Positions 1-64,000 of a stretch of DNA of 64,000 nt are shown piece by piece. Position 1 is the stretch's first letter. Each line of letters opens with the position of its first letter. Position numbers and translations under genes: made by a program. The DNA is from Owenia fusiformis (lineage: Eukaryota > Annelida > Polychaeta > Sabellida > Oweniidae): contig CAIIXF020000009.1 in the NCBI GenBank assembly GCA_903813345.2, forward strand, positions 15,279,759 to 15,343,758, written 5' to 3'. The notes under the pieces were generated by a model. It saw nothing but the letters and a program-made list of their open reading frames with translations, was not told the origin of the DNA and made no database searches.

Positions 1-545
1 TGTCAAGGCAGCCATTTTGGATTTTCCGTCTTAAAATCTTGCCTGTAAAGTCTTGTCTACTCGTTTTTAGGTGAACGGTTTGATAGATCAATTTCAAATT
101 TTCAGGGATGATTCTTTGTATCAAAATCTACATCTGATAATTTTTTTTGCATTCTGCGTAAATGTTAAGGCAGCCATTTTGGATTTTCTGTCCTAAAATC
201 TTGTCTGTAAAGTCTTGTCTTCCCGTTTTCAGGTGAACCGTTTGGTAGATCAATTTTATATTTTCAGGGATGATTCTTAGAATGAAAATCTACAAACAGA
301 TTAGTTTTTTGACATTCTGGATAAATGTAAAGGCAGCCATTTTGGATTTTCCATCCTGAAATCTTGTCTGTAAAGTCTTGTTTACATGTTTTCTGGTTAA
401 CTGTGTGACGGATCAATTTCAAATTTTCAGTGGTGGTTCTTAGTATGAAAATCTAGAATTGACTAAATTTTTGGCATTCTGGGTAAATTTTAAGGTGGCC
501 ACTTTGGATTTTCCGTCCTCAAATTGTGTTGGTAAAGTCTTGTCT
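1..545 (-). repeat. Tandem satellite, about 165-bp unit, cut by window edge
   Basis: About three and a half degenerate copies of a unit containing GGCAGCCATTTTGGATTTTC, starting near positions 11, 171, 337 and 493. The reverse complement of the same unit forms the central array at 48310-49830, so this is the core of another member of that element family in opposite orientation. No hairpin end is visible before the window begins. A single isolated unit of similar type lies at about 4330-4460 in an SNX8 intron. Confidence 0.8.
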
Positions 546-600
546 ACTCATTTTCAGGATAACCATTTGACGGGATCACCACTTGGTGGGGACATTTTGT

Positions 601-778
601 ACACATATGTGTTCTTGTATTAATTTGTTCTGTTCGGTATTTTAGTGCATTAGCATTCGCTATTTCAGTGAACTTTTCTCGGATTTTTTCTCGATGTACA
701 TCGCGATGTGCATCGATGTTTACTACTGAAAATTGCCGATGCATCGATGTACGATTATGGCACATCGCGACAACTGAC
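601..778 (+). mobile_element. Truncated copy of the hAT-like element at 55967-56520
   Basis: The stretch from TTAATTTGTTCTGTTCGGT to the ATCGATGTACGATTATGGCACATCGCGACAAC end matches the right half of the complete element at 55967-56520, including the nested ATCGATGT/ACATCGAT palindromes. The left half is missing. From 779 to 1386 I see nothing but intron-like AT-rich DNA. Confidence 0.7.
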
Positions 779-1386
779 TACCACACACCTGATTGAAAAA
801 AGTGCGTAAATTTATTCACATTATTACGCATAACTATGTATGTATGTAAATATGTTTTGGAGCGAGGAAATGGTGGTGCACGACTTTTTCACGGTCGCAA
901 TTCGAGAATCGTGGTTTGAGTGCAAGGAATGTAGTTTGTGAGGTTAGAACTTATGTTCACGTTGGAGGAAGTCTAGGTGGCCTGAGTTGGTGGTCTGACT
1001 TCACTCTCACCATGTGCCTTGTTGAAATACTTCGCCATGTGGGCCAGGTACCCATAGCAATATTCATTTTGGATTTGCTACATCCTTGTATTTCCATTTT
1101 CTAGTTTATCAGGGGTTAAATTGACCGACTGACCGACCAAGCTGACTGACCAACACAGCAGTAAATTTCTATTGTTTAAGTATTAATCCAATTATCATTG
1201 AAAAATATTTTCAAATTACAATGTAGTTCATACACTATTAAATAGTTTTTGCATATAAGATTGATATACATGTGTGTAAAATTGTACACTGACTATGTTG
1301 CTCTTTTACATTTAGCCTATGTTGTTATTGAGAAGGTTGTTTTCTGATTAATTGAAAAGAATTTTTCTCAAATGATAAACTTGTAG

Positions 1387-1467
1387 GATTTCCAACATAA
1401 GCTACGGGAAACATTTAAAGGCCAACCTGATGAATTCATGACAACAAATCTCACAACTAAACCCAAG
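1387..1467 (+). CDS. SNX8: SNX8 linker exon, copy A
   Basis: The exon is 81 bases, phase 0 at both ends, preceded by TTGTAG and followed by GTAGAG. It encodes 27 residues starting DFQHKLRETFKG with DEFMT in the middle. It corresponds to the single 27-residue segment between the PX and BAR domains in vertebrate SNX8. Confidence 0.85.
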
Positions 1468-4400
1468 GTAGAGAGGGACATCCAAGTTTGGATTTATTTG
1501 GGGTGTGGATTGATGTGTGCTTTCTCTCTATCAACTTGAACTGTTGGCTTTCATAATCATATGTCTTTTTTAACAATTATTTAAGATGCCATAGCACTAA
1601 GGAAATGACAAAACAGAAAGTTACAAAACCATGCTGCATTTGTGGACATTTTTTGAACAAAGATAATAGAGTTGTGTTTTGACCTTCTTGTTTTGTCATT
1701 TCCTGTTAAGTACCATGGCACCTTAATAATTAAGGTGAAACTTGGAGTAATATTGAAGCATGAGAAAGGACATGGTAATTGTACCATGCATACGATCTCA
1801 TACTTGATGTTTATTAATTTCAACAATATTGGCCCATGCACCTTGTGTTTTGGCACATGTTTACTGGTGAATGTTCAATATATTTCCATGCATGTTGGTA
1901 TTTTTATAACTAGGCTCTAGTCCATTGAGTTGTTTTACTATCTCTTGTTTCCAAGTTTCATAATAATACTATCTTCCGCTATGTGGTATTTGTAATGTAA
2001 TATCAGTTTAATATATGCAACTGAGTTTGTCTGCATATATAGGTGTGATATTGATTATGAAATAACATAGAGCTGGAGACGCAATAAGTGAATGAATCGG
2101 TTTACTCTAATTAACATCACATAATTTAATAATTGATATCTCTCTACATATTTATCAAGGACCAGGCTTGCTGTGATAATACTAATAATGTAATATTTGT
2201 TAACTCAAGTATTATACAGCAACATTTTAATGTTAGTGTCTAATTGAAAGCCCATGTTGGTATCTAATTTGAAGGGTGTTCAATAATAATGCTTTTTAGT
2301 ACAACTATTTCTTATATACCAATGTTTTGATTATTTGGTCAATCCATTAGTCCTGAGATTTTTGGTCTTATATACAAGATACATCATACTCTCCTAATCT
2401 TATGAAGGCATAGGTACTAGGGACCAACAATTGGATGTCTTACTTCAAATTGTAAAATCCAATGTGTGCACTACTTCAATCAGTATATAGATGGCGTACA
2501 TGTTACTATTACAAAACCATCAATCTCCGGATATTAAACTTATTTCATTCTACCTGAACTGACAAAAGTACTTAAAAGTGTGATGTATTTGAGTCTCATC
2601 TGTATAAAACTTTTTCTCATATATGTATAACTGTATAACTGTCCACTCTTCCTATTCTATATTATGAATTATAAGAAAGGGACAATTGTTTAAATTATTT
2701 GATGTTAATTAGAATGATCATAATTTCCTTAATATGTTTTAATTCACTTGAATGGTGTGAAATGGATGATGAGGCAGTTGTTTATGCTGGTAGCTTCATC
2801 AACCATTTTAGATTGTCTTTTTACTTTTACTTATTTAGGAGTTGGAGTTTACAATTAACATCTATTTTCTCTGTCTTTTCCTGGCACTTAGAATGAACAA
2901 CTCTGAAAATTCTTCACTGTATTCATACTTGGAGAGTATAATGTGAAGAAGTTTGTGTATGATTGATGTGTCATATGTTGGGCTCATAAAAACCTTTCCT
3001 TATTTTCTTCATACTATTAGGACTTTCAACATAAACTTAAGGATCATTTTCGGGGAATGATGGATGAATTTATGACGTGTAATGTTGGAGATAATGCAAA
3101 GGTATATTGTATGTACACTTTAGTACAACGAAAGTCAGGGATTTTTCATATGAGCTGGTCTTTATCGTGAATTCCATGAACCATGGCTTTTTAGTTGCAC
3201 ATGTCTGTTTCTCATTATTTATCACAACTGCCATTCTAGGAGATGCTCCAGGATGACTTGTGTCTACAGTAGTACCTGTATATCAGAACACCTCTATTCG
3301 ATCCAATATCAATATGACTCCTTTTTATCCCAATTTTGTTAGTTTCCATTGCTCATTTATTAAGACGCCGTAAAATATGAATACCTGTTATGTGAACACT
3401 CATGGCTGGTCCCAGAGGCATTCAGACAAGACAGGTTTTACTGTAGTTGCTTTTACTGAGCAGCTGAATTCCAGCAGCACCAGTAGGATTCCTGGGTAGT
3501 ATGTAAATATGTAGTCTGTAACATATTAGGATATATTACAGCCTCAATTAAGCATTCAATTCATCATATTAAAACATATTTATTCTGGTACTATTAGTCT
3601 ACAAGCCATAGATTTCCATATTTTGATGAATATTAAAATGAGAACAAATTTGGTCTATAATATAAAGTAATATGTAAGACTATGTTGTTTACACAAAGAA
3701 CAACTAGGTGTTCTGTTTGCTTGGCTTATTATATGTGAGACATGGTGAGCAATTATCATCCATTTTGTACAACTGTGGCTGCTTATGGAACACTGCCAAT
3801 GTGTGTGTGGGGGGGTCTATTTGCAACATGGGGATCAATTTCTGGTATTGTGGTAACCAAGAATCATTTAAAAGGGCTCTTTCTCTGTCCCCAAATACCA
3901 AAATATTATAAAAGCCTTTAATTTGCAATCTTTGATATAAACCTTCATTTCTGAAAATATTGAAGTTTGAAAAAATTGCTGGCCTAGAGAAAATGGCATG
4001 TCAAATGAAATCTCTTAAAAGTAATACATTGTAGCTTTAATATATTTTAAATTTAGGTATTGAACATTTGAATGGTTTTCTTGAAATATAGGAAAGTCCG
4101 AAATGGCTACCCGAATATAGGAATATGTGGAAGTGTAATCAATTATGCACTTTTTAGAAAATAGATAGAGTATGGCAAGAAATGATATGATCTCAAAATT
4201 TTCTAAAACAGACACTATTTGTGTTAAGGTTACTTGCTAGATTTGGTACTACCTTTAAGAGAAACAAAGTCTATTGTAGGTTGTTCTGGAGTTTTAATTG
4301 CACCCTAGGGCTGTAGTTCCAGGCTGTAGTTCCATTTTAAGATGGCCATTTTGGATTTTCCAGTCAAATGGTTCGATGTATTGATTTTAAATTTTCAAGG

Positions 4401-7400
4401 GTGCTTCTTGATGTATAAATTGATAACTGGTTAGATAGTTGGCTTGCTGGGTACAACATTTTGGATCAGAAAAATGAGTCCCTTTAAGTGATTATAATTT
4501 AAAAAATGATATTTGAACTCTGGTTGCATAAGCTTTAATTGTAGAGCAAAAAGACCTTGATTCCCCCCCCTCGAATATAAAAATATAAGCTTGAAACATA
4601 ATTGCTTGAACACATATATGAGCTGAGTATAACCAGGGATCTGGGATTTCTAAACTCAATGTGCTTTTACAATCACACTAGGATATGCAGCACAAATTGA
4701 GAGATTCATTTAGAGGGTACCCTGATGAATTTGTCACCACAGATCATGGCCGCAGTGCCAAGGTAGGCCAAGTGAACCATAGTTATCTTGCCCTGCTTTA
4801 ATCCTAGTCCAGCTTTTTACACCTTTCATTTATTTTTTTAATTGAAATTCCAGTTTGATGAATGCATTTTTGTATTTTATTCTCTAATACTAACAGATTC
4901 ATCCTTGAATCATACTATTAATTGAGACTAAGTATAAAGGTTATGGATCATAGGATTCCATAAACAAAATATTCTTCATTTGTGTGGCAATCCACATTGC
5001 ATTGTATATATTGGCAACAGATTTTTAGTATAACAACAAAAACACATCTTTAAGTAATTCAGTAGTTGTGTACTTTCTGTCTGCAAGATATAAATATCTT
5101 GCCTTAAGTCACCTCTTCTAATATTCTCAACATTCAGATTAGTAGAACAATTCTCCAAAAATTTTAAAGCTAGGCAAGAATAAACTATGTTTACATTATA
5201 CGAGATGTTTTATGTTGTAGGACATGGTGCCAGTTGACACCCAGTTACAATTTGGCAACAGCAAACAACACTTACGTATTCTCTTTGATAGCATCACCAA
5301 GTTAAAGGAAGTTGCAGAGAGAATGGTGCTCTATACACAGGGATTTGCCTCAGATATGCTCAAGTTTGGCAAAGAATTAAGGTTTGTTAAAGGTTTACGT
5401 TTTCAGTTGTTTAACTGCAAACAAGAAATGTTAAATCTACATTTTCTCAGATGGAAAGACAGTAAGAATATATGGGACTAAAATGAGCATGAAATGGAAT
5501 GATATGATTCTTAAGATTGAATCTCTAATTAAGTTCTCTAATACCCCTTTTGTTTTTCAGTATTCTTGCTGCAGATCAAACCCCGATATCAATGTGGGCC
5601 ACTGGTAACAATACCACATGGTACCACCTAAAGAAAGGTTTCAAAGTACTCTCCATAGAATATGCAACATTGAGTGACAAAAGCTCTACCCAGTCAAAGA
5701 GGGAAGATGACGCTGTTGTAGAGAGGTTAAACCTATTTCTGGATATGCTGTCATCATACAGGGTAAATCAAAGAATTTCTTTATAGCCTTATTTATTAAG
5801 CACTTTTTGATGAAATAATATTCTGTCAAAGGATTATAGTTTACTAGATGTAAAAATGATTAAATTTGGAGGAAATGTAGAATGTCACTCCACTCTTTTG
5901 TGACTTTGAAGTCATGTCTGCACTTCGCAGTTCAAAATCAATATATATCTATATTAATTTGACACCACCTTCTTATTTTCGTCACTGACATTTTATTGTT
6001 TCTCAAAACTAATTCTCTCAAAATCAGCAAATTAGGGTGATGAGCAGGGGAATACTTTAGGGAATTTCAGTCGTAAAAACATAACGGGTAACTTACACTT
6101 CCTCCAAGTGAAATTATTTTTCTTAATTAAATTCTAAACTGTACATTTTTTAAACAGTGTATTTCAGTAGGATTTACTCATTTAAAAACTAAAACCAAAC
6201 CCCTTAAACGCTTAGCCCTTCAAACCATGAATATATTACTGTTTCACTTATATTCTGTAAAATATTTCCTTTGAACCACTTGGTGATGTTGTTTGATGAT
6301 CATCATTTCAGGAATTGTGTGATAGGCATGAAAAAGGAGTTTTAAATGACCATCAGCGAGCTATAGCAAAAATGGGTCAATATAAAAAGAAAAAGATGTC
6401 TGCTACAATACAGGGTGCTCAGGAGTCACATACCGTTGAACAGTTGGAGGGACGTATATTAGAGGTAAATATACAGGGCAACTCAAAATGTCAAGAAGGC
6501 ATTGATTATTTTGACACACATGATTTATCTGCATTGGATCTCCGTAATAAATGATGTGAAGTATTCTCTATGATCAGTAAATTGACTCTTTAAGCTCGGT
6601 GTCAAAACAATGTCTTAGTTTAATGTGTTTTTGTAATGCTGTGCAGTGCATGTATTTCAGCAATACAGAGTTTATAAATCTTCCATCTTTCCTTTAAAAA
6701 TCTGCTGCATTTTGTATTTACATTCATTGATTGTATATTTCTTTGCAGCAAGAAAGTCAAATAATGAATATGGAGAACCGGAACTATTTTTCCCTGCATT
6801 GTCTTCAAATGGAGACCCAGTTAATCCATGCCAACCTGGACTTATTGTTTACTGCCATAGAAAGCATGGTGTTTGAGGAGGCCAAAGGACACCTAGAGGT
6901 ACGAAACATAGCACAATGTGGAATTTTATAGTGAATCTGCATTAGGTAAAAAGTATTGTGAATATACATGCAATTAACAGCTGGATGTTGCATCCTGTTG
7001 AAATCCTGATACAGATAAACAAAATCTACATAGATAAATATTAATTTAAACATCATGACCTTTTTCGGCCTTCACTATAATATTCTACAGTCACAGTGTT
7101 CAGGGAATCCTGATGTGGTATGGTTCTTAAGCTCATAGTCAGTGGTCACCAACAATGACATTGTACTAAACTATGGACTTGTCAAGTCACCTCTAATAAG
7201 ATGAGAAATTTATTAGATTTTTATGTCACCACCACAAGTGGTGATATATTGTTATAATCTTCGACTTTTTTGTGGCGGCAGTTGGACTTTGGTGGTTGGT
7301 GTTTAGTGGTTGGTGTTCAGTGTCTAACAAATAGCAGGTGGTGACATTTTGCATGTTAATGCTTTGTTTTCTGTGAGATCAGGTTAGAATGGTATGAAGA

Positions 7401-7578
7401 CAAATATGAGTATGCAATTTTTTTAATGTTTTTCCAGTTAAGCCAAACTTGGGAACAAATTAAACCTATAGTGTGCCAGCTTTTGCCTGCTGATGCTAGG
7501 AACAGCAATAATAATACTTCGCCCAGAATGTCACCTCTCGCCTCTCCCACATTGGAGAAACCTGGAATAACAATATAA
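1387..7578 (+). CDS. SNX8: Sorting nexin 8 (SNX8), 3' part: PX-BAR linker and BAR domain
   Basis: Exons: 1387-1467, 3021-3101 and 4682-4762 (three homologous 81-base exons), 5221-5381, 5561-5762, 6312-6464, 6749-6898 and 7438-7578 (stop TAA). All are bounded by AG and GT, and the phases agree (0,0,0,2,0,0,0). The translated order follows SNX8: linker, then FGKEL, WYHLKKGFKVLSIEYATL, ERLNLFLDML, ELCDRHEKGVL, VEQLEGRI, NYFSLHCLQMETQLIH. SNX8 is an endosomal PX-BAR protein acting in endosome-to-Golgi transport. The BAR part dimerises and binds curved membrane. The PX domain and start lie left of the window. The C-terminal tail is Ser/Pro/Asn-rich. The tandem linker exons are unusual and are described under findings. 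The remaining introns hold only AT-rich sequence and the small elements listed here. Confidence 0.93.
1581..1726. mobile_element. Short TTAA-flanked inverted-repeat element (piggyBac-type MITE)
   Basis: The termini are TTAAGATGCCATAG and CATGGCACCTTAA. The inner inverted repeat GGAAATGACAAAAC/GTTTTGTCATTTCC is shared with the 765-bp hairpin element at 54393-55157. The TTAA at each end fits the target duplication of the piggyBac superfamily. It lies in the SNX8 intron between linker copies A and B. Confidence 0.7.
3021..3101 (+). CDS. SNX8: SNX8 linker exon, copy B
   Basis: The exon is 81 bases, phase 0 at both ends, with an acceptor ATTAG and a donor GTATAT. It encodes 27 residues starting DFQHKLKDHFRG with DEFMT. 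I count 15 of 27 residues identical to copy A and 16 of 27 to copy C. No stop or frame damage is present. Confidence 0.85.
4682..4762 (+). CDS. SNX8: SNX8 linker exon, copy C
   Basis: The exon is 81 bases, phase 0 at both ends, with an acceptor ACTAG and a donor GTAGGC. It encodes 27 residues starting DMQHKLRDSFRG with DEFVT. It is intact and is followed by the common BAR exon at 5221. Confidence 0.85.
7220..7356 (-). mobile_element. Minimal hairpin-ended element, TATGTCACCACC subfamily
   Basis: Read on the - strand, the element opens with AACATGCAAAATGTCACCACC and closes with a hairpin: TATGTCACCACCAC, a loop, then GTGGTGATATA (7222-7248). Between them lie only about 80 bases of G/T-rich near-tandem sequence (GGTGGTTGGTG). 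It has the same ends as 14635-16102 and 26757-26890 but lacks the central satellite array. It lies in the last SNX8 intron. Confidence 0.7.
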
Positions 7579-7604
7579 CACAACACAGTTGCCACTACCA
7601 GATA

Positions 7605-7965
7605 GATTAGGCCATGCAATGATAGTGGCTATGTAACATTACCAGCTGGGTTACCATGCAACATAGTGGCCACGTGACATTATGAACTGGATATCGCCAC
7701 ATACGTAGTGGTCCTGTGATATTACTAGCTAGATGTTGCTAGTGGCTATGTGACATTATTAACAGGATGTTGCAACATAATCTAGTGACCATAACCTGTT
7801 GGATGTTGCCATGGAACATAGCGGCCATGCTGCAATATCAGCTGGATGTTGCCAATTATAACATAGTGGCTATGTGACATTATGTTGGATGTTGCCATGA
7901 TACAACATGATAGCCATGTGTCACTATCAGCTAGATTTGGCCATATATTACTCACTAGTCATGCA
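7605..7965 (+). repeat. Degenerate tandem repeat, about 45-50 bp unit
   Basis: The core CATAGTGGCYATGTGACATTAT...CTGGATGTTGCCA recurs about eight times with substitutions and small indels, starting just after the SNX8 stop. It would lie in the SNX8 3'UTR. Confidence 0.7.
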
Positions 7966-9439
7966 GCTATGCTGATTTCATGCCACATCAGAATAGAAAA
8001 ATATTATTCTGCGAAGTTCATGATGACCACCACTTGACTGTCAAAGAAAATTTCCTTTTTAAAGCATAACTTGAGAATAATAACTTAGATCTGCATTAAA
8101 TAAGTTCACTAACACTATTAACTGACTAAGTTCATTGAAAAAAAATATTGATATGGAAAAAGTTCACTTTATGGCTGTTGGCTTGACTGAAATCACCATG
8201 TGAGCCCAGAACCATGTAAGCCCAGCACCAATTGTACTATTGCCAATGTTACTAGGAGGCATTTTAGGTCCATGTATTTACTTGTTACAGTTCTAGATCA
8301 CTGATAGTGAAATGGAAAATTGAAATTATATATTGGAATCGAGATGGCTCCTATGAGAATTCACACTGGCATAAAATAAACCTATGAACAATGACACAAA
8401 ATAAGTCTCACTTTCAAAACACTATACCATAAGCCTGACTCTCAGGGCACTGGCATGAAATAAATGAGCCTGATAGCACTGGCATCAAATGTGTGTGGCC
8501 ATCCGAGCATCTTGAATGAAGCAATCATTACCATTGGAACTCTGGTATAATGTAGAAGATACTGGTATAATTCATATTTTGAACACAGACTGGTGGTGGT
8601 GTTGACCAATAAGAATATTGACTTAATCTGCTGTATAGACAATATATATGAGAAGTAAAATGATTGTCATAAATACACAAAATGGCTTCACATATTCTTT
8701 TGATTGAATGAGACTACATCTGCTTGTATGTAATGTCTGTAAATAGTGACGATTCTTCAAAACATTGTGCTTATGTCACCTTGAAATTCCCAGTCTTCAT
8801 ATTTTTGTGACTTTTCTATGATGAATCTTTGCAAACTTAATTCTGTATGCCTTGTTTCATAGGCTAGTTGCTGTAACATCGTAATAATAACTTCTTTATT
8901 CAGTATTTTATGAAGGGCCAAGCTTTGTTTCATACATAATAATATCAGGTTTGGTGTATAACTAACAAACAAAAAACAGTGCAATAAAGTTGTATGAATG
9001 AAAAACTTGTAAAATATAGAATGCTTTGTCATTATATGTGGCCACTTGTCAGATGCTGTAACAGTATTACAGACCTGCCAAACATTGGGTTGGTGAAGTT
9101 CATGAGAACTCAAAACATGCCTGGTGATCAGGTAAACTAACTTCATATGCTTCTTAATGTCTATAATATCCTTCAACTGGACATCACTGCACAACCTCTT
9201 CTATATGTGCCATGTATGGAGGTTAAGAAAATTCTCACAAACTTCACCAACTGTATGCTCTGTAATGCTGTTACATAAAATTGTTTTGGTAAATAGATCC
9301 AAACATGTGAATATGTAAATATAGTGGATCTGGCAACAGTCATGTCCAGAGTAAATATAAACTATAGAGATCAGGACTCAGAAAAAATGATTGATACTAT
9401 TTGGTGAAATGTTTGAGATTATTTGTCTGTATAATTGTA

Positions 9440-9451
9440 AATAAAAATAAA
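9440..9451 (+). terminator. Polyadenylation signals for SNX8
   Basis: Two overlapping AATAAA hexamers (9440-9445 and 9446-9451), followed by T/G-rich sequence, lie downstream of the SNX8 stop on the same strand. An earlier signal cannot be excluded. Confidence 0.5.
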
Positions 9452-9910
9452 GTATTGTACAGTTCATATTTAATTTTATATAAATATTTTTTCTTTGTCA
9501 TTGCAATTCTCAGTTCAAAAACTAAAGGTTAGTGAGCAATTGTAGTTAATTATAAAATACATTAGTGTGCTGAAATATATATTTATTCTGGACTATAAGG
9601 ATGATGTTTGTAAATCTTTGAATCTACAGCTGAGAGAATATGGTAATATGGTGTTTTAAGGGCTCTCAAGCAAATTATTAGAAAATGCAAGTTCAGCAAT
9701 CTGTTATCAAAATAAGTATTTACAAGATAAGAAAATAAATTCATCATAGACAAAATTATTCTAAAAAGTGGAGATAATTATTCATGTATGAAAGCATTTT
9801 TTAGAGATATGATTCAAATTATGGAAAAGACTGAAATCACAAATTCAGAATCTTGCATTTCTGGACAGTTATCTCAAATTATGATCAAACTTACTCAAAT
9901 GTCTCACATA

Positions 9911-11206
9911 CAGGGTGACTGGAAAAAAGGAGACCACTGAGGTAGGCAATATCTCCTAAACTAGACAAGTGACATCAATGAAAATTTGCACACATAGAAC
10001 AGTTCTATGGAAATTTGTTCCTGAAAGTTTCAATATAATCGGTCAACTGGTTCAGGAACTGTGATCATTCACATTACATGTAAGCGAGTTACATAAACGG
10101 ATCTGTTTTCGTAACAAAATGGCGCAAACAATGTCGAAACATTTTTGTTTTTTTCTATGATTTCACGAGATATAAGCAGAATCACCACTATCTTTTTTGC
10201 ACAAACGCGTGTCAGAGTCTTTATGTTTCAGAAAATCCAAACTTTGGCGAATGTATTTCCTTGTAAGGCTGCAAAATCATCAATAAACTTCCTCACCTAA
10301 GTTACGTAAATGAATAGACTAAGAAGTGCAGCAATAACGAAAACGATGAAAATTATATTATGTTAACAGGATTTCAACATGATAATTCTCTAGTAAAGTT
10401 ATGTTTACATGTTCAGTTGATAAAGTTGGCAACACAAATGTTATAGAATTTGTTCTAACGTTCACTTGCAGTCCACAATCGTTAAATACAGCCATTACTT
10501 GACCTACCTGGACCTCCGAATGTAAAACTAGAAAAATAGCAAATGTACGGAGTAGCAAATCCATCCGCAGCGGAGTAGCAAACCCCAACAAACAAAACCT
10601 ATTTTGATGTGATACGATCCCATTTGTAAATACTTTCTTGAGCGGATGTCTCATGGCGATAAATCATTATCACATAAATTTGCACTCAATCCTATAATGG
10701 AAGCCATTTTTAGTTGAGCAGTTATCTTAAAAAGTCCTATGTCCGTAAAGCATTAGCATGTGAAATTTGAAACAAATCCGTCTACAGTTAGATTACATTT
10801 TTACATAAAATGTCAGCCATTTTTGAAATTTAGCTGCAATCTTGAAAATTCTTGAGCAGAGCTCAATTGTCCCTTGGGCATTTGAAAGTTCACGCCATTT
10901 TGAAGTGGGTGACAATCTTGAAAATTATTTAATAAATTGACTTTCTATTTCTACGACTCTTGGACATCAGCAAACAAATTGATTATATTTTTAATCAAAA
11001 ATGCAACGACCATTTTTAAAGATTACTTTTTAAGCACAGCACATTTTTACGAGAAATAACAACAAGTTTGAAAATTCAACGCACTGGTCTGGTGCATGCA
11101 AAATTTCCATAGAACTGGTCTGTGTGTGCAAAATTTCATTGATGTCACTTGTCTAGTTTAGGAGATATTGCCTACTTCAATGGTCTCCTTTTTTCCGGTC
11201 ACCCTG
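9911..11206. mobile_element. 1.3-kb TA-flanked element with about 110-bp terminal inverted repeats
   Basis: The left end CAGGGTGACTGGAAAAAAGG matches the reverse complement of the right end (CAGGGTGACCGGAAAAAAGG). The match continues through TAGGCAATATCTCC and the CTAGACAAGTGACATCAATGAAA stretch to about 110 bp. TA flanks both sides, as in Tc1/mariner-type non-autonomous elements. There is no transposase frame. The interior at about 10545-10990 holds a decayed relative of the element at 38728-39453 (GGAGTAGCAAA start and the AAATTTGAAACAAATCCG satellite motif), so it carries a nested insertion. Confidence 0.85.
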
Positions 11207-11244
11207 TACTTTATATATAGTCTGATCAGTCAATAAAGAATATA

Positions 11245-12238
11245 CAGGGCGTATCAAAAAAACGCAACAAGTAGTTATCTCGTAAAATCACAAAACTAGT
11301 GATGACAACATCAATTTCATTTAATGTACCATAAAGCCATGTCTCTCCTCTTTGCAATGATATGTCATTCGTTCACGTGTGGTAATGGTTGGGTGAGAAA
11401 TCCTTCCATTTGCACAGTGGGTCAAAATTGGCTCTGCGCCAAGTTTTAGATATTGAAAAAATCAATGCAAGGGCTAAGTGCCAATGGAAGTTCCCCTGAC
11501 TTGAATTGTTGTGACTTTTTCTTTTGGAGCTATCTCAGGAGCATCTGTGCTCGCAATTCCTCCACCAGATATTGCAAAACCTCGAGAAAGATTTACTCAT
11601 GGGCTGCTTTTCTTTGCTTTAACCCACACATGATTCAGGGCTGAACCATGCATGACGTGGACAGATGAGCGGATCTTTATGTGCAAGGAAGTGGTGGCAA
11701 TTTGGAGGGGTATAGGATGTATTCTTGCAAGAGTATGAGTATGAACACTTAACTGTCTATGCCATACCAGTCACACCTTCTTCCAATAGCCTCTATGCCC
11801 CTTGTACTGACTTTTGCAATGTTTTAAACTTGGGTCCGAGCTGAATTTTGCCCCACTTTGCAAATTTAATGATTATTCGGCCAGAGATGACTCCCTGTCA
11901 ATGAATGATATTCCATTGCAAAGAGGAGTAATTTGGCTTTTTGGTACATTGAATTAAAAGGATGCAGTCAGCATTGGTTTTATGTTTTTGTCCAATATTG
12001 CATTGGGCTCCGTACACTGACTTTTGCAATGTTTATAACTTGGCCAAAAGCTAATTTTGGCCCACTTTGCAAATGGAATGATTACTCACCCAACCATGAC
12101 CAAATATCAATGAATGATATATCATTGTAAAGAGGAGACACATGACTTTATGGTGCATTGAATGAAATCAATGCTGTTATCACTGATTTTGTGCTTTTCC
12201 AAGATAACAATCTGTTGCGTTTTTTTTTATACGCACTG
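11245..12238. mobile_element. 1.0-kb TA-flanked inverted-repeat element
   Basis: The ends are CAGGGCGTATCAAAAAAACG and the reverse complement of CAGTGCGTATAAAAAAAACG, flanked by TA. The interior contains several diverged copies of a segment with CACTTTGCAAAT...AATGATAT...CAAAGAGGAG. It is non-coding and lies next to the previous element between the convergent SNX8 and TMEM104 genes. Confidence 0.8.
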
Positions 12239-12614
12239 TATAATTCCTAAGAATGGTCCAAGTCAGACGAGTTGCTCTATCCATTCACTCAGTTTTGATT
12301 GGATTTTTTGTTTGTCATATCTTTTAAGAATTGATGATGAATATCAAGTCAGACTTATATAAAAACAAATGTATACCTGCATCTCAACTTCAATTTGAGA
12401 TAAGATATTAGCTCTTAGTTGTTGACAAGATGATTCAGTATTTGTGATCTAAATGTACCACTCAATACCTTTGATTTCAATTTAATAAAGCCGTACTTTG
12501 AAGAGATCTCAAAACTAATGGAAATGTCCATCTTCAGATGAATTGACCACAAAATATAGTGATTACTAGCAGGAATGAAAAAGATGACACTTTCTTTTTT
12601 CTTTTTAGATCATA

Positions 12615-12631
12615 TTTATTTTTTATTTATT
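12615..12631 (-). terminator. Polyadenylation signals for TMEM104
   Basis: Three overlapping AATAAA hexamers occur on the - strand (TTTATT on +). They would give TMEM104 a 3'UTR of about 0.8 kb (12.6-13.45 kb), in which I see no other feature. Confidence 0.5.
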
Positions 12632-13446
12632 GCACTTAGAATATTGTGGAACACCAATACAGGGTGCTCTTACAAGAAATGTAAATAAAATACAATACAT
12701 GTTCATATTATGGTAGCCTTCTAAAAGGTGTCACTTATACATTAGATAAAAATTGTTTCATAATTTTCACAGGGATTATGACCTTCAAATGCACTCTTAA
12801 ATTTTTGTAAAAATTAATGTTTTGGCTTTAATTAGAATGCCTCATTGCCTGCCCACTTATATCTTACTTAAAAATAACACTCCTTTTTGGCTGAAAACAG
12901 ACAAAACTTTACACACTAGATTTTACCTAACATGGCCAAAAACTAGTAATTTTATGCAGTTCTACATTCTCATACCAAGAAACCTCTTCAACATTTCAAA
13001 ACCCTCAACAGTTTGACCACAATATAGCCCCCAAGGATGCACTGGAAATTCTCATATCAAATTACACTGACTAGGGTAAAAAATGGAGCAGACAAGTTAT
13101 CAATCTTGTCGAAGTAAAAAAATGCAACGATACAATAGGCTAATGAGAAAAATGATTGATTTTACAGAAAGGATCAGTTCAGAACTAGCCTAATAGATCC
13201 ATTACTTGTAATCATGGAACAGCCACAGGAACATGTATTGGAGAAGCCACATATCTATAGTGCCACCTGTTATTTGCAACCATGTTGAAGGGTGATTATA
13301 TGCAACTTCCAGAAAGGGTATTCATGATACATATTCTAGCTCAATTCTAAAGTGTTCAGATGAGAAGATATCTGACCTTATTGCTTGAAAGCATGTGCCA
13401 TAATACCATGTTTCTCAAATTCTGTATAGATTAGTTCAGTTGATTG

Positions 13447-16400
13447 CTATTTCTTAGTGATAATATGGTTTACAGTTACGAAAGAAATACAACTTAATGC
13501 CCAAATGAGTGTAAAACCTACCCAAAATACACTGGCAAAAGGTGATTTCTGAGTGTTTTTTACCTCACTGCCCAGTGCCAAGTTCATATCTCTACGACTA
13601 TAATAGACTAAAGCTGCTGGGACTATGTACTGTATTGCAGAGCCAGCATATGAGCCTGTTATCCCCACCAAAAATTCAACATCTTCTGTGATTAATGCAA
13701 CAATGACAGGCGGAAGAAGTGTGACAATTGGGAAAACTAACCTATCTATACAAAAATACCTTGACTTTCTTCCATCCCTGTAAAAAATACTTTTGATATT
13801 TTCTCTCAGTGTAATCCCAATGATTGGGAAATTCGTACTTAATGTAAAAACTGGAAATAAAGCAAGGAAATACTGTATAAACTTCACACTGATGACTGAA
13901 TCAGTGTTAAAACTCAGTGTGTACAAATCCTTTATATTGCTAAACGCAAAAATTCCAGTGTATGACAGGAGAAGGTAAAATCCTAGAATGAGTATATAGT
14001 CAGCACTAAAGAGAACTTTCAGCTTTGACTTGTTCCTGATAGGTGTCACTAGTGAAGGCAAAGAGTGATGGCACATGAACGAGTAGACACAAACTCCAAA
14101 GAAGTTTGGCACACCAGTAAAATTAGCAACAGGGGGATGGCCCTGACCTTGACCTTTAATCAGGCGTATTGCTGCTATTATGATCATCATCAGGAATGCT
14201 GAAAATAAATAAATATACAGATTGACACAAAATACGAAACCCATGAGTAATTTCGTTTGACAAAGATGATTTAACATGAGTATATGAACATGAAAATTAA
14301 TTCATCAAAACTTCCAAATGCACGTGGCTTGAAAATTAACTGATACCTTTTATTTTGGCATAATTCTCTTTAAATAAATGACTGCATGAAATAAATGCCC
14401 AGTGGGCTTATTACCTGCCCATCTCATTATAGTTGTAAATATTTGAAGGTATTTGGTCTTCTGCACATTGAAAAACATGAATGGTCCCAGGAGGAATGTG
14501 AATGCTGCCTGAAAATAAAATGCCATTGTGTTTTTTACCGTTTTCAATGGTTTGATTTCGCTTCTTTAAAAAGAAATGTAATCTTAGTTCATTCATTAGG
14601 CTCTGTTAGACTACAAAGTGTGAAACAAGGCATTAACATGACAAAATGTCACCACCTAAAACAATTTGGTCAATTTAAAGCAAGTTGAAAAAATACCTCT
14701 TTGACTTTTTTAGACATTGAGAAGGTCATTGAAGGTCAAATATCAAATGTAAAGTCAGATTTGAACTTCTGAGAACATGTAGATGATTTTGAAAAAAAAA
14801 TTAAGTAAATTTGAAGCAAGTTGAAAAAAGACCTTTTTGACCTTGAAAAGGTCATTGAAGGTCAAAAGTCAAATTTAAAGTCAGATTTGAACTTCTGAGA
14901 ACTTGTAAAGTCAAATTTGAACTTCTGAAAAGATGTAGATGATTTTGAAAAAAAAATTTGGTCAATTTGAAGCAAGTTGAAAAAAGACCTTTTTGACCTT
15001 TTTTTGACCTTGAGAAGGTCATTAAAGGTCAAATGTCAAATCTAAAGTCAGATTTGAATTTCTGAGAACATGTAGATGATTTTGAAAAAAAATTTAGTCA
15101 ATTTGAAGCAAGTTGAAAAAAGACCTTTTTGACCTTTTTGACCTTGAGAAGGTCATTGAAGGTCAAATGTCAAATCTAAAGTCATATTTGAATTTCTGAG
15201 AACATGTAGATGATTTTGAAAAAAAAATTTAGTCAATTTGAAGCAAGATGAAAAAATACCTTTTTGACCTTTTTTGACATTGAGAAGGTCATTGAAGGTC
15301 AAATGTCAAATCTAAAGTCATATTTGAATTTCTGAGAACATGTAGATGATCTTGAAAAAAAAAATTAGTCAATTTGAAGCAAGTTGAAAAAAGACCTTTT
15401 TGACCTTTTTTGACTTTGAGAAGGTCATTGAAGGTCAAATGTCAAATCTTAAGTCAAATCTAAAGTCAGATTTGAATTTCTGAGAACACGTAGATGATTT
15501 TGAAAATTTTTTTTAGTCAATTTGAAGCAAGTTGAAAACAGACCTTTTTGACCTTTTTTGACCTTGAGAAGGTCATTGAAGGTCTAATGTCAAATCTTAA
15601 GTCAGATTTGAATTTCTGAGAACACGTAGATGATTTTGAAAAAAAAATTTAGTCAATTTGAAGCAAGTTGAAAACAGACCTTTTTGACCTTTTTTGACCT
15701 TGAGAAGGTCATTGAAGGTCAAATGTCAAATCTAAAGTCAGATTTGAAGGTCAAATGTCAAATCTAAAGTCAGATTTGAATTTCTGAGAACATGTAGATG
15801 ATTTTGAAAAAAAATTTAGTTAATGTGAAGCAAGTTGAAAAAAGACCTTTTTGACCTTGAGAAGGTCAAATGTCAAATCTAAAGTCAGATTTGAACTTCT
15901 GAGAACATGTAGATGATTTAGAAAAAAATTGAAGTCAATCTAAACAGTATTTGTTAAGTTATAGGAAGTTGTAAGAAATTGTTACAGACGCCGGACGCCA
16001 ACCACCGGACGCCAACCGCCGGACGCCAACCGCCGGACGCCAACCGCCGTCGCAAAAAAACGGAGACCATAACAATATGTCACCACTTTTGGTGGTGACA
16101 TAACAATGGCAATTTATAGAATTAGCTATAGATAACCACAATTAAAGCAATGTTAATAGCCTCTTTGATACCAAGTCATAAGATCTCATCACTTTTCTTG
16201 ATTCCTCAGAACGAAAAGCATCACAAGAGCAAAAAATATTTCTTAACGCTGATAGGCAATAGTTAGACTGGCTTTTAACACTATTCCTGAAACAAGGGTC
16301 GAAGAGAATTCTTTTTTTCTTAGAAGGTAGGCTATGTACCCTAACTCGACAGATCAATGGAGAATTCTCAATTTTAGTAGAGAACTTTGGATGGAGCATC

Positions 16401-19400
16401 TCATACCATTTTTTCTGTACTCCACCTGGAAGAATTTTGATGACACAGCCAAAGCAGCGGGTTCCCTCTCAATAAAAAACTTTCTTTTGACAGAGGATTA
16501 ATTAATATTCATATTACAGGAATATGGGATATAGACATAGACAGAGCTAAGGCACTGTTGAGATAGCTATTACATCTTTAAGGATTTCAAGAGTTCAAGA
16601 GTTAGAGTTCAAGTGGTAAACCGAAAAGCAGGAAAAAATTTGCTCGTAGAAGATAGTAAAAATCAGTGGAATAAAGAACATTATAAGAAATATATTGAGG
16701 TACAATGATTCCTAAGATAGTGGAGCATCTGATCAGTGAACTACAAGAAGAAGGGTGCATCCTCGGAGGATATAAGATAAACGCAACAAACAATGGAACA
16801 TCTATCACATTGCAATATGTAGTACACCATCTTGGTGACCCAAGTTCAGAAACTAGAAGCAAATCACCAAGTAGGCTAATGAGAGACACAAATAGGATTA
16901 GTGCTTTCAATGCCAGTAAAAAAATAGTGAGTAGTGTTCCAAACCATGAACAAATAGGATTACATGAACAGTCAACACCTGTGAAACCTGGTCAAAATAC
17001 ATATAGTGATGATGTGTTTATCAATACTGATAACAGTCAAATTGTAAACAATAACACTGATACAGAGAATTCACCAAATACAGAAGACAGTGGATTTACT
17101 TCATTATTGCAGACTCCCCAGGACAGAATCAACAAAGTAAACACAAGTACACAAACGGATAATAAAGTGAAGAGACACCAGTCTTGTGCAACAGAACTTA
17201 AGATGGAACATGACTAAAACAGACAATATGGACAGAAAACATAGAGGCTGCAATGTAAATATTAAGAAACAGATGGACAACAAATCAACTGAGTGCAAAA
17301 TTGATAAAGATACCAAAGAAACAAACACAGATTCTGATACGACATCCGATGTTGCAGCGCTAACAAACTTCAGTATGGCAACATGTGAAGGGAGGTATAT
17401 GCGCTTCATTGATAAGATCGGAGAGGATTATATGTAATGTTGTGATGTCCATGACTACAAAATGATGAATATGAACGGAACATATATAACAAAATGTGCC
17501 AAATACTATTGATTGATTTAAATGTTAATTGAACAAAATAGGTACATATTCACTAGAAATGATCCAGATGATGGGATGCAAATGATTCTTGTCAAAAATG
17601 GTTGAGTTAAGACTGTGAAAATTTTGAGAACTCTATCTATCTGGAATTCCAGTAGTTTTTGAGGAATAACATTATTTCACTTTCTAAGCTTGAAGTTTTA
17701 AGACTACTATCCAGAAAATCTCTATACATTTGATAATTCCTATGTAGAATATGTTATGTTAATATGTTATCTAGAAAGGAGAAATAAATATCTATATATA
17801 AAAAAAAAAAAAAAAAAAAATCTTTAAGGATTTTTACTTCTTTTCTTTCTAGCCAGGTAGGAAGCGGATGTTCTATCCTAAAATTGTGACTATTGACCAA
17901 ACTCAAACCTAAGCTTTACTGTAGATTTATCTGTTTACCCAATATTTGATCTGGTAACTCAATTTAGGGAGATGGATCCAAGTAACTGTTGCCTAGCGAC
18001 TTTAATGACTTAAATTCAAGCACAATACTTACTACAAATATTCTATATGCATTCAGTCTGGTTAGTTCCGCACCTGACCAGCAGGGGGCATTCTCAGGCA
18101 ATATATTGGAATGATTTGTTTGGTTGGTGGACAAAGTATATGTGCTGAAACATAGACAGAAATTAGATTAACATTCTCAGCATATTTTTTCCATCAATTA
18201 TCTATTTATTTTACATACAAAACAACCATATCATTAGCTCATATACATATGATCTAAATTAACCAATAATGCATATTTTGCATGCCCCCTTAAACAGATA
18301 TTTGGACAAAAGTTAAGATGTTACAATTCAATTTTTCAGTTTCAATCCCTGGTTTTCCATTATCCATGTATGTTCAGGCTGCAGTCACTCACCATGCCAC
18401 ATCTCTGAGTGACTTTGGTACAGCTGCTGCGTATATTGCAAGGTCTCCATAAAGATATATTGCCAGAACAACATAGAACAGTCTTACGCCCCCTGAAATA
18501 CAGAGAGAAATATATTGCACCAGAATAATGAGCCAGATTGTTAATCATTATGAAAAATGAAATGATAAAACAAGACATTTTTTGATTGTGACAACTGGAT
18601 CATAATTAGGTAAAATTGGTGAAAATGCTGGATTAGTGACAGCTTAAGCGATAATCCAGTCGACTCAATTAACATTTTATTGTCTTTTATTGAAGATTAG
18701 ACATGGACCTAATAGACCCATTTGTCTTTGTGGTCAAAATAATCTTAGATCCTTAGTTATAGCTCTTCAAAAATGCTTGCCATATCTAACGTGCTTCTTT
18801 AAGTTAAAATATTGCCTTCTTTCAGCATTCATACATGTACAAAGATAAACATTAGCCAACTATGAAATGATTCCTTTTAAAACTTACAAATGTTGAAAAA
18901 GAGGCGAGCCATCTGTCCCATCTCTATTTTCTGTGTGATGTCATAGAAGTGGGCGCTGTCAGTTGACCCTGAAATTAATCAAAGTGGATGAGAAATACTT
19001 GAATTGCGACTTCTTCACAACCTATATTTTTGATTTTAATTATGCTAGAAATACAACTGTGTGATATGAAATGATTTTGTTAAGGGCTCTCCTGATGTTT
19101 TAAATGAATGTACTTGAATGTTTTATGAAAAATTGTTATATAATGGTTGTGCGATATAAAAGGAAATCAATAGTGTAATTCTTTATTTAAAAAGGACACA
19201 GACATGTACAGCATGTCCCCAACAAAGGGTGATATACATACATTTTTCATCTTGACTGCCTGAACATTATCCAGAATGCCCAAACACTAATCAGTTGTTA
19301 ACATTCATTCTATGAAACATCTCTAATAATTTCAGATCAAGTAAGGAAACAGTTTAGCTTGAAACACGTAGACAAGGTTTGACAAATTAAATCTTAGGAC

Positions 19401-22400
19401 GGAAAATCTAAGGAAACAGTTTAGCTTGAAACATGTAGACAAGATTTGACAAATTAAATCTTAGGACGGAAAATCTAAAAATGGCTCCCAGGTCAGGCTG
19501 GGTTTCCCCGACCTTTCCCGACGGTGGTAACCCTGTACAAAATTTTTAGATATTAAAGATTCAGCTGGTGCTATTATTGATTGAATGGTATTTAATTACC
19601 TGATAATAATGGTGTTTTATCATTTGCACCTGATGGTACAACAATTTGATCAGTAAAGTCATCTACCATCAGAGAGTCAGCTTTGTTTTCCCCAGACTAA
19701 TACATAGACAAAAATGGATAAAAATCAAATAAATTAAAAAATGTTGCAAACTAAGATCGTTGCAAGCAAAATTTGATAAATTATAATGGGGGTCAAAGCT
19801 AAAATAAAAGATAGAAATAATTGACAAAAAATCAAAAATGCATTTCTTCCATTCTGACTTCCAGAAGCTAAAAATAATACAAAAACAACAAACATTCTAA
19901 TCCAAGAAAAAGTTGACAGAAAAGGGTGCAAGCATTCATTCTGATGCTATTTATATGCAGCAGTCACAAAACAACCCTCACCAGCAGGCAAATGATTTTT
20001 ATATACTGTCATGAAATATAACACTATGATTATAAAGCGGAGTAAGCAACATGTAAATATAGTTAACAAAAATTCCAATTGAAGTATCTAGATGATGTGA
20101 AGAAATAGTTGAATACTCAAAAGCATGCATGTTTGAGGAAATATTCAATTGGCAAAAAATGATACAGTTGAATCCAAATATATTGGCCATTAAATGCAAA
20201 TACGAACTAATTTACATTACTTTGTTCCATGTTTCCATAAACCATTGAACTGGGCATTTTGCTTCATTTAATACACTTAATAAAACTTGGCATATTTAAA
20301 AAAACATAAGTTATTTTTATTTACTCAGAAAACATTTGAGAATGAACAGGAATTAGCTGTAGGAATATTTGGAATGAGAATTTAATCTTAGTTTCAGCCC
20401 TAGTATCAGACCAATGATTTTACAAGTGGTGATGTCACTTTTTGTGACGCAGATTCAATGTTCAATTTTAAGTGTTGGCTGTAACAAATAGTTACATATT
20501 TTCATTGCAACCGGGTGGTTACATTTTGTCATTATTATGCTGTGATAGTTTGTGTTCAACTCAAGATTTGTTGTTGTTAATGGTGACCCAATTAAAAAAA
20601 GTGTCTCATTTGATGAAGTTCTTTTAATAAATGACCTACTTTTCAGAATATTCACTTCTTTATGACTTGATTTTTATGACTATTAATGCAATCCTTGTTG
20701 ATGTAATCTGTAAAATCTTAAGCTTTATGACATGCAGCTTTATAACTGATGAAAAAAATGATATTCTGAAAAATGAAATAAAAGAATTCACTTTGGCTAC
20801 ACTTCCCTTACTAACACATGCATGTGCTTTTTATTTTAGGTACAAAGATTCACCTTTAAATTCAACTTATTAATTCTGTGCTCTAAAGTGTGGCCAAAGT
20901 GAACTCCATTGGCGGAGATACATGAAAACATACCATCAGTTTCTAAAAGAGGGCGCTGTTCATCCATTGGGCTATCAATGTGACGGGCAACTGCTGCTTC
21001 ATTTATTGAACCTTCCTGGGACAACAGAAACAATCCATTTATCAATATTTAAATTTAAGTGCATCAAAATAAAATACAATTAATAATGTGGAACTAAATG
21101 AACAAATTGCTAGCCAGCACTTGGTGTATCATTCCTTAAACTATCTGAAAAATTAAATGAAAAACCAAAGTACACATATATTGTAAATTGGCCAGACTGG
21201 ACAACTTTTAAAAAATTTGGCTGCTATTTAATTTGGCGGATTGACCCATCAATAAAATATTTTGAAGGCCGAGCTGGGAAGTCACGTCCCCAGATCATAT
21301 CTGGAGGTTTTACCTTTAAATATGAGCTTAAATGTAATAAACAAGACACACAGTGATAAATATCGCACTTTGAAATGCAAACTGGCCACCATGCAATTTA
21401 CCCAGCATGGCCAAAACCTAATCAGACCTTGGCACTAGTCTGCTCTTGCATCTAAAATCAAAAATATCAATTTAAAAAATCAACTTTTTGACTTTTTCAA
21501 GGTCACTGAAGGTGAATGAAAGGTCAAATCTGAAATCTAAGGTCAGATTTGAACTTCTGAGAACTTGTAGATGTATTTAAAAAAAAATTTGGTCAATTTG
21601 GAGCAAGTTGAAAAATTCAAAATGGCCGCCAAATTGAAAAATTCAAAATGGCCACCATGTCATTCAGCAAGCATGCCCAAAACCTAATCAGATTTTGGCA
21701 ATAGTCTGCTCTTGCATCTGTAAAAATTTCAAGTTGAACGGATAAGTGGTTTTCCTGGAATTTTGATGACAAGATTTGTTGAAAAATTCAAAATGGCCGC
21801 CACGTAGTTTACCCAGCATGCCCTTAACCTAATCAGATCTTGGTACTAGTCTGCTCTTGCATCTGTAAAAATTTCAAGTTGAACAGGTAAGCAGTTATCC
21901 TGGAAATTTGATAACAAGATTTGGTTTATGTTCCGCCCGCCCGCACACCCACCCGTCCAACAGCACAAGACGACGACAATATAGCACTTTTTCAAAGTGC
22001 GATAAAAATGAGGTTACAATCAAAATATTGGAAAAATCCTCAATGAGACAGGGACCCGTGGATTTTTTTCCGAAAATTGGTGGAGATTTCATTTGGCAGT
22101 TTGTATCAAAATGCGCCAAATCAGCCAAATTAAAACAGCCTTCAAATTAAAGACATTTACAGTAATAGTAAGCCATAGTCAAAATGCAACAGGTCCTTCA
22201 TTCAAGTCAATGTGACATGTTTTAGTGTCACAATAAAATCAACATTTAACACTTTTGTGTGATGAAAATCTTGTCAATTATACTTGCTATATAAAATATA
22301 AATGGATTGTGATAGAACTTTTGGTCAAAACTGTATAATCATTTGCCTCTATATACAAATATTAACAAAAGTTACTTTATTTTGTAAAATATCCAATTTT

Positions 22401-23149
22401 TCTGAATGGGCTCATATAAAGCTCCATTGGTATGCAACATAAAGATCTTGTTAACATGTGAGTTGTGATTTAACCTTACAAATTGTGATCCATAAAAGAG
22501 TTGGTTAAACTAGAAACCACTTTACTCTGGCACTAGTTGAAATTAATTTTCTAATTACCTTTTTCATTCGTTGCAAATGTTTCCAGCGAATCATTGCATT
22601 TGCTGAGGCCATCGATTCAACCACAAATGTAACAGTCATGTAACTGGAACACATATGTAGAAACATGTTGGAATATTATATTGGCAATCAATGTCAAATA
22701 ATAAGTTTGCAAGTCAACAATACATTTAACAAAATCCATCAACTGGTACTGGTATCAAAGTATACATTTACTATGAAATATGGTGGCTACTTTGAATTCA
22801 CCAACCATCTCGAAATTTTCTTCTTGGTCAGAAATTTTAGCTCATAATTGAACCGATGACTTGACACCTCTTCACTCTTATTATTAGCCAGACTCCCTCA
22901 GATAGCCACAATGTACTTAATGTTGTTCATAATGAATCAGCATATAAAATGCGCTAATATTGAACTTTTTCATAGTTTGCAATAATTTTGGCTCATCAGT
23001 CACAAATATTATAACCTAAATTCTTACCTCATGAATGCCAGTGCAATAATCAGCACCAGGCCTAAAAGCCAACCAGTTTCTCCAAGTGCTTTAGGCATTG
23101 TTAGTGCCCCTGTCCCCACAATCAGATTAAACACATAGATTAACCCAAC
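13447..23149 (-). CDS. TMEM104: Transmembrane protein 104 (TMEM104), all but first coding exon
   Basis: Exons in transcript order: 23149-23028, 22643-22559, 21015-20934, 19680-19600 (acceptor uncertain), 18968-18888, 18492-18393, 18144-18033, 14508-14415 and 14198-13447 (stop). Phases agree and give 502 residues; the family is about 496. Landmarks: NLIVGTGALTMPKA in the first membrane segment, ESMASANA, VEMGQMA-like IEMGQMA, LYGDLAIYAAAVP, AYRIF, LLGPFMFFNVQKTKYLQI, GVCVYSFMCHHSLPSL, FPVFTLSTNFPI, VGITGSYAG. This is a multispan, amino-acid-transporter-like (SLC32/36/38-fold) membrane protein of unproven substrate. The 18144-18033 exon carries an NQT/NHS glycosylation sequon, suggesting a luminal loop. 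The initial exon (about 15 residues) was not found. Mobile elements sit in several introns. Confidence 0.92.
14635..16102 (+). mobile_element. Hairpin-ended element with central AAGGTCA-rich satellite (Helentron-associated-like)
   Basis: The left end is AACATGACAAAATGTCACCACC (subterminal repeat 14646-14656). Then come nine copies of a ~136-bp satellite (GCAAGTTGAAAAAAGACC starts near 14679, 14815, 14972, 15108, 15241, 15378, 15527, 15663 and 15829), rich in TTTTTGACCTTGAGAAGGTC. Next is a 14-bp GC-rich tandem (CGCCGGACGCCAAC, four copies, 15989-16047). A hairpin TATGTCACCAC/GTGGTGACATA (16076-16102) closes it. Its distal arm is the inverse of the left repeat. The order (subterminal repeat, central tandem repeats, microsatellite, 3' stem-loop) is that of HINE/pearl-type elements mobilised by Helentrons. 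It lies in a TMEM104 intron. Confidence 0.8.
16588..17820 (+). pseudogene. Poly(A)-tailed processed retrocopy of an unidentified mRNA
   Basis: A 1.2-kb insertion ends in AATAAA (about 17783), then a pure run of about 22 A. It is bounded by identical 13-bp duplications TCTTTAAGGATTT (16575-16587 and 17821-17833). These are the marks of LINE-mediated reverse transcription of a spliced mRNA, and they imply a recent event. The longest frame starts at ATG 16705 (170 codons, to 17217). It continues in another frame to 17437 (83 codons), so one indel or a real stop separates them. The protein starts MIPKIVEHLISELQEEG and is otherwise low-complexity, rich in Asn, Thr, Ser and Asp. I do not recognise it. 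It is antisense inside a TMEM104 intron. Confidence 0.8.
19218..19495 (+). repeat. Satellite fragments related to the 48-kb array
   Basis: Contains AGAATGCCCAAACACTAATCAG and two tandem copies of an ~80-bp piece (CAGTTTAGCTTGAAACA..GTAGACAAG..TTAGGACGGAAAATCTAA). These are diverged parts of the unit that builds 48310-49830. It is isolated in a TMEM104 intron, with no hairpin end. Confidence 0.6.
21361..22004 (+). mobile_element. Hairpin-ended element, TATCGCACTTTG subfamily
   Basis: The left subterminal repeat TATCGCACTTT (21361-21371) is the exact inverse of the right hairpin arm AAAGTGCGATA (21994-22004). The inner hairpin arm is TATAGCACTTT (21980-21990), one mismatch. Between them are several ~145-bp units (AATGGCCGCCA, CCTAATCAGATCTTGG, GTCTGCTCTTGCATCTGTAA) and a GC-rich tract CCGCCCGCCCGCAC near 21935. 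This is the same architecture as the element at 14635, with a different terminal sequence. It lies in a TMEM104 intron. Confidence 0.8.
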
Positions 23150-23225
23150 CTTGAAACAGAGAGATTCCAAATCAATGTAATGTATACTATTTTTTATACT
23201 TATTTATAGAAAGAATTTTGAATTT

Positions 23226-23751
23226 TGACCTTCACATCTAAGATGGCAGATGGTAAGCGTCAATTTCGATATTTTTTGTTTTCATTAAATTAAACCACTT
23301 TATAGTTGAGGTAATGCTTTGATATTATATCAGGCTTATATGACAGGGAAACTCTGGAGTATGATCATTTGTTCATACTGTATGTAGAAACCACAGTTCA
23401 ACAATATCTTCAACCCCTTAAGGGAGGGTAACTGGGACTTTGGCTTTACAGATGATAAGAGAACTGATATTATATGTGGTGATGCGGTAACGTTATGAGA
23501 GTTTACAGTGGAGACTGCTAAGCTGTCCAGTTACTGCATATTGAAAACTAACATGACCGTTACTGTATCATAAATTTCCAGTTACATGTACTTTCCCTAA
23601 GTGGTGGGAGGTATTGTTGAACTACAGGCACCCAGGCATGTTATATGAATAAAATATCATCATTCTGAGAACATCAATTATGAAGTAGTTTAGTTCAATG
23701 ATTACCATATGGCAATTACCGCCTGCCATCTTAGATGCGAAGGTTACAGCC
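23226..23751. mobile_element. Inverted-repeat element, about 0.53 kb
   Basis: The left end GACCTTCACATCTAAGATGG and the right end CCATCTTAGATGCGAAGGTT are inverse copies with few mismatches, and the interior is non-coding. I could not find a convincing target duplication. It is just upstream of the first recognised TMEM104 exon. Confidence 0.55.
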
Positions 23752-23871
23752 GTTACCTTCGCTAGATACTGACCAGTGGCAATACCCATAAGTTGGTCTC
23801 AAGAAACATATAAGGTATATTATGAGGTTATATTATGGTTGATTCTGTATATTGTGAATGTAAAGGCTAGA

Positions 23872-23891
23872 GTACCGACAATTGTCGGTAC
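23872..23891. repeat. 20-bp perfect palindrome GTACCGACAATTGTCGGTAC
   Basis: A perfect inverted repeat without a loop. The central 18 bp recur at 56751-56768, followed in both places by CKGGAGACT. It is probably the conserved end of a low-copy repeat. Apart from this, 23892-24390 holds diverged CCGACAA/CTAGAG pieces and AT-rich DNA with no gene seen. Confidence 0.6.
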
Positions 23892-24539
23892 GGGAGACTT
23901 TGCTTTGTGGACAAGCTAGAGGACCGACAAATAAATTGTCATCACTTTAGCCCCTCCTAGTAGGAAACGCTAGAGAACCAAATGTCGACACTGAAGGCAC
24001 TCCTAATAGGATCTAATAGAGAACCGACCAAAAGTCTGTGGGTCTGCTAAATACAGTAAAAAATGCTAAATTCGCAAGGTGATTTCGTCTTTATGTGCCT
24101 GAATGTAAAATCGAGAATTTAAAACTGTGTATTTTCCTGAGTAATGTGGATGAATTAATGGAACAAATGAAGAATAAAATCTACTGGTATACATTATTTC
24201 TAATTCAGTGTTTTGTTTATTTTATTAAAGTATTGTATGCAATTATAAAACAAACGTGAAGAAAAACTTAAAAGTTGTATTTGTTTGTTTCAATACTACA
24301 TGTTGTGTTATAAACAATAAAACATGTACAATATAAATTTAGTTAAAATAAAAAGAGCATTTGTTGTTTTTAATACCATCATCACCTTTCAGTCAGGAGG
24401 AGGAGGGTTTTACAACAACCCTAATTGACATATAGTCCCTGATCTGGACCCTCTGAAAAAACGTTTTGTTGTCCGGTACTTTCCCACATAAAATGATTGT
24501 ACTGTTTGAAAGAACAGACTTCCCTCTTAAAGAAAATAC

Positions 24540-25485
24540 CTCTTCTATTGATGTAAACAGGGGCAAAAGGCACCAAAACGGAGTTAGACAAGGTGGCATT
24601 CTGAAGTCTCACTTTCTTCATCACGATTCCAGGTAAACCATCAGACGGATTTACTTCAAGTTTTCACACATGTTACATGGTAAGAAGTTCTAGAGCTGAT
24701 CAACTTTGCGGCGGCCATCTTGCATTATGGTGGCCATCTTGGAATTTTTTTCAGAAAAATATTGTCAACGCGATTCCACAAAAACTACATAACAGATGTA
24801 CTTCAAATGTTCACACATGTTACATGGTAAAAAGTCCTAGACCTCATTATTTTTTCGGTGGCCATCTTGCATTCTGGCAGCCATCTTGGAAGTTTTAAGA
24901 TAAATCTTGTCATCACGATTTCAGGAAATCCAAACGGATTTACTTCAAATTTCCACACATGTTACATGGTAAGAAAATATAGAGGTGAATAACTTTTCGG
25001 CAGCCATCTAGCATTCTGGTGGCCATCTTGGAAATTTTGGGATAAATCTTGTCATCGTGATTCCAGGAAAACAACCTAACAGATTAACTTCAAATTTTCA
25101 CACATGTTACATGGAATGAAGTTCTAGAGCTGATTAACTTTTCAGTGGCCATCTTGCATTCTGGCGGCCATTTTGGAAGGTTTATAGATAAATCTTGTAA
25201 TCACGATTCCAGAAAAACCACTTCACAGTTTTACTTCGAATTTTCACACATGTTACATGGTATGAAGTTCTAGAGCTGACTAACTTTTCGGTGGCTATGT
25301 TGCATTCCGTCGGCCATCTTGGAAGTTTTAAGATAAATCTTGTCATCACGATTCCATGAAAACCACGTAACAGTTTTACTTCAAATTTTCACACATGTTA
25401 CATGGTAAGAAGTTATAGAGCTGATTAACTTTCCGATAGCCATCTTGCATTCTGGCGGCCATCTTGGAAGTTTGTAGATAAATAT
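24540..25485 (+). repeat. Six-copy satellite, about 147-bp unit (GGCCATCTTG family)
   Basis: Units start at the CACGATTCCAGG-like motif near 24620, 24770, 24915, 25058, 25204 and 25352. Each contains CACACATGTTACATGGTA and two GGCCATCTTG boxes. The same unit, inverted, recurs at 31790-32245. A linked non-repetitive block (AACAGGGGCAAAAGGCACC) at 24555-24600 is also present at 31725-31760. No hairpin end was found. From 25486 to 25850 I see nothing of note. Confidence 0.8.
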
Positions 25486-25854
25486 AAAATACAGTCAAAG
25501 CACTTACCACCAATAAAGGATGCTCTCATTCTCCATATAAATAGAGCCAACTATCAGGCCTATATTTGGCGAAACGCAGGCAATTCAATGATTGATTATC
25601 AATCCCCCATTACATGGTTGCACATTCAAAGGGAATAAACTACAAATTAAGTGGATGGAAAACAGTCCTGCCCCACAAGAAATAATGGAGCGACAATGAA
25701 TTTGAACCAGTTGATGACACCATTACACCAAACGTTGAAGATCAGGAAGAAAATGAATTACCTAAAAACCTCTTACCTGACAACTGGATGAACCAACTTG
25801 TCAAAGTTGATGCCATAATATGAATTATCTCACCCTGTATATTCACTGGTGATC

Positions 25855-26312
25855 CGCTCGATTACAGGTACAATTTGTCCTTATTCCTTATTTCATGCGT
25901 TGTAGGCAGAATCCTCTCGACGTTTTTTCTCACAAACGTGAATCAGTATCATATGACTTAGAAAATGTACATGTTTGCGAAAAATAGCTCAGAAGACCAC
26001 AGAATCGTCGATTTAATTCCTAGAACTTAAGTTACATAAAGGTTTGGGTTAAAAGTGCAGATCTGAACTGTTTTTTCGAAATACCGTTTATGTAACTAAG
26101 TGAGGAATTAAATGTACATTAATCTGTTGTCTTCTGAACTATTTGTTTGCAAATATGCACATTTTCTTAAACATATGATACTGATACACGTTTGTGAGAA
26201 AAAATGTCGTGGGAATTCTGCCTACAAAGTGTGAAAGGAAAAAGGAAAAATCATACCTTCGATGTACCGAAACAAACCGTTTAGGTAACCAGCATAATCG
26301 AGTGGATCACTA
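25855..26312. mobile_element. Palindromic hairpin element, relative of 48603-49123
   Basis: Its two halves are inverse copies: CACTGGTGATCCGCTCGATTAC at the left against TAATCGAGTGGATCAC at the right, with GTTGTAGGCAGAATCC, ATCAGTATCATATG and the AGTTACATAAA block mirrored around about 26075. It shares these blocks with the intact copy at 48603. The right terminus appears to lack the last few bases. From 26313 to 26756 nothing is recognised. Confidence 0.75.
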
Positions 26313-26756
26313 TAATATACTTTAGTAGTCTTTAATAATGTTAGGGAGGATGAGTTGTAAGGCATACTATGTCATGTTAGATACTATTTTTATTACAATT
26401 TACCAGTTACACTTTCTCCATGCTAGGTTCTGTTATAACTTTTGTTCCGTTTCCTATGGCATCCGTGCTTTATACATTTACATTCACAATGGTCCCTTCC
26501 TGATATATTTTTTTAGGTTTTGTGACTGTTAAATTCTATAGTATAGTTAACACCACTTTATAAACAGGTTTATTATTACTGGTGTAACTAACACAACGAA
26601 AAAAAATATAATTAATTTATTTGATTTTATGAAATTATTTTTTCTTTTCGATAAAACATTGCTTATTAGAAATATATTTAGTTGAAAACTTAGAGTAAAC
26701 AATCAGTTCTTCTATCACAAAGTTTATTTTGGTTCAGTAGATTTTTCTATACATTA

Positions 26757-26890
26757 TTTTTATGTCACCACCACGAGTGATTGAGTGACATATTGTAATA
26801 GCTTCGAACGTTTATCTTGACACTGTTCAGTAGTTAATGTGTACTGTATACTTAACAGGGTGTGGTGACATTTTGCATGTTTCTGCATCG
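26757..26890 (-). mobile_element. Minimal hairpin-ended element, TATGTCACCACC subfamily
   Basis: It has the same two ends as 7220-7356: the hairpin TATGTCAC...GTGACATA at 26761-26792 on one side and TGTGGTGACATTTTGCATG at 26871-26889 on the other. About 80 bp of unrelated interior separates them, and there is no satellite array. Confidence 0.65.
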
Positions 26891-27712
26891 TCACTACTAT
26901 TGAAAGCTTATGTTGATATTGTAGCAGTGTTTTTTAAGTTCTTTTTGTTGGTACAATTAGTTTCCAAACCCTATACTTATAGGAATGTACTAAAAACGCT
27001 TCGACCTATGACCCTTCGACCCTACGACTTACTGGGTGTCAAGAATTTTTGGAACATATTATTCTGAAAAACCCTTCGACCTCTGATTTCCCAGTCCAGT
27101 TTTCTAAATGATTATGTATAGTTCTAACTTGAGCTCCCCGTAGGATTTAATCTACCTAATCGGAAAATGTTTTGTACGTACTCTTTCAATGGAAACATAG
27201 TTGGTACCCAGTCCTCTTGTTACCAACCCCACACACATTACAAATATGATGGTTATTAGACTTAGTGGAAATCTTGAGAACTCTAGAATCTCTGGTCATA
27301 AAAGGAAATGTAACTATGACGATATGAATATTTATGAGTAAGGAAGGTTTGTACATGTAAAAACATTGTCACTTCAAAGAATTCATAATCTACTGTGAGC
27401 CTATCAATCAAAGGTGTGAATAGTGCAGCTGAATTGCGTAAGGAATATAAGAATCGCGCTGAAAAACACTCTTTTCAAATTACAATATCTCTAGAAATAT
27501 AAGACCAATTACTAAGTTTTATACACCATTAAAAAGCTTAAATCACCGATAATTTAAGAAATAGTTCTCATGATTAATGGATTGATGACTTTTACTCTAT
27601 ATTTGACCAGAAAGAACATGAATAACTGAAAATGAATGATTATCTTCTATGCCCATCGGCCGGAAATTAATAAACACACTAATTCAGACTAGGCCTACCC
27701 TGCGTGCAGAGT

Positions 27713-28735
27713 CTAGTTAAACTACACTCTGCCTAGAAGAGACCATATTACAGTTTAGTAGCCCCGCCCCCACGACGGATACTGGTGACAGTTTGGGTAA
27801 TAAATCACTTTTAACCTACACGCTGACCTTTCTTCCAACAATCAGCGAACTTGAAGAAACATACACCAAATGCGTTCTAATTAAATATACGCATGTCATT
27901 GGTCAATTCCAGGCTCAATGATGACGTCAGAAGGAATGACCATATATAGAACATCGGTCAAATTTGGCCGACGAACACTGATTGGCGCGGTGGGTTCACA
28001 GGTTTATTTTAGTTTGAAAGAGTGAAGACGAAGCTCTCTTTTAAGAAGTGAAGTCAAACGAATGCAAAGGGTAGACTAGGCCATAAGGATTAGATTATTT
28101 GTTTAAGTGCATTCCTTTGCTTGCAAGATTTTAAGCAAATCAGAAAAAACAATCACTTCCAAATAGCAACCCCAAGGGTCTGAACGTACCATCACGTTTC
28201 GTTCAATCAGAATCGGAAATAGCAGACAATTTGATGTGCGTCAAAATTCTAAGTTGCTGTAACTGGGAAGAGTAATAGGCTTTGGCACGATTTTTTATAT
28301 TTAAAGGACAACTGAAATAGCTTTTCTCAACTTGCAGCTACAAAAATACGTTTTTTTCCACTGTAAGCCCACCGTAGAGTTCTTGCGATAGCCATCATGA
28401 AATAAATGTTAGATAACTGCTAACAGTCACAGATAACGAAACAAAACTAACTGATAAATCAAATTGGCCCCCACGTGATTAGTAACGTCATATACAAAAT
28501 ATAGCTTTGGTTTATTGGTTCCATAGTAATCACAACGTCACGGCAACCATAGATTGTTGTGTAAACAAATAACAAAACATTTTTGCATTATGACGTCTTG
28601 ATCTAATGGACCAAAACGGGCCATGTGGGGACCAGTGAGAGATCACGTAGGGGCCAATAACGTCACAACCAATTCAAATATTGCTTGTTAAACAGCTATA
28701 ACGATCGTTAGAGTGAAATAGTTTTCACACTCAGC
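27713..28735 (-). repeat. Long inverted duplication, left arm
   Basis: The reverse complement matches 38512-39801. Shared landmarks include CCCTGCGTGCAGAGTCTAGTT at the outer end, GCTGCAAGTTGAGAAAAGCTATTTCAG, GTTACTAATCACGTGGGGG, CATTAGATCAAGACGTCATAATGC and CACTCTAACGATCGTTATAGC at the inner end. This arm carries about 500 extra bases (about 27780-28270) relative to the other, and it lacks the element inserted at 38728. TA lies just outside both outer ends. 26891-27712 holds nothing recognised. Confidence 0.8.
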
Positions 28736-29224
28736 TGGGCGGCCAAACCAAAATATGACGTCACGATTATCACTATGCGCCGGTGATTAAAAAAATCACG
28801 GCATATGTCCAGAATCCCCACTTCCCGAATAGATATTCTAATCCTGCAAAAACTACAGAATATTTACACTTTATACTTGGCAGAGACATAAAGTATAGTT
28901 TCTTTTTACGATTTAAATAGGTTTCGATCGCGCGACTTCTATATAAGTATGGTAATTGCAACTTTCATTGCGAGAATTTTGAAGACCCCTTGAAACAATC
29001 GAATAAAAATCACTACGTAGTTCGGTAGGCAGTTTGAACTGTTGTTTTCAACTTGAACATGTATTTTCAGATTTCACGGTGTAATTTTATAAGTTATGAC
29101 GCGAGTGGTCTATGTCCCTTCATATAAGTGTGTCTGGGTCTCTACTAGACAGGTTCGCTGGACATTTAGTTGAAGTGAGTTGTCCTTATCGGGGCTGACT
29201 CGATTTGGAATCAGCTGAATGGCG

Positions 29225-30455
29225 GGTGCACCCCAGTTGTCCGAAACCCAGTTGTCTGAAACCCAGTTGTCCGAAACCCAGTTCTCCGAAACCCACTTGT
29301 CCGAAACCCACTTGTCCGAAACCCATTACTCCGAAAAATAAAGTCATAATTTACCAGAGAAAGGGGAGACGTACTTAAGCTTAGGCCAGTTTCATGCCAT
29401 GTATTTGGCCAAATTAATGGCATGGACGCATTCTGATGTTCATAGATCTCTCTCTCACTTTGAATTGCATCCATTGCACGCGTTACCAGAATGGCAGGAA
29501 CGGGTAATTTATTTTACATTGTGAATCTAAAAAAAGGTTATCAAAACACAATATATATTACGGAACAGTTTATCTTATCTTCTTCAATCTCTTTTATATA
29601 CATGTAGGCAAAATAAAATGAATCATTTTGAAACAGATAAAATAAGTTTACGCATATAGTACTTTAAGAATAAAACAGTATACATATTACGTTGTCAAAA
29701 TATTTCGTCGCATTTAATTTCTTAGTCTCTGTATCTTATCAAATCGTAAAAGAACAAAACATTCTTAACTTAATCACTTGGGATCAACTGGAAACGAAGG
29801 CAGGCTGTCCTCGTATCAAAATGGATGTTCTCCCATTCGCAAGAAGTTTCATATTCGCCATGTACTCACTTCATCCTTTTAATTTAATCTCTATTTCTCG
29901 AACAGAGTACGTAAGTGAAGAATAAGTTTTGGTTTCAAAAGATGTACATGTTAACTTTACTAAATAAATGCCCACTGGCTTGGGAAAGCTATTTTTCCTT
30001 TTATGAACGCCCATCACCCATTGGAAAAACGTTGTTCCCTCTCAAAGAAGGCCCATGGGCCATAAAGAAAATTGGTTTAAAAATTGTAGACCCCTATGTA
30101 TGTTGTGTAAACGTTATTTTACAATGAGAATAACATAATTTAACTTTGTTTGTTTGAACATCTATATCACCTGTATATGAACTTTCGTAGGCTAAACATT
30201 AAAGAATTAACGTCTTGACTTAGCATATTTAGCCTAATTTTGCAATGTCAACGTTATTCCAATGTTATGTTGTGATTCGCAGAGGTTGCGACAACGAGGT
30301 TCGTTTAAAAAAATTGTATTTTTCAAATAAGATCTCCCTAATTTTCGGAGAACTGGGTTTCGGACAACTGGGTTTCGGAAAACTGGGTTTCGGAGAACTG
30401 GGTTTCGGACAACTGGGTTTCGGAGAACTGGGTTTCGGACAACTGGGTTGACCCC
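29225..30455. mobile_element. Foldback-like element with minisatellite arms and 10-bp target duplication
   Basis: Identical CTGAATGGCG lies at 29215-29224 and 30456-30465. Inside, the left arm is about seven copies of a 15-bp unit (CCCAGTTGTCCGAAA) and the right arm is about seven copies of its inverse (TTTCGGACAACTGGG). A ~1-kb unique AT-rich middle has no credible gene. A 9-10-bp duplication with long inverted repeats is typical of Mutator-like elements. That assignment is inference, since no transposase is present. Confidence 0.8.
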
Positions 30456-31724
30456 CTGAATGGCGATTTTCCTTCCACTGTTACAATGTGATGGGAAAAG
30501 CACAAATATTTTTACTGAGGAGGTAAGAAACGTTCACATTCAAAAATATGTGCTTGAATACAACAAATATCTTACACTCCCCAGGGACCGATTCTGAAGT
30601 TCTATAAACATAGTAATATTTCCAGCAACTTCATATGGACTGAGAAATTGAAGGTCACAGGGTTTTTATAAAAATATATTCCAAAAATTCTTGACACCCT
30701 GTCAGTCGTAGGTTGTAGGGTCGAAGGGTTTTTAGTACATTCCATACTTATATCGATCTGACACACAGTTTTAGTGCAGGTTTAAGTGATTTTTGAGCAC
30801 ATGTGTCTCGAACTCGCAACATTGTGGATACAGAGCCCATTCACATAGTTTGACATGCTGGTGCTCTGACTAAGAGACAGCTTGCTTTCCCGATGAAGAA
30901 ACGTTATCTGCAGCTTTTATGAGTACTATAGTATCTACAACTATTTTTGATCTTATGAGTATTGGATATCATTATTTTCAATTTTTCTTCAACATGTATT
31001 TTAATGACTTCAGTATGAATGGAATGTCCCTCGGAGTTGTGGTCGTTGATGAGGAATTAGTCATTGAACGGTGTGGATGCTGTTTATTCCCATATTAGAT
31101 TATTGTCTTGGGATATTCAGGTTTGATTTTTGTTTGCCAGTTTTACACTTTACAGTTTGCTTTTCCCACTAGGTTGCTTTACACTTTTTTCCTTTCTCAT
31201 TTGTCATTTTTGTTTATATTTAGTAAGGATATGATACGCAGGTCTCTCCTTCTGTGTGATCACCTGTCCAGAAGATAATTCAACTGCATGAAGAACATTT
31301 CGTTGACATGATGCACAGTGAAAGGTTTTCCACACATTTACATTTTCGTTTAAAAGAGCTTTAATTCCATTATATACTCAGATCAAGGCCAATTTAGCAT
31401 ACATTTCTCTCTCAAAAATCACTGTGCAATAATGGATTTCAAAGAAATGTTTGATGTTTTCAATCATCTTTTTTCTTTTTGATGAAATGTAGTTATTTAT
31501 TCTAAAAATCAATCGATGTCATACACAAAATGCATTCAAGTGGTATAAAGTACAGAAGCAGAGTAAAAATATGTATTTTAGAATATCACCATGTGTTACC
31601 CCATTGTAGCGCCCATGTTTCTATCAATATAAAACATGATATCATACACCAAATATGCATTTATGTCAAATTATGTGGTTTAAAATACAGAAAAATAGAT
31701 AACATTCTCCTTAGAATACCACCT

Positions 31725-32245
31725 TGTGTAACCCCACTTTACTGCCTTTTGCCCCTGTTTATATCAATATAAAAGGTAGCATGTAACCTTCCTTGTAACA
31801 TGTGTAAAAGTTTCAAGAGAATCAGTAAAGTGGTTTTCCTGGAATCACAATGACAAGATTTATCCAAAAAACTTCCAAGATGGACGCCAGAATGCAAGAT
31901 GGCCACCGAAAGGTTAATTAGCTCTAGAACTTCTTACCATGTAATATGTGTGAAAATTTGAAGTAAATCCGTTTGGTTTTCCTGAAATTGTGATGACAAG
32001 ATTTATCTTTAAACTTCCAAGATGACTGCCAGAATGCAAGATGGCCACCGAAAAAATAATGAGGTCTAGGACTTTTTACCATGTTACATGTGTGAACATG
32101 TGAAGTACATCTGTTACGTAGTTTTTGTGGAATCGCGTTGACAATATTTATCTGAAAAAAATTCCAAGATGGCCACCATAATGCAAGATGGCCGCCGCAA
32201 AGTTGATCAGCTCTAAAACTTCTTACCATGTAACATGTATTCAAA
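31725..32245 (-). repeat. Three-copy satellite, inverted relative to 24540-25485
   Basis: Units contain CCAAGATGGCCACC..AATGCAAGATGGCC and TACCATGTAACATGTGTGAA, starting near 31840, 31985 and 32128. The linked block CCTTTTGCCCCTGTTTATATC lies at 31744-31764. It ends next to the tRNA-like sequence. 30466-31720 shows no gene. Confidence 0.75.
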
Positions 32246-32253
32246 ATAAAAAG

Positions 32254-32327
32254 TGCTCCATCGGGGAATCGAACCCACGCCGCAGAAGTGGAAAGCGAGC
32301 ACCCTAACCACTATACCAGATTGTTTT
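32254..32327 (-). tRNA. tRNA-like pseudogene or SINE head
   Basis: The - strand carries a box A-like TGGTATAGTGGTTAGG and a perfect box B GGTTCGATTCC, followed by TGGAGCA and a short T run. The 5' acceptor does not pair with TGGAGCA, and the anticodon stem around CTTTCCAC does not pair, so this is not a functional tRNA. Gly or Glu type is likely from the D-arm. It abuts a satellite end, so a tRNA-derived SINE remnant is also possible. Confidence 0.55.
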
Positions 32328-32719
32328 TCCATGATGGGGCTGATTCTTTTGCAACTCTATAGTGATATACATGTGTGAAATTTTTAAGTGGCATTCTGGG
32401 TTGAAAAACTTTCGAGAGTGTTGTTTTATTGTTTAGATGACGAAAACTTCAATAAAAAACAATATAAACACGGATTATAAACACAAAGGCTCTCTAGCCA
32501 AAACACTATGTTCACAGCTAAATAGCCTTAAATTTTAAAGAGCCTTAAATTTTAAGGTAGGGCTACTCCAGACACTTCGTTCCTAATTATGGTCGTCTGA
32601 AAGCCCATAATTTCCAATATTGTCTAGACACATATCCCTTAAAATTTGTATATTTCACATTTTGTATAATCTCATCCACTGATGTATGGCCTCTTGAAAA
32701 TTCTCTTATTTTTAACATA

Positions 32720-34262
32720 AACTGGGGAGATTCCACAAGGCTGGAAAAATGCCAACATAACTCCAATCTTCAAAACCAACAGTGCCAAAAATGGACTTCG
32801 AAAATCGGAAGCAATGAAGATTCCAGCTAATTATAGACCAGTAAGCTTAACATCAATTGTAGTCAAGATTATAGAAAGGATCGTTCGTGACGCTGTAGTT
32901 AAGCACCTCCAAGATAACGACTTACTCACTGAAGACCAGTTCGGATTTGTCCCTGGCAGATCCACCGTGTTGCAACTTTTATCCTACTTGGAAACAATCA
33001 CAGGAATACTAGACGAAGAGGAACAGGTAGATAGCATTTACACAGATTTTAGTAAAGCGTTTGATTCCGTGCCCCACACAAGGTTACTACACAAACTAGA
33101 GGCATATGGCATACAGGGAAATGTCCACAGATGGATAACTTCGTTCCTAACAGGAAGGCTCCAAAGGGTAACAGTAAACAATGATACATCACCATGGACA
33201 CCTGTAAAGTCTGGTATACCTCAAGGGACCTGCCTTGGGCCATCCCTATTCGCCATATTTATTAACGACATGCCAAAAGAGACTGTAAATAAAATATTTA
33301 TGTATGCTGACGACACAAAACTTGTGGGGAAAGTCGGAACATCTGAGCAAAGAAACCAAATGCAAAGAGATATTGATGCCTTAGATCAATGGTCCCAGAA
33401 GTGGCAACTACCATTCAACTCCTCCAAATGTAAAACCATGCACATGGGAACTAAAAATGTGAATAAACAATATGTAATGAACAATACAGTTCTTCAAGAC
33501 ACAGAAACTGAGAAGGACCTAGGCCTCAATATAGACAATAAATTGAAATTCCACGAACATACAAGATTAACATCATCCAAGGCCAACAGGATGGTAGGTC
33601 TAATAAAAAGAACATTTAAATATATAGATGAAACAACACTTCCCCTATTGTATATTAGCACTTGTAAGGCCACACCTAGAGTATGCCAATAGCGCATGGG
33701 GACCAGGATATGCCCTCGATCAGGATATGATAGAGAAAGTACAAAGGAGAGCAACCAAACTTGTCCCTAGTTTAAAAAACTTGAGCTACGAGCAACGTAT
33801 GAGAGCACTGAGGATTCCATCACTCCAGTATCGTAGAAAACGAGGGGACCTCATACAGATGTTCAAAATCGCTAAGGGACTAGACAGATTAAACATTAAC
33901 GACATTGCAAAGATCTCGACCAATACAAGAACAAGAGGCCACACAACAAAACTACAGCATAGGCACAGCAGACTTAACCTACGCAAAAATTGCTTTGGGA
34001 ATAGAATAGCACAAAGCTGGAATGCACTACCCCAACATATAATTGATTGTGAAACTACAAACCAGTTCAAGAGAGAGATTGACAGCTTCCTGAAGGATGA
34101 GATGTTCATGTATAGAACACTGATGACTGATGAAACACAGGGCCCACGGGGGGAGCGCTTTCTCGTTGATTAGATTGTTTCATACTAGTAATGTGAAACA
34201 AAAACACGATCTGGATTAAATAGGACTATCCTCTTTCCAGAACCATTGGTAATCAGGTAATC
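32720..34262 (+). mobile_element. CR1-like non-LTR retrotransposon fragment, reverse transcriptase, frameshifted
   Basis: The 5' end is truncated. Reverse transcriptase blocks run in order: WKNANITPIFK (32742), NYRPVSLTS (32829), QFGFVPGRS, YTDFSKAFDSVPH, SGIPQGTCLGP, FMYADDTK (YADD catalytic motif, 33301-33315) and KCKTMHMG. Near 33655 the frame shifts into ALVRPHLEYANSAWGPGY and continues to a stop at 34173. The short 3' tail ends in tandem AATCAGGT (34249-34265), as expected for CR1/L2-type elements that end in short repeats rather than poly(A). The shift and truncation make it inactive. Confidence 0.88.
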
Positions 34263-34518
34263 AGGTAAATGGGAAATTCTCACTTCAGCAAATCCACCTG
34301 TCATTTATTTATGTCCCGAACTAGATTACAGCAACTTACCACCGGAGAGTACAATGCTCCCTGCTCCATTTCAACCCCCACCATTGTAAGGCTGCTTCTG
34401 TAGATAGACTAAGTTCTTCTAAGCTTAGTCTTTGAATACATCAGTTACATGGAAATAACACATAATAGTCAAACAAACAATTGAGTCAAACAAAATTTTT
34501 ACTTTTTAGACATCATTT

Positions 34519-34585
34519 TTCTGCGCATGCGCAAATATGAATAGTGCTTGCCCAAGGTGTCACTCCGGTAAATAGCACTTCCGGG
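34519..34585. promoter_or_regulatory. Possible promoter motifs: NRF1-like palindrome and ETS-like site
   Basis: CTGCGCATGCGCA (34521-34533) matches the NRF1 consensus, and CACTTCCGGG (34577-34586) matches an ETS core. They lie about 450 bp before the assembly gap with no known gene attached. The motifs are seen; the promoter role is inference. No coding sequence was seen in 34263-35000. Confidence 0.3.
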
Positions 34586-35000
34586 TAGTGTTTTTTAATA
34601 CTTTAAAAACGAATGCATGCCAACTTCAATGGTGTGTATTCTGTATAGTAGGTTTAAGTGTATGCACTGTGGCCATTTGAGGTATGTATGTAAAGCTGAG
34701 GCCAAGTACTTTCTAAATGTGCCATTTTAAGAAAAAAATCGCAAGAATATAGTCCCGTAAACTGGAACTACTTTATTCGTTAATTTTCATCGGTGAAGCA
34801 GGGATTTTACCTGAAAATGAGTCCCTATGTTGGCGTAGTGATATATAAAAATCTAGACGCAAACCCTATGTTAAATATAGTGTCAAGATGAAGGTTATGT
34901 ATAGGGGAACGCAGAAATATATTCATTGTATGGGCTAGTTCGTTCGAAAATGGCGATAAGAACTTTGTGATTTTTTTCAATATTTTTCAATGATTTACAG

Positions 35001-35500
35001 NNNNNNNNNNNNNNNNNNNNNNNNNNNNNNNNNNNNNNNNNNNNNNNNNNNNNNNNNNNNNNNNNNNNNNNNNNNNNNNNNNNNNNNNNNNNNNNNNNNN
35101 NNNNNNNNNNNNNNNNNNNNNNNNNNNNNNNNNNNNNNNNNNNNNNNNNNNNNNNNNNNNNNNNNNNNNNNNNNNNNNNNNNNNNNNNNNNNNNNNNNNN
35201 NNNNNNNNNNNNNNNNNNNNNNNNNNNNNNNNNNNNNNNNNNNNNNNNNNNNNNNNNNNNNNNNNNNNNNNNNNNNNNNNNNNNNNNNNNNNNNNNNNNN
35301 NNNNNNNNNNNNNNNNNNNNNNNNNNNNNNNNNNNNNNNNNNNNNNNNNNNNNNNNNNNNNNNNNNNNNNNNNNNNNNNNNNNNNNNNNNNNNNNNNNNN
35401 NNNNNNNNNNNNNNNNNNNNNNNNNNNNNNNNNNNNNNNNNNNNNNNNNNNNNNNNNNNNNNNNNNNNNNNNNNNNNNNNNNNNNNNNNNNNNNNNNNNN
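35001..35500. other. Assembly gap (500 N)
   Basis: Exactly 500 undetermined bases, so the size is probably nominal. Reading frames that span it are artefacts. Confidence 0.99.
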
Positions 35501-35506
35501 CCTTAC

Positions 35507-35561
35507 CTGGTACAAGCAGAATACATGCAAGGACAGCAATGTGAAATTGCAGGCACTTCAT
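35507..35561 (-). CDS. First coding exon of an unidentified secreted or membrane protein
   Basis: On the - strand, ATG at 35561 opens a frame of 18 codons plus one base, ending at a good donor (CCAG then GTAAGG). The peptide, MKCLQFHIAVLACILLVPG, has one early Lys and a long hydrophobic core ending in small residues, as in a signal peptide. A possible 5'UTR acceptor, CTAAAACAG, lies 27 bases upstream of the ATG. The rest of the gene must lie in the gap or further left, but no matching phase-1 exon was recognised there. It is not the missing TMEM104 exon, because the phase differs. Confidence 0.55.
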
Positions 35562-36247
35562 TTTCCTCTGTGGAACTCCACCTCACTGTTTTAGATAATC
35601 TATCCTAGAAGAATAACAGTTTTATTTTAGCCTAGCACAGGTAAAAAGCATTTTATATTCCAATCTAGCCTAGAAATAACAAAGTGTTTCTAATATAATG
35701 GCCAAAAGATCGATTATATAGACCACCGATATGCAGTATGAATACATACCTTTAATTAGTTATCCAAAAATAGATCCAAAGTCTTGTTTCTTCGAGAATG
35801 CGATCGAATATTAAATATCGAACCACTCTCTCCGCATTCCAGTTACACAATGAGCGACTATTTCTTTTCCAGACTGTAGTTATAAGTATAATGCCATCTA
35901 GCGGTGAATAAGTGAAACAGTGAATGAAGGAATGGATACCAAATTGAACTTTTAGGCCATAAAAAGTAGATTCTTTGTTTTGCGTCCTAGTAAAATCAAA
36001 ATCATGCAAGGGCAAGGAAGACAAACACAAACTCAAGAGTTTTCTTTCTAACGTTTATACATGTACAACATAAATAGCCCAGTTGTTTTATCAGGATAAA
36101 GTATATTATTACCACCTTGCCGGACCAGTTCTATATCCTATTTAGTCAGGGCCGGTGTCATGAGAAACTAAAAGATTATTCACAACAGATTTCCAAATTG
36201 TGGAAAATGGAGGGAAATTTTTAACTTTTTAACTACATTTATACAAG

Positions 36248-37626
36248 CAGACTTGCCAACCTCCCATTTTTTAACGGGAATCTCCCGTAAATATTTTGTT
36301 TTTCCGTAAAAAATACCAAACTCCCGTACCGTTTTCTCCCGTAAAAACTTCCGTACCGTATTTCTACTAAAATCTCCCGTAATTTTTCTTAAAAATATGG
36401 CCGTAAAATCCCCCGTATTTTTGCTGAAATCTCCCGTAAAATCTCCTGTATTCTGGTATAACTCCCGTATTCTTGGTATAACTCCCATAAAATCTCCCGT
36501 TTTCTGGTATAACTCCCGTAAAATCTCCGTTTTTTGCTGTCGAAATCTACCGTATTTAAAAGAAATTTGACAAATTTGTGACCTTGATTATTACAGGCAC
36601 GCTTCTTTCTTTTACTCCAAGAAGGATTGGCTCCCATGGTTCACTATCGATACTTTCATAAATAACTTAAAAGTACTTCATTCCCATGATTCAAATTGCT
36701 TTTCTGCGATCAGTTCGATATAAGTTTGCACACCAAATGTCCACAAACAGGGGCCAGTTCATATTCTGTCATACTTCTGTCGGGAGAATACATTTTGTTT
36801 TTATATGGCGCTAAACAAAATATTCCCCCAATATAAGGCGCATTATGGGTAGGGACTGCTGTGAAATAATGAACGTAAGTGACATCTATCTTAGATATAA
36901 GTTCTAATTAATTTATTAACTGCGCATGCGTCATAATAATTTCAACTAATTAAATCATTGGATTAATGCTCATGCGCGAAAAACCGAACTTAAAAATGGA
37001 ACCTCACGCAGATTGCCCTTGGCATATAGTGAACGCCACATATACATTTTACTTAGCTTTGATCAATTCGTTTCCAAAGTAATAAAAACTCCTGTTTTTT
37101 CAAAATCTACCATAAAAACTCCTGTTTTTCAGAAATCTACCGTTAACTCACTTTTTTTCAAAATCTACCGTAAAAACACCCGATTTTTCAGAAACCTACC
37201 GTAAGAACTCCCAGTTTTTTCAAAATCTAAAGTAAAAACTCCCATTTTTCAGTCTAACGTAAAAATTCCTGTTTTTTCAAAATCTGCCGTAAAAACTCCC
37301 GTTTTATCCGAAATCTACCGTAAAAACTCCCGTTGTTCCGAAATTGACCGTAAAAACTCCTGTTTTTTCTGAAATCTACCGTATAAACTCCAGTTTTTTC
37401 AGAAATCTAGCGTAAAAACTCCCATTTTTTCAGAATCTACCGTAAAAACTCCAGTTTTTTCTGAATCTTCCGTAAAAAAGTCACGTTTTTTTAAATTTAC
37501 CGCGAAAAATACCTTTTTTAAAAAACTCCTGCAAAAACTACCATGTTTTGAAAAAAAACTCCCATAAAAGTACCGCAATTTTTTTTAAATCTCCCGAAAA
37601 TTTTTCATTTTAGGTTGGCAAGTCTG
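36248..37626. mobile_element. Foldback-like element with CTCCCGTAAAA minisatellite arms
   Basis: The ends are CAGACTTGCCAACCT and AGGTTGGCAAGTCTG, flanked by TACAAG (36242-36247 and 37627-37632). The left part (36290-36550) and right part (37090-37590) are degenerate ~30-bp tandem repeats built on CTCCCGTAAAA..TTTTCWGAAATCTACCGTAAAAACTCC. The middle (36560-37070) is single-copy and non-coding. 35562-36240 and 37640-38510 show no gene. Confidence 0.75.
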
Positions 37627-38511
37627 TACAAGTCTAGTGCAAAATTCACCAATAATACTTGTATCTTTTTAATTAATTATCAATTGTGTATTACTCTTAA
37701 ATAAATGTATGATGATTCAGTCAAGCATATTGAGTGCAGCTGCGACTGCAATATGGAGGGAAATTTGGTAATTTTTACTTTTAATTTTGGCCGCTCGTGG
37801 CACCCCTGATGTCAACTTTAGCCTTTAACTCCACAAGAAAAAAAGGTTTTTCAATCAAATGGTTTTATATTGTTAGGAAATGATTTATCTTTAAAATGGT
37901 ATATAATACCATTTATCTTTGTAATGAGTTAGTTCTTAAAATGAAAAAATAGTACTAAATTCATCTAAGATTGTGTTAAGTCCATTATATTTCCTCATAC
38001 ATATAACTTATTACTATCCATTAGTTTCACTCCCTGGCTTTCACTTGTTTAGTCATTCAAATTGTGTACATTTTAAGTCTCTGGATCTTTAAACACTCAA
38101 CAGCAGGATGACGTTATGGGTGAAAATTAGGTCAACACCTTTTAGTAAATTGATTGGTTCAGCTGATATTAGCCTGATACTACGATATCATATCAATCTA
38201 TGCACACTTCTTGGGGACAATGCACACCTGTCATTGTGTTCAAAAATACCTATAATGTGTATCATGGATTATAACGTTTACACTACACTTCTTAAAAGAG
38301 AACTTCGTCTTTACTCTTTCAGTTTACAATAAATTTTTGATCTCACCGAGCCAATTGGGAGTTTGTCGTCGAAATATGGACAATTTTCTATTTATGGTCA
38401 TTTCCTCTGACGTAATCGCATAGTTAAAGCAGATATGAAATGGTATTATTAACCTAAAGGAATCAATATGATTTTTTTGATAAATGAATTTGGACAAGTT
38501 TTCTCATCAGA

Positions 38512-39801
38512 GGTGTGAAAATTATTTCACTCTAACGATCGTTATAGCTGCTTAATAACTGAATAAGCAATATTCGAATTGGTTGTGACGTTATTGGCCC
38601 CCACGTGGTCTCTCACTGGCCCGTTTTGGTCCATTAGATCATGACGTCATAATGCCAAAATGTTTTGTTATTTCTTTACACAACAATCCTATGGTTGCCG
38701 TTACATTGTGATTACTAAGGAACCAACTAGAATAACAGCAACTCCACGGAGTAGCAAATCCCACCGAACAAAACATATTATGCTTATTATAGCTAGTGTA
38801 AAGGTTGAAATGTTTGTGCACTTTGTGATAGAAGCATGAAATTTGGCACAAAGTTAGTTTATACCATTGTGAACTAGGCATCATCATATAAAATTTGAAC
38901 CAAATCCGTTCACTGGTATTTGAGTTATCAAAGATTATGTTTTTTATGAAAATTTGCCGCCATCTTGAAATTCAGCCGCCATCTTGACAATTATTTCTTG
39001 AACAGACCTACTGTGTCCCTAGGCATAATCATACAAAATTTCAACCAAATCTGTTCACTGGTATTTGAGTTATCAAATATTACGTTTTTTACAAAAAATT
39101 GCCGCCATTTTGAAATTAAGCGGCCATCTTAAAAATCTCTTTTTGTGTGAAACTCCTTTGTCCCTAGGCATCAGCATACAAAATTTGAACCAAATCCGCC
39201 AACTTGTATTTGAGTTATCAACGATTACATTTTTTACGAAAAATGGCAGTCATTTTGAATTGAGCGACCATATTGAAAATTCCTTCTCGAGCAGAAGTCC
39301 TACACTCATAAGGCATAAGCCTATAAAATTTGAACCAAATCTGTCAACCGGTATTGGAGTTATCGCCCGGACACACAGACAAACGAATGGACGGACGAAC
39401 AGACGGACGGACAGCTTCTCTATATCCTCCTCGAACTTCGTTCGGTGGGATAATAAACCAAAGCTAAATTTTGTATATGACGTTACTAATCACGTGGGGG
39501 ACAATTTGATTGATCAGTTAATTTTATTTCGTTATCTATAACCGTTAGCAGTTATCTAACATTTATTTTATAATGGCTATCGCAAGAACTCTACGTTTGG
39601 CTTACAATGGAGAAAACCGCATTTTTGTAGCTGCAAGTTGAGAAAAGCTATTTCAGTTGTCCTTTAATGAGGACATATTTAGCACGCATCCTTCCAGCTG
39701 TCACGGGTACCAGTCATGGGAGCAGGCTGCTACACTAAACTGTAATTTAGTCTATACTAGGCAGAGGGTAGTTTATAACTAGACTCTGCGCGCAGGGTAA
39801 C
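38512..39801 (+). repeat. Long inverted duplication, right arm
   Basis: The inverse partner of 27713-28735, with matching landmarks from CACTCTAACGATCGTTATAGC to ACTAGACTCTGCGCGCAGGG. This copy is interrupted at 38728-39453 by a hairpin-ended element that is absent from the partner. 39802-40190 has no recognised gene. Confidence 0.8.
38728..39453 (+). mobile_element. Hairpin-ended element, ATCCCACCGAAC subfamily
   Basis: The subterminal repeat ATCCCACCGAAC (38758-38769) is the inverse of the distal hairpin arm GTTCGGTGGGAT (39440-39451). The proximal arm is TATCCTCCTCGAAC (39423-39436). In between are three to four ~147-bp units (AAATTTGAACCAAATCCG, TGCCGCCATCTTGAAAT) and a GACGGACG-type tract (39389-39414). 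Comparison with the uninterrupted copy at 28.5 kb puts the left boundary about 30 bp outside the subterminal repeat and the right boundary at the hairpin foot. Confidence 0.85.
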
Positions 39802-40195
39802 TGGTTCCTTTTGGGTTATGAGGAATGTATCTCAAAATTTGCTTGTGGGATGCCCATAATAGCAGATGTAATGTTTTAATAAAGGTAAACATATTCCTTG
39901 CATCTTTCTTTATCTTGATGTGAAATAACAAGCTATAATATCATTGAATAAGACAAAAATGAACATTATTGGAGACATCTTTGCAATACTTTGAATCAGC
40001 CATTTTGTTTCTGTTAGCTTCTGATCAATAAATATCATTTGATCAATCAGTGACAAGGATACATGGGATATAGTTGGGTGTGTCAGTCATAGACTGATAA
40101 TAAAAAAAGGGTTCATCTTTACATGAAGATAGATCCATCTTTGAATTTTTGGGTTCGATTGACTGAATATGACAATATACATGCATTTAAATTCA

Positions 40196-40201
40196 TTTAT
40201 T
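40196..40201 (-). terminator. Polyadenylation signal for ELAC2
   Basis: AATAAA on the - strand, 12 bases past the ELAC2 stop codon. This would give a very short 3'UTR; no other signal is as close. Confidence 0.45.
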
Positions 40202-40212
40202 GTTTTAACTAT

Positions 40213-43200
40213 TCACTTTTTGAAATGCTCTGTGACATTCTTATTTGCATTAGCTTTAATGTCCACTGATTTATTGTCTGTTGCTATTTTTGTTACTGCA
40301 ATGTCTTTTTGAGTTTTTAAAATCTTAGCTTCTCTTTGTATTTCAAAAATGGCTGCATCTCTTTCACGCTTTACTTGACGTTTAGCTTTCTTTTCTTCCA
40401 TTTCCTCCACATGTTCCGCAAATATTCCTGTCAAAGCTGATTTAAAATGTGGCAGCACTGTCAGGTCATTTGGGGTAACCTGGAAACAAAGTGTTGAGGA
40501 TAAGACAAGGCTTCATAGCTTTTCATTAGGCTATGACATTTTAGAACTCACAAATGTCTTTTGTAGTAGTTTCAGACAGCATATTCTTGATACATTCTTA
40601 ACATGTGACTTTCATGTCCACATTTCTTAAAATCAATAGGACTTGAGAAAAAATATTTAATTTATATTGCTGTTAAGGATAAGAATTAGGTGAACATGCT
40701 CTATACAAACTAGATCAAATACAAATTATATTTTTAAAACATTTGTGAACTCTGTGAAGCGGGGTGGGTGCTTATTAGGGGTCGGTCCTTAATACGGCGA
40801 TTAAGGTATAATAATATATATCCTTGTCTTAGAGCATAATCCCCAGAACAAAATAAAATGTAATCGTTTTCAATACAATCATCTGTGCAGATGTTGATAT
40901 GTGGCCAATGTAATCTGAGATTCTGACATCTTCACACATGTACTGTAGTTTATTCACCATATTTGCCCCAATATTGTATGACTGAGAGAAAATCTACATA
41001 CCTTCATGTTGTCGAAGGCTATACCAACATGTTCTGAGAATTTCTCACTGAAGAGAGGTATTTTAGCATAGCGCTGACTGAAATGTGTGAGTATAGTGAA
41101 CTTGGCCTTCATCTTCCTGCCGATGTCAATAGCCTGGCTAGTAGTACTGGAATCAAACAATACATCAACTCTGTATTTATGGAGTGAAATTCAATAGGAT
41201 TAGAATTCATTCATTTTTTCACCTCAAGTCATTTCTCACCTACTGTAGATACACTTAATTTGGCTACCATTTTAATTTGACGGATTTGTGGATTGAAAAA
41301 TCCGCCAAATTAAAAATAGGCCAATTTTCAGATCTACTTTGGAAAATCCCTAGAGAATTTGTAATTTGCAATTATTTCACTGGTGCATGTATTTCTATTT
41401 GGATGTCAGTGCTACACCAAGATTAACTGAAAGCAGACCACATGACTCTTAAAGTGTTTATTTCCAGATCTATGATAAAACTTGAGCTCAGACCTGACTC
41501 AGCCAGATTAAAATAGCCGCAAATATTTGAAATTGAACAAATCCGCCAAATAAAGTAGCGTCAAGTGTTTTTACAGTACTTAAGATATTTAACACTAAAA
41601 TGGCTGCCATTTGGAAACCACTGGGTACTTTGAACTCAGTTTTTGAATGAACAGAACTTGCAAGTTTTTCTACCACTGTATAAAGTTATCTTCCCCGATC
41701 AAAGATTTCCCTCATTATTTTTTTCATTTCAGTCTTCTACCTGTGTCTCTTGAACTTTGCTTCTTTTACCAAATCATCTTCCATTGTGGCCTCATGTATC
41801 AGGATATCACACTCCTTACCTGCAATATATATATTTTTATATTTCCTTGGTTTATTCATTCATGAGCATCATAACAAAATCAAAACCTTAGATTTATTCT
41901 GCCTTTTGCCTAATCACGCCTGGTGATTGGAAGAAATGGACGGAGAGAAAGTTTAAAATTGAATTACCAAATGAATAGGCGCAGTTGCATCAACATAGTA
42001 TCAACCTACCTATATCTACCAGACTTTCACAAGGCATTGTATCACCAGAATAACAAAGTTTCCAGCCATCCTTGTGTGTGAATGATGATCCAAAAGCATT
42101 CCTGCAATGCACTACCTCAGTAGTTTCAAACTGCAAGGACAAAAATATTCACATCAGTAAAAACCTATGCAAATTTCAATTACTCCGGTTCAAATCAAGT
42201 GAATAGTGATTTATCCGTGCAAAACATTTTTTCAATGGCTAGCTGGAAAATTGTCATATTCTATTTCTTCTGAATTTGATAAGTTAACATTTGTACTTCT
42301 TAGTACATGAGTGATGACAGCAAACAAATATTCAACTTTGAGGAGGGATATTTTAGAATCACAAATACTGTACAGCTGTAGTTACCTTTTCCAAATTGAG
42401 AAGTTGTTGAAGCTGCATTCTAGTGTCTTGGTTATAGGCATCAGATCCTTCAACCATTTCTTGCAGGGGCAACACTCTAAAACAAATTAAAAAGCTGATA
42501 AATAAATAAAATTGATTAATGAAATACAAAGGGTACAAGTATGGATATTGAAAACATATTTAACAGTTATGTTCCTATCATTGAATATATGCCTGAGGTC
42601 TGTCATCAATATAGCCCGAGCTTGCGAGACCGAAGGCATAAAAATATCTGACTTATTTTTTATAAAATGATCTAGTTTTTGGGAAAAAAACTTCTAAAAT
42701 GGGTGTAAGAAAACAATATGGCAGAAATCAAAGAATTAAAAGACATAAAGCTCTGGATCAACATGAGTACGAAATGTATTTTAAAAATAATTTTCAATAA
42801 TTGAACTGTCCATTGACTTTGTACATGAAAAAGCTCAATTAAAATTACACCAAATTTTTGTAAAACTTATACATGTATATACTTGTATAATCTCAAGAAA
42901 TTAAAATTATATGTTGGTGTAATAAAAAAGATTTCCTCTTACTTAACATCCCATTTCAAGTGTTCAATGTTATAGTGTACAGAGTTGAACCAACGCCTTA
43001 GGTTCCATGGTCCAACAATGAGGAGTGGCGTTACATCCTTGTTTTTCTCTTTAAAAGCTTCTTTCCTAGCTTTTACTAGAGTTATAAGGCCCTGTAATGT
43101 AAGAACCCAAATAATGCAGTGGGACGTGGGCGAGTTATCAATGAATCCAATGGGCTATTCTATAAATTTAGCATCCATATATCTATGAAATTTAGTGAAT

Positions 43201-46200
43201 ATCCATAAAATAATAATAAGTATAGACAACAGTTTCCTCTAATCAAAATCTTAAAGAGAACAAGTATATGATAATGGTCATGACAGAATGTTTTTCAAAC
43301 ACTTCTCACCAAGTGATGATCAGCATGCATATGGGACACATAGAGACAACTTAATCTTCTCAGGACACTGTTTGCTTTGTTGGCATAGTGACGATAAATC
43401 TGTCCTGCTGTCCCCTCACCGGAGTCTAACAGTATAGTTTGCTCCTTACTAAAACAAACACAGTGAATAAACATAGAGTAACTCAGACAGAACTGATTAG
43501 GATATGCTATGTCTGATATTTTCTTTGTCAAAAAGCAATCTAATGGCCTCATCCTAAAACATTAAGGAGACATGCCTCCTCAAAAGAAATGGAACTTTTA
43601 AATCAACAGTTTATAATTATGGGAAATATATTTATACAAAAAGAACAATACTTTCAAATATACATGTACATAAATGTATAACAAAGTGAGCATTTGGTTT
43701 AAATTAATATAAATACTTCATACTAGAAAATATTTTACAATGCATAGAGGTAATGTTTACTGCGAGGGATTGATTATAGATTTTATACCCAGCGCCAATT
43801 TTCCCTGAGGATTTTTTTCTATATAAATTATAATAACATATATATTATGTTACCGATGGATACTAAATATATATGGGGATAACAAAACAAGATAATTTTG
43901 GTATGTGTCACTAAAATCGTATCCGATCCATATGACGTGATATCCAATCGTATCCGACAGATACTACTTAAAAAATATTTTTAAATTCTAAAATTAATTC
44001 GGAAATTTTTTAATAATTGAAAACATAAATTTCTAAAAAAAATTTTGATAACCACTTGTCTGTTTGACAATATAGTTCCAAGTTATGTGCTCAGTAAAAA
44101 TGAGTTACATTTTTTCATGCAATCATTTTGTAAACAGAAAATAAAATGAAAAATTAGAAAAGAATTAGAAAACAACAACTTTAAGGTATTTTTCCATTGT
44201 AGGTTTTTATACATGTTATTCCATTTCAACATTACATTTGGACATATTTTCTCATTTTTTATTATAGAGGCTTGAAAATCTCTGGCCTTTGACTTATTAA
44301 TGATACAATTGTTAAATTTCAAAATTTTGCTAGTATTTCTTTTTATAATACTTATTTTCTGTATGGCATTTTTTATCACGTTATACTCTAACTGTAACCC
44401 TGCATTATTTTGCATGAGGTTTCTCAAATACTCAATTGGATGTACATGATTATTCTCGTCTATTATATCAGACACTGTATTCAATCCAGCATCTTTCCAA
44501 CTTTGAAAATATATCACATTTTTCCGATAAGAAACGTTTCTGTTGTTCCAAATTATATCTTTATTTGAAATTGCCTTACTCACCTCTTTCTTAAACCAAC
44601 ATTTTACTAAAAATGTGTCAAATTCAGGGATATTTTCATCCTGAGGCCTTGGTTTTATGTCTTTGAAATAACAATCATACAGGAAAAAGTTTAGACCATG
44701 TCCCATTCTATTTAAATATAAGTTACTAAGTAACTTCCATGCTGCATCATCTGTACTATACAGCCTATTTACCCATGTCAATACAAGAGCTTCCTGACTA
44801 ACATTTATGTCTGTCATTCTAATTCCCCCATCTTGATAATCTTGCCTTAAAGTATTTCTTTGAATTTTCTCTGTTCCTTTACCAGATTTTTGCCATATAA
44901 ATTTATAAATAAGGGTGTTTATTTTTCTCAAAAATTCCTCTGGAGCTTTGAACACTAATAGTAAATGTGTAACCTGTGATGCAATAAGCGATTTAACTAA
45001 ACATACTTTTCCAAGAAAGGACAAGTTTCTTTTATCCCAATTTTTAATTATTGCTTCTATTTTATCAATACGTGGTGCCCAATTTTCTGATATAGTAGCA
45101 GCTGATTTTTGGTTTGAAAAGAATACACCCAGTATTTTTAAATGTTCATCTTTTCTGGTTATCCAATTCACATTACATGGTTTATTAGTGTTATCCTTAT
45201 ATCTCCCCAACCACATTGCTTTGTGGAATAACATGTATAAAAACCTACAATGGAAAAATATATGGGGACACATAGGCAGAATAAAAGAAACAAAAATCAG
45301 ATCATTACAATATAAAATAATACATCAGGTGTACCCTACGAATATTCAATTAGAAAAATGGAAACTAAGTAACACCAAGAAATGTAAATATTGTGTAGAA
45401 GAGGAGGATACTTATGAACATTTTTTTATTAAGTGTCACCAAATAAAAAGAATTTGGGATGATGTTAAAACAGTGTTAAAAAGAAAATATGAAAATATTA
45501 CTTTCACTGATGTAGATGTACTTTTATTTTATGAGAACAAAAAAAAATCTGTACAAGATTATGTAAATCAAGTCATACTTATCGCAAAACACTGCATAAG
45601 CAAGTTTAAATATGGAGAACATCCAAATATATCATTTCTATTTCAAACGAACTAGAAATGAGAAAATTATTGTGAAAATTTTTGTATTTTGTTGTATTTT
45701 CTTCTAATACTCCTGCTGACTTATAACTCTGTATTGTATAATGTTGAAAAGGAAATAAGAAAAAAAACTTTAAGGTATAATTATTCTAAATCCATACAAA
45801 ATTAGCGACCATAGGATAAATATTGATATCCTATGATTTTCTCAGCTGTCATTTTTATCTTGGATATCGCCGATCTCCACTCATTTGCTGCGCTCACTCA
45901 TGGATAAAAATGGTATCCCTCAAAAATCATAGGATATCCTCTATTCACCAGGGAGCAATAGTATCATGCTTTAAATTCATATACCTCATGTGCACCAGTA
46001 TTGCGCTAACATTTCTTGCTTTATTTGGCACAGCAGATCCAGTTCCTAGAAAGACTATCTCTGGGTATTCTCTATTTATTGTTGTATCTCTTGGATGTGC
46101 ACCTAGCAGGCTCAATGTCTTGTTAAACAGTGCATCAAACCCTGGTTGATCTCTCACTTCCTGTTTGTAAACCTCGTTCTCTATTACAGGACAACAATCT

Positions 46201-49200
46201 CTAAAAGTAATGCATGTTTATGAACTTAGCATGGTGATGTGGTATGTGGTGTGTAAAACCAAATAAAATACTGAGTAGTCACATTTGTAATATTAAAGAT
46301 GAGTTGCCAGCAAGGGTTTTGGGAAGTCTGGTGCCGTCTTATTAGATATAATTTTTGTTTTGTCCCATCCCTAGTTCAAGTACATTCTCCCTCACCTATC
46401 AAAGCCTGTATGGGGTCTTATATGGTATCTGTGTCCACAGTCCCCAACAGTTACATTGTCAGTTGAATTCAGCTGCAAGTACAGAAAATTACCCTAAACA
46501 AACAACATGGAAACTACTGAGCCTTGAACAATCACAGTGGGGCAATTGCTACAATGGTGACCACCATGAATTGGCTGAAAATGGATAAAACCACCATTAG
46601 ATTTAGTCGGACACTATTTATGTCTGGGATTTTTGTGTCTCTTGGGGCAAGTGTCCCATGGGGAGGGTGACATAAGTGGTTTGGCATCATCCAAGGGAAA
46701 AGACGCATCAAGGCTGCTGTTAAATTCAGCTCATATATGGTAAAACCTTCCACTTGGACAGCCCTACCAAGTCAAATCTGTACCCAAAAGTACTATACTG
46801 CACTGAGTAGCCATAACAAAAACTTGAATATTTAGGGTATCACCCAGAAAAACATTCCAACAAGGAACAAATGGCTTCTTCATATCCCTACATTATATTT
46901 ATATTTGTTTGTTTGTTTGTTTGGTGAATAATTAGGTCCACCAATAAGCTACTATAAATCATCCTTTACATTTGTGATTGCAAGTATTCCATCCCACTTA
47001 CTTTTGTTGATGAGGCTGTAGAAATATCACACTGGTGTGGCAGCAGGGGGAAGATACGTTCATCCATCATATTAAGAAGAGATTGAAGCTTATACACCCC
47101 TATACCACTAACTTCTGTACCTGAACCATCCAGTAATAGATGCTGGGTAGATTTAGGGAAGCTGGAAAATCAAATTTGCATGTACAAACTATAACGGACA
47201 ATGTTTATATAAAAACTAGATTGCCTAAAAATTAATTGGGCCTTAATTTCTACAAGGACCGAAAAATTATATAAAACTTTCACAGTTTGCAATGAAACAT
47301 GTTCATAAGATTTCACAAGATTATTCTTCACAAAAATTCCCATGTATTTTATGGTTGTCTATCGACACTCATCCTTGAACCTGATTTCACTAACCTATTC
47401 ATAAATTGTTGATACTTAGGATGCTGAACGATACGTGATGGTGACATGTGTACGACAACAGCAGCTGCAACATCCCCACCTATCTGATATTTCTTCAAAT
47501 CTTCATTCTTAAGAAAAGCATCTAAAAAGTCTTCTTTGGGACACTCAAGCACTGAAATGAAATGCAACACATTTCAACATTATTATCTACTGGAATGAAA
47601 ATATTTCAACATGAGTTTTTTACACAATATCGCACTTTCAAGAACAAAATGGCCACCGTGTTATTTACCCAGCATGCCCAAAACCTAATCAGATCTTGGT
47701 GCTAGTCTGGTCTTGCATCTATAAACACTTCAAATGGAACAGCTAAGCATCTTCAAGAAAGTTTTATGACAAGATTTATGTGCAATAAAAATTCACATAA
47801 ATGTTTACCTGAAAGTGAACTATGCCCAAAAGCTTTTCAGTCCTAGATTTTCACATGAAGAAGCATCCCTGAACATTTCAAATCAATGCAAAGCATCATA
47901 TGCCTCTGTTGTGATGTAATGTGTGTAGTAAAACTGTAGTGAAGATGCTATACAGTGTAACTTATGTGGTAGAACTTACAGCTTACCAATGAAGGGGACA
48001 GATGGGGAGTCAGGACTAAGTATGTCATCTGGGTGAATCACTCTGCCATCTGGCAGGGTTACTGTCTTCCCATCCTTCAAATCTCGGATATGAGGTCCCC
48101 TACAAGTAAACAGTAAGGGATTAGACATTGCTTGAATGAGATCAAACAACCAATAAGGCATCAGTTATAAGACATTAATAAAAAAAACACCATAGAATTC
48201 AAGCAAAACAATATCAAGTTTAGTTTAACTGTTTATCAGGGAGAGGACACCAATGATCTCTGGAGTACAACCTTGTTATACTGATTTGGTGAACCACCTT
48301 TTTAGGTCTTTTTAAGTCTTGAAAGTGAAGATTTTAGGACAGAAAATCCAAAATGGCCACCTTAAAATTTACCCAGAATGCCCAAAAACTGATCAGTTCT
48401 TGACGTTGATATGTAGAAACATCCCTGAAAATTTCAGATGAATCCCTCAAAAGGTTTGGCTGGAAACCTGTAGACAAGTCTTGAAAGTAACGATTTTAGG
48501 ACGGAAAATCCAAAATGGCCACCTTAAAATATACCCAGAATGCCCAAAAACTAATCAGTTCTTGACGTTGATATGTAGAAACATCCCTGAAAATTTCAGA
48601 TGCACTGGTGATTCACTCGATTACGCTGGTTACCAAAACGAACCGTTTTGGTAACAAAATGTCGGAACGTCGAAGGCACGATTTTTCTTTTTTCCTTATT
48701 TCACACGTTGTAGGCAGAATCCCCACGACATTTTTTCTCACAACGTGCATCAGTATCATATGTTTTAGAAAATGTACATGTTTGCGAAAAATAGCTCAGA
48801 GGACAACAGAATCGTCGATTTACTTCCTCACTTAAGTTACATAAACGGTTTTTCGAAAAACTTTTAACCCAAACCGTTTATGTAACTTGAGTGAGGAAGT
48901 AAATCGACGATTCTGTTGTCTTCTGAACTATTTGTTCGCAAATATGTACACTTTCTTAAACATATGATACTGATACACGTTTGTGTTAAAAAATGTCGTG
49001 GGAATTCTGCCTACAACGTGTAAAATAAGGAAACAAGAAAAATCGTACCTTCCGGATGTTCCGACATTTTGTTACCAAAACGAACCGTTTTGGTAACCAG
49101 CGTAATCGAGTGGATCACCAGTGAGATGAATCCCTCAAATGGTTTGGCTGGAAACCTGTAGACAAGTCTTGAAAGTGAAGATTTTAGGACGGAAATTCCA

Positions 49201-52200
49201 AAATGGCCACCTTAAGATTTACCCAGAATGCCCAAAAACTAATCAGTTCTTGACGTTGATATGTAGAAACATCCCTGAAAATTTCAGATGAATCCCTCAA
49301 ATAGTTTGGCTGGAAACCTGTAGACAAGTCTTGATAGTGAAGATTTGAGGACGGAAAATCCAAAATGGCCACCTTAAGATTTACCCAGAATGCCCAAAAA
49401 CTAATCAGTTCTTGACGTTGATATGTAGAAACATCCCTGGAAATTTCAGATGAATCCCTCAAATGGTTTGGCTGGAAACCTGTAGACAAGTCTTGAAAGT
49501 GAAGATTTTAGGACAGAAAATCCAAAATGGCCACCTTAAGATTTACCCAGAATGCCAAAAAACTAATCAGTTCTTGACGTTGATATGTAGAAACATCCCT
49601 GAAAATTTCAGATGAATCCCTCAAATGGTTTGGCTGGAAACCTGTAGACAAGTCTTGAAAGTGAAGATTTTAGGACAGAAAATCCAAAATGACCACCTTA
49701 AGATTTACCCAGAATGCCCAAAAACTAATCAGTTCTTGACGTTGATATGTAGAAACATCCCTGAAAATTTCAGATGAATCCCTCAAATGGTTTGGCTGGA
49801 AACCTGTAGACAAGCTGAAAAGTGAGACGCCGCCCGCCCGCCCGCCCGCCCGCCCGTCAAGCTGACTACAATATCGTACCTTTTGTTAGGTACGATAATA
49901 AAAATGACATAGAGTCATTCAACAGGTGGAAGGTTCCTGAGAATATTGGACACTCCTTTTTAAGCATCAAAGATTGAAAAGTTATTGCTGTCTACTAAAG
50001 AAATAAGCGTGGACTTACATGGGAAAGTTAAGTTGCATACACTTGTCAACATCAACACTTCTTTGTTTCTGATGGGGCTGTAATAAACATACATCTGTTA
50101 AATGTTTTCATTTACATCACTGCAGATCTAGAAGGTAAGAAGGGGGCCCAAATTCTGCCCAAAAAGATCAATTTTTGAGGCTCTACAAAATGTCCAGAAA
50201 TTGTCCAGAATTTTCTGGGCCCACAAAGAGGGGGGAACCAGGCCCCACCCCCTGGATCCGCCAGTGTACATGCCACACACTTTAAGAATCTGTTTTCACC
50301 CTGTTAAAATGTTCATGCATAAGACCTCGCATTGACTTGGTAGATGAGACAGCTTCCTTAAAATCGAAATGACCAGAAATAATGATGACAGGTGAAATAG
50401 ATAATATAATTTGTTTGACATAAATATTGATCAATGAAAATAGCAGTTTTAATTTGGACCACCAACATTGACTGACAAACACCTTGCCAATCCAACAGGC
50501 TCATCATGTGAGCCAAACATTGCATTCTTTATGAAAAATGCCAGGTGTTTTGAATTGAATGGCCTTTTAGAAATTCTTATTAGCCTATAGGACCAAATCC
50601 AGTATCTAACTTCAGTATCTAATTTCTCAAGACCAAAAAATAGATGAATGAAGTGGGGGGGGGCTTCTCTATATTCCTAATTCACTTCGTTTGGTGGGAT
50701 AAAAACACAGAATGCATTATAATATTGTTTCAAACATCAAGTGTTTGTTTAGAATTCAATAATATATACCGTGCATATGTAAGCCACTGTGACATCTCTC
50801 ATATCTTTCAATGACTGGTCATCCTTGCCTCCAACGTCACTATCTGTTGTCACATCTACAACTTCTGTCACATCACTTTGATGATCTTTCCCTCTACTAA
50901 CAGTGACAACTTCATCTTCACATTTCACTGAATTGCTTGAACTTTGTTCTTTTCCTTGTAAAGAATCAGCTTTTATTTCAATTTCATGGTCAGCTTTTGT
51001 AGAAATAGTTTGTTCTTTTTGTTTCTGTTCAGAACATGTATTTATTTGACTGTCTTCACAGTATATTGGCACATACTGTACATGGAGACCAGGGTCTGTG
51101 AATGGGCCATGGCGCAGCTCTTTCTTTACTGCAATAAACATAAAAAATGTATTTACTGAATCTAAGATTTGGCAATGCCTTTGCCACTGTAGCAAAGCAC
51201 ATCCTGTTTTTAAATAAGCATCACAGATAAAGGAGAAATTGCCAAATATCATGCTTAGGAATTCATGATGTGAATTATTTGAAGCATTTATAAAGAAATT
51301 ATTTTAGATTTTTGTCTGTAGTACAGGCAACTATTTTAATTAATAATTAATTATTACATAGGGCTGTTGTGATGGCTATCTTGGAAACTCAAAATGACAG
51401 CCCAAAGTGTATTTCTTTGTATTCAAACTGTGTGACATTTTAGGATAAGAAGGTTCTGACAGTTTTGAGTTTATTTTTTGGATGGTTTTTAGTTGGGCAA
51501 AAGAAGTTGAGCTTCTTTAATACATGTTTATTAATTATACAGTATTTGTCCTTTTTAGCTCACATGGTGAGCTATTGAGATCACTCACTTGTTATTCTTA
51601 GCTTATCTCTTTTACACTATGATAAAGTAACCTCTTTATGTTCTGTACTGACCTATGTCCATGTGAGCAATTGGTGCAAAACCTCTAGACTCTGTAATGA
51701 TCTTCTCCTATAATATAAGAAAATCTAAAATTTACATCCCGTCCCTCTTAGCTATCCTAAAATATCTCACTCACATAGTTTTGTAGTTCACTTTTGAGAA
51801 TACTGAATCAAAAATAAAATATATAAAAATGAAATTCTATAGTCAATTTTAAACAGAACCTTATCAATTTCTGTAAAATAAAATGAGGCAAAAGAAATAG
51901 CTTGGGCCTGGAGTGGCATAATTTCCCAGGATGACCTATTTTGATCCTCATACAAGAATTAGTTCAGACAATAGAGATCATAGTATCACCCGCTGAAACA
52001 AAAAGGAGACACAAATCTCGCAATAACATACCACATCTGGAGGTCCATGAAATGTAAAGTTGGGAACTTTCATGTCAGCAAGAGAGAGGCACATTCCCAG
52101 AAGTCCCCCAAGGTTTTCCCAGCTCTTGTATGTGATGAACGCATGTTCAATACGGGACACTTTCAGACTGAAAATAATGAATTTACCCAGGTGGTTAATA

Positions 52201-55200
52201 TTCTCATGTGTTTTATTACTTATGAATATAAAATATTCATATTTCTGACATGAAGTTAAGAAAAATAAGTATAAATATCTCAAAATACAGATTTTGTAAA
52301 AGTCTTTAGGTGACACATTTCTCCTTCAGTTTTATGTATCAGAACATGTGAGCTTTAAAGTATAACAAATTAATGTTACAGACTTATATGTTACAGTTCC
52401 TTTTTCATCCAGATTAAAATGACCATATAAAGTGATATGGTAAAACCTAATAATCTAATAATCCGATTGATGTTTAATCATTTACTGCACTTAAGTTGAA
52501 GATTAGATATTGTTCTGATGTAAAATGTGGAATGTATACTCAAGAAAAATACCACTTGTCAAAAATAAAGCTGACCAAATTTGTGTACTTTAACATTACT
52601 GATTCTTTTCCCTCTGGTTGTACAATTCTCTAATGTCTGTAATGTATCAGAAAAACCTTTCAGTGAAAGCGCATTATCAGTTTAAGGGATGCTGATATAA
52701 ATAATAAGTATAAGTAAAAGTATACTCATAATTTTACTTACTTTTTGTATTCATAACAAATCCGCTGGGTTGATTCTCCACAGTTAAATAAATATCTGAA
52801 AATATAAAACATGTAATAATTCAAAGATAAAAGATAACCATCCATATTTATATATATTTTATATAGGAGTGGTAAGGACTAGTTTTATCTAGATGTGAGA
52901 AAGTTATTTTTATTGTCCCAAGAATACTACACGTAAGTGAAAATAACAATTCTCTGACATATAACTGGGTCCCTAGTCACCTTGGTACTTTTGGTAATGA
53001 TCTTGCAGATATATGCCAAGAAAGCAGCAGAGGAAGCAGCGTCCCTGCAAGACACCACTACAACACAAAGTAAGGAAGAATCCTACAGGGGCACCAGAAG
53101 AACTGCATTAGTTAAATGGCAGAAAACATATGAGAGCTCTTCCAAGGTAAAACACACCCAGGAAGTTATTGACACTGTAGGTACCAACAACAACTTACTT
53201 GAAAACAGAAGAGGTGACTTCTGTAAAATCAAATCTGAACAGTCACATTGCGAAAATAAGACCTGTTATTATTTCCATGCCGTGATACTTGTTCTATCAT
53301 TGGTCAATTAGATACCATGTGACTAAAAATATAAAGAGGTATTCCAGGTCTCCCTGCTTAGAAAACATGTGAAGAGTGTATTCACCGGCAGTGACATCAT
53401 TTTTAGTGAATACCACTATATATTCAATTATAAAATGATGTCACATCACTTAATTCCGGGGAATTTAGTAAAAAGTATTTTCATCCGATATGATAGACGG
53501 TAAAGTTGTATCAGGAAGTCCTCCCAAGAAAAGTCAACGTGTAATAATGACAGAAATGATTATATATGTCAGTATATAGAGTCCATTTCACTGTTTAATT
53601 GCGTCAATAAAACCTAAAAATTAAGAAATCAAAATATCATTATGCAATAATATATGGAAAAATATATTCCTATTGTACATGAATGACATTTGTATATCTT
53701 GGATTGCTTCTAGTGGCTTATAAACTGTGTGGCCTCTTATATTTGGATGCTTCTCTGCCATGTTATTTTCAATAAGATTAACATGGCTGAAATTCTTCAA
53801 ATTACAAGAGGGCACAGGCTTATTGCACAAAAAACTAAAAAATCTGAAATACACAAATGCCATTCATGTACAATATGAATATACTTTTCCATATATTATT
53901 GCATAGTGGTCTCCCGATTTCTTATTTTTGGGGTTCTACTGACGCAATAAAACAGTGAAATGGACTCTAGGCTACATCAAGCAGATTTCTCATATTTTTT
54001 AGTTTTTTAGTCAAAGTCAAGTTAAGTTTTCTTGGGAATATTGTGCTGAGATACGTCCAGAATGAACCAGACGAGGGTCTGATTTTGAAAATTTTCTGGG
54101 AGTATGACCTCCGACCCCCCTAGATTGCGCTTTGTGTGCGGTACGCTTCACGCAAAACCCATCCATACCCAAAAGTCACCCCCTCCCTTAGCAAATCCTT
54201 CTGACGCCCCTGTAAGTAGATTCAATTTTTCTTCCTGACCATACTGCCTTCACTTGTCATGTTTGGCTGATTTCATAATGTAACCTAGGGTGCCGGAGGA
54301 CGTAGAACATACTGGTAAGTAGATATGGGGTAATAGCATATCATTTTCTTATTTTTGTAAATAAAACTTCTAAATGGAATATTTACTCCGACTTAAGGTC
54401 TCATGGAAGTTAACAGGAAATGACTAAACAAAAAATGACAAAGCCATGCTGGATTTTGAAAATTTTTTGAACCAAGATAACAGAGTTCTGTTTGGACCTC
54501 CAGTCAGTCTAACTAGTTCCACATATCATTTACATGACCGGGAACACAGTTGAAATGGTCAGAATGACCATAAACATGATAGAATAACCTTTTCAGCCCT
54601 CTGAAAATGTGACTAAAAAATAGCTAAGAGTAGGTGCTCAGGAAAGGTCACTGAACAGAATATTTTGACTTTTTCAGAAAATGTGCCCAATATATTGCTC
54701 TAAATGATACAATTCAAAAAAAATTGATATCATTCTTAGAAAAAGAAAAAATTGAAAAAAACTGAATTGAAAATCGATCTATTTTCCTTTTTACTACAGC
54801 CATTATTGTTTCAGACGATTTTTTAAAATTTCAAAGATTGTGTCATTTAGAGCAATATATTGGACACATTTTCTGAAAAAATCAAAAGATTCTGTTCATT
54901 GACCTTTCCTGAGCACCTACTTTTAGCTATTTTTCAGTCACATTTTCAGAGGGCTAAAAAGGTTATTTTATCATGTTTATGGTCATTCTGACCATTTCAA
55001 TTGTGTTCCTGGTCATGTAAATGATATTTGGAACTAGTTAAACTGACTGGAGGTCCAAACAGAACTCTGTTATCTTGGTTCAAAAAATTTTCAAAATCAA
55101 GCATGGCTTTGTCATTTTTTGTTTTGTCATTTCCTGTTAACTTTCATGAGACCTTAAGATTTGATAGATACACAACATTGAATCGCAGCTTGCCTTATGT

Positions 55201-55514
55201 ATTCACAATTACCTAGTGTGTGGCGTAATGACCAGGAGTGATCGAGGATTACCCCGTGTCCCATTTCCAAGTACTAATAATTCAATGTGACTAGGTGGAG
55301 GAAACGCTCCTCTTTTCTTCTTATAGTTCACATGTTTCAGGCTAATGTTTTTGAGAGCTGCAGTTTCTGACTTTTTTTCTTCCGACTTTTTCATACTGAT
55401 CAATAACTCTTGCAAACGTCTTGTTGGGTGTGATTTTGAATTCTTCGAATATAGCCTATATAGGTGAGGCCTTGTCCGCACAATATATGAGCTCAAAATT
55501 CCATAAATATTCAT
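40213..55514 (-). CDS. ELAC2: Zinc phosphodiesterase ELAC2 (long-form tRNase Z), complete
   Basis: Removes 3' trailers from pre-tRNA in nucleus and mitochondria. Exons: 55514-55213, 52795-52742, 52167-52032, 51707-51653, 51128-50770, 50077-50019, 48099-47987, 47551-47395, 47161-47002, 46472-46396, 46200-45985, 43448-43310, 43091-42943, 42476-42386, 42130-42010, 41819-41741, 41146-41002 and 40479-40213. All 18 join in frame: 892 residues against 826 in human. Motifs: YLFNCGE and the [11 protein letters not shown] exosite region in the amino half; [20 protein letters not shown] (H602, H604, D606, H607); H697; SGDT (D719); HEAT (H738); HFSQRY (H777); and a charged C-terminal [10 protein letters not shown] tail. 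The first in-frame ATG (55514) starts a Lys/Arg-rich, acid-poor presequence ([16 protein letters not shown]); Met41 could start a nuclear form. Exon 5 adds a Ser/Glu/Asp-rich insert. Confidence 0.95.
44190..45765 (+). mobile_element. 5'-inverted (twin-primed) LINE, L1/Tx1-like, in ELAC2 intron 11
   Basis: Forward part (45224-45765): encodes [18 protein letters not shown], then a [15 protein letters not shown] zinc finger typical of the C-terminus of LINE reverse transcriptase proteins, a stop at 45655 and an A-rich tail. Upstream part (44190-45223) lies on the opposite strand: it encodes the post-RT region ([28 protein letters not shown]) and ends at the same [12 protein letters not shown]. 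The two parts share a 37-bp overlap. AACTTTAAGGTAT flanks the whole (44177-44189 and 45766-45778). The RT domain itself is absent. The element lies within the intron 43449-45984. Confidence 0.9.
45811..45945. repeat. Small inverted repeat
   Basis: ATCCTATGATTTT...TTTTTATC on the left mirrors GATAAAAATGG...AAAATCATAGGAT on the right. It lies between the LINE and ELAC2 exon 11 and is probably a small MITE. No target duplication was resolved. Confidence 0.45.
47626..47785 (+). mobile_element. 5' fragment of a TATCGCACTTT hairpin-ended element
   Basis: Starts with TATCGCACTTTCAAGA and continues with AAAATGGCCACC, CCCAGCATGCCCAAAACCTAATCAGATCTTGG and GGTCTTGCATCTATAA, as at 21361. It stops after one unit, and the 3' hairpin is missing. 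It lies in ELAC2 intron 7. Confidence 0.65.
48310..49897 (+). mobile_element. Hairpin-ended element, TATCGTACCT subfamily, with ~160-bp satellite
   Basis: About six units (TTAGGACRGAAAATCCAAAATGGCCACC..CAGTTCTTGACGTTGATATG) precede a perfect CCCG tract (49829-49857) and the hairpin TATCGTACCT/AGGTACGATA with a 6-base loop (49872-49897). I could not find the expected TATCGTACCT copy at the left end, so the 5' end is probably eroded. The array is interrupted by the palindromic element at 48603. It lies in ELAC2 intron 6. Confidence 0.75.
48603..49123. mobile_element. Near-perfect 521-bp palindromic element with 5-bp duplication AGATG
   Basis: The arms mirror along their length, from CACTGGTGATTCACTCGATTACGC to GCGTAATCGAGTGGATCACCAGTG, with the centre near 48860. 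AGATG flanks both sides (48598-48602 and 49124-49128). The surrounding satellite consensus TTCAGATGAATCCCTC has one AGATG, so the empty site is known. A diverged relative is at 25855. No coding capacity. Confidence 0.9.
52955..53190 (+). pseudogene. Fragment of a LINE RNase H domain
   Basis: At 52958-53015, [17 protein letters not shown] matches the C-terminal RNase H signature WVPxHxGxxGNxxAD of I/Jockey-type LINEs. After a one-base shift it continues [11 protein letters not shown] and then [14 protein letters not shown]. No other domain is seen around it. It lies in ELAC2 intron 1. Confidence 0.7.
53579..53967. mobile_element. 389-bp TA-flanked inverted-repeat element
   Basis: GAGTCCATTTCACTGTTTWATTGCGTCA at both ends in inverse orientation. 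The repeat extends about 120 bp, through ATGCAATAATATATGGAAAA and ATTGTACATGAATG. TA on both sides suggests a Tc1/mariner-type MITE. It lies in ELAC2 intron 1. Confidence 0.8.
54393..55157. mobile_element. 765-bp TTAA-flanked hairpin element
   Basis: Almost the entire element is an inverted repeat: TTAAGGTCTCATGGAAGTTAAC...GTTAACTTTCATGAGACCTTAA, with arms of about 340 bp around a ~90-bp centre. The terminal blocks are shared with the short element at 1581-1726. TTAA ends fit piggyBac-type insertion. It lies in ELAC2 intron 1, 55 bp from exon 1. Confidence 0.85.
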
Positions 55515-55721
55515 GAAAACATCAGATAATGATGAAAATTGAGGTAATCCAACAACAGGAAGTTGCACGTTTTGGTACTGCGCATGATCGGGTAAAATCT
55601 ACATCCGGTAGGAACGTGAAAAATTATTTTTCTCTACAGGTTCTAGAATTCCTGTGGAGTTTCTCAAGACTAGTCTGTTATATTCTCACAAGTCAAACAT
55701 AGTTCGTACTTCTACCAATTG
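55515..55721. promoter_or_regulatory. Probable bidirectional ELAC2/DUS1L promoter and DUS1L 5' non-coding exon
   Basis: ELAC2 starts at 55514 on the - strand. A consensus donor GTAAGT at 55722 on the + strand can join to the acceptor at 60812 in front of the DUS1L start, making roughly 55640-55721 a 5'UTR exon. Between the genes lie TGCGCATG (half NRF1-like) and ACATCCGG (ETS-like), with no TATA box. The shared-promoter reading is inference. Confidence 0.5.
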
Positions 55722-55966
55722 GTAAGTAGACAGATTGTCCAAAAATCATATTAGATCTAATTGTTGTTTTTTCACGAAATATGTCTAGAAAAACAAACCT
55801 GAATTTAGATTATCCAAGCATCGTACAAATTCATCGATTTTGGATTAATTCTTGGATTATCCCACATTGTATCATTACCAAGACGAAATTTATCTGGATC
55901 ACGGATCATACGAATTCAGCGAAATCGTCTTCGGGTTTCGGATGGTCGAGTACATGTACCTCACTC

Positions 55967-56520
55967 TAGTGTTGTCACGATTAATCGATACATCGCGATA
56001 TACATCGCCAAAGCTGGTTCTGGCAATGCATCAATGTCTGAAACAAAACATCGATGTTTTTAAAAAATTTAATTTGCTAAAAATCGCCCTTTCTTATCTT
56101 ATTTTGACGCAAATTGCTTACCTTTTCCATTCATTTTCAAATGGTTTCTGATATTCTTTCGCTTTAAAACTGTTTTAGCTAGTCGAAATGAACCATTAAT
56201 CTAAAAAATTACTTTACTTTCATTTCACCGTTACTATGTTCCCGGATGTACCAGCGTACTCTTATTAATTTGTTCTGTTTATCGGTGCATATACATGTCC
56301 ACTCAGCTGTACTACTCAGTTTTAATTTATTCAAATTAATACTACTAACAGCTGGAATCCGATAATAAGGGTTATTTTATTGTTTAGTGCATTAGCGTTC
56401 GGTATTTCAGTGCACTTTTCTCGAACTTTTTCTCGATGTACATCGCGATGTGCATCGATGTTTACTACTGAAAATTGCTGATGCATCGATATACGATTAT
56501 GGCACATTGCGACAACACTA
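55967..56520. mobile_element. hAT-like MITE, 554 bp, 8-bp duplication CCTCACTC
   Basis: Ends TAGTGTTGTC and GACAACACTA fit the YAGNG hAT terminus. CCTCACTC flanks both sides (55959-55966 and 56521-56528). Subterminal ATCGATAC/ATCGCGAT palindromes recur near both ends. A truncated relative is at 601-778. 56529-57710 contains the repeated palindrome at 56751 and a C13 run near 57567, otherwise no feature. Confidence 0.85.
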
Positions 56521-57710
56521 CCTCACTCTCCTAGCAGGGTTAGGAATTTGAATTTTTCATTTTATTCTCCAAAACATGCCAATGAACTAAAGTCAGCACT
56601 ATCAATGGTATGATATACTCTGCCTTTCTTAGTAAGAGCTAAGATTAGATCTAAGATTCCCTATATTTTTAGAATATAGATCCATTGATAGTGTTGACTG
56701 TGCAATGAACCACTGAAGACAGGTTACTGAAAAAAACGGACTATCTCCCATACCGACAATTGTCGGTACTGGAGACTGCCTGAGTGAGTATTTGCTTGGG
56801 TACTGACAATTATCGTCACTTTATCGTCTCCTAGTTGGGCCGACATCCGCTTCTTGGTGCGTTTTTTGTGCCTAGAGATACTTTTTACTTCTTTTTCGGA
56901 CCCAGTTTTTAAATTGTTCTTTTATTTCTTTTTATATCAGTAGCAGCTCAATAAATATTTTGAGCCATCGACGCTATTACAATGATCTGGCTTACCCTCA
57001 AAGGCTGGCTGTCTTACTAATTCATGTTTTCCTGATGTTTTTGCAATTTACAACCACAATCCATTCTGTTTACGAAACGATTTGTCTCTAATAAAACTCC
57101 GCTGAACTGTGATAAGAAATAAAACCTGTTTCGAAAAATATTGAGTGCAACATTGCTTGAGATTATTTTTTATAGTTGGTTGTTTGTCAATTAGGGTTAT
57201 TTCCTGCTAATTGATGATTTGCGATCACCGGATGGATTCTATCTTGTAGTGACGTCACAATTAGGCCATTCAGCATTATATGTTTGATTTTGAGAGATTA
57301 TCTTCTATATTTCATCATGTCTAATATCTTTTCTATATGCATCACACCAATAAGGTGAAATACATGACAACAGTATCCATAAACAAAATTCCTGAATTCT
57401 GATCGCAAAAGGTCAATTAACCAGTCACGATTGCCACTTGTTGTTATTTGAAAATAAAACCTATGAGAGGTTAATTATAAATATAAAGTTACAAACTTTT
57501 TTGTCATGAGTTATTGTTGCCTGTTGATTGGTGATTATAGGGTCGGGTCGGGTCGTGAGACTGCTCCCCCCCCCCCCCATAACCTGAGACTATCATAGTC
57601 TCAGCCATAACCAAGATCCGAAAAAGAAAAGAGCTTTCAAATTGACTTGTAAAACTTGAACTGTAACTCAGTTTAAGGTGTAATTATAGTAAATAGATGC
57701 AAGAGGACTG

Positions 57711-60700
57711 CCCTTAGGAAAAAAAACCATGTTTTTACATGCGTGGCGAAAGAGGGCACATGTTCTTACTTTACTTCACTTTAGTTCGCTTCATTTTGCC
57801 CCATGTGTGGCGTGGCATGTTGTTGTAAAAACAAAAGATGTCACTCTTGATTTTACTCCACTTTTACACGGGGCAAACTGTGGCAGAGCATGAACAATGT
57901 GGCAAAATCATGTAACTCTTGTCTTGGTTCTACATGACTCCGCCATGTTTTTCCCACTGTGTTTAAGTATGGGGAATCGTGGTTACATGAATTAACATGA
58001 CTTACTTATGCTCCTTAATTCACCTGGTTAGATGGGGTTTTTTCATTCTATTTTTATTATTTTACATTTCTGACAGTTTTTTAGCATTAAGGAGGCCTAA
58101 CCAAATAAACTATGAAAAGGCAGATTTTCTTTTGGAAACCAACTTCTCGAGTTAATCATATTTTCATATTCTAAAACTGCATCCATGAACCTGTAGTTAA
58201 AGCTGTATATAGTAGAAAAATTGAACCTGTAGTTGAAAGTTTTACAAGTAATTGAACCTATAGTTGAACCTGTAGTTGAGAGTTTTACATGTAATTGAAT
58301 TAAACCTATAGTTGAACCTGTAGTTGAGAGTTTAACATGTAATTGAATTGAAACTATAGTTAAACCCGTAGTTGAGAGTTTTACATGTTATTGAATTGAA
58401 ACTATAGTTGAACCCGTAGTTGAGAGTTTAACATGTAATTGAATTGAAACTATAGTTAAACCTGTAGTTGAGAGTTTTACATGTTATTCAATGAACCTAT
58501 AGTTGAACCCTTAGTTGAGAGTTTAACATGTAATTGAATTGAAACTATAGTTGAACCCGTAGTTGAGAGTTTAACATGTAATTGAATTGAAACTATAGTT
58601 AAACCCGTAGTTGAGAGTTTTACATGTTATTCAATGAACCTATAGTTGAACCCGTAGTTGAGATTTTTACATGTAATTGAATATAACCTATGGTTGAATC
58701 TTAGATTTCAAACTACGGGTTCGAGTATAGGTTCAATTTTCAACTAAACTGACAAACTACAGGTTCAACTATAGGTTCATTGAATAACATGTAAAACTCT
58801 CAACTACGGGTTCAACTATAGGTTCTATACAACTATAGGTTCTATTCAATTAAATGTAAAACTCTAAACTACGGGTTCAACTATAGGTTCTATTTTCAAC
58901 TAAACTGACAAACTATAGGTTCAATTATAGGTTCATTGAATAACATGTAAAACTCCCAACTACGGGTTTAACTATAGTTTCAATTCAATTACATGTTAAA
59001 CTCTCAACTACGGGTTCAACTATAGGTTCTATTCAATTACATGTAAAAATCTCAACTACGGGTTCAACTATAGGTTCATTGAATAACATGTAAAACTCTC
59101 AACTATGGGTTCAACTATAGGTTCTATTCAGTTAAATGTAAAACTCTAAACTACGAGTTCATCTATAGGTTCTATTTTCAACTAAACTGACAAACTATAG
59201 GTTCAATTATAGGTTCATTGAATAACATGTAAAACTCTCAACTACGGGTTCAACTATAGGTTCTATTCAATTAAATGTAAAACTCTAAACTACGGGTTCA
59301 AATATAGGATCTATTTTCAACTAAACTGACAAACTATAGGTTCAATTATAGATTCATTGAATAACATGTAAAACTCTCATCTCCGGGTTCAACTATAGTT
59401 TCAATTCAATTACATGTTAAACTCTCAACTACGGGTTCAACTATAGGTTCTATTCAATTACATGTAAAAATCTCAACTACGGGTTCAACTATTGGTTCAT
59501 TGAATAACATGTAAAACTCTCAACTACGGGTTCAACTATAGGTTCTATTCAGTTAAATGTAAAACTCTAAACTACGGGTTCAACTATAGCTTCTATTTTC
59601 AACTAAACTGACAAACTATAGGTTCAATTATAGGTTCATTGAATAACATGTAAAACTCTCAACTACGGGTTCAACTATAGGTTCTATTCAATTAAATGTA
59701 AAACTCTAAACTACCATGAGGGGTTCAACTATAGGTTCTATTTTCAACTAAACTGACAAACTATAGGTTCATTATAGGTTCATTGAATAACATGTAAAAC
59801 TCTCAACTATGGGTTTAACTATAGTTTCAATTTAATTACATGTAAAAATCTCAACTACGGGTTCAACCATAGGTTCTATTCAATTACATGTAAAAATCTC
59901 AACTACGGATTCAACCATAGGTTCTATTCAATTACATGTAAAAATCTCAACTACGGGTTCAACTATAGGTTCATTGAATAACATGTAAAACTCTCAACTA
60001 CGGGTTTAACTATAGTTTCAATTCAATTACATGTTAAACTCTCAACTACGGGTTCAACTATAGGTTCTTTTTAATTACATGTTAAACTCTCAACTACGGG
60101 TTCAACTATAGGTTCTATTCAATTACATGTTAAACTTTCAACTACGGGTTCAACTATAGGTTCAATTCAATTACATGTAAAACTCTCAACTACAGGTTCA
60201 ACTATAGGTTCAATTACTTATAAAACTTTCAACTACAGGTTCAATTTTCTACTATATACAGCTTTAACTACAGGTTCATGGATGCAGTTTTAGAATATGA
60301 AAATATGATTAACTCGAGAAGTTGGTTTCCAAAAGAAAATCTGCCTTTTCATAGTTTATTTGGTTAGGCCTCCTTAATGCTAAAAAACTGTCAGAAATGT
60401 AAAATAATAAAAATAGAATGAAAAAAACCCATCTAACCAGGTGAATTAAGGAGCATAAGTAAGTCATGTTAATTCATGTAACCACGATTCCCCATACTTA
60501 AACACAGTGGGAAAAACATGGCGGAGTCATGTAGAACCAAGACAAGAGTTACATGATTTTGCCACATTGTTCATGCTCTGCCACAGTTTGCCCCGTGTAA
60601 AAGTGGAGTAAAATCAAGAGTGCCATCTCTTGTTTTTACAACAACATGCCACGCCACACATGGGGCAAAATGAAGCGAACTAAAGTGAAGTAAAGTAAGA

Positions 60701-60752
60701 ACATGTGCCCTCTTTCGCCACGCATGTAAAAACATGGTTTTTTTCCTAAGGG
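57711..60752. mobile_element. 3-kb foldback element with minisatellite core
   Basis: Outer arms of about 540 bp (57711-58250 and 60210-60752) are near-perfect inverse copies, from CCCTTAGGAAAAAAAACCATG to CATGGTTTTTTTCCTAAGGG. Inside lie tandem ~45-60-bp units built on GAACCTATAGTTGAACCCGTAGTTGAGAGTTTTACATGTAATT. They run forward to about 58705 and inverse from 58712 to 60240, so the right arm is about three times longer. No reading frame of note. No clear target duplication. It probably lies in the first DUS1L intron. Confidence 0.85.
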
Positions 60753-60812
60753 TGATCCACTGAGATCAGAGCTGAATATTGTTGTATTTCAAAAATGTGT
60801 TTTCCATTTCAG

Positions 60813-61059
60813 TTAAGTTTACACAATGTCAGAGAAGCTTAGAAGCTATGAATTCTGGGAGAAAACCTTGCGAAAGGCGAAATATGTTGTTGCACCCATG
60901 GTAGATGCCAGTGAATTGGCATGGCGTATGATGAGCAGACGTTATGGTGCTGAGCTGTGCTATACACCAATGTATCATGCTGCAGTATTTTCAAGAGATG
61001 CTAATTATCGTTTTGATGCACTTCAGTCTTGTCCTGAAGATAGACCACTAATCATTCAA
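60813..61059 (+). CDS. DUS1L: tRNA-dihydrouridine synthase 1-like (DUS1L), first coding exon
   Basis: Acceptor TTTCAG at 60807-60812, ATG at 60826, donor GTAATA after 61059. It has 78 codons and ends in phase 0. Order: [55 protein letters not shown]. This is the start of the FMN-binding TIM barrel of DUS1L, which reduces uridines in the tRNA D-loop (U16/U17 for the yeast Dus1 family). The catalytic Cys and tRNA-binding region lie to the right of the window. The intron from 61060 continues past 64000 and contains the nested elements below. Confidence 0.93.
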
Positions 61060-61080
61060 GTAATAGAATAGTTAATAATA

Positions 61081-63192
61081 CAGGCCAGGGTGGTCCAAAA
61101 AAGTGAACCCCTGCAACGGGCCATATTTCCCTTATTACTTGCAGGAATTCTTTTTTATTTTCACGTGTTGTAGAGGAATCACAGGCTGGTATCGAAAGAT
61201 TTGTCCGCTGTGACGGAGCATGCTATTTTTCATAAAAACACTAAGAATGCTTCACGATTTATTTTTTAACTCATATGTTTCGTTATATCAAAGATAATTA
61301 CTTACTCCATGCAATGGATATATCATTTGTGTGTAACCTCCACTTCTGTTTGAAGTCCAATAACTCTAGGAGTAAAATCTATTGAAAACGGCGCCAGAGT
61401 ATCAAACTCTAAAATGTACCATTTCTTTTTTAACTTTTTAATGGCATGATATAGTGACATGATAATATTAACATATGTTTTCAGCATAACTCTGAATGTA
61501 TTAATGAGATATTAATGCATTGGGTCTTTTAAATTTTTTTATAAAAAATAATATTAATATTTTTTGTCCGCTATGACGGAGCATTTTCACAGTTCACATT
61601 TGCAACTGCTCCGTCACAGCGGACAAAAAAAATTAAACAATATTTTTCATAAAAGAATTAAAAAGACCAAATACATCAACATCTCATTTATACCTTCATA
61701 GTTATGCTGAAACCATGTGTAAATATTATCGTGTCACTATATCGTGCCATTAGAAAGTTAAACAAGAAATGGTACATTTTGAAGTATGATACTCCGGCGC
61801 CATTTTCAATAGCTTTTCTTCCCAGCGTAATTGGACTTCAAACAGAAGTGAAAGTTACCCGCAAATGATATATCCATTGCATGGAGTAAGTAATTTTGTA
61901 TGGTATAACGAAACATATTAGTTAAAAAATAAATCGTGAAGTATTCTTAGTGTTTTTATGAAAAATAGCATGCTCCGTCACAGCGGACAAATATTTCGAT
62001 ACCAGCCTGTGGGAATGTCTAAAATTTATGTTGGTACCATACATTTTTCTTTACAAAAAAAGTTTGCAGAAATTTTAAGCCTCAACCAAATGTTACTGAA
62101 AATGGATAAAAATAAATTGCCAATACTCATTCGGGTCTTGAATTCACTTGTGAATACTGGACACTGTTAATACACACTTTGATTGTTACGCTAGGCAAAT
62201 CAGTTAATGTTACAAAACTACATCTACAAGCAACACTGATCACATGCTATGAATCGTGCAATTTGTTATGTATCTCAAGGTGTTGCTGCTATATTCTGTA
62301 AAACAAACCACCACCACAAGAGTTAGTATAAGGCCACTGGGAGGAATAATCTACTATACTCTATACCTGAAAACACATAAAAATATACCATATTACAAAA
62401 TGTTATTTTCAATATCCGTGATTCTTCAACCTTTCAACACCCTTCCCCTGACATTTTTAAGCTGCAGTCTTAAAGAACTAATATTTTCTGACTTTTGAAT
62501 ATATTCTGAATTTTGAATCTCACACATTATGGCTTAAACCTAGCATCCTACCTTTGTTAGTTGCAAAGTTATTGTTATCCAAGGAAATATTCAAAGCTTC
62601 CAGAGACGAAAACATTTTACAGTGAAATCATGGACATACCCCTATATGATCTTGAAATGTCAATATCTTCAAAAATCATGCACTAATTCTAATGAAATAT
62701 GGCTCAAAACATTGAATATTAGATTTTTTAAAGATATTTGATGAAGGGCTTCTCAGATTCCTGGTCACAGGAGGCAACTTCCTTCCACAAGAGGCCCCCC
62801 TCTACCTGTGTAGGTAACATACCAATGAACTGTTGAACGGTTAAAACTGCTTCAAAATGATCAATGAAAGTGTGAAATGTGTTTTCTGCTTAAATAGTGT
62901 TCCTTTTGTCATATGGTAGAGTTTTAATCTTTAACTGAAAGCTGTTTAAGATCATCCAATGTGTTTCAACAATTTCCATGAATCACATTGGTAAAATTTT
63001 GCACAATATTTAATTTTCAGGCATGTTTGTTAAACTCTTGTAATTTCTTCAAAATTTAAGACTGAGAATAAATTATAGCATCAACCAAAATTTTAGACCT
63101 TTCTCTACAAGATGTGATAATATGAGTCTATCCATGCAAGTATTAAGGAATATACAGCCTGTTCCAGGGGTTCACTTTTTTGGACCACCCTG
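61081..63192. mobile_element. 2.1-kb TA-type inverted-repeat element carrying a nested hairpin
   Basis: Left CAGGGTGGTCCAAAAAAGTGAACCCCTG (61086) is the inverse of right CAGGGGTTCACTTTTTTGGACCACCCTG (ending 63192). TA follows on the right and precedes CAGGC on the left. There is no transposase frame. It is interrupted at 61180-62011. 63193-64000 shows no feature. Confidence 0.8.
61180..62011. mobile_element. 832-bp palindromic element with 5-bp duplication GGAAT
   Basis: Arms of about 400 bp mirror each other, from CACAGGCTGGTATCGAAAG to ...TTTCGATACCAGCCTGTG. TTTGTCCGCTGTGACGGAGCA appears at both ends and again, inverted, around the centre (61563-61626). GGAAT flanks both sides (61175-61179 and 62012-62016). 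Non-coding. Confidence 0.88.
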
Positions 63193-64000
63193 TACAGTAT
63201 ACTTATTAATTAGTACTATCATTATACCATTGAACTTTGTAAAGGATATTTATCCAGGTGATAACTCAAATATCTTTTGCCAGATATTGTACTTATTTTA
63301 TATTTATATATTTATTATTATTGTATAACAATACATTTGGAAGCTCTTGAAAGCCAGTTTTCAAAATGACACCAGTGAAGTGTTGATTTTATTATTTTAG
63401 TAAGAACTTTTTTTGTCTATGGAATTGCCTACTCGTATATCTGTCCTTCTGTCTGTCTAGCTCTCAACAATTTATGAGGCTTCATAATGGTAATGCTGAA
63501 ATTGATGTATCTTGTTCAATTTTGAAATTGCTACCTTTGATCCTAGCTCCTTTAAAGAAGACAAGTTAGCGGAAAGGGACAGTCTGGGCTAACAGCATAT
63601 CACTAGAAATTATGTCTATAGAAAAAAATATTTTTGAGATCCATGGGAAAATATTCAAGCAAGACACATTATCTTGATTGTTGTCTAGTGTGATGGTCCT
63701 TTTGAATTTTTTCAAAAAATATTGCTGGCATTCATGTATGACACTTACCAAGATGTTTGACAGGATTTGCTATGCCTTGGCATTTTTGCTGTCTAGTTAA
63801 AATAGTGGTACCATTTTATGGTATTCTGTATGCAAGTTGAATACTCCTGTCAAAGAAATGGTTATATAATATGATTAGAACAATAGATGTAGCTGAGTAT
63901 GACGCATACAGTAATATTTACAATAATAAACATTACCCTAAGTAAACCTATCTATTGGTTGGCTAAAACAGTGACATAGAACCAATCTTTAGAATTTTAC

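Follow-up and report, generated by a model that had tools for sequence, protein, structure and literature searches.

According to PMC6071210, mutually exclusive exons are commonly similar in both length and sequence, with tandem duplication as their believed origin, and insect clusters of this kind occur in Dscam, Mhc, 14-3-3zeta, and MRP1. Exon surveys further indicate that most substitutions between tandem duplicated exons are of ancient origin (PMC9741552), and that many highly similar neighbouring exons of human genes are not mutually exclusively spliced (PMC5740500).

A comparable cluster of three exon copies (A, B, and C) was analysed in SNX8 of Owenia fusiformis, within a stretch of 64,000 nt (hereafter the window). 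Like the insect clusters named above and those of human genes, the SNX8 copies are adjacent, homologous, and equal in length and phase, and, as in known exclusive clusters, they are old, conserved at the protein level, and matched to one structural slot. Unlike known exclusive clusters, they reside in an SNX-BAR gene and their exclusivity is putative; moreover, docking/selector pairing of the SNX8 introns is no better than in controls once repeats are masked, and the reading frame does not enforce exclusion. Tandem alternative exons are a known arrangement, and SNX8 is a gene for which no earlier report was found: the main text of the exon surveys (mostly human, and including PMC9741552 and PMC5740500) does not mention SNX.

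The host gene and its three exon copies

The host gene is an SNX8/Mvp1 gene with the domain order EH-PX-BAR. Its 5′ part was read from DNA upstream of the window, the PX-coding exons lying ~1.0–3.0 kb before the window start. In the spliced protein with copy B, the PX domain (Pfam PF00787) scored 63.7 bits against a cut-off of 21.6, and Snx8_BAR_dom (Pfam PF19566) scored 45.8 bits against a cut-off of 27. Among solved structures (25 distinct sequences at E<=0.01), the top match was yeast Mvp1 (6q0x, E 4.8e-22), with the runner-up at 4e-10; a search of solved structures with copy B through exon G, PX omitted, returned weak matches (best E 0.17). Since PX is followed by an SNX8/Mvp1-type BAR domain, both over their cut-offs, and Mvp1 is the closest structure, the gene resembles the SNX8/Mvp1 family and is assigned to it; compared with that family, it carries an N-terminal EH domain (Pfam PF12763, 32.1 bits in the spliced protein). 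Exon PX3 ends in ...FTGS at phase 0 and exon D begins at phase 0, and the end of PX2 allowed two models 3 nt apart, of which the gt donor was taken over the gc donor. The domain matches and flanking exon phases agree with the first-pass annotation, which had named the gene SNX8 and placed the copies between PX and BAR. The features of the locus are collected in Table 1.

Table 1. Features of the SNX8 locus (window coordinates; negative values lie upstream of the window)
Feature	Position	Strand	Details	Basis
Exon copy A	1387..1467	+	27 aa, DFQHKLRETFKGQPDEFMTTNLTTKPK; phase 0/0; donor gtagag	
Exon copy B	3021..3101	+	27 aa, DFQHKLKDHFRGMMDEFMTCNVGDNAK; phase 0/0; donor gtatat	
Exon copy C	4682..4762	+	27 aa, DMQHKLRDSFRGYPDEFVTTDHGRSAK; phase 0/0; donor gtaggc	
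SNX8 exon D	5221..5381	+	BAR start, 3′ of the three copies	gene model, profile matches
SNX8 exon E	5561..5762	+	BAR	gene model, profile matches
SNX8 exon F	6312..6464	+	BAR	gene model, profile matches
SNX8 exon G	6749..6898	+	BAR	gene model, profile matches
SNX8 exon H	7438..7578	+	last coding exon, carries stop codon	gene model
162-bp tandem repeat array	~-313 to ~570-578	+	intron before copy A	repeat search
Stretch complementary to 162-bp repeat	4090..4112	+	intron B-C	pairing search

Each copy is 81 nt long, stop-free, and bounded by ag before and gt after. Residue identity is 15/27 for A-B, 15/27 for A-C, and 16/27 for B-C (nucleotide identity 47/81, 50/81, and 45/81, respectively), a level that none of 200,000 residue shuffles per pair matched (best shuffle, 10). 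The copies have in common the core D.QHKL...F.G..DEF.T and vary in their last residues, with net charges of +1 (A), −1 (B), and 0 (C), and all keep the exact 27-residue length without indels. Coordinates, length, phase, intactness, and identity thus stand as first annotated. The annotation had also put the 27-mer in the PX-BAR linker; its position after PX holds, but the last 13–14 residues fall on the first Snx8_BAR_dom columns, so the segment is more than linker. Human SNX8 has one such 27-residue segment, as the annotation had stated for vertebrate SNX8 generally.

When 20 kb (10 kb upstream plus the opening 10 kb of the window) were scanned without gaps on both strands, at 39,838 positions in all, A, B, and C scored 104–106 and the next-best position 19, revealing no fourth or decayed copy in that interval. 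A single protein probe, consisting of copy B plus exons D and E, likewise found no fourth copy elsewhere in the genome: its only five matches at E<=10 were all exons of the SNX8 locus, leaving no sign of a retrocopy or close paralogue. An exon-by-exon genome search with the Pfam BAR model missed even the known locus and so carries no information on other SNX8 genes. COX1 had no match in the assembly, and no mitochondrial contig was therefore identified; Pfam Eryth_link_C, an annelid-specific family, had three matches above its cut-off, one of them interrupted by a stop, which hints at an annelid source.

Age of the copies and their fit to the family slot

Divergence among the copies points to an old origin. 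Nonsynonymous distances (dN) are 0.34–0.43 (NG86), and synonymous distances for the copy pairs are undefined or unrealistically large under both NG86 and ML, i.e., saturated, an estimate that rests on few sites because the pairs share only 3, 4, and 4 fourfold-degenerate sites. Of 27 codons, 16–17 are identical at the first position, 19–22 at the second, and 10–11 at the third. Since saturated synonymous change coexists with 56–59% protein identity, all three copies are evidently under purifying selection of long standing. Introns A-B and B-C (1553 and 1580 nt, respectively) have no convincing homology to one another (best match 19 nt, E 0.09), as expected if the duplication is old. The proposal of tandem duplication is supported by homology, equal length and phase, and adjacency, and the order of the two duplications is not separated by residue identities of 15, 15, and 16.

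The copies also align to Snx8_BAR_dom in one register, within one residue. A protein without the segment scored 40.5 bits, and this rose to 48.3 with A alone, 47.0 with B alone, and 45.0 with C alone; shuffled 27-mers gave 39.0–43.8 bits, and none of nine reached 45.0. Because the match is longer and higher-scoring with A, B, or C, each copy alone can, as judged from profile fit, fill the SNX8/Mvp1 family slot. The profile match begins within the segment, and the test is therefore blind to one versus two copies. Copy B aligns gap-free to yeast Mvp1 in the HMMER alignment. Local alignment scores against Mvp1 were 244 with no copy, 253 (A), 252 (B), 250 (C), 260 (AB), 243 (AC), 242 (BC), and 237 (ABC), and 900 shuffled 27-mers averaged 250 with a maximum of 274. 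Mvp1 spacing was accordingly set aside as support for a single copy, as the scores do not separate single, double, and shuffled inserts.

Splicing of the copies and rival readings

The best explanation, to which we give a probability of about 0.73, is an ancient tandem exon duplication whose copies were kept for alternative and, most likely, mutually exclusive use. The ancestral exon, 81 nt long, in phase 0/0, and encoding the post-PX segment and the first BAR-region residues of SNX8, would have been duplicated twice, long ago. One copy per mRNA would most likely be used, yielding three SNX8 proteins of 532 residues that differ only in the yoke segment. The common core would preserve the fold, and the varied last residues, together with the charge shift, may tune the setting of PX against BAR or the contacts of the yoke. 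Both the one-at-a-time use of the copies and its functional effect are what we infer from these features.

Inclusion of A, B, and C in constitutive series would produce a 586-residue SNX8, 54 residues more than the single-copy protein, with a yoke region of three repeats. Frame and phases permit this, and the AB insert tops the Mvp1 alignment at 260, though shuffles reach 274; ABC is lowest at 237 in that same non-discriminating test. In a series, however, only the last copy could adjoin the BAR start, yet each alone matches the family profile there, and two of the copies would be expected to relax, yet all retain the core motif and the 27-residue length without indels. We consider such a series quite unlikely. 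A reading in which a single copy is spliced in and the remaining two are silent relics, which the first-pass annotation had named among its refuting cases, is disfavoured by protein conservation in all three: an unused copy of such age would have decayed, yet despite saturated synonymous change all three retain 15–16/27 residues, their length and frame, and the splice dinucleotides, making this reading highly improbable.

The annotation had spoken of mutually exclusive or combinatorial splicing and had held that any one, two, or three copies are usable without a frame break. The latter claim is borne out, all eight combinations (including none) giving complete ORFs to the same stop. Cassettes used 0, 1, 2, or 3 at a time, with a PX-BAR connection varying in length and sequence, are hence allowed by frame, and with 1553 and 1580 nt between them, neighbouring copies could be joined without steric hindrance. 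Equal length and a core motif point instead to a swap within a single structural slot and away from a connection of varying length, and the zero-copy form loses family-conserved residues (40.5 versus 45.0–48.3 bits); nothing found favours combinatorial use, which is unlikely, and exclusive use is the most probable part of the earlier proposal.

Three ways of enforcing exclusion were considered. Joint inclusion causes no frameshift in any of the eight combinations, neither intron between copies is too short, and the donors of A, B, and C look, by eye, unlike the U12 consensus, giving no sign of mixed U2/U12 sites. As double inclusion is permitted by the reading frame, by the length of the introns, and by the class of splice site, exclusion, if real, would operate in trans or by undetected elements. 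On a generic donor matrix (not built from the host genome, and with the three 5′-most exons left unscored), the donor of A was the lowest of ten, almost level with PX2, and that of C the highest, and the splice sites of the copies are thus not uniformly weak. The acceptor of copy B is preceded by pyrimidines at 16/20 positions.

Competing RNA pairing between introns, a check that the first-pass annotation had suggested, gave nothing above controls after repeat masking. The best stem joined the 162-bp repeat to 4090-4112 (20 pairs, −32.2 kcal/mol), and a weaker one joined the repeat to 1560-1600 (−22.0 kcal/mol). For an upstream-intron site against both inner introns, unmasked, 0/25 shuffles but 12/150 pairs of real neighbourhood stretches reached the observed value (1/25 shuffles when the intron after C was also required), and 26/150 held one stem at least matching that at 4090-4112. 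With all self-similar sequence masked, 39/120 real stretches reached the value of the upstream-intron docking site in this one species, and for a downstream-intron docking site (4763-5220) 10/25 shuffles and 48/120 masked real stretches did so, in a one-species comparison of low power. The candidate docking site before copy A was rejected as evidence, since its source is the 162-bp repeat and the signal is gone once repeats are masked. Likewise rejected as a selector was 4090-4112, in which 4091-4109 pairs within its own intron in the predicted fold; the partner, 4343-4361, is a direct piece of the 162-bp repeat. An imperfect palindrome (~1575-1731) covers part of the 1560-1600 site.

The PX-BAR joint as a candidate regulated site

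Where tandem duplicated exons exchange a single segment, fine tuning of the protein usually matters at that place, and the three copies point to the PX-BAR joint of SNX8 as a putatively regulated site, for which splicing probably gives the animal a choice of three versions. In yeast Mvp1, a loop after PX helix 5, in the yoke, contacts the opposing BAR dimer of the autoinhibited tetramer (PMC7083883). By analogy, it is conceivable, albeit doubtful, that the choice among three mutually exclusive yoke exons works as a dial by which splicing controls SNX8 self-assembly. If so, the yoke versions could set the ease with which SNX8 opens onto membranes by tissue or stage, and a PX-BAR protein would be tuned at its PX-BAR joint through exon choice. 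Where the aligned chain of yeast Mvp1 offers a single stretch of this length, the Owenia fusiformis gene has three versions, providing three natural variants for probing yoke control of membrane binding and tubulation.

The SNX8 gene and its triplicated exon

The missing 5′ part of the gene was taken from two 10-kb stretches upstream of the window, and joining those exons to the ones in the window generated a complete coding sequence, from ATG to stop. Judged by its predicted protein, the gene is SNX8/Mvp1, because the Pfam models EH (from two EH exons joined), PX, and Snx8_BAR_dom each matched over cut-off and the top solved-structure match was yeast Mvp1 (6q0x, E 4.8e-22). The N-terminal EH domain (L005 3491–6019; PF12763, 32.1 bits) is a feature that human SNX8 is not known to have. 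A genome search with a probe made from copy B and exons D and E gave five matches at E<=10, all of them exons of the SNX8 locus.

Exons of the SNX8 gene (L005, a 10-kb stretch upstream of the window, has its own coordinates)
Feature	Coordinates	Location	Length	Character
Three 5′ exons	3491-3512, 3630-3754, 5887-6019	L005
PX exons	6995-7188, 8622-8736, 8912-9033	L005
Copy A	1387-1467	window	81 nt	open, phase 0 both ends, ag/gt flanked
Copy B	3021-3101	window	81 nt	open, phase 0 both ends, ag/gt flanked
Copy C	4682-4762	window	81 nt	open, phase 0 both ends, ag/gt flanked
Exons after copy C (D–H)	5221-5381, 5561-5762, 6312-6464, 6749-6898, 7438-7578	window

The coordinates, length, phase, intactness, and 15–16/27 residue identity that the first-pass annotation gave for the three copies proved exact on re-check. 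The pairs A–B, A–C, and B–C are identical at 15/27, 15/27, and 16/27 residues (matched by 0 of 200,000 shuffles per pair) and at 47/81, 50/81, and 45/81 bases. When 20 kb were scanned on both strands (39,838 positions) with the average of the three, the copies scored 104–106 and the runner-up 19; thus, this stretch holds no fourth or recognisably decayed copy. The residues in common are D.QHKL...F.G..DEF.T.......K, net charges are +1, -1, and 0, and variation is greatest in the tail ahead of the BAR start (NLTTKP, NVGDNA, DHGRSA).

The duplications are old and all three copies have been kept by protein-level selection, given the codon-position bias (identity of 10–11/27 at third, 16–17/27 at first, and 19–22/27 at second positions), saturated synonymous change, and dissimilar introns. 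Nonsynonymous distance (dN) is 0.34–0.43 and synonymous distance is beyond estimation, the latter resting on 3–4 shared fourfold sites per pair (0, 2, and 0 identical). No convincing similarity was found between introns A–B and B–C; a dispersed repeat is common to the intron before A and intron B–C.

The PX-BAR slot

The 27-residue segment encoded by each copy starts three residues after the PX profile match ends, and its last 13–14 residues align with the start (columns 5/6 to 18) of the SNX8/Mvp1 BAR profile. That match scores 40.5 bits without the segment and 48.3, 47.0, or 45.0 with A, B, or C alone, while shuffled 27-mers (three per copy) gave 39.0–43.8, with 0/9 reaching a real copy. Since each copy raises the score and shuffles fall short, any one alone can, on profile evidence, fill the slot adjoining the BAR start. 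Human SNX8 has one 27-residue segment at the same place, and a literature search for its peptides gave no match.

HMMER aligned copy B gap-free on Mvp1 265–291. Pairwise scores against Mvp1 (none 244; A 253; B 252; C 250; AB 260; AC 243; BC 242; ABC 237) carry no weight, as single inserts were not separable from double or shuffled ones (900 shuffles; mean 250, sd 6.3, best 274). According to the Mvp1 cryo-EM study, the yoke (the PX-BAR joint region) includes the loop that follows PX helix 5, and this loop touches the opposing BAR dimer in an autoinhibited tetramer; the loop connecting PX and BAR was poorly assigned (PMC7083883). By position, the O. fusiformis segment may overlap this contact.

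Probable alternative use of the copies

Combinations with 0, 1, 2, or 3 copies all remain in frame, as the first-pass annotation had proposed for one to three, and would encode 505, 532, 559, or 586 residues. Exclusion is not enforced by frame, nor by intron length (1553 and 1580 nt between copies), nor by splice-site class, with the sites judged by eye. Among ten donors scored with a generic matrix, A is lowest and C highest. Inclusion of all three in series would place two copies off the slot, free to drift. The best explanation is that each mRNA takes a single copy as an alternative to the other two, because the homologous exons are old, equal in length and phase, all constrained, and each fits one slot; mutually exclusive splicing is likely on these grounds.

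Earlier articles describe such use of tandem duplicated exons as well known, the exons as mostly ancient, and competing RNA structures as their control in a number of genes (PMC9741552, PMC9013439, PMC6071210, PMC5740500; PMC3912159 on myosin clusters). The main texts of PMC9741552, PMC9013439, and PMC5740500 contain no mention of SNX; sorting nexin is likewise missing from those of PMC9741552 and PMC5740500. The matches listed for alternative or mutually exclusive exons with SNX8, sorting nexin, BAR domains, annelids, or molluscs included no report of this cluster. The SNX8 yoke exon is a real, well-preserved tandem triplication that adds to the known tandem exon duplications.

Intron pairing, repeats, and neighbours

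Pairing between introns (docking and selector sites), which the first-pass annotation had suggested seeking, gave no signal above controls: with repeats masked, 39/120 control stretches did at least as well as the upstream intron and 48/120 at least as well as the downstream one. A comparison within one species has little power, so docking control may still operate. A seeming signal from the intron preceding A, reached by 0/25 shuffles, was rejected as evidence of docking; it stems from a 162-bp tandem repeat, 12/150 real neighbouring stretches reach it, and one of its partner sites is predicted to fold locally.

The 162-bp array occupies window 1–570 (3.5 copies by TRF) and L005 from ~9687; diverged relatives lie inverted at ~48.3–49.8 kb and 19.25–19.49 kb. 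A 146-bp dispersed repeat copy (641–786) shares 92% identity with 56383–56526. Intron A–B holds an inverted repeat (1600–1704; arms of 28 nt, 82% complementary) that looks like a small inverted-repeat transposon, with relatives at ~54.4 and 55.1 kb and some 18.8–18.9 kb upstream of the window. Further along, a 284-aa open frame on the minus strand (13447–14301) matches Aa_trans, a family of amino acid transporters (46.2 bits), and looks like TMEM104.
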